Assembly: GCF_032362555.1 (NCBI RefSeq)
Contig: NC_083525.1
Span: 2,651,501 to 2,715,500, forward strand
DNA: 64,000 nt
Direction: 5' to 3'
From: Amyelois transitella
Taxonomy: Eukaryota; Arthropoda; Insecta; Lepidoptera; Pyralidae
Program-made: the position numbers and the translations under genes
The notes under the pieces: generated by a model
What the model saw: the letters and a program-made list of their open reading frames with translations, nothing else
The model's database searches: none
Told to the model about the DNA's origin: nothing
Shown here: positions 1 to 64,000 of the stretch, one piece after another
Numbering within the stretch: position 1 is the first letter of the stretch
How the letters are laid out: every line of letters starts with the position of its first letter

Positions 1-126
1 GCTACTTCTGCGTAGATTGAAGAACTCAATTAAGGGAAATGAAAATGGGGTTACTTTTATTTGGGTTGGCTATTTTCGAAATGTCCATGATGTCCTTTAG
101 AAAATATTTGTTTTCTTAATTCACAG

Positions 127-3100
127 CGGTCAAAGAATTCGATAAAACTGAATTAGAAGCTTTGGCCAAAGTGTTCTGTAAGGCTCGCGAACTTCCTCTA
201 ACGGTAGGGAGTGTGGCTTCTAACGTGGGCTATACCGAAGCTGCGTCTGGATTATGTGGGATTGTGAAGGTAAAGTTACCACTTAACAGCTTAAGTTCAT
301 TAATTTTCATTAATTAAAACTTCCTTAGCTTTGCTTCGTCCTCACCAAATACTTCCCTTCTTACTGAAAATTCTGAGTCCTCCTTTATTCGATGTTCCCT
401 ACTGTTCTTTTCTCTTTGCCGATTATAATGAAATTGTGAAAATGTGAAAATTTAAATTTTCTATTTTATTACCTAAATTCGATTAAGACTTGGTAGTACT
501 ATTCATATTACAGATGTTAATCGCATACCAAAGAGGAGAAGTACCACCTAATTTAGACTGTGACAACCCAAGGGAAGACGTGCTAGCTATCCAACAAGGG
601 TTGATGCAGATAGCTAGCAAAAAGATGCCTTTTCAAAGATCCTTCTCGGCTGTTAACGGTTTCTCCTTGTTTGGACTGAACGGCCATGCTTTGCTGAAAG
701 GACATTACAAACCGAAGGTAAGGTATAATAATCGCTGCATGTTAATTTTTATTTATGTCTATTTTCCCCTTTGGTTTTGTTTTTGCAGCAACACACTCTT
801 AATTCATTTTTATAATATTTTTTTAATTTCAACAAAAAACGTAGCGAGTTATTAAATACTATTCCCAATAGCAACTGATATCATGCTGTGCAAACATGTA
901 TCAAGATTTTTATGAACGAATACACTAGCAGTTAGTACTTTTATTTATTAGTCGCCACCAACTCCTCCAACTCCAAGAGATGGTCGATCTTGTTCTATGC
1001 TGCAATATTTCTCTTTATAGAGATGAGTTTCCATTGGCAGGCATTAATAAAATTAAATTTTTGTATTTTAGAAATCTCAGCACAGCAACACAGACCTACC
1101 ATACTTGTTGTTGGTATCTGGACGCCAAGATTCTGGGGTTCAAAAAATACTGGAAGATGTGGGCTCTCGTCCCATTGATCCAGAAGAAATAGGATTACTG
1201 CATAACGTTTTTAAATCGCGCGTATCAAAACACATGTCTAGAGGTTATGGAATTTATGGTAAGTTTCTTGAGTTTAAAGTAACAGTTGCATATTTTTCGA
1301 TTTTAAGTGTACCTACTACGATCAAGGAGTGAGTGAGCAAGCCAGATATTTACACGAAGTGACTACCGTCTCATTTTTATCCTATCCTAATATTCTGTGT
1401 CAGTTATTTTTCTTATTCATCCTGTTCATGGAACTACATGTTTTGCGTCGTTTATTTAAAGGATCTAACAATTTAGTTCTTGTAATAATTATTTTTTTAC
1501 CAATTATGTTCTCTTATCTGTATCTTCTGTTTGTTTTTCTTTCAGCAGCGAAACAGGACAAAACAAAAGTGCTTCGAGAAAGCAAAGACTACTACGACCA
1601 GAAGGTCAGACCGCTGTGGTTCGTTTACAGCGGGATGGGCTCGCAGTGGGCGGGCATGGGGGTGCATCTGATGAGAATACCGACCTTTGCTAATGCTATT
1701 TATCGGTAAGTATAAGAATATTTTAATTTATATAATTATTTTTAATTTGTTTTACAGATAGTAAAGTAGATGGAAACTAGCATTTCCTTGAGTCTCTCAA
1801 CCCGTGCACTCGTTCACGTGGTAATTGGCAATTAAAATCATCTCATATATCCCTACACTCCCAAATAAATTTACCAGCTGGTACATAAGAAGCAGCCAAG
1901 CTGAGCAGTCCCGTCTGCAATATTAAATATATCTTTTTGCTTCTAGTACAAGAATATAGGAGAAATATTTAATTGATAAATTGAATAAAAAACATCGTTC
2001 TTACATATACCCTTATATACTTCTCTGTTATTTTAAGCTGCCACAAAGTGTTAGAGCCGAAAGGCTTGGACCTCATCAACATCATTACGAGCCCTGACGA
2101 GAAGACCTTCGACTACATACTCCACGCTTTTGTGGGAATAGCTGCGATCCAAATAGGTCTCACTGACATCTTGAATCAAGTGGGGCTAGTCCCGGATAAT
2201 ATTATTGGTATGTTACGCTGCTGAAGAAGCCTTTTACCATACTTGAGACCTTGCCAGGTCTTTTATGGGTACGGAAAACCCTCGAGGATCAATTTTGTGG
2301 TGTTGAATAGAGTCGAAGGATTACTTTGTGTAATAGAACACAAAGTTACCCTTCGCCTCTTCGAATAATGTGGCGAAACCTCATCTTCCGGGACAAAAAA
2401 CCTACTTCATCCTGACGATTGTTCCATTTACATCTAAGTATACTAATATTATAAAGCTGAAGAGTTTGTTTGTTTGAACGCGCTAATCTCAGGAACTACT
2501 GGTTCGAATTGAAAAATTATTTTTGAGTTGAATAGACCATTTATCGAGAAAGGCTTTAGGCTATAATATAACATCACGGAGCAACTATTAGGAGCGAAGA
2601 AATAATGGAAAATGTGAAAAAAAAAACGGGGGAAATTATTCATCCTTGAGTGCTTCAATGATGCCCAAAATAACTTTTCCACGCGGACGAAGTCGCGGGC
2701 ACAGCTAGTCATCTAGAAATAGGCCTGAGGAATGACTCGATCCAGGAGTGGGAAATTGCGAGTTGAGACGGGAATCTGATTTTCATATCCCTGTAAACCT
2801 AACCCAACATCAGAAAATGGCCTATCAGTCTTTTTAAGACTCTTGAAAATGCCTACCCCGCGAGGTATATAGACGTGATTATATGTATGTATACCTAACT
2901 CAGCTTAAGTCACTTTTCTTGTTTTGGTTAGTGCTTTTGTCATAATGGACTATTTTAATGTCGGTAAACACGACAATTAGTTGAGAAAACCCCTATTATG
3001 TACTGTTTCAGGCCATAGTGTCGGAGAGCTGGGTTGTGCGTATGCGGACGGTTCTTTCACTGCTGAAGAGATGATTCTGATGTCGTATTACCGTGGACTC

Positions 3101-6100
3101 GTGTCGGTCGAAACTGAATTCATTGTGGGATCAATGGCGGCCGTTGGCATGGGTTATAAAAAGGTAACTAACTTAGAACTCGCATGTCAACATCAACTAT
3201 TGAAATCAATATGTTGATTCTTCCCGGCACATCCGTGTGGTTCCCGGCGGTGGTACAAAAAAGAATAGGACCACTCCATCTCTTTCCCATGAATGTCGTA
3301 AAAGGCGACTAAGGGATAGGCTTATAAACTTGGGATTCTTTTTTGGGCGATGGGCTAGCAACCTATTTGAATCTTAATTCCATCATTAAGCCAAATAGCT
3401 GAACGTGGCCATTCAGTCTCTTCAAGACTGGCTTTGTCTACCCCGCAAGGGATATAGACGTGACCATATGTATGTATGTTGATTCTTGCAGTTTGCAGAA
3501 AGTTATCAGAGTCACTTCCAAACGTATTATAACAACTTGCGAATTATGTAAAGAAAAGAACGATTAACAAAATAAATACATATATATTGGATGCTATTTA
3601 TACAAGACACTAACTTAAAAAATAATCGAATGAAAAATTGTGAAATGAAACAAAAAACTATCAAACAAAAACGCAACGAAATTTAGAGAAGACTCCGCGA
3701 TTTCAAATTGCCGGGCGCTCGGTCTTCCATTAAGAGACAGGACCAACTCAGCAGAAACTTAAATACGATATAATTTACAAATAATAAAAATCTTTAAATA
3801 TTAATTATTATACAAATTTTTAATTTAACCTTATACCCGCTACAATATCAAAAACCAGTTCGAAATGTTTCTGTAAGGATTCTCAAAACTATTACTAGTG
3901 GATGGTTGTCAATATGGAAATTAAATATGTAAAGAATTATCTTACTTTTTTACAGATATCGACAATATGTCCACCAGAGATCGACGTCGCTTGCCGTAAT
4001 GGTCCCAACTCGTGTACTATTTCAGGACCAAAGGACATTGTGTCAGGTTTCGTGAAGACCCTTGAAGACCAAGGGATCTTCGCTAAAGAAGTCAAATGCT
4101 CCAACATTGCGTTTCATTCACGATATATAGCTAAAGCTGGTAAGTGAAGACTATTTTACATACATACATACATACAATCACGCCTCTTTCTCGTCGTAAA
4201 AGGCTACTAAGGGATGGGCTTATAAACTTGGGATTCTTCTTTTAGGCGATGGGCTAGCAACCTGTCACTATTTGAATCTCTATTCTATCTTTAAGCAAAA
4301 TAGCTGAAAGTGGCCTATCAGTCTTTTCAAGACTGTTGGCTCTGTCTACCCCGCAAGGAATATAGACGTGATTATATGTATATATGTATGTTAGACTATA
4401 TGCTAAGGCCAGTTTATCTCTGGGATATAGCGAGGCTGTAGTCGTATCTCTATTGCCATATTGAGATGCATTTTCTGCTACGAGTATTTCTACCTTATCA
4501 TAATTTAAACATCAGATGAATGTTACTTAGGACTTAGAGATCATTTTGTATTACTTATATTTTTAGGTCCTAAACTGTTGCAATACATGAAGGGAGTCGT
4601 GAAAACGCCAAAACTGCGAAGCGACCGTTGGATTTCAGCTTCTGTACCGCAAAACAAGTGGAACGAACCCGCTGCTACCTACTCCTCTGCCGAATACCAC
4701 ACCAACAATTTGTTGGTAAGATTAGAAATACTATTGTCACACATATTAATAGCCATGATTCAATATGGGTTATATTCCCAGGAAATGGACAGTTATATTC
4801 CTAGGACTCTCAGAGTCCCCCGTCCCTCCACATTTTCAATGTTACCTTACATAGGATTTAAACCTGGGACCTTTGATTTGTGTGATAATGACAACGTCAC
4901 TTATCATTAAAGCCCTCAATTTCAAATTAACTTTCTACAGAACCCAGTTCTCTTTGAAGACGTACTCCGCTTTATACCTACTGACGCCGTGCTGGTGGAA
5001 ATAGCTCCCTATGGATTACTTCAGGCTATTCTGAAGAGGTCCCTATCGCCTGATTGCCAACATATAGTTCTGACTAAACGGGACGATGATAATGCTGTAA
5101 ATGTGCTGGCAGCTTTAGGAAAGTGAGTAATATCTGAGAAGTATTTTATTAAGTTTTATCAAAAAGAAGTGTGAGAGTCTGATAGACTTTGTTTTGATAA
5201 CCTTTATCGTCTTGAAGAAAAATGTTACTCTCGTAATTAGGGACTCGTTTATATTTTTAATTAGTTACTATTTTCAAATCAGATTGAATTGTTTTCTATA
5301 GTACCTACTGTGGAAACACTGTCCACAAATAAAAATATTGATTCAAAAAAGGAAAAATATGTAGCGCCAAAAAAACAAGTCATTATCTAGAGCAAGCTAA
5401 GATATTTTTACATTACCTACTCCTATTTTATTATTTTGCATAGAATTTATAACAAGTTTACACTATACAATTATAAACTATACAAGTTCAACTTTTATAT
5501 GTTCTTCAGTTTTCCAAAATAGTATGTATTGTGTAACATTCACATTGAACTTGTAATAATAATTAGTATATGGAATAATGACGCTGCTTGTTTTGTTAGC
5601 TTTCGCCCACGTGAAAAGTACGCTATATCCGGCGCCGTACACACTATGTACCTATATCCAAAATTTCATGGATACCTGTTCAGTGGTTTTGACATGGAGA
5701 TACAAATAAACGCACACTTCACAATTATAACATAATTTTTTAATTTCCAGATTATACATGGCCGGCTATGATGTGGATCCTAGCAGTTTATATCCAAAAG
5801 TAGAGTTTCCAGTGGCGACCGAAACGCGGCCGTTGTCACATCTAGTAGAACTGGTTCATGATGTAGCTTGGTGAGACTTTTTTTCATCTATATCTCTCTT
5901 TATAAGCTAAGTGGATACATAGCCTTATGTAACACATTTTAATTGACTAAATAATTACTTATACGTATTATTAAGCTGACCCCACGCCCCGAAGCTTGGT
6001 GGCGGAGGTTGCAACTGGATAGACGCCAAGGTGAGAGAGAGACTTTAATGGACTATATAGGTGTAATTACATAGCCTAATATTAATTGTTCTAATATATT

Positions 6101-9100
6101 TACAGCCTTTTTTTTATCCTTTCCAATGTTTAATAGTTAATATTTGTAGATTTTCGCACCTTATACCAACAAGATTAGTAGCTAGTATCGTAATGATAGA
6201 CGGAGGCTAAGAAAATGCCATGAAAAATGTATAAAAATAAAATGGCAAGATTACTTTGCTGGTTTAAATAATACTAACATAGCTAATACGATTTATTTCA
6301 GGCCATTTACCGTATACAAAACTCCACATAGAACGCACAATGCTGTTTACAGACAAGTAATCACCGTCTACGATGATGACTATTCATTCTTAGCTGGACA
6401 CTTAATTGAAGGTTAAACTTTCTTCCTCATCTTTACGTTAACTTGTTTTTGTTCTTAGCTGTTATGCTTCAGAACCGACAAGTTAATTTTAACTTAACAA
6501 CGTCTCTGCATTGGAAAACAGATAAGTATCTAAACGTTATTTCTGCCTCTGATAACATAAACGTATTTGCAAATCTGATTACAAAGTATTAATTACCAAT
6601 TTGACTTTAATATTTTCCTTTAAATTTATTTAGATCTCATAAACGATGACTTTTAGTGAATAACATACATACATATAGTCACGTCTATATCCCTTGCGGG
6701 GTAGACAGAGCCAACAATCTTGAAAATACTGAATGGCCACGTTCAGCTATTTGGCTTAATGATAGAATTGAGATTCAAATAGTGACAGGTTGCTAGCCCA
6801 TCGCCTAAAGAAGAATCCCAAGTTTGTAAGCCTATCCCTTAGTCGCCTTTTACGACATCCATAGGAAAAAGATGGAGTGGTCCTATTCTTTTTTTGTATT
6901 GGTGCCGGGAACCACACGGCACTGCCGGGAATCACACACAAATGTGGCACAGTGTGAATAACACATAAATTATTATTACTTTTACTTTTCAATTCTTGAT
7001 TACAGGCAAAAACGTGTACCCGTTCGCGGCGGCCCTGATCTCCGTCTGGGACACGCTAGCTATGACGATCAACTCGAGGCGTGGGGAAGTATCCGTGACC
7101 TTCCATGATGTGATGCTGTATCTCCAGCCGGTCTTGCGGAAAGACAGGCCTTTGCACGTCACTGTCACTATACAGAGAGGCTGCGGCCGTTTTGAGGTGA
7201 GTTAATAAATCTTTGAACTTGTTAAGAGTAAGATTTACTACTACAAGATAGTGACTATATTAATGTTAAGAGTTGGATAAGAGATACAAGATTGTACTCT
7301 AATGGACTCATACTATAAGAGAGATGAGAGATAATTTAAAGATCCATAGAATTACTACAACCTTTATTAGCGGACTTGTTTGAAATTATTTTAAAGGGCG
7401 TGGGTTAAGCTGTAGAGACGAAATCCAGAAAGTAGCCGCCAGAGGCTAGCGAGCTACTAAACTTGGTGAACTCCATAGTTGTCCAAAGGCGAAGGCCCGG
7501 AATGCGCGGCTCTGATATGGTGCTTCCGGGCTGTGAAGATGGGCTCACGGGAGACCGTAGTGGCACCACTCACAAGCTGAAGAACTGGATTTTTTCAACA
7601 TTTCTTACGCATGTAAATAGTCTGCCAGAAATACCAGGCGGTCCAAAACCTATATACGTCTTACATCCTTTAAAAGTACGCTCAAATATACCAACAAGAG
7701 CTACCCAATTAGCAAAATCTGGTACTTTAATTTAATCTAAGAACATGCTAAATCTGAAACCGAAAAAGATGTAGCCATTTTGATACGTCAAAAAGAACAA
7801 CATGGTTAAATAATCGAAACAATTTTAACTTTTAAGGTAACATGTGATGAAGGCATGATAGCCGATGGTATAATAACCCCACTAGCAGTGCCATTCACGG
7901 CTAGTGACATAATGATCCAACACCAACAAGGTCCCTACGAGTTGGTCTCTGAAGATGTTTATAACTTGTTTTATGAAAGAGGGCATGAGTACAGGTAATA
8001 TAATGTAGGCTGCTAACTTTTTATGAATAATTTATCTGTAGATTTTACATAATTTATGTATGTAGGTACTATATATAACATTATCTACTAAATAATGGAA
8101 TTCGTGTAGTTGTTCTAATTTCTTAATCTCCTTATTTGTTCTTTTCACTAGTTTATTTGCTTATGAATCTTAATTTGTGATATTCTAAAATGTATGCTTT
8201 TTTCAGTGGTCAGTTCCAAGTTATCTTCAAGGCTAATTTACAGCTAACTCATGCTCAAGTGAAATGGAATAATAATTGGGTCACTTTACTTGATGCTATT
8301 ATACAAATGCAAATTTTAAGAAGTACATCCAATGGTATTTCCCAATTAGATTGCATAAAACGCATCGCTATAGACTTCAAAAAGCATGTTCGAGAATCTC
8401 TTAATTGCGATAATTTACTTGATGCTACTTTTGATGAGCTTAGACAAACTACGAAGTTAGTATTACATCATATCATTTGACTTAAATTAGGTTTTTATGT
8501 TTGCGATTACATAATTATTATTTTTTAAAGATGCGGCGGTGTAGCCATGGAAAGTATCAGATTAAAAGACCAATCATCACCAATTGTACAATCAGTTTCT
8601 TTGAAGACATTGAAATTTATACCCTTCATACAACACGGAGATTATGATGTAAGATCATGTATTTTATAAAATTCTTGACATATTTATTCATAGTCGACTT
8701 GAAATTTACAATTGCACACGTAGGTAATTAATTCTTGATTTCATATAAAATGCTACTCCTCTTTTAGGTAAATACCATGATGTACGTATACACACAAATA
8801 ATCGCTGAAAATTTGTACAAAAATAAAATAACTGTATACTGTGTTAATAGTGAGTACTGTGCTCTGGAAAATGTTAAAGAACTATTGAAGACACCTCCAT
8901 TTATCGAAATGGAAATAATTTATATTACTAAAGAGGAATTTTTTGGACCTAAAAAGATTAGTAGAGTACCCGACGTTGTATTTATGGATGATCTTTTGAA
9001 CAAGGCTGTGAGTATCTAGTTCGTTTCATTTTACGTTTAAACTAAACGGATGATAGTCAAAATTATTCTTATTTTTCAGACATTCGAAGCTCTTTTTCAC

Positions 9101-12100
9101 ACCTTACCAAGAAACACATATATTTTAAGCCAAGGTATAGACACAAAAGGATTATATCCTACCACCTTATACCGTGTCATTTGCTGTTCTGAAAAAGGCA
9201 ACACCAAAATTGAACTAGCTCGATGGAGACCTAAAGAAACCGCGAAAACTACTACAGTTATAACTATAAAATCGTCGTCGGATATGAAAAATCTTCAGAC
9301 AGTACATAATAATTTGAGCAGAAACCAAAAGCTACTGATTCTGACCACATATCCAGCACCGAAAGAACTGAAGGCTCTAGTTAACAAATGGAAGGATGAT
9401 ATCAACATATCTGTAGCCATGTTGCCCGATAATCATAAAGATCATGATTTGAAACCTATATCAAACTTGGACTTTGTTTTCAACGTTTTACACGAAGTAT
9501 GTATCCTTATTGTTCTGCATAATTATGTTGTAATGTACCTATGTATTTTAATTGGAATAAAACTTCTTATTTTTTTTCTTCTTTTAGGGTACCTGGGGTG
9601 GTGAATATTACATACCGGTAAAATCAACATGCGCTGAGATCGATAACGTAGCTCTAAAAATAATGCATCCGGGAGACTTTAACTCACTGACTTGGGTGCA
9701 AGCCTCAAATGATTCTAACCAAAATATACCAGTGACGGTAATATTTTTTTATAGTTAGCTAGACTCAATTTCCTTCAATATATAAATCGAGTATTCTATT
9801 TTCTGACTGTTTTTGCCTTACTTGTGGAGATCATGAAATTATATCGGGTACATTACAAATCTCAGCAGTGAGCAATCGACTGAAGAAAAATAAATGCGTG
9901 GAATATATCTTAGCAGATATTCAGTAACTTTGTCTAGGCTTTAAATTAGTTTCGTCTTTAATTATTCAATTTATGACTCAACTTAGTCTATTTGACAGGT
10001 ACACTATGCTGGTTTGAATGTTACCGACGTTTACCGAACTCAAAGTTCGCCTAAAATTGAAAAAGGCTTTGGAATGGACTTCAGTGGATTAACAGAGAGG
10101 TGAGCATTCATTTAACCATTCATACTCTCATCCTGATTACTTCATCATAACGAATTACCAGCTAGATTTTCAGCACTTTGCTTCATAGCTCAAGCAAGAA
10201 CTGTCAGTTTTTAAACTGTGAACTAAAAAGTATATTCACATGTCAAAGCAGTTCAATCCTTAATTACTGCATGGTTTCCGGCACTCAGATTGGATTGGTT
10301 GGACATAGGATATTTTATTCTACGGGAAGTTTTAAATATTCAATTCTTATAGGGGAGAACGCGTCATGGGACTAATAGAATGTGGCTCAGCTCGCAACAA
10401 AGTGAGTGCTGATCCAAGGTTACTATGGCCGGTACCTGAGCAGTGGAGTTTAGAAGACGCTGCTACTGTTCCTCTGGCGTATGCTCATGCATTTTACTGC
10501 TTGGTAAGTGAATAAATAATTTTAAGACAGAGGGGGAATTATGCATTCGTCTTTTGCAACTATCTGTTTATACTTTATGTTGTACGTTGTATTATACGCA
10601 TCAGGTTTATTATTCTGAAATATTGTATTGTACAACAATATTAATATTGTATTGTATTATATTTTTTGATTTCTTTGTTTGTTTAATTTTTATTTGATAG
10701 CTCTCTTTATTTTGAGATAAACCAACATAACCACCTTAAAAAATATTAAAGGGTTGTTTTGGTTGATGATAAAAAATATTATTAACGCGACTTACTTGGT
10801 CATAATTATCCTTTAAACTTTTAGAAATAGCTTTAAAATAACCCAGACTAGACTCTAGGCTGGGCTGATAATATTGTTCTAATACCTACTCTTATATTGG
10901 TGGTATGTGTTTTGTGGTGTGACACATCTTGTCTAATCCTAGGTTCTCCAAACACAAGTATTTATACTTAAATGGAGATCCCATTCTAAACGAGATACTG
11001 TAAAGAAGTTAAAATAAATAAACTTTTCATTTCATTTCATTTTCACATATAAAGAAACATTTAAAAACAGGTGATCAGAGGAAAGTTATGTCCCGGTGTG
11101 AGCGTGCTGATTCACGGAGGCGCCGGAGCCCTGGGCCAGGCGGCCATATCTATAGCTCTGGCTTACGGCTGTCTCGTATTCACCACCGTCTCCGATGTGA
11201 AGAAGAAGCACTTTTTGAGGAAACTCTTCCCGGAACTCAAAGGTAACACGGAAAACACCGCATGAATTTAAACAAAAGTGGTTCTTTGAACATTTTATTA
11301 CAATTTGTGGGGTATAGTAGATGGTGCGAAAGTTCTAGATGAAATAGCAAATTTGCTATCGCTCTTTTATGTCATTTCAGAGGAAAATATTGGGAATTCC
11401 CGTGACGAAACATTTGGAGATATGATCATAACTAACACCAAGAATGAGGGCTGCGATATCGTGATCAGTTGTGTACGAGGAAATCTCAAAAATGTATGTT
11501 ACAATGTTACAATTCTTCTATCTTTAAACGATAACGAGACTTACTCTTCTAGATTATAGGGCTGCATCATCATTAGTAGTAATTTCATTCTCACTTTTGT
11601 TCCGTTCCGAACTTTATTGAGCTTTGATAATATATTATTGACATCTACGTTTGTTCATCTTTACAATATAACAAATCCGTACTAATAATTATAAATGCGA
11701 AATATCAGTTATCTAATAAAACAATCTTCTTGAAATTTCGCGTATTTATAATAAAGAGAAGGACATAAGGACCTTTTGTTCTAGTAAAAACTATAGTTCC
11801 CGTGAAATTAGCGAAATACCTGTTTTCTGCTGTTAATGGCGCTTTAAATCGAGGGGGCCAAGCCGCGGCGCAAAAGCTTGAAGGTCATATTCATCATAAT
11901 TATGTAGATGTTAACTAAACAATCACTAACTTGCCTACTACTTGGAATATTTTAGACAACACTGAAATGCGTGGCATCTGGAGGAGTCGCCATCGACACA
12001 GTGCAACTATCGAGTCCAGAAAACTGTAACTACGGCCTCTTCCACATGTTCAGAAACAGGTCGTTCATGCTCGTCGACTTCTCTTCTATCTTCAAGAATG

Positions 12101-15100
12101 AAAATATTGAAGACATTATGGTAATCACCTCCTTGTTTCAAGTTCTTTTCGTTTTTAAAGTTACATTTTTTGATTTCTTTGTTTAATTTTTATTTGATTT
12201 ATTTTGTTTTCTCTTTATTTTGAGATCAACCAACATTACCACCAACCAACCTATAAAAAATATTAAGGAGTTGTTTTGGTTGATGATAAAAAATATGATT
12301 ATCGCGACATATCATCAAAATTTAATGAGCCAGTCGCACTAGATTATATAACTATTTTATTACATTTCTGAAATTCTTTCTTTTCTATCTTTTTATTTAT
12401 CTTCAGAGACTACGCCACCTCATCAGCGAAGGGATCGCTCTGGGGCATGTTCGTCCACTCTCACGAGTAACATATGCACCAACTGAAGTAGCGAGGGCTT
12501 TCAAATTACTCGCAGCGAGCAGGCATAGAGGTCGAGTACTGTTGAACTTACAGGATCTACATGCTTTGCCTAGAATTGAGCCAAGGTTAGTTGGTTATTC
12601 ATTGAAATCTGAATAATAACCATATTATTGATCTTTACGTTTCTTTACTTTATCTAGAGTTGGACTCGAATGATATAAAATTGTGTTTTCGATAACATCA
12701 CTTGTCTAGTATAGTATATCTATAGTTCAATACTTATCTAGAATTAATGACTTCATAATAAAAAGACTATCTGGCGCTATATATAAATACTATATGAAAA
12801 ATATCGGCCGTTAAATACTTTTTTTAACTTTAACATTTCGTGGAACATAAATTCGCTGTAACGGCAACCTCAAATTTCCAGTAGGTACCTACATGTCAAA
12901 AACATACTAACAATACTTATATTTTCTATTCAGGATAACCTGTTCGCCAGATTTCTGTCAACTAATAGTGTCTGAAAGGGAGGACTTCGCGATACAACTA
13001 GCCGATCGTCTGATAGCTCGTGGTGCGAAGAAGATTCATCTCCACCACATCAGACCAACCTCTTACTTGAAATACAAGCAACTGTAAGTTGTTTTGTTAT
13101 ATGTCTCAATTTTCCACTGGATTATACAGGGTGACATTTAAAACAACTGCATCCTTTTAAACATAGACTATACCCATGCTTCTGAGCTGTTTGAGTCTAT
13201 TTTTTTTTAAATTAAATATTACCGATATTTTTCTTTTAACGTTTTTAAATATCTTTTAGATGAGTACACTTAACAGTTAAATTTATGCAGTTGAATTAAA
13301 AGTCACCTTATATATTTATGGATGTCGTAAAAAGCGACTAAAGGAAAGACTAATAAAGTTGTAGGCGATGCGCAAGTAACCTGCCACTATTTGAAACTCA
13401 ATTTCATCATGAAACCATACAGCTGAACGTGGCCTTTTAAACTTTTCAAGACTGTTGGCTTTGTCAGTTGGCACATGTCTTTCTTTCTTATTTCAGTTTG
13501 TGGCAAAACCAAGGCGTGAAAGTTGAGGTGACCAAGTTTGAACTTAATACAAAAAGTCAAGTCGAATCGATGCTCAAGAAGAGCAGTCTTCTTGGAAGTA
13601 TTGAGGGTATTTTCGTCATGAATTGTGGAGCTCCGGAATATTTGAAGACTAATAGATCGATGCTGGTGAATTTGGATTTAGAATCGAGGAGGATGTGTCC
13701 AAATTTAAGGTACGAAGAATGGGACGTTAAAGTTTAATTTTGAAGGACTGAGGTATATTCTTATACCAGCTATGTGTACAAGAAATCTGGGAGCAAAGAG
13801 TCTCCCTAAAATTTTTTCTAAGAAGTTATCAATTATTTATTTATCCCACCAGATTTTACCTACTTGCCGGTAGCCTATTCGCTTTTAGGAAGATTCTAGA
13901 GTAAGGTGATTTCGATTTGAAACTCTGCAACTTCTAATGCTGATCCTGATAAATAGTTCCATATCTTTTCTTGAAATATTAATTATAATTATCTTAGACT
14001 ATTAAACATAGTTGAGTGGCACAGTAACCCGAAAAAGCCTGTCCACTTAACAAAAACATTAATTATTTTTTACAGAAACTTTATTATAATAAGTGACAAT
14101 GACAGAGAACGAGATGTAGTCGAAAATAGGTCTCAAGGTGGTCTACCAGTGTTACTATTACTTCTGCAGGATTTGAAACAGGTATCTACTAGCGCACTAC
14201 TCGTACTACTAGATATATTTATTTATTTATACATAAAACAGGATAACTTTTTTAAAAAGGGAACCGCCTCAAATCTATATACCCCGCTTTTGAAATTTGT
14301 TAAAGTTCCAAAATCTTCTCCTAAGTGTAACAAACACTTTCCTGACAACCGCATCAAAATCGGTTCAGCGAAACGCGAGATAATCGCCAGCTGTTTTGTT
14401 TGAAGACGGTTAAAAACTGAAAAAATGTAGCCTTATTTATATGGAGATCGTCAGCACGCCTTAAAGTAGCAAAGGACACTAAACAGATTTTGTAGCAAGT
14501 CGAATTCGGCTCATGTCATCGAAAGAACGGTACCTAAGGTGGTGGTGGCATTATACAATACAAACTTTAAAAAAAAAAAAACAATATTTTAAGCTTGGAA
14601 CATTAGAATATCCGGAACAAGCAAACTCGTCTGTAGGTGTAGGAAGATGGCGTTTAGTCTTGGACGCAGTCGAGAAGGCAATGCAGAGTGGAGACTCCAT
14701 TGTTTTTGCGCATACGCAACCGTCGCCACCCTTGTCGCTGGTGGAGGAAATCGGTAAAATACTTGGTGAGTTTCTACTAAAACTAACAAACTTTTGTCTG
14801 GATTGTAATATTGTTCTGGGTAATTTATTTCCAAAGAAAATTTGAGAAATACTCTCTTACTTAGAATCCTTGGCATTTACCCATAACTAACAAATTTCAG
14901 TACTTTTCTCGACTGTAGTTGATCGATCATTTAGTTAGAAGTTATTATCTAACTAAGGTATATATATTCTAGGCCAACAGTTTACAACTAAATGAAATAA
15001 TTGAATTATTTCAGGGATTTCTGTAGATAGGAATGGTGTAAATGAACCTACACTAGAACAAATGGGTGTTGATGGCGGCAAGGTGAAGGAACTGTGCAAC

Positions 15101-18100
15101 ATGTTGAGAGATAAGTTTAACATCACTGTTTTTGAAGAAGACGTTCTTGGCATGACTATGACCGAGTAAGTGCCTGAATACATCTTCGTCAATCACGGGG
15201 TATAAAATACTTATAGTCTTGAAAAGACTTATCCACACGTCGTGTAACTAATGACATACTGAATGAAATACTACTCGTATAATGACTTAAGGGGTAAAGG
15301 TAATGATTAAGACTCCGACGATGGTGACAGTTGCTAACCCATTGACATTAAAAGAAGAATGCTGGTTTTATTATGCTTTTTCTTTGATTTATTAATGAAG
15401 TTTTTTTAATATAAAACGAATAGTCCGGTACTAATTTAAAAAGAATAGGGCCACTCCATCTCTTTTCCATGAATGTTGTAAAAGGCGACTAAGGGATAGG
15501 CTTATAAACTTGAGATTCTTCTTCATAGGCTGTCACTATTTTAATCTCAATTTTATCATAAGCCTTAACAGCTGGCTGCTAACGCCTATCAGTCTTTCAA
15601 GACGGCTGGCTTTGTCTACCCCGCAAGGGATATAGACGTGATTAATTGAATTAATGAATGAGTTTTTATTTATTATACAAAATATATTTTTACAGTCTAA
15701 AAAAACTCCAAAGGGAGTCCAAAGTGGCTGATCCAAAAAGTTCAGAAGGCTTCAGCGGATATTTGAACACGTTAGGAGAAGACGAGCTGATGTCAACTGC
15801 TGATATAATACAAATGCGCACTCTTATCTATCCTAATGGCACTGTGAGTTTCATATTTTACCATATACACCTGGAAAGGAAAATATACAACAAATTGACA
15901 GACGAACCTGCACACTTTATAACATACATACATACATACATACATAATACATAACACCACGCCTCTTTCTCGGAGGGGTAGACAGAGACTACCTCTTTCC
16001 ACTTGCCACGATCTGTACACACTTCCTTCGCTTCATCCACATTCATTACTCTCTTCATGCAAGCTTGGCGGTTTCGGGTAGGTACTCTTGACCTGACCCT
16101 TTACCAGGACGTCCTTAATTTGAAACAATTGTAAATGTATAACCATTAATCAATATGAGTTAGATTTACCAGCAAAGGTTTCGGAGGTCAGACAAGAGTG
16201 GTTTCGTGAAAAAAAACGTGAATTACCCAATCCAGGATCATGATCAAAGTAATCCAGAGAGGTGAAGATGTAAGCGGTTCTAACTTCTGTGCCAGAAATA
16301 GACCTTTTGACAGTATTTATATCCTACTAGCAAAGTTTTAACGATCGATGTTTGATGATCAATTAATCGAAATTTGATTGATTGATTGATACTCGTATGA
16401 ATTTTGGGTCATGGTAAATCGATCATCATCAATAAATCGATCGTTTAAAACTTTCCCAAATAATATTTAGTTACAAGCTATCAGAGTCTTGCAAGATATA
16501 TTTGTTTTAGCGATCAGATGAACTTAACAAGGATCTGGACTACGTTTGCGTGGTGCCAGGGTTGGAAGGTCACCATGGTCGCTTCGAGCTACTCTGTGAG
16601 AGACTGAAGTTACCTGCTGTAGTAATTCAGCCAGGAATCGACATTCGAGGAGAGAGGATTGAAGAATTGGCCAGACGATTTGTTGACGTAAGTGTCAATT
16701 TGCAAGAAAAACAATGTCCATTACAGATTAACTATAAAGTTAAATCAGTCAGGACTGTGAGGACTAAAAATATTTTTAAATATAAATAAATATATACGGG
16801 ACCAATTGCACTGATTGAGTTAGCCTTGAAGTAAGTTCGAGACTTGTGTTACGAGATACTTACTCAACGATACTATATTTTATAATAAATACTTATATAG
16901 ATAAACATCCAAGACCCAGGCGAATCAGAGAAAGTTCTTTTCTCATCATGCCCTGGCCGGGATCCAAACCCGAGACCTCCGGTGTCACAGACAAGTGTAC
17001 TACCGCTGCGGCCAGAGGCCGTCAACTTATCCGTACATAAAAATTAAACTTCGTTTGCTCCCGTTTCATAGGTCCGTTTGGTTGGCCAAAATTATCTGAA
17101 TTCATTTAATATTCATAGTGTACAGACTGCTCAGACGCAGTTCCGTACGGTAAGACGATACGTACAAAAAAAAATCTATCGTCCATCTGTTTAGGAGATT
17201 TCTGGGCTGTATTTTATTTAATAATCTAGTTACAAAAAAATGACACATATAGAACAAAGATCCCTGATAAAAGTCCAACTGAATCTGTTACAAAGTCTAG
17301 AATTATTTCACGACACCAGTAAATTAAACTGTTTCTCATCTAATAACTATATTTCTATTACAGATTATAAGAAAAAAGCTGGCAGTAAAAGACCACTACT
17401 ATCTTGTAGGCTACGAGTTCGGGGCAATAATAGTTCTGGAAATGGCGGCCATTTTGGAAAAGCTTGGTAAGTTATTTTTATTAAAATCAAATTACACCAC
17501 ACTAATAAGCAACAAAAATTGTATATGTATGTATGCTTTTGTTAATCAATACTGTCTCACTGATAGGCAAAAGACAAATGGATATATGTATATTTTTATT
17601 ATTTATTGAAACAAAAAATATACCTTTTAATGTTTACAGGCATCAAGAGTACAGTCTATCTCATCGGTGGGACTCCAAGTGACATTCAGAATTCTCTAGA
17701 ATCACGAATAACCCATATGGATTCGAACTGGGAGAACGCATTACTCAATCACATGTCTTCTCTTATAAAAGGCACCAAATGCAATATCGATAATCTACAA
17801 TACATCGAATCCTGGAATAAAAAGGTAGAAGCATGCATCAAAAAACTAAGGCCATTAGTAACATTATCTACGGAGTATTTAAAAAAACAATTGGATGCAA
17901 CGCGCGAAAGAATAATAATGCTTAGAAATTGGAATTTGAAAATCAAACCGTTGGATTCCAAAGTCATTGTTCTAAGAGCAATGTTGCCAACTGAAATATC
18001 AGCGAAGGAGTTAAAACTCCTTTCTAATATCGATGTCGAAGTTTTTGAGCTGTCTTCTGCTTTGACTGATGCTGCGCTGGACTTGAAATGTTCGGCAATT

Positions 18101-18211
18101 ATTAATAATAATTTGAGTCCACATATTTTGGAAGAGTATAGAATAAGAAATAAGTGTGAAACCAGCCTTTCAACAGAAGAAATACTTCAGGTGAAGGTGG
18201 TAGATATGTAA
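127..18211 (+). CDS. Fatty acid synthase-like protein, 3' part, catalytically degenerate
   Basis: Exons: 127-269, 514-717, 1072-1258, 1546-1705, 2038-2207, 3012-3163, 3956-4139, 4567-4715, 4941-5122, 5751-5870, 6302-6411, 7006-7196, 7837-7994, 8207-8455, 8531-8648, 8768-9007, 9080-9496, 9588-9737, 9999-10099, 10353-10503, 11071-11242, 11381-11493, 11956-12120, 12407-12585, 12934-13083, 13497-13709, 14076-14181, 14594-14765, 15015-15165, 15696-15843, 16511-16687, 17364-17466, 17640-18211. All have GT..AG borders and agreeing phases, giving about 1,984 residues; the 5' end is outside. Domain order is that of animal FAS: KS tail (127-717), MAT (1546-5122; GHSVGE serine, FHS histidine, YYRG arginine), DH (5751-8648; HLIEGKNVYP and LLDAIIQ), central core (8768-9496), ER (9588-12585; HGGAGALGQ), KR (12407-14181), ACP (14594-15843), TE (16511-18211). 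KS, KR, ACP and TE have lost key residues (see findings). Probably a cytosolic lipid-synthesis paralog rather than the housekeeping FAS; substrate unknown. Confidence 0.92.
2441..2709 (+). repeat. Family E dispersed repeat
   Basis: Runs from a TATTATAAAG-type start to the characteristic end GACGAAGTCGCGGGC..AGCTAGT, widespread in Lepidoptera as far as I recall. Shares that end with copies near 29.9 and 41.9 kb. Confidence 0.55.
2817..2893 (+). repeat. Family A retroposon, 3' fragment
   Basis: Ends with the family A terminal phrase (CTACCCCGCGAGGTATATAG) and a TATG tail, in a FAS-like intron. Confidence 0.6.
3223..3476 (+). mobile_element. Family A retroposon with target-site duplication
   Basis: Nearly full-length copy between direct repeats TGTTGATTCTT (3212-3222 and 3477-3487). 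The TATG tail is at the right. It lies in a FAS-like intron. Confidence 0.8.
4157..4390 (+). repeat. Chimeric repeat: antisense family B tail joined to sense family A
   Basis: 4157-4193 is the (CATA)n tail and 3' end of family B in reverse; from 4194 the sequence is family A in forward direction to a TATG tail. Confidence 0.65.
6666..6953 (-). mobile_element. Family A retroposon with target-site duplication and a longer 5' end
   Basis: Flanked by GTGAATAACA (6656-6665 and 6954-6963). Compared with other copies it has about 30 extra bp at its 5' end, partly duplicating the CCCGGCA phrase. Confidence 0.8.
10668..10792. repeat. Intronic repeat, copy 1
   Basis: Similar to 12168-12310 in another intron of the same gene; both share GATTTCTTTGTTT, CTTTATTTTGAGAT and GTTTTGGTTGATGATAAAAA blocks. 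Confidence 0.7.
12168..12310. repeat. Intronic repeat, copy 2
   Basis: Second copy of the segment at 10668-10792, with small insertions. Confidence 0.7.
13316..13466 (+). repeat. Family A fragment
   Basis: Degenerate internal family A sequence (GGATGTCGTAAAAAGCGACT to CAAGACTGTTGGCTTTGTC) without the tail. Confidence 0.6.
15438..15645 (+). repeat. Family A copy, 5' truncated
   Basis: Starts at the AAGAATAGGGCCACTCCATC phrase and reaches the terminal ATATAGACGTGATT, without a long TATG tail. Confidence 0.65.
15926..16110 (-). mobile_element. Family B non-LTR retrotransposon 3' end
   Basis: (CATA)n tail followed by the reverse of the family B end; on the - strand it reads [22 protein letters not shown], the degraded C-terminus of a retrotransposon ORF. 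Confidence 0.7.
16331..16455. repeat. Imperfect inverted repeat in a FAS-like intron
   Basis: Left arm AAAGTTTTAACGATCGATG pairs with right arm ending ATCGATCGTTTAAAACTTT, with ~45 bp between the arms. It may be a small MITE. Confidence 0.55.
16840..17020 (+). repeat. Family C SINE-like repeat with a tRNA-like segment
   Basis: Shares TTGTGTTACGAGATACTTACT, a TATTTTATAATAA block and a CATCATGCCCTGGCCGGGAT region with 53795-53965. The reverse complement of its right part contains a B-box-like GGTTTGGATCC. Confidence 0.55.
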
Positions 18212-18250
18212 AAAATTATTTATATTTTTATATTCATTTGGTATTTGGGC

Positions 18251-18256
18251 AATAAA
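18251..18256 (+). terminator. Poly(A) signal of the FAS-like gene
   Basis: AATAAA lies 40 nt after the FAS-like stop codon. The convergent synthetase gene has its own candidate signal about 210 bp further on. Confidence 0.6.
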
Positions 18257-18468
18257 TAATATTTATTACGTTGTTTATGAGTTTTATTTAAGTAATAAAA
18301 CTATGATGACAGAAAGAAAATAAGGCCGCAAAAATCTTTAAAGCTTTGACGCACAATATGACACTATATGTACTATCAGCAACCTATAGATTTTAAAAAT
18401 ATCAGGTACCTCCTTACATTTTGGAATGCAAAAAAACACATCAATAAGACAATTCTTTGAACAAGCTG

Positions 18469-18474
18469 TTTATT
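18469..18474 (-). terminator. Candidate poly(A) signal of asparaginyl-tRNA synthetase
   Basis: TTTATT on the + strand (AATAAA on the - strand), about 365 nt after the synthetase stop. Inferred from position only. Confidence 0.35.
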
Positions 18475-18838
18475 GAACGATAAAACTGGAATACAGTTTG
18501 GAATGACATTCCTTTATATATTATGTCCAGTACCTATAAAGCCATAGTCTCTTTTAAATTATCAAATTATATTTGAAATGCATAGATTATATTTAAAATG
18601 CAACAAGTCTTGAAATATTTAAATTAAAATATAAATTAATGCTCTTACAGATAACAAATTCGTCGCATAATAATGCAAATAAATAGTTACACAACGTAAT
18701 CTAATTTAAAAATGGAATATGATTAAAACCATATCGTCTTTAGAATCATAACTTGCCAAAGAAAAAAAAAACAAAACACTGGCCGCTCAATACAAAAAAC
18801 GCGAAATAAATAGAAATAGATTCCAAATTTGAATATTT

Positions 18839-21800
18839 CTATGGCGTGCAACGTTCCAAAAAGCGCGGGTAGAGGCAAACGTCGCGGATGTGGTATCTGT
18901 CAAGGAGCCAGCAGAGGAATCGTTCGAGTCCAAGTCCGTAGCCGCCGTGGGGAACAGAGCCGAACTTGCGCTGGTCGGTGTACCAGTAGTACGGAGCTGG
19001 GTCGATACCCTCGCGCTTGTAACCTATAAAGAAAATTATTTCTTAGTTGCATATTAGATGCCGTGTCGTTCCCGGCACCAATACAAAAAAGAATAGGACC
19101 ACTCCATCTCTTTCCCATGGATGTCGTAAAAGGATAGGCTTACAAACTTGGGATTCTTTTCTAGGCGATGGGCTAGCAACCTGTCACTATTTGAATCTCA
19201 ATTCTATCACTAAGCCAAATAGCTGAACGTGGCCATTCAGTCTTTTCCAAGACTGTTGGCTCTGTCTACCCAGCAAGGGATATAGACGTGACCATATGTA
19301 TGTATGTATGTATGTTGCATATTTAGAGGCACACACGGCTTGGAGATACCTAGGGCATCTCTCTTTCACCAATCAAAACGAGGTGACGCAGCTATCTCCC
19401 GAGCCTTACCATTTTCCAGAACACGGTTATAGTGTTGTGACCAATAACGGTACTCATGATAACGTTGGCTAGTCAACTGCAAAGGAGTCACTGGCCAAGT
19501 CCGAAATGAAAGTACTAAAGCACACAGAAATGCCAAATAAATCATATCACTTATTTTCCGTCGAAAAACTCTTCGTAGGACCAAATTTTCAGGCTCGGCC
19601 TGTCTTGCTTGCATTACAACTTGTAGGATTCCAAACGATAGTACTAGGCGCGCATAAATTCTAAACCAGTCTCACAAACAAACTCCATTAATCGGCGGTT
19701 CAAATTTTCAAAGGAATAATATCCGACACTGATTTCATACGATCCAAAGTACTAGGCACGCATAATTGCTTAGCAAGTCTTACCTTCCAGCAGCTCCTCG
19801 TAGTCCCAAATCCTCATGGATCCACCGACCATTTCTCCCACTCCTGGCATCAGCAGATCCACAGATTCAGTCAACCGATTATCTTCCTTGCACCTCGGCA
19901 TGTAGAAGGATTTGATTTCAGCTGGAAATTTGCATAAAAGTATCGGTTCCCCAATTTGGTCAGTCATCTTGCGTTCGGGCATTTCCGGTATGTCCTGGAA
20001 TAATAAATGAATATATTGTATTAAATACACAGGGACAAAATTATTGTGTCAGATTGCTCTAATATTATTTTGGCTCAAACATAAATTCATGCCTCTTTCC
20101 CAGATAATTTTTTCACGAGACAAAAAAAAAATTGCTCATTCTCTCAAACTCGATGGGAATCCTTGTCGAGACACTAACACAAGATTAACTTAAAGAAAAC
20201 CGATTATGTTAAAATTTTAAACACAAGTTAGACCTTGAAAGGACATATATTTTACGAACCTGGACTAAAACTAGCATTCTGAGTGGTTTTCCCAAAAAAA
20301 GGGAATTTCTTTTTTTTATCTGAATCTGAAAACCTACCTCTCCAAATTTGTAATATGTCCCGTCATCTTTTGTAATTTCATTGGCGCGCAAATAATCGAT
20401 AGCTTCGGCGTACGTCATCCGCTTGAACGGTTTCTTGGGCGCCTAAAAATAAAACCAAAAATAATTTGTACAAATACATAAAATAAGTACAAATACATAA
20501 AATAAATTAGTACCTATACATAAAATAAATTTAGATAGATAATTTTGAAATTAAGTCTCGATTTCACCATAAAGGTGATCGCGGCCTTACAGTATTTTTA
20601 AGACTGCTGGTGCAGTCCATCCGGTATGGAATAAAGACGTAATCCATATATTCTTAGGTTTCTATTGATCTCCGATGATTGAAATTTAACGAAAATAGGC
20701 AATCGAGGTCAATAATTCATCTCGAATGTTTCTCTTAAAAGGCGACTAAGGGGTAGGTACACTTACGATTATTCCGCTAGCAACCTTTCACTATTTGAAT
20801 CTCAATTCGAACATAAAGCCAAACAACTGAACGTGACCTTTTAGTTTTTCAAGACTGCTGCCTCATTCTTCCACCAAGACATATAGACGTGATTATATAT
20901 AATGTTTTTCTATATATTCCTTATTTTATATAAATACTTCCGTGTTGGAATCAAACAGTTCCCTTACCACAAAGTTGGGGTTGAGGTCATAGACCAGCTC
21001 AGCGGCGGGGGAGTTCAGCACTCTGTTGACCACGTCCACGACCAGGTCCTCGATCCTATCGAGAAGGTCGTTGAACGTTATGAACGGACATTCCGCTTCC
21101 ACGTGGCTGTATCTGTAAATAACAAGAATAAATTTCAATTAAAGTAATTTCCGAAACCGCCGAGCTTGCATGAAGAGAGTTATGAATGTGGATGAAGCGA
21201 AGGAAGTATGCATAGATCGTGGCAAGTGGAAAGATGTAGTCTCTGCCTACCCCTCCGGGAAAGAGGCGTGATTTTATGTATGTATGTATGTAATTATTGC
21301 TCCAAATTTGGTTAGTTAGAAGAAATAATGTGCCGTGTGGTTCCCGGCACCAATACAAAAAAGAAAAGGACCACTCCATCTCTTTCCCATGGATGTCGTA
21401 AAAGGCGACTAAGGTATAGGCTTACAAACTTGGGATTATTTTTTAGGCAATGGGCTAGCAACCTATCACTATTTGAATCTCAATTCTATCGTTAAGCCAA
21501 ATAGTTGAACGTGGCCATTCAGTCTTTTAAAGACTGTGTTGGCTCTGTCTACCCCGCAAGGGATATAGACGTGACCGTATGTACATATGTATGTAAATGA
21601 ACACTCACTCAGCAAGATGGCGGCGCGTGCGCGATTGTTCTGCGCGGTAGGACTGCGCAATGCAGTACACGTCGCCCAGCGCGGGCAGGCACGTCTCCAG
21701 GTACAGCTGCGAGCTCTGTGTTAGGTACGCGTTTGCTCTGTGGAGGACAAAGGAAACATTTTATTTATTTATTCACTAACAACAATTACATACATACATA

Positions 21801-24800
21801 CATACATAAATAAAATCACGCCTCTTTCCCGGAGGGGTAGGCAGAGACTACCTCTTCCCACTTGTCACGATCCCTGCATACTTCCTTTGCTTCATCCACA
21901 TTCATAACTCTCTTCATGCAAACTCGGCGGTTTCGGGTACTTTTGACAATTACATTGTGTTTGAATTGAAGTACTTACTTATAACTAAACACGGGTGATA
22001 CAAAATATACTTACATTTTAAATTTAAAAATGTCAAAAGGTAAAATAAAGATTAAAAATCAAAACCAATCAATTTAATTTAGTTTATACTAGCTCTTTGT
22101 TTTGTTTGTTTTTTTTTTGTAATATCTGTAGTGTACATACGATAGAACCCAAAAATACAGTAAATTAGAAAGATAAAGTATACAAAGTCGGAAAAAGTTC
22201 ACTCACAATCGCAATACAAAAATCCCACCTACCTTCATAAAAAATACGGTCGATTGGCGAACCTACTCCTTTTTTTTCGTCAAGTCGATTAACAAAACAA
22301 AATAACAAGTGCGATTACTCACCCAAAATAATCAAATTTGAATAAAGTACTGCCGCCTTCACACTGAGTCTGCACCAAGGTAGGCGGGTGCACTTCGGTG
22401 TACTTCCTCGCAGCGAAGTGATCGCGGAAAGCGGCCACCGCGGCGGCGCGTGCGCGCAGCACCTTTGACGTGTTCTCACCGCGGATCATGATGTGCCTGG
22501 AATGAAGATTAAAAAATGATCACCACGTAGTGATTATATCCTCTTTGTTGATTACTGTTGGCTCTGTCTACCCCGCAAGGGATATAGACGTGACTATATG
22601 TATGTATGTATGTATGCATTGTTGATTACAATGAATATTTAAATGGGGAATTAAATTAAACAACGCTTCTCTACAACACGGTCTGGGATCCACTTCCAGA
22701 AAAATAAGTAGCGTCTTGAGTTTTAAAGAAGAATGTCCTAAGTAAATATAAATATTTTGTTTAATAAACAAATACATTTATACAGACTTCTCCGATTTTT
22801 ATGTTATTTGGCACAATGTGTGGTTCACGGCACTTAAGAATAGGATGTTACCACTCCATATCTTTCCAATGGAAGTCTTAAAAGGCGACTTAAGAATTCT
22901 ACTTAATTCTATCAGTTGGCCATACGGCTGAATGTGACCTTTCAGTCTTTTTCAAACTATTGGCTCCGTCTACCCCGTAAGGGATAAAACGTGATTACAT
23001 GTATGTATTTCACAGCGACAGACGAAACATTCAGGAGTAACATAAGTTACAATGGAAATTCCCACGGGAGTACAACTTCAAGCCAGGAATTGTACTGCCT
23101 ACCCCTCACCTGTTATCTAGCTGCACGTCGGGATGAGCTTCTTCGTTCAGTATGGCGTCAGCGCCACCTGGCGGCGCGAGCCCGACCAGCTCCCAGTAGT
23201 CTGCTGTCAACTCATGGCCGCCTGGTGCCTGTGGGAAAAAGATGATGCTTAATAATAAAATAATAATAAATACATACATACATACATACATATGTTCACG
23301 TCTATATCCCTTGCGGGGTAGACAGAGATAACAGTCTTGAAAGGACTGAATGGCCACGTTCAGCTATTTGGCTTAATGATAGAATTGAGATTCAAATAGT
23401 GACAGGTTGCTAGCCCATCGCCTAAAAAAGAATCCCAAGTTTGTAAGCCTATCCCTTAGTCGCCTTTTACGACATCCATGGGAAAGAGATGGAGTGGTCC
23501 TATTCTTTTTTGTATTGGTGCCGGGAACCACACGGCACATATAATAATAATTTATTTCAGATTTGTATCCATATTGTGTTAGTAAAAATTTATTTTAACT
23601 TATTCTAGGTTTAGTAACAATTCATTTTAAATTAAATATTATATAATTAAAGTAACATAATTGGCCATTTAATGATTGAACTGGTTCAACTAGTTTAAAA
23701 TCATTGGTAGCTGAAGTAAGTACATATACACATAACAACTACATTATATGTGTGTAGACATAATTCATAGTCACAGCTCTCATAGGCCAAATCTGAATAA
23801 TACCAAAAAGCAACTGACAACTGACTTTGGGGACTGTGTTAACCAATATACAAAAAAAAACACTTCTTTTCATGCACCAACTTGCCTCAGACTTATGCAA
23901 GAAGGATTTTAAAGATCAAATGAAGATAAAATCACACCCATAAAATCACTTTCCACTTACCAATCTTTGCATACTTCTTTCATAATTCTTTCACTTCATC
24001 CACATCCCTAACAACCAATTCATCCATATTCATGAAGATACATACATACATAAAATCACACCTCTTTCTCGGGGGGGGTAGGCAGACTACTTGCTTTTTT
24101 TCTTTCCGCTTCATCCACATTCATAACTCTCTTCATGCAAGCTCGCCAATTTCGGGTATTCATGAAGATCAACCTATCTGACTACCATATTTTCTACGTC
24201 AATCTAGCATTCAATTTAAAATGGGCCATTATCAAAAATAACATTTTCATAACAATAAAATCAGTAAGCACTCATACTCACCATCTTGCCCTCAGGCACC
24301 GCTTCCAGGGTGCCCCACAGCTTGACGGAGGACTCTGTGGACAGCACCAGCGCGTTGTACGTCTGACAGAGCTGACCGTGCAGCACGCACTGCAGGAAGC
24401 CCGTGCCGTCTCGCAGGGTCATGAACGTGAGCCCGCGCCCTTGTCTGCGCAGGCGGTGCACCCAACCGCGGACGCATATACGCTTGCCCCGGTATTCGCC
24501 AGCTGTGGAGGTAAACTGAATATATAAAACGCAAAATTATTTATTAAAAAAAAAATTTATTGTTTGTACTTTCATTAAAATGTAATAGTTCACTGGTAGT
24601 AGGTACACGTTCTCTTTTTGTTTGGTACCTCTTCACAGGTTATTGAATTTTTCTTGAAATATCACATAGGTATATATATAATAAAGAGTCTGAAGAAGGT
24701 AGGGTACTGTACATCCCGGTAGAAACTATAGTGCCCATGGGATTTGCGAAATTCCGAAAATGTATTTTTTTATAAGTGGAGCCAATTTCGTCGCTTTTTG

Positions 24801-26367
24801 TAGGTGACATTTAATTTAATTCTGTTTGTATAGGTAGTGTGTTTATTTAGTTGCTTTTTTGTTAAATGGCATTAAATTTAAATTCGCTTTTTGAAGATGC
24901 GAAGAAGAAAGTGAAGTCACGGGTAAAAGCTAGTTGTGCTATAAACCTGTATATTAAAATGTATAAATATTGTTTCCATTCATATTCACCAATTCGGTAT
25001 TGACTATGTAGACGTAACTTGGTTTATGTTAGATCAACTGAATAATTTTGCTGATTCTCATTTTAAAATCACATCTATTCCAATTTTTTCTTTACTGATG
25101 AAAGATTTCTTAAGACCTGTGTATTTGCTCAGCTGTTAAACCATTATGAATATAAGATATCTATTTATATGTGGTGTGTATACAAATTACTATATGTACT
25201 AAGTTTTGTACAGGGTTCCATTCCCTTGGAAAATTCAAGGAAAAAAAGGTCAGTGTTGGATAGAGTGATAGATCACTTTTTGTAAGGACTTATTTTTGGC
25301 ATATTTTTATGCCCTATTTTTTATGATGCCAGGGCTTAGATAAAGTATTAGAGTAAAAGCATTCCTTAAGGTGATATGAACTTTTTCGCTGCATATTATA
25401 GTTCCAGAGATATCAACACTTCTCTTATATAATCTGTATTTAGGTGGTGAAGGTTTACAAAAAAGTGTCCCATACAAACGTTGCTCTTGGCAAGAGTGTG
25501 TCTATGCATAAAATTGGGGGTTTTCATGACATCACAGCCGCCTTAAAAAAATTACTTATTCCTGAGAATCATTGACGAAAAACTCTGAAAATATCACATG
25601 CAGCAAAAAAGTTGATATGACCTTAAGGAATGCTTTTACTCTAATGCTTTATTTTTTGCCTTAAGGGATGCTTTTGGTCATTTAAAAGTTTATTTTGATG
25701 CTAATTCATTATATTTGTCTATGCCAGCAATATTTTATTGTAATTGCATTACAAAGTAACAACACACACTGTATTACATGTAGTTGCATTACAAACAAGA
25801 TGATGCAACTTATTAACAGTTGCCACATAAAAAAATAATATTGCATTGTTGTTGCACCTTGTCTCTGTGAAATGCTTAACTTAACATTATTTTGAACAAA
25901 CTTACCCTCAGATATTTTCAAAACTTTAGCTTTAGGAAGTTTCGGGTCCAATTTAAGAACAATTTTTTTTGCTTCTTCTAAATTTTGGGACCTCTTTTCA
26001 TGACTTTCCTCCTCAGCTTTTGCCTTGTCAGCGGCTTTATGGCACTCTCTCACCCAAATCTTCTGGATTTTCTTCAACTGGGACTTAGCCACGACTTCAT
26101 ATTTCTGAGTGGTATCTTTTGCGTCCACGTAGATCGTAGGGAAGGGCTCTTTACCGGCGAAGCGCATCGCTTGTAAAACGGTCTTAAATGGTTTCTCTTC
26201 AGTCCCATTGCCAGTGGTATCATCACCATTCTTATCTGATGTGTATATCTCTTCTGGAAAATAAAATTAAAATATTTTTATTTATATTTAAGCATATGTT
26301 TATAGTAAGGTTAGAAAAGCAAATGCAACAACTTACTGAGAGTGAGTTTCTCTATATCTGCCATCAT
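18839..26367 (-). CDS. Asparagine--tRNA ligase, cytoplasmic
   Basis: Class II aminoacyl-tRNA synthetase that charges tRNA-Asn in the cytosol. Ten exons in transcript order: 26367-26337, 26253-25906, 24502-24282, 23228-23110, 22496-22323, 21737-21609, 21112-20968, 20442-20338, 19994-19784, 19023-18839. All phases agree, giving 555 residues (animal NARS1 is about 548). Visible landmarks: the N-terminal animal-type extension with [12 protein letters not shown] and a charged helix, the OB-fold anticodon-binding segment starting [10 protein letters not shown], class II motif 2 ([23 protein letters not shown]), motif 3 ([13 protein letters not shown]), and the C-terminus [11 protein letters not shown]. 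The start is MMADIEK; the second ATG, 3 nt downstream, is also possible. Introns carry several retroposons and a hairpin element, and a nested hAT insertion lies 161 bp upstream of the start codon. No catalytic motif is missing. Confidence 0.96.
19059..19314 (+). mobile_element. Family A retroposon with target-site duplication
   Basis: Full-length copy between TTGCATATTAGA (19047-19058) and TTGCATATTTAGA (19315-19327), in the last intron of the synthetase gene. Confidence 0.8.
20735..20903 (+). repeat. Family A copy, degenerate
   Basis: Diverged internal and 3' part of family A ending in ATATAGACGTGATTATAT; another degraded piece lies at about 20560-20650. Confidence 0.5.
21147..21293 (+). 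mobile_element. Family B 3' end
   Basis: GAAACCGCCGAGCTTGCATG to the GAGGCGTGATTTTATGTATG tail. Confidence 0.7.
21330..21595 (+). mobile_element. Family A retroposon, full length
   Basis: From TGCCGTGTGGTTCCCGGCAC to a TATG-type tail in a synthetase intron. No clean duplication seen. Confidence 0.7.
21788..21953 (-). mobile_element. Family B 3' end
   Basis: (CATA)n tail then reverse family B to CTCGGCGGTTTCGGGTA. Confidence 0.7.
22552..22615 (+). repeat. Family A 3' fragment
   Basis: Only the last ~45 bp plus a (TATG)n tail. Confidence 0.65.
22811..23008 (+). repeat. Family A copy, diverged
   Basis: From a CGGCACTTAAGAATAGGATG variant to GTGATTACATGTATGTA, with internal deletions. Confidence 0.55.
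23271..23539 (-). mobile_element. Family A retroposon, full length
   Basis: (CATA)n tail to CCACACGGCAC. Both flanks are AATAATAATAA-like, compatible with a duplication in simple sequence. Confidence 0.75.
24024..24160 (-). mobile_element. Family B 3' end
   Basis: Short CATA tail, then reverse family B to AGCTCGCCAATTTCGGGTA. A more degraded piece lies at 23935-24023. Confidence 0.6.
24675..24940 (+). repeat. Family E-like dispersed repeat
   Basis: Diverged copy ending GAAGTCACGGGTAAAAGCTAGT in a synthetase intron. Confidence 0.4.
25340..25652. repeat. MITE-like element with 55-bp inverted repeats
   Basis: Arms 25340-25394 and 25598-25652 are inverted copies with few mismatches (ATAAAGTATTAGAGTAAAAG on the left, ATAAAGCATTAGAGTAAAAG as reverse complement on the right). 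It contains no ORF and lies in the second synthetase intron. Confidence 0.75.
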
Positions 26368-26527
26368 GCAGTATCAATATATAAAGGTTAAGATATTCTG
26401 CTACTTATTTTCTCAACAGTGGAAATTTAGAAAACTTTGCAGCAATGCAGCTTCTTTAGCGATGAGACGACCACGTCTTGACTTGACGTCTTACGATATT
26501 ACGATTGACAGTTTTGACAGGCTGACT

Positions 26528-26535
26528 CACCTAAG
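26528..26535. repeat. Left 8-bp target-site duplication of the hAT element
   Basis: CACCTAAG directly before the element's first base. The same 8 bp recur at 27836-27843. Confidence 0.9.
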
Positions 26536-27835
26536 TAGGAATGTGAAAAAAAAATCGATTATGGAAAAAATCGATTAAAAATCGATTTTTTTAAAGGAAA
26601 AATCGATTTTTACTCATGATTTTTTTTAAATTAATAATCGATTAAAAATCGATTTTTATAATCATACAATAAATGCACTCCAACATTACGTTTTTGTCTT
26701 CTGGCTTGGAGCCCGGAACGCGAACTGCCAAAGAATACTATCATAGCTCCATAATATTACATCAACGCCATCTGTGCATTCTTTCTGTGCTCTTAAAACA
26801 GTTTAGATGATTAATTTAATCAAACATTCTCGAGATGGAATTAGTCGATGAACAGTATTTTACCGACATTCGGTTGATATTTTATTCATTATTCGTTGCT
26901 GAAACTTCATTTTTCAAACTTGATTGTTAAAAACTTTAATTTGTGTTGATTTTATAAGAACTTTCTGTTTCTGTTGTTTATTTTTAATGAATAAATCTAT
27001 TGATATAATGTAGGAATGTGAAAAAAAAATCGATTATGGAAAAAATCGATTAAAAATCGATTTTTTTAAAGGAAAAATCGATTTTTACTCATGATTTTTT
27101 TTAAATTAATAATCGATTAAAAATCGATTTTTATAATCATACAATAAATGCACTCCAACATTACGTTTTTGTCTTCTGGCTTGGAGCCCGGAACGCGAAC
27201 TGCCAAAGAATACTATCATAGCTCCATAATATTACATCAACGCCATCTGTGCATTCTTTCTGTGCTCTTAAAACAGTTTAGATGATTAATTTAATCAAAC
27301 ATTCTCGAGATGGAATTAGTCGATGAACAGTATTTTACCGACATTCGGTTGATATTTTATTCATTATTCGTTGCTGAAACTTCATTTTTCAAACTTGATT
27401 GTTAAAAACTTTAATTTGTGTTGATTTTATAAGAACTTTCTGTTTCTGTTGTTTATTTTTAATGAATAAATCTATTGATATAATGTAAATGGCGTTTATT
27501 TTGACATAAATTGAAAAATTAGGAAAAAATCTATCAATATAATAAAATCGATTATTTTCTTAAGAAAAATCGATTATTTGTTAATCGATTTTTCATACTT
27601 AAAAAATAAATCGATTATATAAAAATCGATTTTTTATCAGCAATGTCACATCCCTAATATAATGTAAATGGCGTTTATTTTGACATAAATTGAAAAATTA
27701 GGAAAAAATCTATCAATATAATAAAATCGATTATTTTCTTAAGAAAAATCGATTATTTGTTAATCGATTTTTCATACTTAAAAAATAAATCGATTATATA
27801 AAAATCGATTTTTTATCAGCAATGTCACATCCCTA
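26536..27835. mobile_element. hAT-type non-autonomous element (outer copy, split by an identical inner copy)
   Basis: Terminal inverted repeats are TAGGAATGTGA on the left and TAGGGATGTGA (reverse complement of the right end), resembling hAT termini, and the element is flanked by an 8-bp duplication CACCTAAG. The outer copy is 26536-27010 plus 27665-27835, which sums to 646 bp; the inner copy occupies 27011-27656. No transposase ORF is present, so it must depend on a transposase encoded elsewhere. Both subterminal regions are packed with the palindrome AATCGATT followed by T-runs, possible binding sites. The two copies look identical where compared by eye, implying recent movement. It sits between the synthetase start and a divergent small ORF. 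Confidence 0.9.
27011..27656. mobile_element. Inner copy of the same hAT-type element, nested in its twin
   Basis: A complete 646-bp copy from TAGGAATGTG to CACATCCCTA, flanked by its own 8-bp duplication ATATAATG (27003-27010 and 27657-27664) of sequence belonging to the outer copy. Both copies have the same orientation and length. Confidence 0.9.
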
Positions 27836-27843
27836 CACCTAAG
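27836..27843. repeat. Right 8-bp target-site duplication of the hAT element
   Basis: CACCTAAG directly after the terminal CCCTA, matching 26528-26535. Confidence 0.9.
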
Positions 27844-27858
27844 GACTGACATAACCAA

Positions 27859-28041
27859 ATGACAGACAACCAGTTGATTGACGTTAACGAGATCCGGCAC
27901 CCACAAGCCCTGAAGCCGAAGCCAAAAGCCGTCGTGCCATATGAAGTGGATACTCTAGACTCCGTGCTCCGTACTAAGCTCTGTAGCTTGTTTTGGTCAC
28001 CAAAAAGATACCACTCGGCTTTTTTTCACGCTGGTTTTTAG
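27859..28041 (+). CDS. Small ORF of coding-like composition, function unknown
   Basis: 60 codons beginning MTDNQLIDVNEIRHPQ, preceded by an in-frame stop 9 nt upstream, with GC-rich coding-like codons in AT-rich surroundings. An AATAAA lies at 28184-28189. I do not recognise the protein. Without the hAT insertion its ATG would be about 185 bp from the start of the divergent asparaginyl-tRNA synthetase gene, the spacing of a shared promoter, so it may be a short gene, the first exon of a longer one (possible donor near 27985), or a remnant. Confidence 0.3.
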   Translation: MTDNQLIDVNEIRHPQALKPKPKAVVPYEVDTLDSVLRTKLCSLFWSPKRYHSAFFHAGF

Positions 28042-29003
28042 TGGAATCTAAGTGTCTATAGACAGACTATGTAGGTATATGCGTGTCCGTTTCTTGCTGT
28101 GTGCAGTTTTGAAATGTATAAGAGTGCGTGACTCAGTGTAAGCTAAAATTAATATCGATATCGATAAGGCTTTAATGGGTGGAAATAAAACATATATTTT
28201 ATTTCTGGCCACTTAGGGAATCATTCCCATGCATTAATACGCTAAAAAAATTCGATTTTTGTATATTAATTTAAGCTTGATTTCTACATTGTTCTTTCGG
28301 GTCAATAGTTGCATCAAGTTCTATATAATTTAAATTTTTGTTTGAATGAACAAGATACTGTAAAATATGACACAATTTTACTTTATAGTACGTCTTTCAC
28401 GCCAAATTTAATGATTGCAATATATTGCAATATGTATATGATTGCAAAGCGAAGTGCGGTCTAGACCGCCATGTTAGTCACCCGGTTTGTTTAATTAGAT
28501 ATGCAGGAAAAGTACTTACATGCTTAGGCTACTTCCGTAGGATAGTTCTTCAGTTACCTCCGTCCATTTATATTACGTCCATGGGTCACATGGTACCTAC
28601 GAAGAATTTGTATAGTTATTCTTTATCTTTGGTTTTCTCTCGTTTTTGAAAAGTATGATTTTAGATAATTTTTTTGGGACTTATGTATGTAGGTATATAA
28701 AAATGTTATTTTACATATTAGTTTTAGGCCAAAATACTAAATATTTCCATTTATTATTATAATAGCAACACACTAAAATGCTTGTTGTTGAATTGAAATC
28801 TTTTTACAATGGCAACAATACTTGTTTTCGCGAGAAAACCTTTGACGAGCATCGTGATTATATTTTGATTTTTGATTGAAAAATTATAATGTGAAGCGTT
28901 TCTTATTGTTTTTCTAATATATTGAACAGTTGTGTGAAGTTAAGATTTTAATGTTGTGCACAAGGAAATATCACAAGTGGAGCTGTTAAAGAGACTGCTT
29001 GCC
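28042..29003 (+). promoter_or_regulatory. Upstream region and 5' UTR of the SH2B gene
   Basis: AT-rich spacer with no convincing coding sequence. It holds an AATAAA at 28184-28189 and the leader just before the SH2B ATG. No core promoter element could be fixed with confidence. Confidence 0.3.
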
Positions 29004-32000
29004 ATGGCGGGTCCTTCGGACGGCGAGCCTGATGGCTGGGTGGATTTCTGCGAGCGTCAAGCCAGAACCGCCGCTCAGGACTTCGCCAAGGCATGCTTAC
29101 AATACTTACAAAACAACACAAATGACCACGTCGTACGCCCACCGGTCACAAACAAAGAATTTATGAAGAAATTCTGTGAATGTTTTTCCGAGCATTTTGA
29201 GTTTGAAATGGTAAAACTGAAGACCCTACATAAAGTGCCAAACGGAACACACACGGGTCACGACGAGAGTGATTATTCAGAGGATAATGATTCGCCGAAA
29301 ACGCAACACAAACCCTTTTTCAGGAGGTTATCGTTCAAGGGTCTCAGAAGAGGGAAAGGGTTGTTCCAAAAGCAGCATTCAGATGAAGTGGAACTATCAT
29401 CGAACTTGAACAAACACAACAAGACTAAATTAGCTAAAATTGTGGTAGAATGTAGGAAAGAAGGTTTGGTGAATTATTTAACACCCGAGAGTTTGGAGCA
29501 GCCAGGGAGCCCACAGAAGTGGGAGAAATGTAGATTAGCGCTAGTGAAGACTGTCGGCGGGTACATGTTGGAATTCTACTCGCCTCCAAAGTCACAGAAA
29601 CCGAGAAGTGGAGTGTTTTGTTTCTTAATATCAGAGGCTCGGGAAACCACCGATTTAGAGATGCCTGATCATGAAAATACTTTTGTATTGAAGGTAAAGC
29701 AAATTAAATATTTCTTTTGTGTTTTCTATTTATATTTATATTCATTACATTTAGAGTAACAAGCTTTTCATTGCTCAAGGAAAATATATTGTTGCCAATC
29801 CTACTATATTATGAATGCAAAAACTACTGAATCGATTATGATGAAATTTAGTATGTAGGTAGCTGAAGACCCAGAATTAATATATAGGCTACTTTTTATC
29901 CTGGAGTTCTCACGGGATTGATAGGGTTTTCATTTGGACGAAGTCGCGGGCGGCCTCTAGTGTTGTCATAATCTGTAATGTCTAAATAAAAAAATATTTT
30001 ATAATATTTATGCCAAATTGACTGAAAGCAATGGGCATGCACCCAGAGATTACTGATATTTATGTATTGATGTAAGTATCAAAGGATGGACGATTCAGTT
30101 TATATGACATCTACTATTGGTGAGGATCAGCCCCTGGCAAGCGCAACACCTTTTTTATCGCACGAAAAACTATCACTGTACAGTTTCACGTAATAACAAA
30201 AAGCAAAACAGTGATAGTTTTTTGTGATTAAACAATGCTACAGGGGCAGAACCAACAGCTTAACATATTTAACCAAAACTGTTAATTACTAGGCTATATC
30301 ACATAAACCTTAATGGGTGGGTAAACAATTTCAATTTCAAAAGCCTATATTGCTGACTTACAGATTTATAATTTATAATAACACATATACAGCAGTTATA
30401 ATAAAAACACATCAGTCTCCATCAGCATATCCTTTATACACAAAGGCCTCATTTAGATCTTTCCACTTTTTCCAGTCCCTTGTCAGCCTCATCCATAAGG
30501 CACCTGCCGTGTGTCGTATACTATCTGCCTAATGGGTATTATTATTATTATACTAGCTGTTCCGGCAAACGTTGTTTTGCCATAATATTTTTTAAGTAAT
30601 TTCTATGTTTAGGGAGGACAACCCTTAACACTTAGGGGTATGAAAAATAGATGTTAGCCGATTCTCAGACTTACTGAATATGCATGCAAAATTTGGTTAA
30701 AATCGGTAAAGCCGTTTCGGAGGAGTATGGAGACAAACATTGTGACACGAGAATTTTATATATAAGATATTATATTATATACTTTAAACACACTAGCAGC
30801 TCATTAAGCTGATGCGTGTGAATTTTGATGCTTGGAGATTTTTAAGGTTTGTCTAGCTGATTCTTAAAATAATTGACTGACGGACACTCGTAGGAAGCTT
30901 GTTGGGTATGCACCCAGTTGTAATTGATTTTTGTAATTTTAACAAATAATGGCACGTGAAATACACTGTCAATGCTTTTTCTATCTTAACTGTCTTTTCA
31001 CAGGCTGACAACAACATGGAATACGTAATAGAGGCAGAAGATGTTGATGATATGAAGTCTTGGCTGGCCACGATCAAGTACTGCATGCGGTCGCCTCCCA
31101 CCACGCAGCCCCCGCCCGATGCGCTCCCGGGGATGCCAGACCCTGCACCCCCGGACCTGCCTCCGAGACGGGACCTACCTGCAAGCTCTAGTAATCTTGA
31201 TTTAGCAACTGATACGCCAGAGGAGGCTGAATTAGGTATAATTTTTATATTTTTAAAGTTTTGTACTGATATTTTTATAAACACAAAGCAGAGCTAACAT
31301 TTAGAAGGAGAAGCACAGATACATACATACATAAAATCAAGCCTCTTTCCCGAGGGGTAGGCAGAGACTACATCTTTCCACTTGCCACAATCTCTGCATA
31401 CTTCCTTCACTTCATCCACATTCATAACTCTCTTCATGCAAGCTCGGCGGTTTCGTCGAGTACTCTTGACCTGAACCTTAATTTAAGCACAGATAATAAG
31501 CTGAAAAGAAAAACGATGATAAAAGGAGATGGTATGAAATAAAAACATTATAGCGCATATGCATCAAGGAACATCTAGTCATGCATCCCATGTCAGATAA
31601 TTATTCGGACATATAAATATACATATAATCTCGTCTATACCCCTTGCAGGTTAGACAGAGCAGTCTTTAAAAGGGTGATTGGCCATGTTCAGCTGTTTGG
31701 CTCAGTGATAGCATTGAGATTCAAATAATGATAGGTTGCTTGCCTATCGCCTAAAAGAGGAATCCCAAATTTCATGGGAAAAAGATAAAATGGTCCTATT
31801 CTTTTATTCTTATTATTCTGACATACTGCAAAATTTAATCAAAATTTAAGTCTAATTTGTAATATGTCATTACAACAACATTGTTTCAACACACTCAACA
31901 CTTCCAGGCTCAATAGCTGAGGAGTCGTGCGAGTCGTCCCGCGTGTCGCTCGCCGAGTGGCCGTGGTTCCACGGCACGCTGGCGCGCTCGGCGGCCACGG

Positions 32001-35000
32001 CGAGCGTGCTGGCGGGCGGCGCGGCGGCGCACGGCTGCTACCTGGTGCGCCAGAGCGAGACCAGGCGAGGGGAATACGTGCTGACTTTCAATTTCCAAGT
32101 GAGACACTTTTTTTTTTATACAAACACAGATTATGATACACCCCGAAACCGCTGAGCTTGTATGAGGAGAGTTATGAATGTGGATGGAGCGAAGGAAGTA
32201 TGCAGAAATCGTGGTAAGTGGAAAGAGGTAGTCTCTGCTTACCCCTCCGGGAAAGAGGCGTGATTTTATGTATGTGTGTATGTATGAGACACTTTTTTAC
32301 CGCCTTCGAAAATAAGGGAGGTTCTCTGTTTGTTTATGCGTGATTGTCTCGCCTTTCGCTGAACTGATTTTGATGCGTTTTATAGGAATGTGTTTGTTAC
32401 ACTTTGGAGAAGGTTATAGAAATTTAACTGACTTCAAAAGAGTAAGATATTGATTGAATATGGTTCTCTTTTCATAAATGTAATTATTATTTTGCACATT
32501 TTGACATGTACAATATTTGTGATTGCAGTTATGATATAGCAGGGATGATGCTAATGTTTTATTATTTAAGATTGTATCGGGCTACACTCAGTATATTTGT
32601 ATAATTTGAAATGCTAAGCTTTATTTAAGTTTTACGAATATGCAATACAGAATTCTACAAAAAATTCTACCTGTACAACTTTCTCCAAAATAGAGTTAAT
32701 TATTGATGATTACCAACCTCTAAAATTCAAGAAACTCAAAAGAGAAAAAGAATTCTAAAGAATAATGTTCTTTCCAGGGCCGAGCGAAACACCTCCGTAT
32801 GACGCTAAGCGAGACCGGCCAATGTCGAGTGCAACATCTTTGGTTTCCGAACGTTCACGACATGTTGGAGCACTTCCGGGCTCACCCCATACCGTTGGAG
32901 AGTGGAGGGGCGGCCGACGTCACACTCACCGAATACGTCGTCTGCCAAGACGGGAATAGGACGCAAGTGAGCCTATCAACAGTTGCATAGTTTTACAAGC
33001 TTTGGTTGTCAATATACATGCATTTAGTGTTCGTAAACACAGTCTCACTCTATACTTTAAAACTACAGAAGAGTTGTAAATGTTATAACTCACGGAATTC
33101 ATGGTTTTCTAAGATGGAAATAAGACTTAAATGAGCCTATCAACAGTTGCATAGTTTTACAAGCTTTGGTTGTCAATATACATGCATTTAGTGTCCGTAA
33201 ACACAGTATCATTCTATACTCTCAAACTATAGAAGAGTTGTAAATGTTATAACTCACGGAATTCATGGTTTTCTAAGATGGAAATAAGACTTAAATGAGC
33301 CTTTCAACAGTCGCATAGTTTTACAAGCTTTGGTTGTCAACACGTTAAATTAAGTGTATGAAAACATAGTCTCATTCTATAACTTTTGGACAGCAAAAAA
33401 CATTGTCTGTCACGGCGGAAATATTTGGTTTGCCTGTACAAGAATAGAACATAAGTGAGCCTATCAACAGTTACATAGTTTTGCAAGCTTCTGTTGTCAA
33501 TACATGAGGCATTTAGTGTCCGTAATCATAGTTTCATACTGTACTCACGTTAAAAGAGGTTAAAATCTTAAATTCATCAAAAACATGGTCTGCTAGGACG
33601 GAAATAAACCCAAGTTAGCCTATCAACAGTTAAATAGTTAATTTTTTGTTGTCAACACTTGATGCATTTAGTGTCTGTTAACAAAGTCGCACTTTATACT
33701 CACGAACAGCAAAGGGGCTACAAAGTTATTCTAAATAAGTGGTGGATGAAAATAACTCTCAAGTGAGGCAAGCATTAATTAAAAAGTCATTTTACAAGTT
33801 TTTGTTGTCATTATGCATTTAGTGTCCGTAACTATAGTCTCATTCTATTCTATATTTAATTTTATTGATCAGAAAACGGGCTGCTTTCTCGGGCTCTTTC
33901 GCCTGTCAGGATGAAAATAAGAAGCCAGTGAGCTGCTAACCTTAATTATAGTCATTTTACTAGCTTATTGTCCACATAAATGAATTTTATATATATCCCC
34001 TTCAAGGTAGGCACAGCCAAAGTCAGCCAAGTCTTGAAAGGACTAAAAGGCCGGTTCACTATGTATTTGAATTTTTGAATTCCACCATTAACCATGAATT
34101 TTATGTCTATCAGATAAGACGAAAGGAGGTCTATTGGTGTCATTATATATAATTAGGTCACAAGTGGACCTAGAATAATTATTTTAATGGCCTAATTATA
34201 ATTAGGCCTATCATCTTGTAGCATACATTTGATGTATGCAATAATCATCTCATACTTGCGGAGTAGAGTGTCTGCAAATTTCTAGGATGGTCAAGTCTAC
34301 CTTGCCTGTCATTATTGACCGTTTAAGAAGCTATTATTTAATCAACTGCCATATAAAATATTGTACAGTTAATGTCTATATAACTGTATATATGGCCTTG
34401 TTTTTAAACATTATTTAGATCTGATTAATTTTTAATCACATTGAATCTTGAAAGCGTTTATTATTAATTTATATGTTCTTATGAAGCATGTAATAAATAC
34501 TAATTTGTAAATATAAAGGCCATAAATATATTATTAAGACAATATTATATTGGGTCATGTTTTGTGTGTTTTGCCAATTATTTTCATAAAATATATCATT
34601 AATTATAATTGGCTATCAGTTTTATTTATGACAAGTGTAAATTATTAACAGTACATATAAAAAAAAATAACAAAAATCTTTCTGTCGGATCATTATTTTT
34701 TTATCATTTCCCCACCATCAAATTTGAAATTAGTTCTTATTCGAACTAAAAAGAGTACACCGCAATTTAGAGGTTACTTCAAGTAAAGATTTTATCATGT
34801 TATTAGAAATAGCACATTTTAATGTAGTTTGTGTTAATCATTAGTCCCAATCCATTGCATTTGATTGTATATGTATTTATATATTTCTAGATATTTTGGT
34901 ATGTTTACTTAGATTACCAATTATATTTGGTATAAAGTTTACATCGATTCGGTATCAGATTTACCTATAATGTATACCCAAGTGGTAAAGTTTAAACCTC

Positions 35001-36042
35001 GATCAGAAAATGGCGACCGGTACTTACGGATTAACGAGCCTTTCGAAGTACCGAGTCGTTTTTCTAACTGAAAAGTGATGTGAGCCTGAAACTGTCATTT
35101 ATTAAAAATAAACAATGTAGAATGCTCATGATTTGAACCCGGGTTTGCTTTCGGATCGATAAACAAACTCTTTAACCACGGTGGGAGCTATATGTAAGTG
35201 GTATCAAGTGTAAAACAGGCTTTATTTGAAACATGGCAACACTGAAGTAAAAATGTTGATACATTTAATAATGCCATGTCTAAATATATTTTAAGGAACT
35301 ATTTATTAGTTATTTAGTCATTGATACGGACTGTTAATGTAATAGGTACTAACGTTTCTTAATGCCCGGTTTTTTATTTTGCACATCGTGATCATATGCT
35401 TCTTTTTTGTTGGGCTTATATGTAAGACTGAGATAACGCTCTACAAAAATGTCAGTCTTTTTCATGTGTAAAATAAACGGCCGAGTATTGATTTTAGTAT
35501 ATTGTTCACGTTTTGAAGTGACACCATGTTCTTCCGAGCTTTAAAAGTAATATTGGTTGTAAATTTTATTACTTTATTAAATTTATTCTGTGGAATGGCT
35601 TTGTGTTTTTTTTATTTGCTCTGTATGTTTTTTTTTTCTTCGTTTGTGCCTGTCTTTTGTATGCACCTTCATTTTTGGTAAGTTTTTGTATCACTTATTT
35701 GTTTGCTTTTTAGTGTTATAAGCTTTCATTTTACATTGAGTAGTGTTATTAGAACTAATAAAAAGTACGTTTCGGATTTTTACATGTAAATTACAATAAA
35801 TATGAGACTAATTTTAAAGCCCATACAATATCGATGAGTTAGTTAAAAAATAAATGAAATAGCTATTGGCTTGCCTTGTCATTTTATGTAAAAATACACT
35901 AATTTTAATACTTTTTTTTCAGCTTGGTGTAACCCATGGGAGCGACGTGCGTATGCGCAGAGCTGAACTAGAAGCCCTATTGGTCGCGAGTGGCGCCCAT
36001 CACGACATACGAGCAGTGGATAATCAGTACAGTTTCGTCTAA
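29004..36042 (+). CDS. SH2B adaptor protein (Lnk homolog)
   Basis: Adaptor that couples receptor and JAK tyrosine kinases to downstream signalling; in flies the single homolog, Lnk, acts in insulin signalling (family knowledge). Exons 29004-29693, 31004-31235, 31908-32098, 32778-32966, 35923-36042 give 473 residues with agreeing phases. In order: the N-terminal dimerisation domain ([16 protein letters not shown]), a PH domain spanning exons 1-2 ([14 protein letters not shown] to [15 protein letters not shown]), a proline-rich linker ([12 protein letters not shown]), and an SH2 domain in exons 3-4 ([44 protein letters not shown]). The C-terminus [10 protein letters not shown] matches the APS-type Cbl-binding motif RA(V/I)xNQY(S/T). 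The ATG has a strong context (GCCATGG) and no ATG precedes it in frame nearby. Intron 4 holds a tandem repeat. Confidence 0.95.
29798..29961 (+). repeat. Family E dispersed repeat
   Basis: Ends GACGAAGTCGCGGGCGGCCT followed by CTAGT; in SH2B intron 1. Confidence 0.5.
30552..30775. repeat. Dispersed repeat in SH2B intron 1
   Basis: Begins CTAGCTGTTCCGGCAAACGT and ends with GTGACACGAGAATTTTATAT; resembles a common lepidopteran interspersed repeat from memory only. Confidence 0.4.
31318..31476 (-). mobile_element. Family B 3' end
   Basis: CATA tail, then reverse family B through CTCGGCGGTTTCG to ACTCTTGACCTGAAC; SH2B intron 2. Confidence 0.7.
31615..31806 (-). repeat. Family A copy, degenerate
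   Basis: Diverged reverse family A from a CTCGTCTATACCCCTTGCAG phrase to TGGTCCTATTC; lacks the 5' terminus. Confidence 0.5.
32138..32287 (+). mobile_element. Family B 3' end
   Basis: GAAACCGCTGAGCTTG to GAGGCGTGATTTTATGTATG tail; SH2B intron 3, 40 bp past the exon 3 donor. Confidence 0.7.
32966..33960 (+). repeat. Diverged tandem repeat in SH2B intron 4 derived from the exon 4/intron border
   Basis: Seven copies of the boundary phrase AGTGAGCCTATCAACAGTT or variants recur at about 32971, 33134, 33299, 33459, 33618, 33768 and 33932, spacing 150-165 bp. The first copy is the real exon 4 end and donor; the phrase before each later copy (for example 33595-33615) resembles the exon end GACGGGAATAGGACGCAA. 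Copies 2 and 3 are the most alike. Confidence 0.85.
35130..35205 (-). repeat. tRNA-like SINE head
   Basis: On the - strand, A-box-like TGGTTAAAGAG and B-box-like GGGTTCAAATC are correctly ordered, but no complete cloverleaf is seen. Confidence 0.3.
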
Positions 36043-39000
36043 TACCTACTGAAAGGTAAAGCAAAGTCGTTGATAGTTCAGGGAAGCTGCGTCGACCAAT
36101 CACAATGTTGCGTTCTTTCCGGAAGTAACGTGATTGGTCGATTATGCACGGTGTATTGTATCTGTTTACTTAAATGTCAAGAAAAGGTGTAAATGGGTCG
36201 TTTGAAGTAGTTAGGAATATCATAAAATTGTGCATTGGGTTAAAAATATATACCAAAATATAGGCTTAAGTATTTAATAAGGAATCATAATGTTTTGAAT
36301 ACTATATCATGTGAAAGGGTCTCGATTAATTTTTAACGAAATGAAGAAAAATACGGTAACCTCACCATGATGAATAAACTTAAAGTGAAAGAGTTTTACG
36401 TGACAGATTTTCACCACGCGAATAAGTTTATGAAATGCCTTGTCCCGATGCTTTTTTAGCGCACTGCAGTAAATATATAAGAAATAAGTGTTCAAATATA
36501 TAACAAACAATAATTAAAAAGTGATATTAACCTCCAAAATATCTTTCCTACTTTGTCTATATACTGTTCCATCGAATGACCGTGTTCATTCATCTGTAAT
36601 TTGTGTTTAAATACATAATTATTATAGTTAGTTTTTGAGCTACTTAAAAGAAGGTATACCTGGAAACCAAGTGACTTGATTCATTCGGCCAGTGATATCG
36701 TAACACGAATGCTTATTACCCTGATTGGTGGAATGAAATAGTCACCTATCACAAACAGATACGTCATTTCATCCGAGCTCTTCACCGATGCCGATTTCTT
36801 TTCAAGTATTGTAAGTGTGTTATGTTGAATTGAATGTTTAATGTCTATAGGTATTCCTTAATTTACTGTAAGAGCTAGGTTATGATTTGTATTTATTGCA
36901 AAAAGTAGAATTTAGCAACATTATGATTATAGGAAGTATGTTTATATGCTAATTGAAGATCGTAATATCATTTCTAAGGTGGGTTAGTGTTATATTATTT
37001 ATCTGTTTTATTGGTAATCAAACTGGGCTCGATAGTAAGGTTAGGTTATTCTGCGAATCAGGTTCTGAAGTACTGGTAGTTTTCGGAACGAATTTTTGGC
37101 GTGATATTTATGCATGAAAGTACTAATCGTTGAACTTGTTCCCAAAAATACTAATTATTTGAGACCTGATTTCGTGTGAGCAGACGCAATACCTGTACTC
37201 ATCTTGTAATTAACTGCTATGTTAGATAAGTCACAATATAGTATATTAAAAAAATTAATGATTTTAATTGGAGACTGTAAAATACATATTGATTTGGTGA
37301 TTCGGTTTGGGAAAAAAATATTTTATTAGAACCAGAAGAAATTGGAGAATTTAGGAAGCCGGCTTGCAGCCCTTGGAATTAAGTTAAGTGAAATCTTGCC
37401 TTTGCTGGGCCCTATGGCATTCTTACATTTAATTTTTTGCTTAGGAAATTGTTTGTAGTGCAATAAATTGTGTCTAGTATTAATTAATATCGTAAAATCA
37501 TTATGGGTAAAGGCATAGCCAAATTGTAATGTTAAGCTTCGTACGTACCTAGTTTATTATGCTAAAAATCTTGTGTAGATCCTGTAAGGTTTGGGAAACA
37601 AGATGTACTTACGTTTGTTTGTATCATTAGTTGATCGAAGTTATAAAAGTTCAGGCAATATAGGTTATATTGCAATGTATATGTTTGGCGACCGGTACTG
37701 CTCTGGCCTTGGTTGGTACCGGTCGTATAAATTACAAAATGGACCGGTACGAGGGGGTATTTTCACGAAATGACTACGTCAATACGCCCTTTTATACGGC
37801 GCGATGTGTATCTACCTCAATTGGTACCGGTACCGGTATGTTACATATAGGGTTGATTCACACTTGAGAGCATCAACTGTTCTTATCACCGCCGTGATAA
37901 TTGGTTTAAGGCTAATAAAGTAAGTCGAACAGAGCTTGGCTTCTTCAAAATAAGATCTGGAACTTGCGAGAATGATTGGTAAATTTTATTTTTGATCTAA
38001 ATAGTTCCAGATCTTTCGCCGACTCTCACTTATCCACTTACGTGTGTTTTGACCCTAAAGCGAACAGTTTTAATTATTCCGTTACTTTTAAGATGGTACT
38101 GAGATTCACCAATATTATATTAAACAGGTATACAGTATTACATGGAAAACATTAGAGAAATAATAAAAGAAACTAAGTTTCGTGCTACTAGTGCTCTGAT
38201 AGGGTTATTTTGTGTCTAGTCAAACATAGTTAGCAGAATAGAAATGAGAGCGTTGTAATTCCCAAGTTAATTTAGTATCTAAATACTTCTTTATTTAAAG
38301 CTAGATAATGTTAAACTAATAACATACGCTAGCACTTCTGGCAGCAAAAAAATAATGAATTCCAAGGCCGTTTGGCCTATTGGCGGTTCGACGACATAAT
38401 CTTTCATCATCGGTAACTTCGTTAGACAAATCTAATTGTCGTTTCGTCGACAGAAAAAAAAGAGTCAAAAACTCCAATGAAAAAATAACATCCTTTTACT
38501 ACTTCTTGTAAGTTTTAGAAGATATTTACAGCGAGATTTTAAAATGAAACAGGTATTTTGATGTTCTTCTAGGAAATGAAAATGCTCAAATCTTATCTCA
38601 ATAACATTTTTGGTAGTGGAGTTTGGTAATCAAATACTTTAAAGACCGATTTTTTTTATGTTCTTGGGAATTTAGCTTAAAATTAGTTGCATCATAACAC
38701 CTGAATATTCAAAGTATAATTTATTCTCTCCAAACTACTGAGTGTGAGCACTGGTGACTTGTTATACTGGTCATCCAAAACCTTCTACAGGCACCGAAAT
38801 ACTTTTAAGAATTTATGAACATAAGAAATCTTATGGAGCAAATCAACAATTATTATCCAGACATCCCTAAAATTGATTCAGAGACAGAATCAATTAGTGA
38901 TATTTTTGTGTTTGAATATTCGGGTGCATTTCGACTTAAATTTTAGACTAAAATTGAATGAGAAGGAAAAGGTAAGGATATATATGCTTCATTGTAAGCC

Positions 39001-40028
39001 TAGTATAAGTAGTTGTAAAAATTTGGTCAAAAATTGTTTAAAGTGTTTAAATATTGAAATTTAAAAAATATCAATTTTAGATATAATTAGATACTTTTGG
39101 CGAGGAAAATTAATACGTACTTATAGTCGAACTCAATATTGTTGGAATTGAAATAAAGACAGTTAAGGTGTGTTGAGAGATGCGTTGGGCGATGGCAGTC
39201 TGAATTATTTTATCGGAACCAAAAAAAAACTTTGAATAACCATAGAAACTTTTATCTTGCGATTGGTCTACAATTTGTATGGGCAAAATTCTCTGTAGCG
39301 CCACCTATTGAATGGCTGCTGTGTTATATTTCTGTATCCAATCAAGGGCCATTACAAAAACATAAGTGATTATCTACGATGTGTAAGATAATTCATTGTA
39401 TTTCAATAGTGATGTGTAGCCAAATATATAAAATAGGTTTTTATACGGAAATGTACTTTTTGCAAACGCTTTACTGCACAACACCATATTATTATTATTA
39501 ATTCTTGAATACACTAGCAGCTTCTATAGCTGATGCGTGGTGCGTCTAGTTTGGAGAATTTGTCTAGATTGTTCTTGAAGCCATATCGAGTGAATTTGTA
39601 TTTGCTTTCAGATATTTTACGAATATGTTTAATCGCATATTTCATACTTTGTATTATTATCTTCACAGGCTAAAGATATTTTTCATGCCATGGTAATTTA
39701 AAATTGGTATTTACTGTAATATGTGTTCGGAATCCCTAGTAAGTAATGTTAACTATCCTCTATTATTTCTGAGATTTTAGTTCATTTCACCTTATGGCCG
39801 TCATTTACTCCCGTAATAACTAAAATTCTTGCAAAGGTTTACAAAGCCTGCATCTGAACGTAAATATCTATTAAAATTATCTGTATGCCTCACTCTGCCA
39901 GTAAAAAAAAATCGGTTGTCCATGGCGGTCCGTGTTTATAGCAAAACCAGCGTTAGAAGAAACATTCCTTAGATACAATGTTATGTAATTTTTGAATGAA
40001 ATAAAACTTATATTTTGTAAACATCTCG
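36043..40028. other. Intergenic region, no gene recognised
   Basis: Presumed SH2B 3' UTR at the left (an AATAAA at 36373-36378 is one candidate signal), then about 4 kb of AT-rich sequence with only short unsupported ORFs. A cluster of GGTACCGGT-type motifs lies at 37687-37842. The right end holds the RAD1 3' flank. Confidence 0.5.
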
Positions 40029-40034
40029 TTTATT
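40029..40034 (-). terminator. Candidate poly(A) signal of the ZSWIM7/RAD1 unit
   Basis: TTTATT on the + strand about 104 nt beyond the RAD1 stop. Another copy at 40078-40083 is equally possible. Confidence 0.4.
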
Positions 40035-40137
40035 TTTCACAGCCTTTATTTCAACATACTACTTTGAAAGTTGTGTATTTATTAATGTAAAAATATCTAA
40101 TACTTTTCAGAAAACTAAATTTTTTTAGTCCATTACT

Positions 40138-43100
40138 TCAATCGTCAAGCAATGGAACAATGTAGAACTCTGAAAACATTTGCCTCTGATCCCTCTGGTC
40201 TTCTAGCTTCAGCTGCAGCAAGAGCAAGCCGTTGGAACTGCACCTTAAAACTACCTGCAAATAAAATGTCTAGTTTTATTACAAGAAACCGCACACAAAT
40301 TGAGCGGTGCAGCTGAACGCGGCCTTTCAGTCTATTCAAGGCTCTGTCTACTCCGCAAGGGATATAAACTATGTTTCTTTGTATCACACTTTTCTTCCTT
40401 TCTTACTGGGTAGAAAAAGGTGTCGTTTATCTATATGACACGTTTCATCAAAATTTTTCCATTCGTTTTTGAGTTGATAACAAACTAAAATACTTATAAT
40501 TCTTTTAATGCATAAAAATTACGCCTCTTCCCCGGAGGGGAAAAGCAGAGCCTAAATCTTTCCACTTGTTAGAATACCTATGCATATTTCTTTCGCTTCA
40601 TCCACATTTTGATTTTCTTTATATAAAAGTTATTTACCTTAGTAGATATGCCTAAGGCCTTCATGATGAGTCTAATGTGATGCAACTGGTATTTCAAAGT
40701 GATGGGCTGGTCACAACTGAAGCTTTGCACCATCTCTGACGACTTGGGAACGTCGATGCATGATCTGTCCTGAAATAACATAAAAATGAAGTTGCTCAAA
40801 TCCAGCTGAATGTCGCCTATCTTTATTGCATAGAAATTTACACAGTAAAAAGAAATGAAGCGAGAGAAGTATGAAAGGATTGCCTTCATACTTCTCTCGC
40901 TTCATCCACATTCATAAGTCTCCTTATGCAAGCTCGTCGGTTTCGAGTATTTTCGTGACCTGACCTTTTGCTAGAACGTCCGATTTGATCAAGGTATGTC
41001 CGTCTAAGGGGCTTATTGATAACTCAGTCTCATCTGAGCGTGCTCTCCATGGGAACTGGAACTGGAGAGAGAAGATAAACCATAGGCGTTCTAAGCATTT
41101 CAACGAGATACCTTCGCCCAGGCCTTCACACACCACGGTTTCCATTCACTCTCCTTATATATTTTGTTATTCAAGGTTTTCATTCACATGACCAAACCAT
41201 CTAAGCATTCAATTTTCTATTCCTGTCACTACATCTTTGTTCTCTCACTCAATTTTACACCGATTATACTCCATGACGCTCTCATTTCCACCGCGCTTTT
41301 CCTGCCTTTGTGGTTTTTTTTGATACATCCAAATTTCACTCGCGTATGTAGTATCTTAAAAAAAAACAAAAATACCAACCTGCATGCCATAGGTAACAAT
41401 ACTGACGTTAGGGTGTTCCGGTGACAGGTTCAACTCGATTATATCACAGGACCGCTCTATATCTGCCAACAGGCCGAGGAAAGCCGGTGCCTTGAGCACC
41501 AGCTTGGCTACTTCTGGGGTGTCCTCATCTCGAAGTTCCAGGACAGAGTCCGCTGTTTGGGTGAAGATTTCGCAGTCAGTCATCACGTTGTTGACGGATT
41601 GGGGCTGTAATCTGGAATGTTTAATCCTATAAACCGCCGAGCTTGCATGAACAGAGTTATGAATGTGTATGAAGCGAAGGAAGTATGCAGAGATCGTGGC
41701 AAGTGGAAAGAGGTAGTCTCTGTCTACCCCTCCGGGAAAGAGGCGTGATTTTATGTATGTATGTTTAATCCTTTGCTAATATTATAAATGCAAAAGTCTG
41801 ACTGTTCCGCTTTCATAGCTTAACCGCTGGACCGATTCCAATGAAATATGGTATGCATATAGGTAAAGCAAGCGTACCTGGGTTTACATTTTTAAATAAT
41901 CAACTCCTAAAATACTTTCCACAAAAAGAGACTGACACGCGGACAAAGCCGCGGCAATAGGGCTAGTCTATTATACTTATATATGAATCTCTGTTACTGA
42001 GTGACTGATAGGTAATGCACGCACAGCCCTTAATCACTGGGTCTTAAGATTTGGCATGTAGGTTCACTAGGTTCCTTATGTGGTCTCTGAGTCCTCTAAG
42101 ACAGGATTTGCATTAATTGTATCACGTGCGGATGAATAATATAAACCTTTATTCAAATAAAATTAAAATTTTCATAACTATTTACGATCTTCCAGGGAAG
42201 GCTAAAAGTAGACAGATAGTTTAGCTTCAAGACATACAAATCATATTATTATTATATTCAGAAAATATTTATGTTTTGGTTTGTAAGAAATAAACTCAAA
42301 ATAGCTTTCGACGCGAGTTGGCAGAGATATATGTATACCTTCAAGTGACTACTTGAAATTGAATTGAGTAATTAAGTATATTTTTATGGAAATTCCCCAC
42401 GGGTGCAAAGCCTTGTGCAACAACTAGTAAAGAGAAGAAAGAGAATATTAACCTTATTCTATTATCAGCCAACATGATCATCTACATTAATTTCCCTCTT
42501 TATACAAGCTGGTTGGTTAAGAGTAAACTTGACCTGATCTTTTAGTAATATGATTAATGTTATAAAATGCCTTACTTACACAAGCAAAAGAGGCGATCCT
42601 TCACATCTGTAGTACATTTTCAAACTGGATTCTTCACCAGACCCAAATATATTGAGACATTCGGCTAGCACTGCTATACTGATCTAGAAAGTTTAAAAAG
42701 GTTTTTGTGAAATTTTTTGATGGATTGTATGACGTTTTACACATAAGAATAAATATTTTTGGTTCTTGAAATCACTGCAGGGTCACATTTGGCTGTATGG
42801 CTTAATGATGGATCAAAGTATTTCCATACTAATAGTCTTCCATGACAAAACCAATGAATCAATCCCCCATGAATTCTTCTCTTCTTCCTCCTGGCTTTTA
42901 GTTCCAGTTGCATCCTCACCATTCCAGAGAGAAGCCTCGGGTATTGATAATGGACCCTGGATTCGATGCATCATTTTTTACACGACTCCCATCTGACCTC
43001 CGCAACTTATGCAGGTAAACCTTACCTGCTTAAAATTGATGTTGTCACTGAGTACTTAAGAGCATTGGTAAGTATTCAAACTCATGTACATAACTTTCTA

Positions 43101-43617
43101 AAATAGTCATTGATACATGGCTGTGTGATTATAATAAATAACAAATCTCAAACCGATTGTCTATCATTCAGTCGCCTCCTTTGCCTTGGTAAACAATTAA
43201 GTTATAATAAAAGAATGCTTTGATTTCTTACCTTGAACATAACATCTACATCATCCCTCACACGATACTCTGTGAAGTTATCACAAGGCACATAAGCTGA
43301 GGCTTGCACACATTTCCCTTCCTCTACTGTTAGTTTTAGACCCTCAGGCAATGCACAGAAAACAGCAGACTGAAAGAAATTAATTTAATGTATTCATTAG
43401 GATAATAATAGTCCATAAATATAAATGAAATCAGAGCCTGAATTTTTTTTTTTACTTCAGGCTCTACTGCAGTCTATAACAACATTTGGTATCTTTAGAA
43501 AATAATAATAATATCTAGAGTTACCTCTTGAAACTGTATTGCCTTTAATAAATTGCATAAATTTTTCCCAGAGTCCATAGAGGCCGTAAAATAATATTCT
43601 GATGTCCCTTCATCCAT
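40138..43617 (-). CDS. RAD1: Checkpoint clamp protein RAD1 (9-1-1 complex)
   Basis: RAD1 is the PCNA-like subunit that with RAD9 and HUS1 forms the 9-1-1 clamp loaded at damaged DNA to activate ATR signalling. Exons in transcript order: 43617-43525, 43369-43232, 42683-42580, 41611-41380, 40769-40638, 40254-40138; phases agree and give 271 residues (human 282). Recognisable stretches: FTASMDSGKNLCNLLKAIQF, LKLTVEEGKCVQASAYV, VLAECLNIFGSG, IIELNLSPEHPNVSI, and a last exon VVLRCSSNGLLLLQLKLEDQ ending in YIVPLLDD, all in the positions expected for RAD1. The last exon is read in phase with exon 5, not in the longer overlapping frame. The ATG (context ACAATGG) lies inside the last codons of ZSWIM7. 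Confidence 0.95.
40306..40372 (+). repeat. Family A 3' fragment
   Basis: CAGCTGAACGCGGCCTTTCA to CCGCAAGGGATATA, in the last RAD1 intron. Confidence 0.5.
40508..40620 (-). repeat. Family B 3' fragment
   Basis: Reverse family B starting TTACGCCTCTTCCCCGGAGG, diverged. Confidence 0.55.
40870..41160 (-). repeat. Longer family B fragment
   Basis: Continues upstream of the usual 3' end into a degraded coding part (GQVTKILETDELA-type frame), in a RAD1 intron. Confidence 0.5.
41630..41765 (+). mobile_element. Family B 3' end
   Basis: AAACCGCCGAGCTTGCATG to TTTTATGTATGTATG, in the intron 5' of RAD1 exon 4. Confidence 0.7.
41776..41968 (+). repeat. Family E-like dispersed repeat
   Basis: ATATTATAAATGCAAAAGTC start and a CGGACAAAGCCGCGGCA..CTAGT end. 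Confidence 0.5.
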
Positions 43618-44134
43618 TGTTATCTTCCAAATCGAACATAGAATTGAGTAACATTAAATATTGATCATGGGTCACCTCATGGTAGGTTAATTTATCTAAA
43701 ATCTGGGCAATTCTAGCTGCCAACACATGTTTACAGAAAATCTGACTCTTTCGCTCTAAAACTTGATGCTTAAAAGCAAGACAAGGACAAAAGTTTATTC
43801 GTGGAAAAACACGATAGCAGTGATCGTTTTCTCCCTGTATTTCGATCAAAGTCCTTGTTTTCTTCGCCGTTTGGTATGCAACTAGGAAAGGATGTTTTTC
43901 TAATACATCAAAAGCCCGTTGCAAGACGACACCAAAAACAGAGTGAAGTGTTAATAAGTCTTCGTCTGAAACTGAATTATTTAGTAAATTATTTGCGGAT
44001 TTGCTCAATAATTCTGCTAAACAGAGAAGTGAATGATACAAACATTGCTTGTTTTCAGTTGAGTTCACACGAATCTCAATGTCATTTAATATTTTATTCG
44101 CAACTGAGGGTATTATTGATGGAACGCTACTCAT
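43610..44134 (-). CDS. ZSWIM7: SWIM zinc-finger protein ZSWIM7 (SWS1)
   Basis: Intronless 174-residue ORF. SWS1/ZSWIM7 works with a RAD51 paralog (SWSAP1) in the Shu-type complex that promotes homologous recombination. The SWIM zinc-binding signature CxC..CxH is visible as FCPCLAFKH..IFCKHVLA near residues 115-140, preceded by the family's helical region (LLTLHSVFGVVLQRAFDVLE). The length is somewhat more than the human protein (about 140). The stop codon overlaps the RAD1 start by 8 nt on the same strand, so the two probably share a primary transcript. Confidence 0.88.
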   Translation of the reverse strand: MSSVPSIIPSVANKILNDIEIRVNSTENKQCLYHSLLCLAELLSKSANNLLNNSVSDEDLLTLHSVFGVVLQRAFDVLEKHPFLVAYQTAKKTRTLIEIQGENDHCYRVFPRINFCPCLAFKHQVLERKSQIFCKHVLAARIAQILDKLTYHEVTHDQYLMLLNSMFDLEDNNG

Positions 44135-44922
44135 AATACCAAAAAAGTCATAAATTTCGTTGTTCTTTCAAATAATCACAAATTTTCACATGTTATGTAG
44201 CATTTCCACAAAATATTTCAAAACCATAAAATCGCGGGAACGGGAAATCTGACTGACAATAATAATTGCAATGACAATGACAGTGACAATTAAAATACTT
44301 TTTTAGTGCACTTGATACTACGATACAGCCATGATATAGCCTCTTTTTAATATACAGAATTAAATTAAAGTTCCTTTTCATTTTCTTATTATATTTGACC
44401 ATCTAGGCAGCTTTACTGACGCCCACAATTTGCTATCCGCAAATTGACCCACTCAATGGTGCTAATCATAAACTTATCATTATAATTGTGATTAATAGGT
44501 ACTAATTCTTAGACATTATATACTAATATCCGTGGAAACTAAACATCAGCGTCAAAGCGTTACTCCCGCCCGGTAACAATCTTAGCTCTAGTTTAGTCAT
44601 TATGTACACATAAATTCACTGGTAAATGCCTAGCTGCAGTAGAATTTTAACCTGTGCCACTCTAGTTAGTAGTATGTACAACTATTTATTCAGGTGCCTT
44701 TAAAAGTTTATACTAATGTATCTGAGAATGTTAATACTAATAATAAATATAAAATACTGTTGGTGCTAAGAATTATAATATCTTTCTTTTACTTATAAAC
44801 ATTACAATAATTAAGATAAAAACTAACATTAAATCTATTTAACACTTTCACAGATCAGTTATAAAGGTCCATTCACATTATCGCCTATGGTGGTATCCAG
44901 ATCCACCTAACTTTTTTAAATT
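44135..44922. other. Spacer between ZSWIM7 and MED21
   Basis: AT-rich; contains the ZSWIM7 upstream region and the MED21 3' UTR. No coding sequence or known repeat recognised. Confidence 0.4.
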
Positions 44923-46200
44923 CTATAATTGAGGTTTCACATCTTTGTTGAGAATTAAGGCGGGGTTTTGCATATCAAGTTGGCATTGGGCAATATCGCT
45001 CAGAGCTCCTTGTATTTTTTCCAGTAATATTTCACCTTGCCGGACCACCTGTAATTAAATTATTATTTAGCCAAAAATGGGTATTATGATGATACAAGCA
45101 AATATAGTTGTCTATTCTGTCCTAAGGAATGAGAACACAAGTGTAATAAATAGCATGATAATTATAAGTCATTATTTTGTCTTAACTACGCCTATAAATA
45201 AATGATACTTGGTGAGGTCAATATATAATGCTCTGACACACTCTGACTTGCTTACCTTATAGTTTACAACACATTTTATTTGAAAGACTGACAACCATAT
45301 AAAATATATGTATAAATATTGAGTAAGATCTCGAAAGAAAAAATAAATATGTAGGTGAAATATTAGTTTTATATACAGACTTCAAATGTCGTTGTTCACA
45401 TTTCATGGTGTAAGTTTTTGCTAACTATATATTTTCTCATATGTGTATTGTTTTGTTTGATCTGCACTATATATCTTATATATATATATATACATACATA
45501 CATACATAAAATCACGCCTCTTTCCCGGAGGGGTAGGCAGAGACTACCTCTTTCCACTTGCCACGATCTCTGCATACTTCTTTCGCTTCGTCCACATTCA
45601 TAACTCATAAATACTATATACATATATACATATGATATACATATATATATACATATGATACAAAAGATCCTCAAAACTAAGGTACAAGCTAACAACAAAA
45701 GATTATAATGTGCTTGTTTATTATGTTACCTCTTCCAGTTGTTCAGCTGCCTCCTTATTTTCCGCTTCCAATCGCCTCAAACTCTGCACCTGGAGCTCCG
45801 CCGAGCTCTCTTCACTCGGTAAAGATTCAATCAAAGTGTCAATGTCTTTCGCACATCTTGATATCAAAGTCGCAAAAAGCATAGCATAATCCTCCTGATT
45901 CTGCTGCTGCTGCGGCGTTTGGGATCCGCTTCGGTCCAAGCCATGGAATTTACTGGGCGTTGAGAACTGTTGCAGTATACCAATGCTGTTGCAAAAGTGT
46001 TCAGCTTGCTGTGAAACGATGTGAATTTCAGTTTTGTTTTTTAATGCTTAAATTGCGTACATCGCTCTAGCGAGAGGAATACATTATGTTGAAGAAAAGG
46101 AATATTTTATATAGAAAAATTGCTTATATACGGCTTGAGTGAATAAGAGTGGACTTACTTGATTTATTGTATCCTGGAGCTGAGTAAGACGATCCGCCAT
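44923..46200 (-). CDS. MED21: Mediator of RNA polymerase II transcription subunit 21
   Basis: MED21 (Srb7) is a middle-module Mediator subunit, nuclear, pairing with MED7 through coiled coils. Three exons (46200-46159, 46008-45730, 45048-44923) join in phase 0 to 148 residues. The conserved start MADRLTQLQDTINQQAEHF, the core YAMLFATLISRCAKDIDTLI, SLPSEESSAELQ, and the end GEILLEKIQGALSDIAQCQL are all clear. An insert rich in Gln (QTPQQQQNQ) occupies the variable segment near residue 45. Complete. Confidence 0.97.
45493..45607 (-). mobile_element. Family B 3' end
   Basis: (CATA)n tail then reverse family B to CCACATTCATAACT; MED21 intron 2. Flanked by TA/TACA microsatellite. Confidence 0.65.
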
Positions 46201-47466
46201 TTCTGTTTAATGAGATAAATTTATTGATTCTGATAAAATCTGGAAATGAATTTTAAGGGTCTATATACCAATTCAATTTGCAACGAAAGAAAGAAAGTAA
46301 AAAAGTATTTAGTGTAACACAGGTGAAATTGTAATTAGAGGAACGGGAAACTAATGAAATTATAACAAGATAAAATGACAACTAACACGAACTTTTGACA
46401 ATGACATTGACAAATCACCCCATCAACTTTTTTAGGAATGAACGCAAAGCATGATCAAAATTCTGGTGGAAGCCATAATATAGAAAATAAAGAAAAGGCA
46501 TTCATTGTCATTTACTCAAATTCTACGGGAAGCATAATCCATAATAATAAAATTTTAATCGACCGATGTCTGTTAACACTCTTACAAACTTACCGTTTGA
46601 AGGTTTGTGTTAGGAGATATAGAACCCTAACAGAGTTGGATTGTAATCTGACCTAAAGACCTTAGAATGGACGTATTACGTAAACGAATTAATTCTTATA
46701 TTGAAGGGCAAACGAGACAATGATAAATCATCTACATAATATATCTACTACCTACTAGTAATAAAAAAAACAAACGGTTTAGTGTCGGATGTTTTTAAAT
46801 GCTAAAAGCGAAAATCGTCAAGATGTAGATTTCCCTATTTGCATGGCTATACCTATTCCCTGATACCTACCTATAATTTATGAGTTACAAGGCAAGAGTG
46901 AATAGGCATTATTGGTGCTTGAGTGATCATCGTGCAAATTAGGTACAACAAAAATCAATGGCAGCAAAAATTTAGATCAAAAAGCACTCAAATTTTAATC
47001 CAACATACATGTCATTTCTGTTTCCCATGGCCTTAAGTTCCACAGATACTATGAATTTAATTGGTGTATTCATATGAGAGTCTTTGGCTTTTCCTGTGCT
47101 CATTAATTTAAATTATTTACTTATCATCTTTTCTCCAAAACTGATTCCCATTCATCAATTTCACATAATATCCTGTGTCATACATACATAAAATCACGCC
47201 TCTTTCCCGGAGGGGTAGGCAGAGACTGCCTGTGTGATGATTACGAATTTGAAGATTTTTGGGTGAATGATGTTTACTTATTCATTTCGTTTCATTTTCT
47301 ATTGTTTCACGGTAACTTTATGCTAGGCGAACCTACTCATAGTTAATTTATGTAGGTAACTTGTACCTATAAAATCAATTCGGGAATAATTAACAGTCAT
47401 TTGTGCATTGTTTTGGGATTGAATAACAGTTTGTTTTAGCGGTGATCTAAATTTTGGAACAGAAAA
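46201..47466. promoter_or_regulatory. Divergent upstream region of MED21 and the FAS-core gene
   Basis: About 1.27 kb separates two head-to-head genes. It holds an ORF at 46438-46656 with no recognisable product and a family B fragment (47180-47230). The MED21 promoter must lie near 46,200-46,400 and the other gene's leader just before 47,467. No core elements identified with confidence. Confidence 0.35.
47180..47230 (-). repeat. Family B 3' fragment
   Basis: Short tail plus AAATCACGCCTCTTTCCCGG. Confidence 0.6.
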
Positions 47467-48967
47467 ATGGACATCAGTTCAAAGCCACAGTTTATACCAC
47501 AAATACAAGATGAAAACGTTGATGTGAGTAATAATATAGTCAGTAGCTAAACTTTAAACTGAGTATGACTAAACGGAGAGCTAACTAGGTAGTTAACTGT
47601 TACCTCAGTAACACATGCGAATCCGAATCTCCAAAGGCTCCGCAGGTATGATACCAACCTATCAAAATCTAAGCTTTGTCTTGCGAGTAGAGGTGTGCCA
47701 CAGGGTTCTATTTTTGAGCTGCTGTTGATTATAGACTTAACTAACACTATTGAGAGATTGTTAAATATTTAATTTAAATCCAACTTATTCTGTTCACAGA
47801 TCAAAACAGCACTTATAATATTTTCACAAATCGTATCCGAAAATGTTGGAACTAAGAAATTATCGATATATTACTTTAAGCAAGATGACGAATGCATCTT
47901 CGATGAAGTTAAAGAGTTACTCAAGAAGCTATCAATAGAATTGAGTATCACATTCGTGGGCCTAGAAGATTTTTTCAATGTTTCTTTAATGTTTGATCGG
48001 CCTCACATTATTTATTTGGATAACATTCTTGAGGATCCTGTTGTAAGTAGAATGTAATATTATTATAAGAACACCATTTACAGGAAGCTTTATCTGCAGC
48101 ACATAGGTATGGAAATAATCCAAGATGTAGCATATTCTGATTCAGATATTATAATTTGTAGAATTAACGTCGGATTTAGCTATGTACCTACACATAAAAT
48201 TTTGATTTTGTCTGATACCAGACATTTCTCAATTCTATTTTTTTTCAGAACAGAGATGCTGTGGTAAGCACAATCCCACCATCCTCTTTCATTATAAGTC
48301 GGGGAATAAAAGTGGAAGGATTCACTGATGACTACTATGTCCCTATGTATGTAGCCGGTAAAGGAAAAGATAGACTCGAAATGTCACAATGGAAGATCGT
48401 AGACATATGGAAACAAATATCTTTAAGAACGCATGTATCTTTGGTTCTAGTCAAATCGGTGGCTGATTTAGATGAAGTGCGCAAAGCTTTGAAAAATGCA
48501 ACGAAGTTCAAGAAAGTTATACTAATAGCAAAGTATCCGGATGTGTTCGGATTGAAAGAGATGGTTCAAGAGGTAGAAAGAGAAGAGATTAATTTGTTCG
48601 TGGTGTTTACTGATACTGAAGTAACCGAAGCGGAAGTTAAACAGAGGCTTAAGTTCAATATTCCGTTTAGCGTTTTGCATGATGTAAGTACATGACTGCC
48701 TAAGTTACCTAATCCCATTCTAATGATATCTATAACTAACCCTTATTGGACTATGGTTACACATTCAGGTTCCTGAATCTGCAAGATTCGATTTCGTTCG
48801 TTCGTTGCGAGAGCATCATATTTGCACATTACATATTTTTATTCGTCGAGCTTCGACGCCCTAGTGCATAGTAAAGCGCAAAAATAATGAATATTATTGA
48901 CTGTTAATTTACTTTATTTTAGGGAATTTGGGGTGGGGAATACTACGTGCCTGTGAAGAACGCTTGA
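47467..48967 (+). CDS. Stand-alone protein homologous to the central non-catalytic core of FAS
   Basis: Four exons (47467-47523, 47800-48042, 48249-48683, 48923-48967), all phase 0, encode 259 residues. An in-frame TGA lies 24 nt before the ATG, so the frame begins here. The whole protein aligns with exons 15-18 of the FAS-like gene: FIPQIQ with FIPFIQ, the block around VKELLK, SFIISRGI with [16 protein letters not shown]-like with [28 protein letters not shown] with [18 protein letters not shown]. It stops two residues after that last match. This region is the pseudo-methyltransferase/pseudo-ketoreductase structural core between DH and ER in animal FAS. No catalytic motif is visible. The three intron positions match those of the FAS-like gene, so it arose by DNA duplication, not from an mRNA. 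Confidence 0.87.
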
Positions 48968-49032
48968 ATATAAAATATACCTACGTAATAATACTTTTTT
49001 AGAAAAACATTTGTTAAATATCTTTGTGTCCA

Positions 49033-49038
49033 AATAAA
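49033..49038 (+). terminator. Poly(A) signal of the FAS-core gene
   Basis: AATAAA 65 nt after the stop codon. Confidence 0.6.
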
Positions 49039-51486
49039 AGAGGATGAGGAGAATATTAGTATGGTCTTTCATTTTAGACAATTCACGTTTCAGGAAATAA
49101 TGCTATGTGACGATTTTTATGCCAAGATTTCTTCAGCCTACTCTTTTACCTGAACCCGTCGGAGGTGACATAGTCATGCATTTTCGAACATGTGTTTAGT
49201 GTTTGGACTCAGAAAAAAAATTCGAACACACGTTTATCACATCTTTAGGTAAATGTACTTAATAACAAATCGAGATTAAGAGATAGTGACAGGTTACTAA
49301 TTTACCACCTAAAAGGAGAAATACAAGTTTAAAAGCCTTTCCCAATATTGACTTAAAATCTGCGCGGGAAGAGAAGCAGCAAATGTTTTTTTTTCTACAA
49401 GACGATCATGAAAGGTCATAGTATGTAATATGTATATTTTTACCTCAGTGAATTTAAGCCAACCGTTATTCCAATAATTAACTTCGATTTGAGAAAAGCC
49501 TTCGATGTGGTTGATCCAATTAAACACTCAACTGATAAGGGTTTTATTTTTTCTATTTTCAATAACACTTAAAAAAGAAAAAGTAATACGACGATAAAGT
49601 TAATAAATTAGTCTGAATATAGAACTAACACATTTGGAGCTCAACAAGGAACTCTGCTTGGACCTGTGTTATTTACACTACCTACACATAACGACCAAGC
49701 AATGTGTAAGTAATTAATAATATTTACGACCGCTGATAAGGCAATGTTTTAGGCTCATCTCCGCTCGCTGAAATATTAAAATCCCATGAACTAACATTCC
49801 CGCGGAAATTAATAAAAATAATAGGCCCTCATGGATTGATAAACATTTCAAGTAAATTTAACATACTTTTATTTTAGCATACAGTCATTAGACTTGACTA
49901 GAAGTAAAAATATCACAATTCATAACATCATTATGTGACTATTTACAATCAAAATTATACAGCAGATCTATATTATAAATTGCTCATGTAAAATAAAATG
50001 CAGTTATTTGATTAAAATAGCATTCAAAACTGATAAAATTTAAGGTAAGTACTTAAAATAGAGCTAGTTTAATGCCTATGACTAGAAAATTTTCAACATA
50101 GACAAAGATATTTACATTTTCGATGATATGTTAGTGGCTAGGTACAAAAATGCTTTAAAACAGACTTATTTATAACTAAATACAATAGGCAAGCAACACA
50201 CTTTGGTTTATTGTGGTATTTCAGACCGAAATATATAATAGTAAAGTTATTAAGAAGGAGAGAAAATAAGAATATGCCTATGTTCGTGAACAGACTCCTA
50301 GGTGTATGAAGATATACACAAAATATTTTGAAAAGACAAAAACTTAACATGGTGAGAACAATTATTATAACAAAGAATTCAACAATAAATATCACTGATT
50401 ATAAACGAAAAATAAACACTTATAAATAGAGTGTAGGTAGTTACTGAGTATTAATTGAGATCTAAGTAACAACAAAGACTTAAAATGTACAAATTTCACT
50501 TATTCCTACAAAAATCTTTATGCTGGGTAAATAAAGATGAACGTAGACTTGATTACGGCGCTGGAGCGCGCGTGGTCGGATGTCTTCTTCATTATAAATT
50601 AATTCGAAATAATGCAACCACTGCTACGCGGTTCAAAATATTAAACATCTGTGTTCGGTTTATGGACTTTTCTAGCACTAGAGCTGTGTCCTCCACAGCG
50701 GTACTACCCACTGAGGTAGCTTTGGTGAGCCAGTGCTAGATGATTTTGAACGAAGGATTTAGTCCGGAACTGTGGAGCGAAATCGGAACATACTCCCGGT
50801 ACGAAAACAAAGTGGCGGGGCAGAGGTCGTTTCGTATGACAGCCGGCTCCCAGTAACATCTCTGGGTAATGCACCACATTTTGAGACTTTGGTAGACCTT
50901 TATAAAATTTTTATAAACTAATACAAAAATGAAGCTCTATATTCACCCACATACAAGCACGTGCAATGCATGTGTAAACCTAGACATACTTATATAATAA
51001 AATATAAGTACACGAATAAAATTAAAGCTAAAATGAGGAACACAAGAAACAAGAGGCCAATATGACAACACATGAGGACTTATTTAACAGTCTTTTAGTG
51101 TGAAAGGTATCTTAATTATCTATAATAATTAATTATTGTGTCTGTTGTCCTATACTACAAAGTGAATCTAGTTTGGACCTTAGGTCAGAGGCCAGGTAAC
51201 ACTAACCATATTATGAAATAATACAATACATGATTTTTTAAACATTAGGGCCAAATTTGAAAAGATGTATTTTTTTTTAAATTAAATCACAGAAATTAGT
51301 GTTAACTGGCCTATTTGGCTCTTAAACTCCACAATAAATACTGCAAGCATTGGCTTTGAATACTATAATTGATGACTAGGCTGCAAGCAAAATGAAAATC
51401 ACAAACTGGGGTTTAAGAGCACACAAAAATATTACTCTTATAATGGTAAGGTACACTGTGTGAAGTAATTACGTCTTACACATAAC
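49039..51486. other. Intergenic region, includes the transporter 3' UTR
   Basis: AT-rich, no recognisable gene. Only short ORFs without family resemblance; the right part is presumably the 3' UTR of the - strand transporter. Confidence 0.4.
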
Positions 51487-52527
51487 TTATTGAGCTAACA
51501 CGCCAAGCTTACTTCTTAACTGGGATTCGGCTGGTAAAGCCAAGGCCCATTTCCGTAGACCTACGAGTAGTACCGAACTTAGAACTAACACAGCTCCGCA
51601 CACAGAAAACTTGCTCGGTATCTCATTGAAGAACATCACCTGCCAGAGAAACGCAAAAACAATGTCTGCAGATCTCGCAATGGCTACAGGACCAGCCTGT
51701 TCCATTTGCAGAGACATTGTCAACAAAATCTGACCTAAATAGCTGAACAATGCCAAGCACACAACAAGAAATCTCTCCGTACCACAGTTTGGCATACACA
51801 GTATTCCAAATACGAAAGAGTAAAACAAGGTCTGCAATATGGCTATAGCACCAAAGTTAGTCATGATTACAGAGAAATGCAGCCCTTTGAGTACCCGTAA
51901 TAAAACATAAGCATTCGCTCCAAAGATTGTAGAAATAAATGCTGCCACAGCACCTCTTAAACTGTTATAATTCTGATTGTGATCAGCAATAGCATCACTT
52001 CCAAAAAGAAATGGCGGGTGAGTAATCAAAACCACTCCTATAAGCGTCAGTATTATGGAAATTGTATTCCAAATACCGCATGGTTCTTTTAAAAATACCC
52101 TGGCAAATAATGCCACAAATACAGGTACTGAGAATACAATAACAGATGCATCTGCTAGTGGCATGTTCCGAAAGGCATAAAAACTTAACATCAACCCTAC
52201 AGTGCCTACTATTGACCTTAAAACCAATAAAACACGTTTACCTGAAGGAAATACAGGCTGTTCTGTATAAATGACTATAGGTATTGTTGGCAGTAGAACT
52301 CCTATGAATCTAAACATCGCAAGTTGCATTGGGTCGATGTTGACGAGGCTTTTGACGATCACTGAGCAAAGAGAAAAGAATAGAGATGATAATGTCGCGA
52401 GTATTAGCCCTAAGTATGGGCATCGTTTTAGAAGTGGCCTTTTGTTTTCCAGTAAGTTTGGTATTGTCTCATCTCCACTTCCCGCTGACAGGTCCACGAG
52501 ATGTTGTAGCTCTACGTGCTCTGGCAT
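51487..52527 (-). CDS. Solute carrier family 35 member G1-like transporter (EamA/DMT fold)
   Basis: Intronless coding region of 346 residues starting MPEHVELQHLVDL. About ten hydrophobic segments arranged as two EamA-type halves follow a ~40-residue hydrophilic N-terminus. First-half landmarks: LATLSSLFFSLCSVIVKSL, FRFIGVLLPTIPIVIY, GLMLSFYAFRNMPLADASVI. Second-half landmarks: GAVAAFISTIFGANAYVLLR and QMEQAGPVAIARSADIVFAF. These match the SLC35G (transmembrane protein 20) group; the substrate is unknown and a membrane location is inferred. A longer in-frame start (to 52557) is less likely because an AG splice acceptor lies between it and the chosen ATG, so the 5' UTR probably has an upstream exon. 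Complete. Confidence 0.88.
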   Translation of the reverse strand: MPEHVELQHLVDLSAGSGDETIPNLLENKRPLLKRCPYLGLILATLSSLFFSLCSVIVKSLVNIDPMQLAMFRFIGVLLPTIPIVIYTEQPVFPSGKRVLLVLRSIVGTVGLMLSFYAFRNMPLADASVIVFSVPVFVALFARVFLKEPCGIWNTISIILTLIGVVLITHPPFLFGSDAIADHNQNYNSLRGAVAAFISTIFGANAYVLLRVLKGLHFSVIMTNFGAIAILQTLFYSFVFGILCMPNCGTERFLVVCLALFSYLGQILLTMSLQMEQAGPVAIARSADIVFAFLWQVMFFNEIPSKFSVCGAVLVLSSVLLVGLRKWALALPAESQLRSKLGVLAQ

Positions 52528-52854
52528 TGTCCTACACAAGTTTACCTGAAATGGCACAGTAAATAAAATCTCTTTGTAGGGCGCAAAAACAATACAGTAT
52601 TTTCAATGTAAGTACTTACCACTGGTCTCTTTACACAAGAGTTTATATCTTTTATTTTGTGTTATTAATTTATGCCATTATTTTAAAGACAAAAAATGGT
52701 AATATTTTTTCTTGATTATTTTTTATTTATTGAGTGAGGTTCCAATTTTTATGATGAATGACAGACAGTGTTTGACAAAATAATTATTCTTTTGTGACAC
52801 TGACAACATCCGTCACGATTTGACAATAGTTTTTTCACGGTTAAGTTTTTACGG
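52528..52854. other. Transporter upstream region
   Basis: Holds the splice acceptor just before the transporter start codon and presumably an upstream non-coding exon and promoter. Nothing else recognised. Confidence 0.35.
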
Positions 52855-53199
52855 CTATGATGACAGTGGTCAGTCTAATTTTCCTCGAAAGATTAGAGTT
52901 AAGATGGTTTGGTCATGTGAAGAGGATGAATGAAAGCAGGTTGACTAAGCAGATATACAAGGAGAGTGATGCGGGAAAGGTCGGAGTGGGAAGACCTAGC
53001 CGAACGTATCTTGATCAAATTACGGACGTCCTGGTAAAGGGTCAGGTCACAGGTCAAAAGTTCCCGAAACCGCCGAGCTTGCATGAAGAGAGTTATGAAT
53101 GTGGATGAAGCGAAGGAAGTATGCAGAGATCGTGGCAAGTGAGAGGTAGTCTCTGCCTACCCCTTCGGGAAAGAGGCGTGATTTTATGTATGTATGTAT
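52855..53199 (+). mobile_element. Family B non-LTR retrotransposon, longest copy here
   Basis: Encodes a reverse-transcriptase C-terminal segment, LRWFGHVKRMNESRLTKQIY followed by GVGRPSRTYLDQITDVLVK, then the family B 3' end and TATG tail. This identifies family B as the end of a LINE. A small deletion disrupts the frame near 53150. Confidence 0.8.
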
Positions 53200-53794
53200 A
53201 AATGGTGCTCTTTCAACGCGTTTATTTGAGTGCTTGTTATACAATATTCAAGTTGCAAAGTTTCTTTAGTGAATATATCAAAAATGTCTTAACCGATTTT
53301 ATTGCCCCATGAACTTAAAAATTCTATTAACGTATCCAATATACCTTTCAAAATTTTCAAATTTCATCAAAATCAGACCATTACAAATAATGTATTTTTG
53401 TATTACCTCTTAATTTGAAACGTAAAATTAGTTTTTTAGTAGCCTGACATAAACCTCGTACAACCTACAAGTCCGTTCCGCATGAGTAAAAAAGCTGTGT
53501 CCACTGCTGATATCGCCGTTCCAGACTTCGGGGGGTTTTATTTGGCTGGCTATAAATGACCGTTTCACACAGCATGACAAAGTGGCGCCTCTGATTAAAT
53601 CAAGGAGCCTTACAGCATCACCCAATGAAGTCTTAAAAACTCCGTACTAAAATTGGCTGTTGCAAAGAAGAAGTTGTTTTCATTGCACAGATATAAATAA
53701 ATAAATATATATACGGGATATTACACAGATAGTAACAACAAGTCTCTAACTTACTTACTTCAAGATTTAACTGAAGCCTAAAAATAAGGTCAAG

Positions 53795-53965
53795 ACTGTG
53801 TTCTGCGAGTTGTGTTACGAGATACTTACTCAACGAGACTGTATTTTATAATAATTTAGTTATATATAAGTTAGTTTCTCATCATGTCCCGGCCAGGATT
53901 CCAACCTAGGACCTATTGTGACACAGAAAAGCGCGTTACCGCTGCATCACTGAGGCCAGCTATGA
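53795..53965 (+). repeat. Family C SINE-like repeat
   Basis: Second copy of the repeat at 16840-17020, with the same GTTACGAGATACTTACTCAA start and CATCATGTCCCGGCCAGGAT segment. Confidence 0.55.
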
Positions 53966-54659
53966 CCCAATCTCCTTGTGGTGTCTCTCCACTAAGTTAC
54001 TACCTACTTAATTAAATTACATTAATTATATTCATACATATAATCATGTCTTTACACCTTACAGGGTAGACATAAAATGCCACGTTCGAGGGTTGGTTAT
54101 ACGAGCAGTGACATGAATTTAGTCAAATTAAAATGATTGTTTGATAGGAATTGTACATACCCAGTTACATTTAAATAATACCTATCTAGTTTTTGATACG
54201 ATTCTCTTCCTGAAGTAAAACTAAGGATTCATTAACCCAGCCATTTTATTATTCTACAGACCGCTATAAAATAGGTACCTACTGATATATTTTTTTAAAT
54301 ACACGCGTAATTCACTTGTGTGATAATTTCCGAAGTACTGGCTGGTTTTTTTTCTTGACTTCCTGAAAGTCTTTGTTCACCTTTGCGGCTAGTATCCGGA
54401 GATGGCATCGATCCGGTGATCAGGCAAGTAGTAGCAATCAAAACCTAGGTATTACATTCACACGGAAAACACACCCAACCCAGCCTCTCGCTTACCGCCA
54501 GTTGATAATCGACCTCTTTGGCGCGAACACGCCGTGCCGCGCTTGTCTATGCTCCACTCACGGACGCAACTTTTCAGTGACGTATTTCCTTTTAAAATTC
54601 GAATTTCCTGAATACGGACCATCATTTTTCAGGTTAAAACATTCGAATTTTAAATTGTA

Positions 54660-54829
54660 AAAACTAACGTGAAGTGAACGCAATGAAGGACATAGAAACT
54701 TTTTGATGAATGATAGTTTTTAATTTGAGTGCTTTTTTTTAAATAATTATTTGGAACTTTGCCGAAGGAATTGGATGAATATAATAAATCGGAAGATAGG
54801 TCAGCCCTTCTTCTGGATCTCTCTAACAG
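54660..54829 (+). promoter_or_regulatory. Possible first exon of an unseen + strand gene
   Basis: GC-richer sequence (54370-54560), an ATG at 54775 (MNIINRKIGQPFFWI), and a CTAACAG/GTATTTG-type donor at about 54829. No downstream exon found in the window; speculative. Confidence 0.2.
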
Positions 54830-55317
54830 GTATTTGCTTAATCTACCTATATTCTGGTGAAATTGTGAACTAAGAGCCGGTTATTTTATGTTACCTGTAG
54901 CCGTTAATATTTTTGTGACAGATTGATTTAACTAGATAGGTAAGTAAGTAATACGAATGTCCTGACAGATCACGATTTCAAAAATAAAGATTTTTATTTC
55001 TTTCTTTCAAACTTTGTCTGAGTTATGCATTTTTTATTATTATTTCCGATGTAAGTTAGTATACTAATGAAATTAACTTAATCTTAATAATTCTTCCTCT
55101 TGGTGTTTGTTAAAATTAACCTTATAAATACTTAAATCTAATTTGATACCTACTAAGGAAATTATAACTAAAGATACCGAAATATTTATTTTTCTTTTTC
55201 TTCTTGGCCACTATAATTATACTACTTTATATATTTAATATTTATCAATATCTACTACTTAATCGAGTCATAGGCTCTGATGTATAAGGTATAGGATGCA
55301 ATCGGGATACAGGGAAA

Positions 55318-55640
55318 ATACCCAGTGGCCGAACGATTAAGACATTCGTATAAAACAGTGTGATTATAGATTCAAATACTACCGCGGCCAGACATTTTGT
55401 CTTTGTTATATCGATTAGTTACATTTATTATCGATGCTCTTACGGCGAGGGAAAACATCGTGAGGAGACCTGCACTTTCAGGCAACTGGATGTGTAAATA
55501 TAATCCAATATGGGCTAGGATTACTAGCAAAAGTTGCGGAGATCAGACGCGAGTCGTTTCTTACTCGATTCCGATTCTTGGTCACAGGCACACCCCGCGC
55601 TCCTTGACGCTAGTCGGATGATGATGATGATTGTATCTAA
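55318..55640 (+). mobile_element. Family D tRNA-derived SINE
   Basis: A-box-like AGTGGCCGAACGATTAAGAC and B-box-like AGATTCAAATACT at the head, a body with GAAAACATCGTGAGGAGACC, and a (GAT)n tail. Fragments of the same body occur near 16160-16215 and 58990-59090. Confidence 0.65.
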
Positions 55641-57184
55641 AAATACCATGATTTCTGTTTACAACCAGTTCATCTGATCGATCATATAATTTTGACTGTC
55701 AACAATCTTGTATATTACGTATACATATCATCGAAATAGTAAAAAGCGATGCGTCGTGAAAGTGTTGACCCCACAAAACCGGCTTTGCAATGCGGACGTG
55801 TTAAATCTCTATCATATTGGATTTAATAACGTTGAAACATCGGTTAGAAACACAGAGCACTGAAGGCTACCTTGAACAGAGAGGCATTACTAGCTCTGTG
55901 GATAGCGATCACTTATTTATATTATGTACTTTTTGTAATCTATTAGCTGTTTATAACTAAGGTTTCTTATTATCTAAGTTTTCTCTTATTATCATATCAT
56001 CAAAATACCTACTTGCCATGAAGTCTGGGGTACGTTATAACTACAGATAACACACGACTATTTTGTCTTAATTATAGAATAGACAGAACCTAGACAAGGT
56101 ACTTCTTGTAGTCCATGCTTAGTGGTGGAATTGAGATTCAGTTATAGAGTCAGGTCTAGCCTATCAAGACTAATTGAAAATACTTATTTGATTTTTTTAT
56201 TTTTTTTTATGTGCCCCTTTATTTGATAGATAAACGCTTTATTCACTATCACATAACATATGTTGGTTAAATACATAATTAACAGTAATAATAAATATAA
56301 TGCAATGTGTGTATGTACCACAAATAAAGATGGACAGTGAAAAGGTACTGACTTCAGCATAGGGTCGTAGGTGTAGACACTGCAACGCTGATGATTCTGC
56401 CAGCACCATAGACCAAAGTATTTTTTTACCTTGGCTTTTTATCTTCCTTCGTTTTGGCTTTTCTTTTTTCTGTTCCAAACAGGTAGGTACTAAGGTGCGT
56501 ATTTTTGAGACAGACAAATAAAAATCAAACTTGTTTATGGATTCAACACATTATTTTGGAGGTAATCGTGATTCGGCCATTCCTCATTCTGTTACGTCTA
56601 ATAACTTGATTTTTCGAGGCTCGATCACATTTCCATATTTCGGAGGCCAGTAGAAGGCGATTTTAGGAAAAACAGACTTATTTGTAAGTAATTAGATGCT
56701 GCTACAAAAACACATGTACCTTCCTATGTGCATGCGTGTGGTTCATATTAAAAAAATAATTATTATTGTGTGAATTAATTTATGTACGCAAATAAACGGG
56801 TACCTACTTAACTATGAACTGAAACGAGAATTATATATTTTTTTTAATTTTAATGCTGCTTATATCATTATTGTTCGACTCAATCTAAAGATTATCTTAG
56901 CTGCTGCGTTAAGGATACAAGTTTAAAAAAAATACACCTGTAAAAATCTGACACACCTACTCAAACCAGCGTGGTCACACATCTCATCAAAGAGGTTTAG
57001 GATGCAACCTTCAGAAAGATGATTTACATCATGGTTCCGGAACTTAAGAATAGGACGAGAATAGGAGGTATGCCCAAAAAGGTGACTTCGGGAAAAGATC
57101 ACATTGATCTAGTGTTGGTCTGATACGAAGAAAAACAAAGTGTGTGTCAGCAGTTCCTCTGCCCGTGCAAATTGTAATTGTTAA

Positions 57185-57450
57185 TCAAGGGAATGGCTTG
57201 GGCAACTTGGGATTCGTCTTAGGTGATGGGCTAGCAATCTGTAACTATACATATGCATCTCAATTGTATCATTAAGGCAAACAGCTGATCAAACAGACAA
57301 ACAGTTGGTTCTGTCTACCCCACAAGGGATAAAGACGTGATAATATTGTATGTATGTATAATTCCATTATTAAAGCCATACAGCTGAACGTGGCCTTTCA
57401 GCCTTTTCGAGATTGTTGGCTCTGTCTACCCTGTAAAGAATAAAGATTGC
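57185..57450 (+). repeat. Two degraded family A copies in tandem
   Basis: First copy 57185-57358 with a TATG tail; second 57360-57450, only the 3' third. Confidence 0.5.
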
Positions 57451-57847
57451 ACTCTCTAAGCTTACATTCCTAGGACATCATTATCTGTTTAAAATAGATT
57501 TTACTGTTTAAAAGTCTGCAGAGAATCGATCATTCCATTTCTAACCGATTTCTATTGATGTGTAAACTAACATAAATTTAGTAGCCATAACTCTATACAT
57601 GCAAGTCATTATGTTTACAATGAAGATTAATCGATATGCCGCGATTGTGTTTTGTAATATGATTATATTTGGTGACATTGGCAATTTTGCAATTAAGTTT
57701 TATAACCATTTCCTAAAGAAATTGCCTACTTGATTCGAGGATGTTTTCGTAGAAAAGAGAACTGTCGTGAAGAGGAACTTTAAAATAGAAAAACCAAAAA
57801 GTAGTTTTTACATACGTACGTACATATAGTTTTTTTTTTTTTTTATA

Positions 57848-58002
57848 TATACTCCTCTCTCCCACGGATGCTACCTGTCACTATTTGATTCTTAATTCTA
57901 TCATCAAGCCTAAAAGCTGAATGACCGAGTGGCCTATCATCAGTCTTTTCAAGACTATTGGCTCTGTCTACCCCGCAAGAGATATAGACGTGAATATATG
58001 TA
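57848..58002 (+). repeat. Family A copy, 5' truncated
   Basis: CACTATTTGATTCTTAATTC through ATATAGACGTGAATATATG. Confidence 0.6.
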
Positions 58003-58162
58003 GGTATTTATTTAAATACCTAGTTGATTTGCGTCAGTTTGTAAGAGTCGAGCTAATATTATAGAAAACAATTAAGGAAACATTCGAAAAGCTGAGGGAA
58101 AAGAGATTTTCATGTTCTTTTATCAATTTCATTTGTCAAACCGTCCAACATTTATATCAAAG

Positions 58163-58434
58163 TACATACATACATAGATACATATAATCACGTCTATATC
58201 CCTTTCGAGGTAGACAGAGCCAACAATCTTGAAAAGACTGATAGGCCACGTTCAGCTGTTTGGCTTTATGATGGAATTGAGATTCAAATAGTGACAGGTT
58301 GCTACCCCATCGCCTAAATGAAGAATCCCAAGTTTATAAGCCTATCCTTAAGTCGCCTTTTACGACATCCATGGGAACGAGATGGAGTGGTCCTATTCTT
58401 TTTTTTAATTGGTGCCGGGAACCACACGGCACTT
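58163..58434 (-). mobile_element. Family A retroposon, full length
   Basis: CATA tail to CCACACGGCAC; no clear duplication. Confidence 0.75.
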
Positions 58435-59104
58435 ATCACGAAATAATCTACAGTTTCATTGAAATTTTTATTTCCATACCAACAACGAGTCTAGCCTAGA
58501 CTTGTCATAAAACTGAACATACAATAGGATTTCAAATGTGCAATAACCTATGCATTTCATCGGATTATATCTGCCATTTTATTACTATTGCTAACTTATT
58601 CAAATATCTAAAATGGCTTCCCACGCGAAAATTCGTCCTTCTTTTGGACTGGTGCTAATATTTTATCTAAATAGATCAATTGCAATGGTTTTGATAAACG
58701 TTTAAACAGGTAAGCAGGTTTGTTGTCCTTACGTCGTCCACGATTTAGATTTAAGAGATCTATATTTGTAAATTGACGTCCGATGAAAATGCTTGTGTAG
58801 TTTGTTCCGCCGCTTCTTCTACACATGCGCTTTGGAAGCGGTACTAGTTATAATTAGATTTAAGTTATGTGACGTCAATAAGTGATACCTTGTATCCAAT
58901 TTTGAAAATAAATCTATTCTTTTCTATTCTTGTTTGAGAGATATAGTCTCTATAGTGAGGATTTTGTGTAGGTAGGTATGTGTGCTCTGCAAGGTTACGG
59001 AGGTTAGACAGGGTCGCATCGTAACACCTGACTTACCTACTCATGTCAAAGGCGAAGTTTCCAGAGAGGTGTTGGACGCAACCGGAACTAACATCAGGAT
59101 AATG

Positions 59105-59367
59105 CATACATACATACATATGGTCACGTCTATATCCCTTGCGGGGTAGACAGAGCCAATAGTCTTGAAAAGACTGAATGGCCACGTTCAGCTATTTGGC
59201 TTAATGATAGAATTGAGATTCAAATAGTGACAGGTTGCTAGCCCATCGCTTAAAAGAAGAATCCCAAGTTTGTAAGCCAATCCCTTAGTCGCCTTTTACG
59301 ACATCCATGGGAAAGAGATGGAGCGGTCCTATTCTTTTTTGTATTGGTGCCGGAAACCACACGGCAC
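59105..59367 (-). mobile_element. Family A retroposon with target-site duplication
   Basis: Full-length, flanked by CAGGATAATG (59095-59104 and 59368-59377). Confidence 0.85.
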
Positions 59368-59662
59368 CAGGATAATGATGACTTGAATTTTGAAAATCGA
59401 ATCTGTAACAATTGTTTGGTTATAAATATGTGGTTCTTATTAAATATGAACTATATGTCATATAAACTAATAATTGCACGCTATATGCTGCACCTATTGG
59501 CAATTATTTGTCGTAGGTAAGTTCAATATGTCGGCTGAAGGTCGTAAACAAGTTTTGCGACAAGTGTATCTACATACAAACACCTACGTGACATAACATA
59601 GAATTGCAATTCTTAAACTTAAGCGAAATTGCCAGAAAAGATTTTGATTAAGAAATATTCAG

Positions 59663-60070
59663 GGTAAAATCAAGCCTCTTTCTTCGATAAGTAGGCAGAT
59701 ACTACGTCTTTCCATTTGCTACAATACATACATACATACATATAATCACGTCTATATCCCTTGTGGGGTAGACAGAGCCAACAGTCCTGAGCGGACTGAT
59801 AGGCCACGTTCAGCTATTTGGCTTTAAGATAGAATTGAGATTCGAATAGTGACAAGTTGCTAGCCTATCGCCTAAAAAAAGAATCTCAAGTTTGTAAGCC
59901 TATCGCCTTTTACGACATCCATGGGAAAGAGATGGAGTGGTCCTATTCTTTTTTGTATTGGTGCCGGGAACCACACGGCACAATTTGCTACAATCCCTGC
60001 ATATTTCTTCTGCTTCTACCACATTCCTCTCTTTATGCAAAATTCGACCTTTCGTCAAGACTTCCCCGAT
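59663..60070 (-). mobile_element. Family B 3' end split by a family A insertion
   Basis: Halves at 59663-59725 and 59983-60070 join into one diverged family B end once the insert is removed. Confidence 0.75.
59726..59982 (-). mobile_element. Family A retroposon inserted into family B
   Basis: 257 bp from the CATA tail to GGCACA, flanked by a perfect 12-bp duplication ATTTGCTACAAT (59714-59725 and 59983-59994). This copy defines both ends of family A. Confidence 0.88.
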
Positions 60071-60755
60071 TTTATCAATGTTTCAAGAAGACTACAGCTG
60101 AAAATACCGGTTTATCATTCCAGGGGGCCTACGCCAGAGGTTGCCCACCAAATGTTTAGGGGTTGCTTTCAAAACTATTTGTTAGTAAAATTAAAAATAT
60201 TGAAGGTGGACGCGGTCCACCTGCTTTTTCTACGGCCATAGAATGCTTTTGACATGTGTAGTGTAAGGTGGTAAAGAGAAAATTCCACAAAATTTTCAAG
60301 GGATTTTCATGTTCAAAATTGCGAGCGAAATTTAGTATAATAATATATAGGTATGTATAATTCATACAGTACTGGCCAGGGGTTAATAAATGAAAGGCTT
60401 AACTTGATTACAATTGTAAATGCTTATCTTACCAATTGTCATTATAAAGATTTTGATAATGACCCACGCTTAAAAGGCAACATAATTAAGTATCTGACCA
60501 CGTCTTGCATTCTTGTTTAGTGTGAATGAATTTAAAGTAGTTGGCTATAGCGATTGGCTATTTTAATTTTAACGCCATCTTGCAGCTCACCTTGACATTT
60601 TGTATATCCGAGACCGGTGTGAATCCTCTTTTATTTAATTTGCGTTCGCGCATTCTGATTACCATTTTAAATAGTTTAGCGACATTCTAAAAGTTTATTT
60701 TATTTTTGGTATCGTAAAATAAACTTTAAAAGTACTTATAGGTAGATATTAACCT

Positions 60756-61018
60756 TGTGCCGTGTGGTTCCCGGCACCAATACAAAAATGAATAGGACCA
60801 CTCCATCTCTTTCCCATGGATGTCGTAAAAGGCGACTAAGGGATAGGCTTACAAACATGGGATTCTTTTTTAGGCGATGGGCTAGCAACCTGTCTCTATT
60901 TGAATCTCAATTTTATCATTAAGCCAAATAGCTGAACGTGGCCATTCAGCCTTTTCAAGACTGTTGGTTCTGTCTACCCCGCAAGGGATGTAGACGTGAC
61001 CATATTTATATGTATGTA
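60756..61018 (+). mobile_element. Family A retroposon, full length
   Basis: TGTGCCGTGTGGTTCCCGG to a TATG-type tail. Confidence 0.75.
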
Positions 61019-61191
61019 TCTTACCATTAACAGTTATTTTTTTTTAACACAAGATGTGCAAAGTAAATGTATCTCCCTTTCTAAATTATTGAAATTCTGA
61101 TATTCTATTTGTCAATTAAATCCAGATCAAAATAAAGACTTTTAATATCTTTGGAAGAGTCAAAGCCAAAAATGTGTAACATTGTTAATGA

Positions 61192-61302
61192 GCTTTCAAA
61201 TAACTTTGTTAGAAAATTATTTTCTAACAAAGTTATTTGAAAGCCACTAGGTACATCAATTTTTATATTTTCTGAAAATATAAAAATTGATGTACCTAGT
61301 GG
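61192..61302. repeat. Two perfect hairpins back to back
   Basis: 61192-61244 is a 25-bp perfect inverted repeat with a 3-nt loop (TTA). 61244-61302 is a 28-bp perfect inverted repeat with a 3-nt loop (CTG). They share base 61244. No coding sequence. Confidence 0.95.
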
Positions 61303-62689
61303 CAGAGTTGCGCCATTCGAAGACAGGCAAACGTACGGTTAGATTTCAATCGTAACTATCGTCGAAGCAATACCTTTCAGGCCATTGTTTATTTTGTGCT
61401 AACATCAGCACAAAGTTCAAGGTGCAAGGTTGCATCACAAATGGAGTAAACAATAAATAAATGCTTGCCAAATCTATCCAACAACCATAACACGATAGCA
61501 GGTGTATTAAAATAGTGTGCGAAATTATTTCGTATAGAATTATTTGCGTCTCGTAAAGTCGACAATTATTGCAAAGCATGCTTGAATGTATTATGGAGTT
61601 TTTGTTCGGAGTTTGGAGCGAACGGCTGAAGCAAACGAAGTTTGGCATTTAAAGATAGCCTCCTTCAGTGCACTCCCACAGTTCCCGAGAATTCTAAGTT
61701 CAGTTACATATGAAAATTAGGTCATTCCTTTTCTTTGGTATGTAGTATGGAAAATAACATTTTTCTTAGGTCCGGTTAATCCGGGGTCCGCGGGTAAAAA
61801 GAAACTTACTCAGCGGAAAGTGTAAACGATTTATAATATTGATTGAAAGATGATTGATATTATAATTTGGATATTGTTATTCAAGACACCAGTCAACTGT
61901 CATCGGCAAAACTTCTTTGATTTCAACTTTTTGTTTTCTGGTTGGATGAAGTGACGTTTACGGTCAGGCTTTTTAAAAAAAAACTAGAAACCATGACTAC
62001 AGTGTATATATTTTTATAATGTTAAGTAAAAACGTAAATAAGAAGAAACTTTTGCTGGTCTGATGCGTAGTTCCAGAACAATAGAAATCGTAAATGCGTC
62101 ATTGCCAAAAATAAACGTAGCTTTGACACCTGTATCTACAATTCAACACTTTATCAAACAATGGAACCCTGTCATTTCTCTAGTTCAAAGTGACTCTTTT
62201 TTGCAAAATAGATGATAACAATGAGACATTGTCAAGATGTCGTCGCACTCAAATTAATCTTTATTTTTCAAACTTTGGATCTAGAAAATACTTATGAATT
62301 ATGTATACTATAATTAATTTATTTACCATAATAAAATGGAAGAAGTATGCAAGAATCGTGGCTAATAGAAAGGTTTAGTATCATGTATGTGTGTTTAATA
62401 GTCTGTTCCTATTGAGAAAATAGACTGTAAATTTCGAATCTCCTTTTCAGTTTATTATCGAAATAGCTACTTATTATAAACAATCTAAATAGAACAAATT
62501 ATGAAAATCGGTTGCCTGGAAAATTTTAACAATAAGTTGTAGAATAAAAAGCAGTTCCAATTCAAATTATAATGTTTAAATTTTGAAGCAACCAGTAAGA
62601 ATTAAAAGAGAGTTATGATATCGCTATCATCAGTACTCATATTAAAATGTACCCTCTGTCTATTTGCCGTCATCTCGAAAAGTTGTAGG

Positions 62690-64000
62690 GTAAGTCCGGG
62701 GTAGTTGGCCATAGTTTTTTCTTAGCTTTACTAGAAATCAAATACTAATATTTTTATAATTATATTTATTTTTTATTAAACTTTAAAGAATCAACTTTGA
62801 TATTACAAACATAAAAGTAACAACTTCTAATGAGAACACCTTACTTATTAAGGTTTTTTTAAAATCACAAGTGGCCATCTCTCCCGAGGTGTCCGGGTGT
62901 GATGGCCAAGGCATTAGAGGTAAGATGGCCATAACTTAATTCTAGGCTTATAATTACTTTTTGGTCTCATTTTTACTTTTAAGTCTTCTTTTCTCTTCGC
63001 CACATCTGGAGCACTTCAGTTGTGGCGGTTTCAAATGCAGTACAGTGTTCGTGAACCCAAAACTGGTACACTGTACATTGAAGCCAGTCTTCGATGAGAA
63101 GTGTTTCGTAGTAGTTCTCACCACATCCACGACAGTTGTCTTTTTTGTCTAACTTTCTGTTTTTATTCTTATCTGACAATATTTTTAATGGAATATCGTC
63201 ACTATTATCAGATAATATTCGAATGGCTTTTCTTTTTACATATTGAACAGTACCTTTTCTTGTCTCCTCCTTTTCCTTCTTTATTTTGACACATTTTCTT
63301 ACGTTTTCCTTTTTTTACTTTTTTCTGCAGCATTTTTTCTAGTTTTGATGTGTTCTTCCGATGTCAATAGTGTTCCAACTTGCTTTGCTCGTTTACGCAC
63401 TTCAATCAATTTTTGTGGAATAGGTGATATATCCTGTAAAATTCGAGATGGGGTGTAATCTGGATCTTTACTGGATGAAACCTCTTTCGGAGTGCTCGGA
63501 TGTGAAAGATTAGACGTCTTGGCAGTTCTTACGGAAATTTTTGATCTTTTAGAACTGATTACGGGGCTATGGTATGTTTCACTTCTTGATTCATGAGAAC
63601 ACCCTGGTGCAGGTTCCTTTTCATTGTCCACAACAGATGCACATTGGGAAAGCTCTTGTGTAGCAGAAGTATTCGTTGAGTCACTAGATTATTGAATAAA
63701 TGCGTAATCTGGCACCGTTTCTGGGTTGAGAGGATACACTCCAGTTGATAAACATCATTTCTGTACCATGGCAATAGTGCTAATTGCAGTCGGTATACGA
63801 TGGCCATATGGCTATCATACACCGATTACAATTGGCCATCTCTCCTTCTTTTCCGTGCAAGATGGCCACAACTAAAACTAAAACAATTCATGACACGAAA
63901 CAAATAATTTTGAGGTAATAACTTAGCATTGTTTGTATACTTTGCAACAAATACAAATATCACCATTATTTTCAGAAACTGAGACCACAGTTGTATAAAA
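62690..64000 (-). pseudogene. Degraded pogo-like DNA transposon with transposase C-terminal remnant
   Basis: On the - strand a remnant reads a GVYPLNPETVPDYAF segment, as in pogo/Tigger transposases after the DDE domain, at about 63750-63695. A stop follows, then a Ser/Lys-rich region (SPIPQKLIEVRKRAKQVGTL, 63631-63299), a frameshift near 63300, and a C-terminal PHD-like zinc finger (NCRGCGENYYE..WLQC..WVHEHCTA, 63179-62979). The likely element end lies near 62690 (TAGGGTAAGTCCGGGGTAGT). TGGCCATC motifs recur in both flanks. The other end is beyond the window. Confidence 0.7.

Follow-up and report, generated by a model that had tools for sequence, protein, structure and literature searches.

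The window, that is, the whole 64,000-nucleotide stretch of Amyelois transitella contig C21 analyzed here, carries a small predicted gene, SA, whose contents are, by sequence, the non-catalytic fatty acid synthase (FAS) core only, the middle piece between DH and ER. We consider it rather probable that SA is a real, old partial duplicate that evolves fast and has been retained as a non-catalytic module; it might act by binding, replacing, or competing with a FAS-like core. Directly supported are its anatomy, homology, clade, past coding constraint, and fast rate; its copying mode, expression, partner, and function are what we infer. Animal FAS is a single-chain megasynthase whose middle part has no active site. 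The order of its domains is given in an excerpt of PMC10258763.

The predicted model of SA has four exons (Table 1), with a coding length of 780 nt, 259 aa, no internal stop, and three introns, all GT-AG and of phase 0. Two stops precede the ATG in the SA frame, both at most 30 nt away, so a 5' extension of the frame is impossible without splicing inside exon 1. An AATAAA begins 66 nt beyond the end of the stop codon. Start, splice sites, and poly(A) site are as predicted by the gene model, which is intact, in agreement with the original prediction of a 259-residue protein with its own start, stop, and poly(A) signal. SA is flanked by two genes of the opposite strand, one for MED21 (97.3 bits with Pfam Med21) and one for an EamA transporter (92.0 bits; SLC35G-like). 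A dispersed repeat (cgcctctttcccggaggggtaggcagagac) at 47179-47231 ends 236 bases 5' of the SA start codon; it is 89% identical over 53 bases to positions 15943-15994 in a FASL1 intron, and weaker copies are found in FASL1 introns. Reverse-transcriptase-like stretches occur at 47600-47780 (SA intron 1) and 49480-49720 (downstream) (RGVPQGSIFELLL; FDLRKAFDVVD, GAQQGTLLGPVLF), which, by their motif, may be remnants of that enzyme.

Table 1. Features of the SA gene and of the FAS and FAS-like genes (positions in the window unless a contig is given)
Feature	Location	Strand	Description
Upstream in-frame stops of SA	47437..47445	+	TAG (47437-47439), TGA (47443-47445)
SA exon 1	47467..47523	+	Start codon, 7 unaligned residues, then QFIPQIQDENVD aligned with second half of FASL1 exon 15
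SA exon 2	47800..48042	+	Homolog of FASL1 exon 16 (z = 21.4); putative pseudo-methyltransferase (psiME) remnant, from fold matches
SA exon 3	48249..48683	+	Homolog of FASL1 exon 17 (z = 25.1); putative end of psiME remnant and pseudo-ketoreductase
SA exon 4	48923..48967	+	Similar to first 13 codons of FASL1 exon 18 (z = 8.3), plus one codon and stop
AATAAA 3' of SA stop	49033..49038	+
FASL1	127..18211	+	FAS-like; 33 exons in window, 1984 aa open; more KS exons left of window
FASL1 exon 15	8531..8648	+	SA alignment begins within
FASL1 exon 16	8768..9007	+	Counterpart of SA exon 2
FASL1 exon 17	9080..9496	+	Counterpart of SA exon 3
FASL1 exon 18	9588..9737	+	First 13 codons similar to SA exon 4
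FASL2	C21, about 2568-2586 kb, ~66 kb left of window	-	FAS-like
FASL3	C14:8979001-8988500		Divergent FAS-like gene, groups with canonical FASs
FAS_C21	C21, 7.14 Mb		Canonical FAS

The alignment of SA with exons 15 to 18 of FASL1, 29.3 kb away, reached a BLOSUM62 score of 331, against a maximum of 68 in 1,000 shuffles, and 71 of the 242 aligned residues (29%) were identical. All three SA introns fall between aligned residues at the places of FASL1 introns and in the same phase. We aligned the genes exon by exon because tblastn, insensitive at this divergence, reported SA exon 4 and missed exons 2 and 3. Each of the 33 FASL1 exons was compared by Smith-Waterman with the six frames of 46202-51480, using 40 shuffles for each; the SA region was matched by exons 16, 17, and 18 (z values in Table 1). 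The best place of exon 15 was collinear (47488-47523), yet not significant alone (z = -1.1), and the remaining 29 exons gave z values of at most 1.6, revealing no further FAS exon in this interval. With the upstream stops, this indicates that SA is not part of a longer chain that also carries catalytic FAS domains. The earlier claims of a core-only protein, of intron positions and phases shared with a FAS-like gene 29 kb away, and of a large divergence with an intact frame are thus borne out. The alignment starts inside FASL1 exon 15 and stops 13 codons into exon 18, and both duplication breakpoints seem, from these ends, to lie inside exons. The last SA exon (GIWGGEYYVPVKN), which in FAS joins the core to the ER domain, is the best conserved, with 10 of 13 residues as in FASL1. 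No similarity was found between the intron DNA of the two genes, apart from dispersed repeats and chance-level matches.

The pseudo-KR family of Pfam (PF21149, FAS_pseudo-KR) matched SA with 13.1 bits (E = 0.12), below the gathering cut-off of 27.4 bits, and no Pfam FAS model matched the FASL1 core alone. A PDB sequence search with SA alone returned no FAS and only weak rows (E of at least 0.42). With a profile of SA and FASL1, no FAS was among the rows either, and the best one, a septin (E = 0.0022), was taken as chance. In hhalign, alignment A3, which includes SA, matched the two canonical cores of the A. transitella genome with 98.9% probability, and the pair of canonical cores matches the insect FAS 6fn6 (1.1e-72). 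An insect FAS was also the best fold match of the structure model of SA, a low-confidence model. A phase-0 intron before G.WGG is common to SA, FASL1, and FASL2. Viral and bacterial/archaeal contigs scanned with peptide patterns yielded no relative.

Among the candidates scored in the genome (327 Mb, 33 contigs), AT-bearing FAS genes were found at six places: FASL1, FASL2, FASL3, FAS_C21, and a pair on C10. In FASL1, the Pfam AT model scored 231.9 bits and one of the two ER-type models exceeded its cut-off, while TE, KR, PP-binding, and DH (N-terminal model) stayed under theirs. When FASL1 is aligned with human FASN, the KS His is replaced by Tyr, the ACP Ser by Gly, and the TE Ser by Glu; its KR lacks GGxGGxG in the alignment, and its KS nucleophile region reads IDADSCSS. 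FASL2, read as 26 aligned pieces, none of which holds a stop, shows the same replacements of the KS His by Tyr and of the TE Ser by Glu; it has neither the ACP Ser nor the KR motifs. Both genes retain the AT motif GHSVGE. These losses rest on alignments and not on motif scans, which miss intron-split motifs and overlooked one KR motif even in each of the canonical FASs. Absences in such scans, like that of the ACP Ser of FASL3, therefore count little. FASL3 and FAS_C21 retain the KS His and TE Ser, as does the single C10 copy examined, and the ACP Ser is present in FAS_C10 and FAS_C21. By eye, the FASL3 core carries an extra intron. The canonical C10 genes (C10:11319310 and C10:11356732), about 37 kb apart, have equal pseudo-KR match scores, as would be explained by a tandem duplication of recent date or by duplication in the assembly. 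The losses of the KS His, TE Ser, and ACP Ser common to FASL1 and FASL2 suggest that these genes, 34% identical in their cores and 59-81% in their AT exons, are probably an old, retained pseudo-FAS clade. Judged by these residues, both are apparently catalytically inactive. This clade is perhaps of greater interest than SA itself.

A tree built from six cores placed SA, FASL1, and FASL2 in one group (support 100/99), with SA as sister to FASL1 (92/95; 90/96 under LG+G4). The AU test did not reject the alternative of FASL1 with FASL2 (P = 0.07) and barely rejected SA with FASL2 (P = 0.0498). The SA branch is nearly five times as long as that of FASL1 (1.66 versus 0.35), or about three times under LG+G4 (1.35 versus 0.48). 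Identity to SA falls from 28% in the FASL1 core to 23% in FASL2, 19% in FASL3, 18% in FAS_C21, and 13% in FAS_C10. Searches of the genome with SA exon 3 (4 candidates scored), the FASL1 core (8 candidates scored), and the Pfam pseudo-KR model (4 candidates scored) revealed no second SA-like copy. FASL1 is, from this tree, probably the sister of SA. The match of the introns alone does not identify the parent, because those of the FASL2 core are at the same places. Their presence at parental places rules out a retrocopy and points to partial duplication at the DNA level as the presumed mode of copying. Of the original proposal that SA came from the nearby FAS-like gene by partial duplication, the partial copying at the DNA level therefore stands; the parent is not fixed by introns that FASL2 shares, and the tree favors FASL1 without settling the point.

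At codon positions 1, 2, and 3, SA differs from FASL1 0.69, 0.52, and 0.94 times as often as by chance, a profile close to that of the FASL1/FASL2 pair (0.70, 0.55, and 0.90). Second positions are thus half conserved, whereas third ones are nearly random, and there has therefore been protein-level constraint over most of the history separating the genes. Most of the path between SA and FASL1 is SA's own branch; read from this codon pattern, the SA lineage is one constrained as a protein for most of its history. Of 2,000 copies simulated under neutrality, 5.9% had no stop once 0.1 substitutions per site had accumulated, and 0.05% had none at 0.3; when one indel was added for every ten substitutions, not one of the 2,000 was intact at 0.1. 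The codon score of SA (0.110) exceeded the maximum of 147 non-coding stretches (-0.034), a result that weighs little, because the score was trained on FASL1 and a control gene reached only -0.006. Since dS is saturated, it gives no estimate. In the columns filled in SA, FASL1, and FASL2, 48 differ in SA only, 20 in FASL1 only, and 35 in FASL2 only. The earlier view of an old, retained gene was largely right as to age.

These tests concern the past of the sequence, and SA may have died, or been cut from a longer gene, recently. It is unlikely, if still deserving of some weight, that SA is the last relic of a full-length pseudo-FAS paralog, in which case the constraint would come from its past in a long protein and the truncated gene would be young and functionless. 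The truncation is undatable by codon-position or branch-length evidence. Insect FAS paralogs duplicate often, and copies with missing domains or incomplete frames have been described (PMC5039406, excerpt). The rest of such a paralog is not seen around SA, where 29 of the 33 FASL1 exons have no match above z = 1.6, though the AT exons of FASL1 match those of FASL2 and FASL3 at 56-81%. The upstream stops and the poly(A) signal suit an independent gene, and neutral decay would probably break the frame within about 0.1 substitutions per site.

We regard it as improbable that SA has become a new small protein with an unrelated function, its FAS-related role being lost. An identity of only 28% to the nearest core over the aligned span and the excess of differences found in SA only would fit such a change, which is opposed by the little-changed last exon, a suggestion that the FAS interface is still relevant. 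The idea of an old pseudogene open by luck is very improbable: it would suit the fast evolution of SA, nearly five times the FASL1 branch, and is strongly opposed, on sequence grounds, by the codon-position and simulation tests, the profile resembling that of the FASL1/FASL2 pair, as well as by the GT-AG splice sites. That the SA exons belong to a longer FAS transcript, or were split off by faulty annotation, is scarcely credible, given the in-frame stops upstream, the four core exons that FASL1 has in place, the opposite-strand genes on either side, and the lack of any other FAS exon nearby, even if introns that are all of phase 0 make its exons joinable to other phase-0 exons. Exon 1 was also considered as part of a longer exon in another frame and rejected, its homology to exon 15 not being significant and stops being present in the ATG frame.

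If SA is a retained partial duplicate, as we prefer, a segment from inside exon 15 to inside exon 18 of a catalytically degenerate FAS-like gene, with FASL1 or its direct ancestor the likeliest source, would have been copied with its introns and would have landed between MED21 and the EamA transporter gene. There, one breakpoint would have supplied a start codon and the other a stop, and the segment would have been kept as a 259-residue protein. This protein, putatively a pseudo-methyltransferase remnant plus a pseudo-ketoreductase, might bind, replace, or compete with the built-in core of a FAS-like protein and in this way tune or scaffold the pseudo-FAS. Taken by itself, this mode of action is a tentative proposal, with perhaps a minor chance of being right. 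The pseudo-KR of animal FAS is normally packed against the reductase domains. A free core could take the place of the built-in core in FASL1, FASL2, or a canonical FAS, compete with it, or brace it, and the little-changed last exon suggests that the part facing the ER and KR, the FAS interface, still matters. The earlier suggestion that SA acts in trans with a FAS needs restating, because its neighbor FASL1 is a degenerate FAS; the partner would have to come from the pseudo-FAS clade or from among the canonical FASs of C10 and C21. It is a more doubtful step to see in SA a dedicated core subunit of a dead FAS, docking in trans on FASL1 or FASL2 or displacing the core of a canonical FAS; if true, a megasynthase would have gained a regulatory subunit by duplicating its own scaffold. 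Should SA be retained, a core-only gene beside two inactive-looking FAS-like genes would be a natural test of the role of the core without catalysis and would be an example of a scaffold domain set free as a subunit. Should it be unexpressed, it would be an ordinary partial duplicate.

Among known systems, the animal type I FAS core (psiME/psiKR; insect 6fn6, human FASN) is homologous to SA via FASL1, FASL2, and FASL3. It differs in that SA is a separate gene with no catalytic domain and, taken alone, falls under the Pfam pseudo-KR cut-off and reaches no FAS by PDB sequence search. According to an excerpt of PMC5039406, aberrant FAS copies expanded in Lepidoptera, among other orders, and larval RNAi of one of cluster III, the beetle TC000238, caused 100% mortality. 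FASL1 has lost the phosphopantetheine site and has a modified DH, KR, and TE, as the excerpt describes for cluster III; in both FASL1 and FASL2, as in these FASs, the AT motif is kept, the ACP Ser is missing, and KR and TE are degenerate. They differ from cluster III, said there to keep KS and MAT unmodified, in the Tyr that replaces their KS His, and the likeness follows the description of motifs and not a tree containing those sequences. A core-only FAS gene is absent from the account of aberrant copies in that excerpt, and none was found in the open-licence papers judged by titles and the starts of abstracts. In Caenorhabditis elegans, a C-terminal FASN fragment made by a caspase acts outside fatty acid synthesis (excerpt of PMC10822777). 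SA is likewise a FAS piece, to be compared with one whose role is apart from fatty acid synthesis; that fragment arises by proteolysis, comes from a region C-terminal of the core, and requires KR activity, whereas SA is its own gene and covers no catalytic domain.
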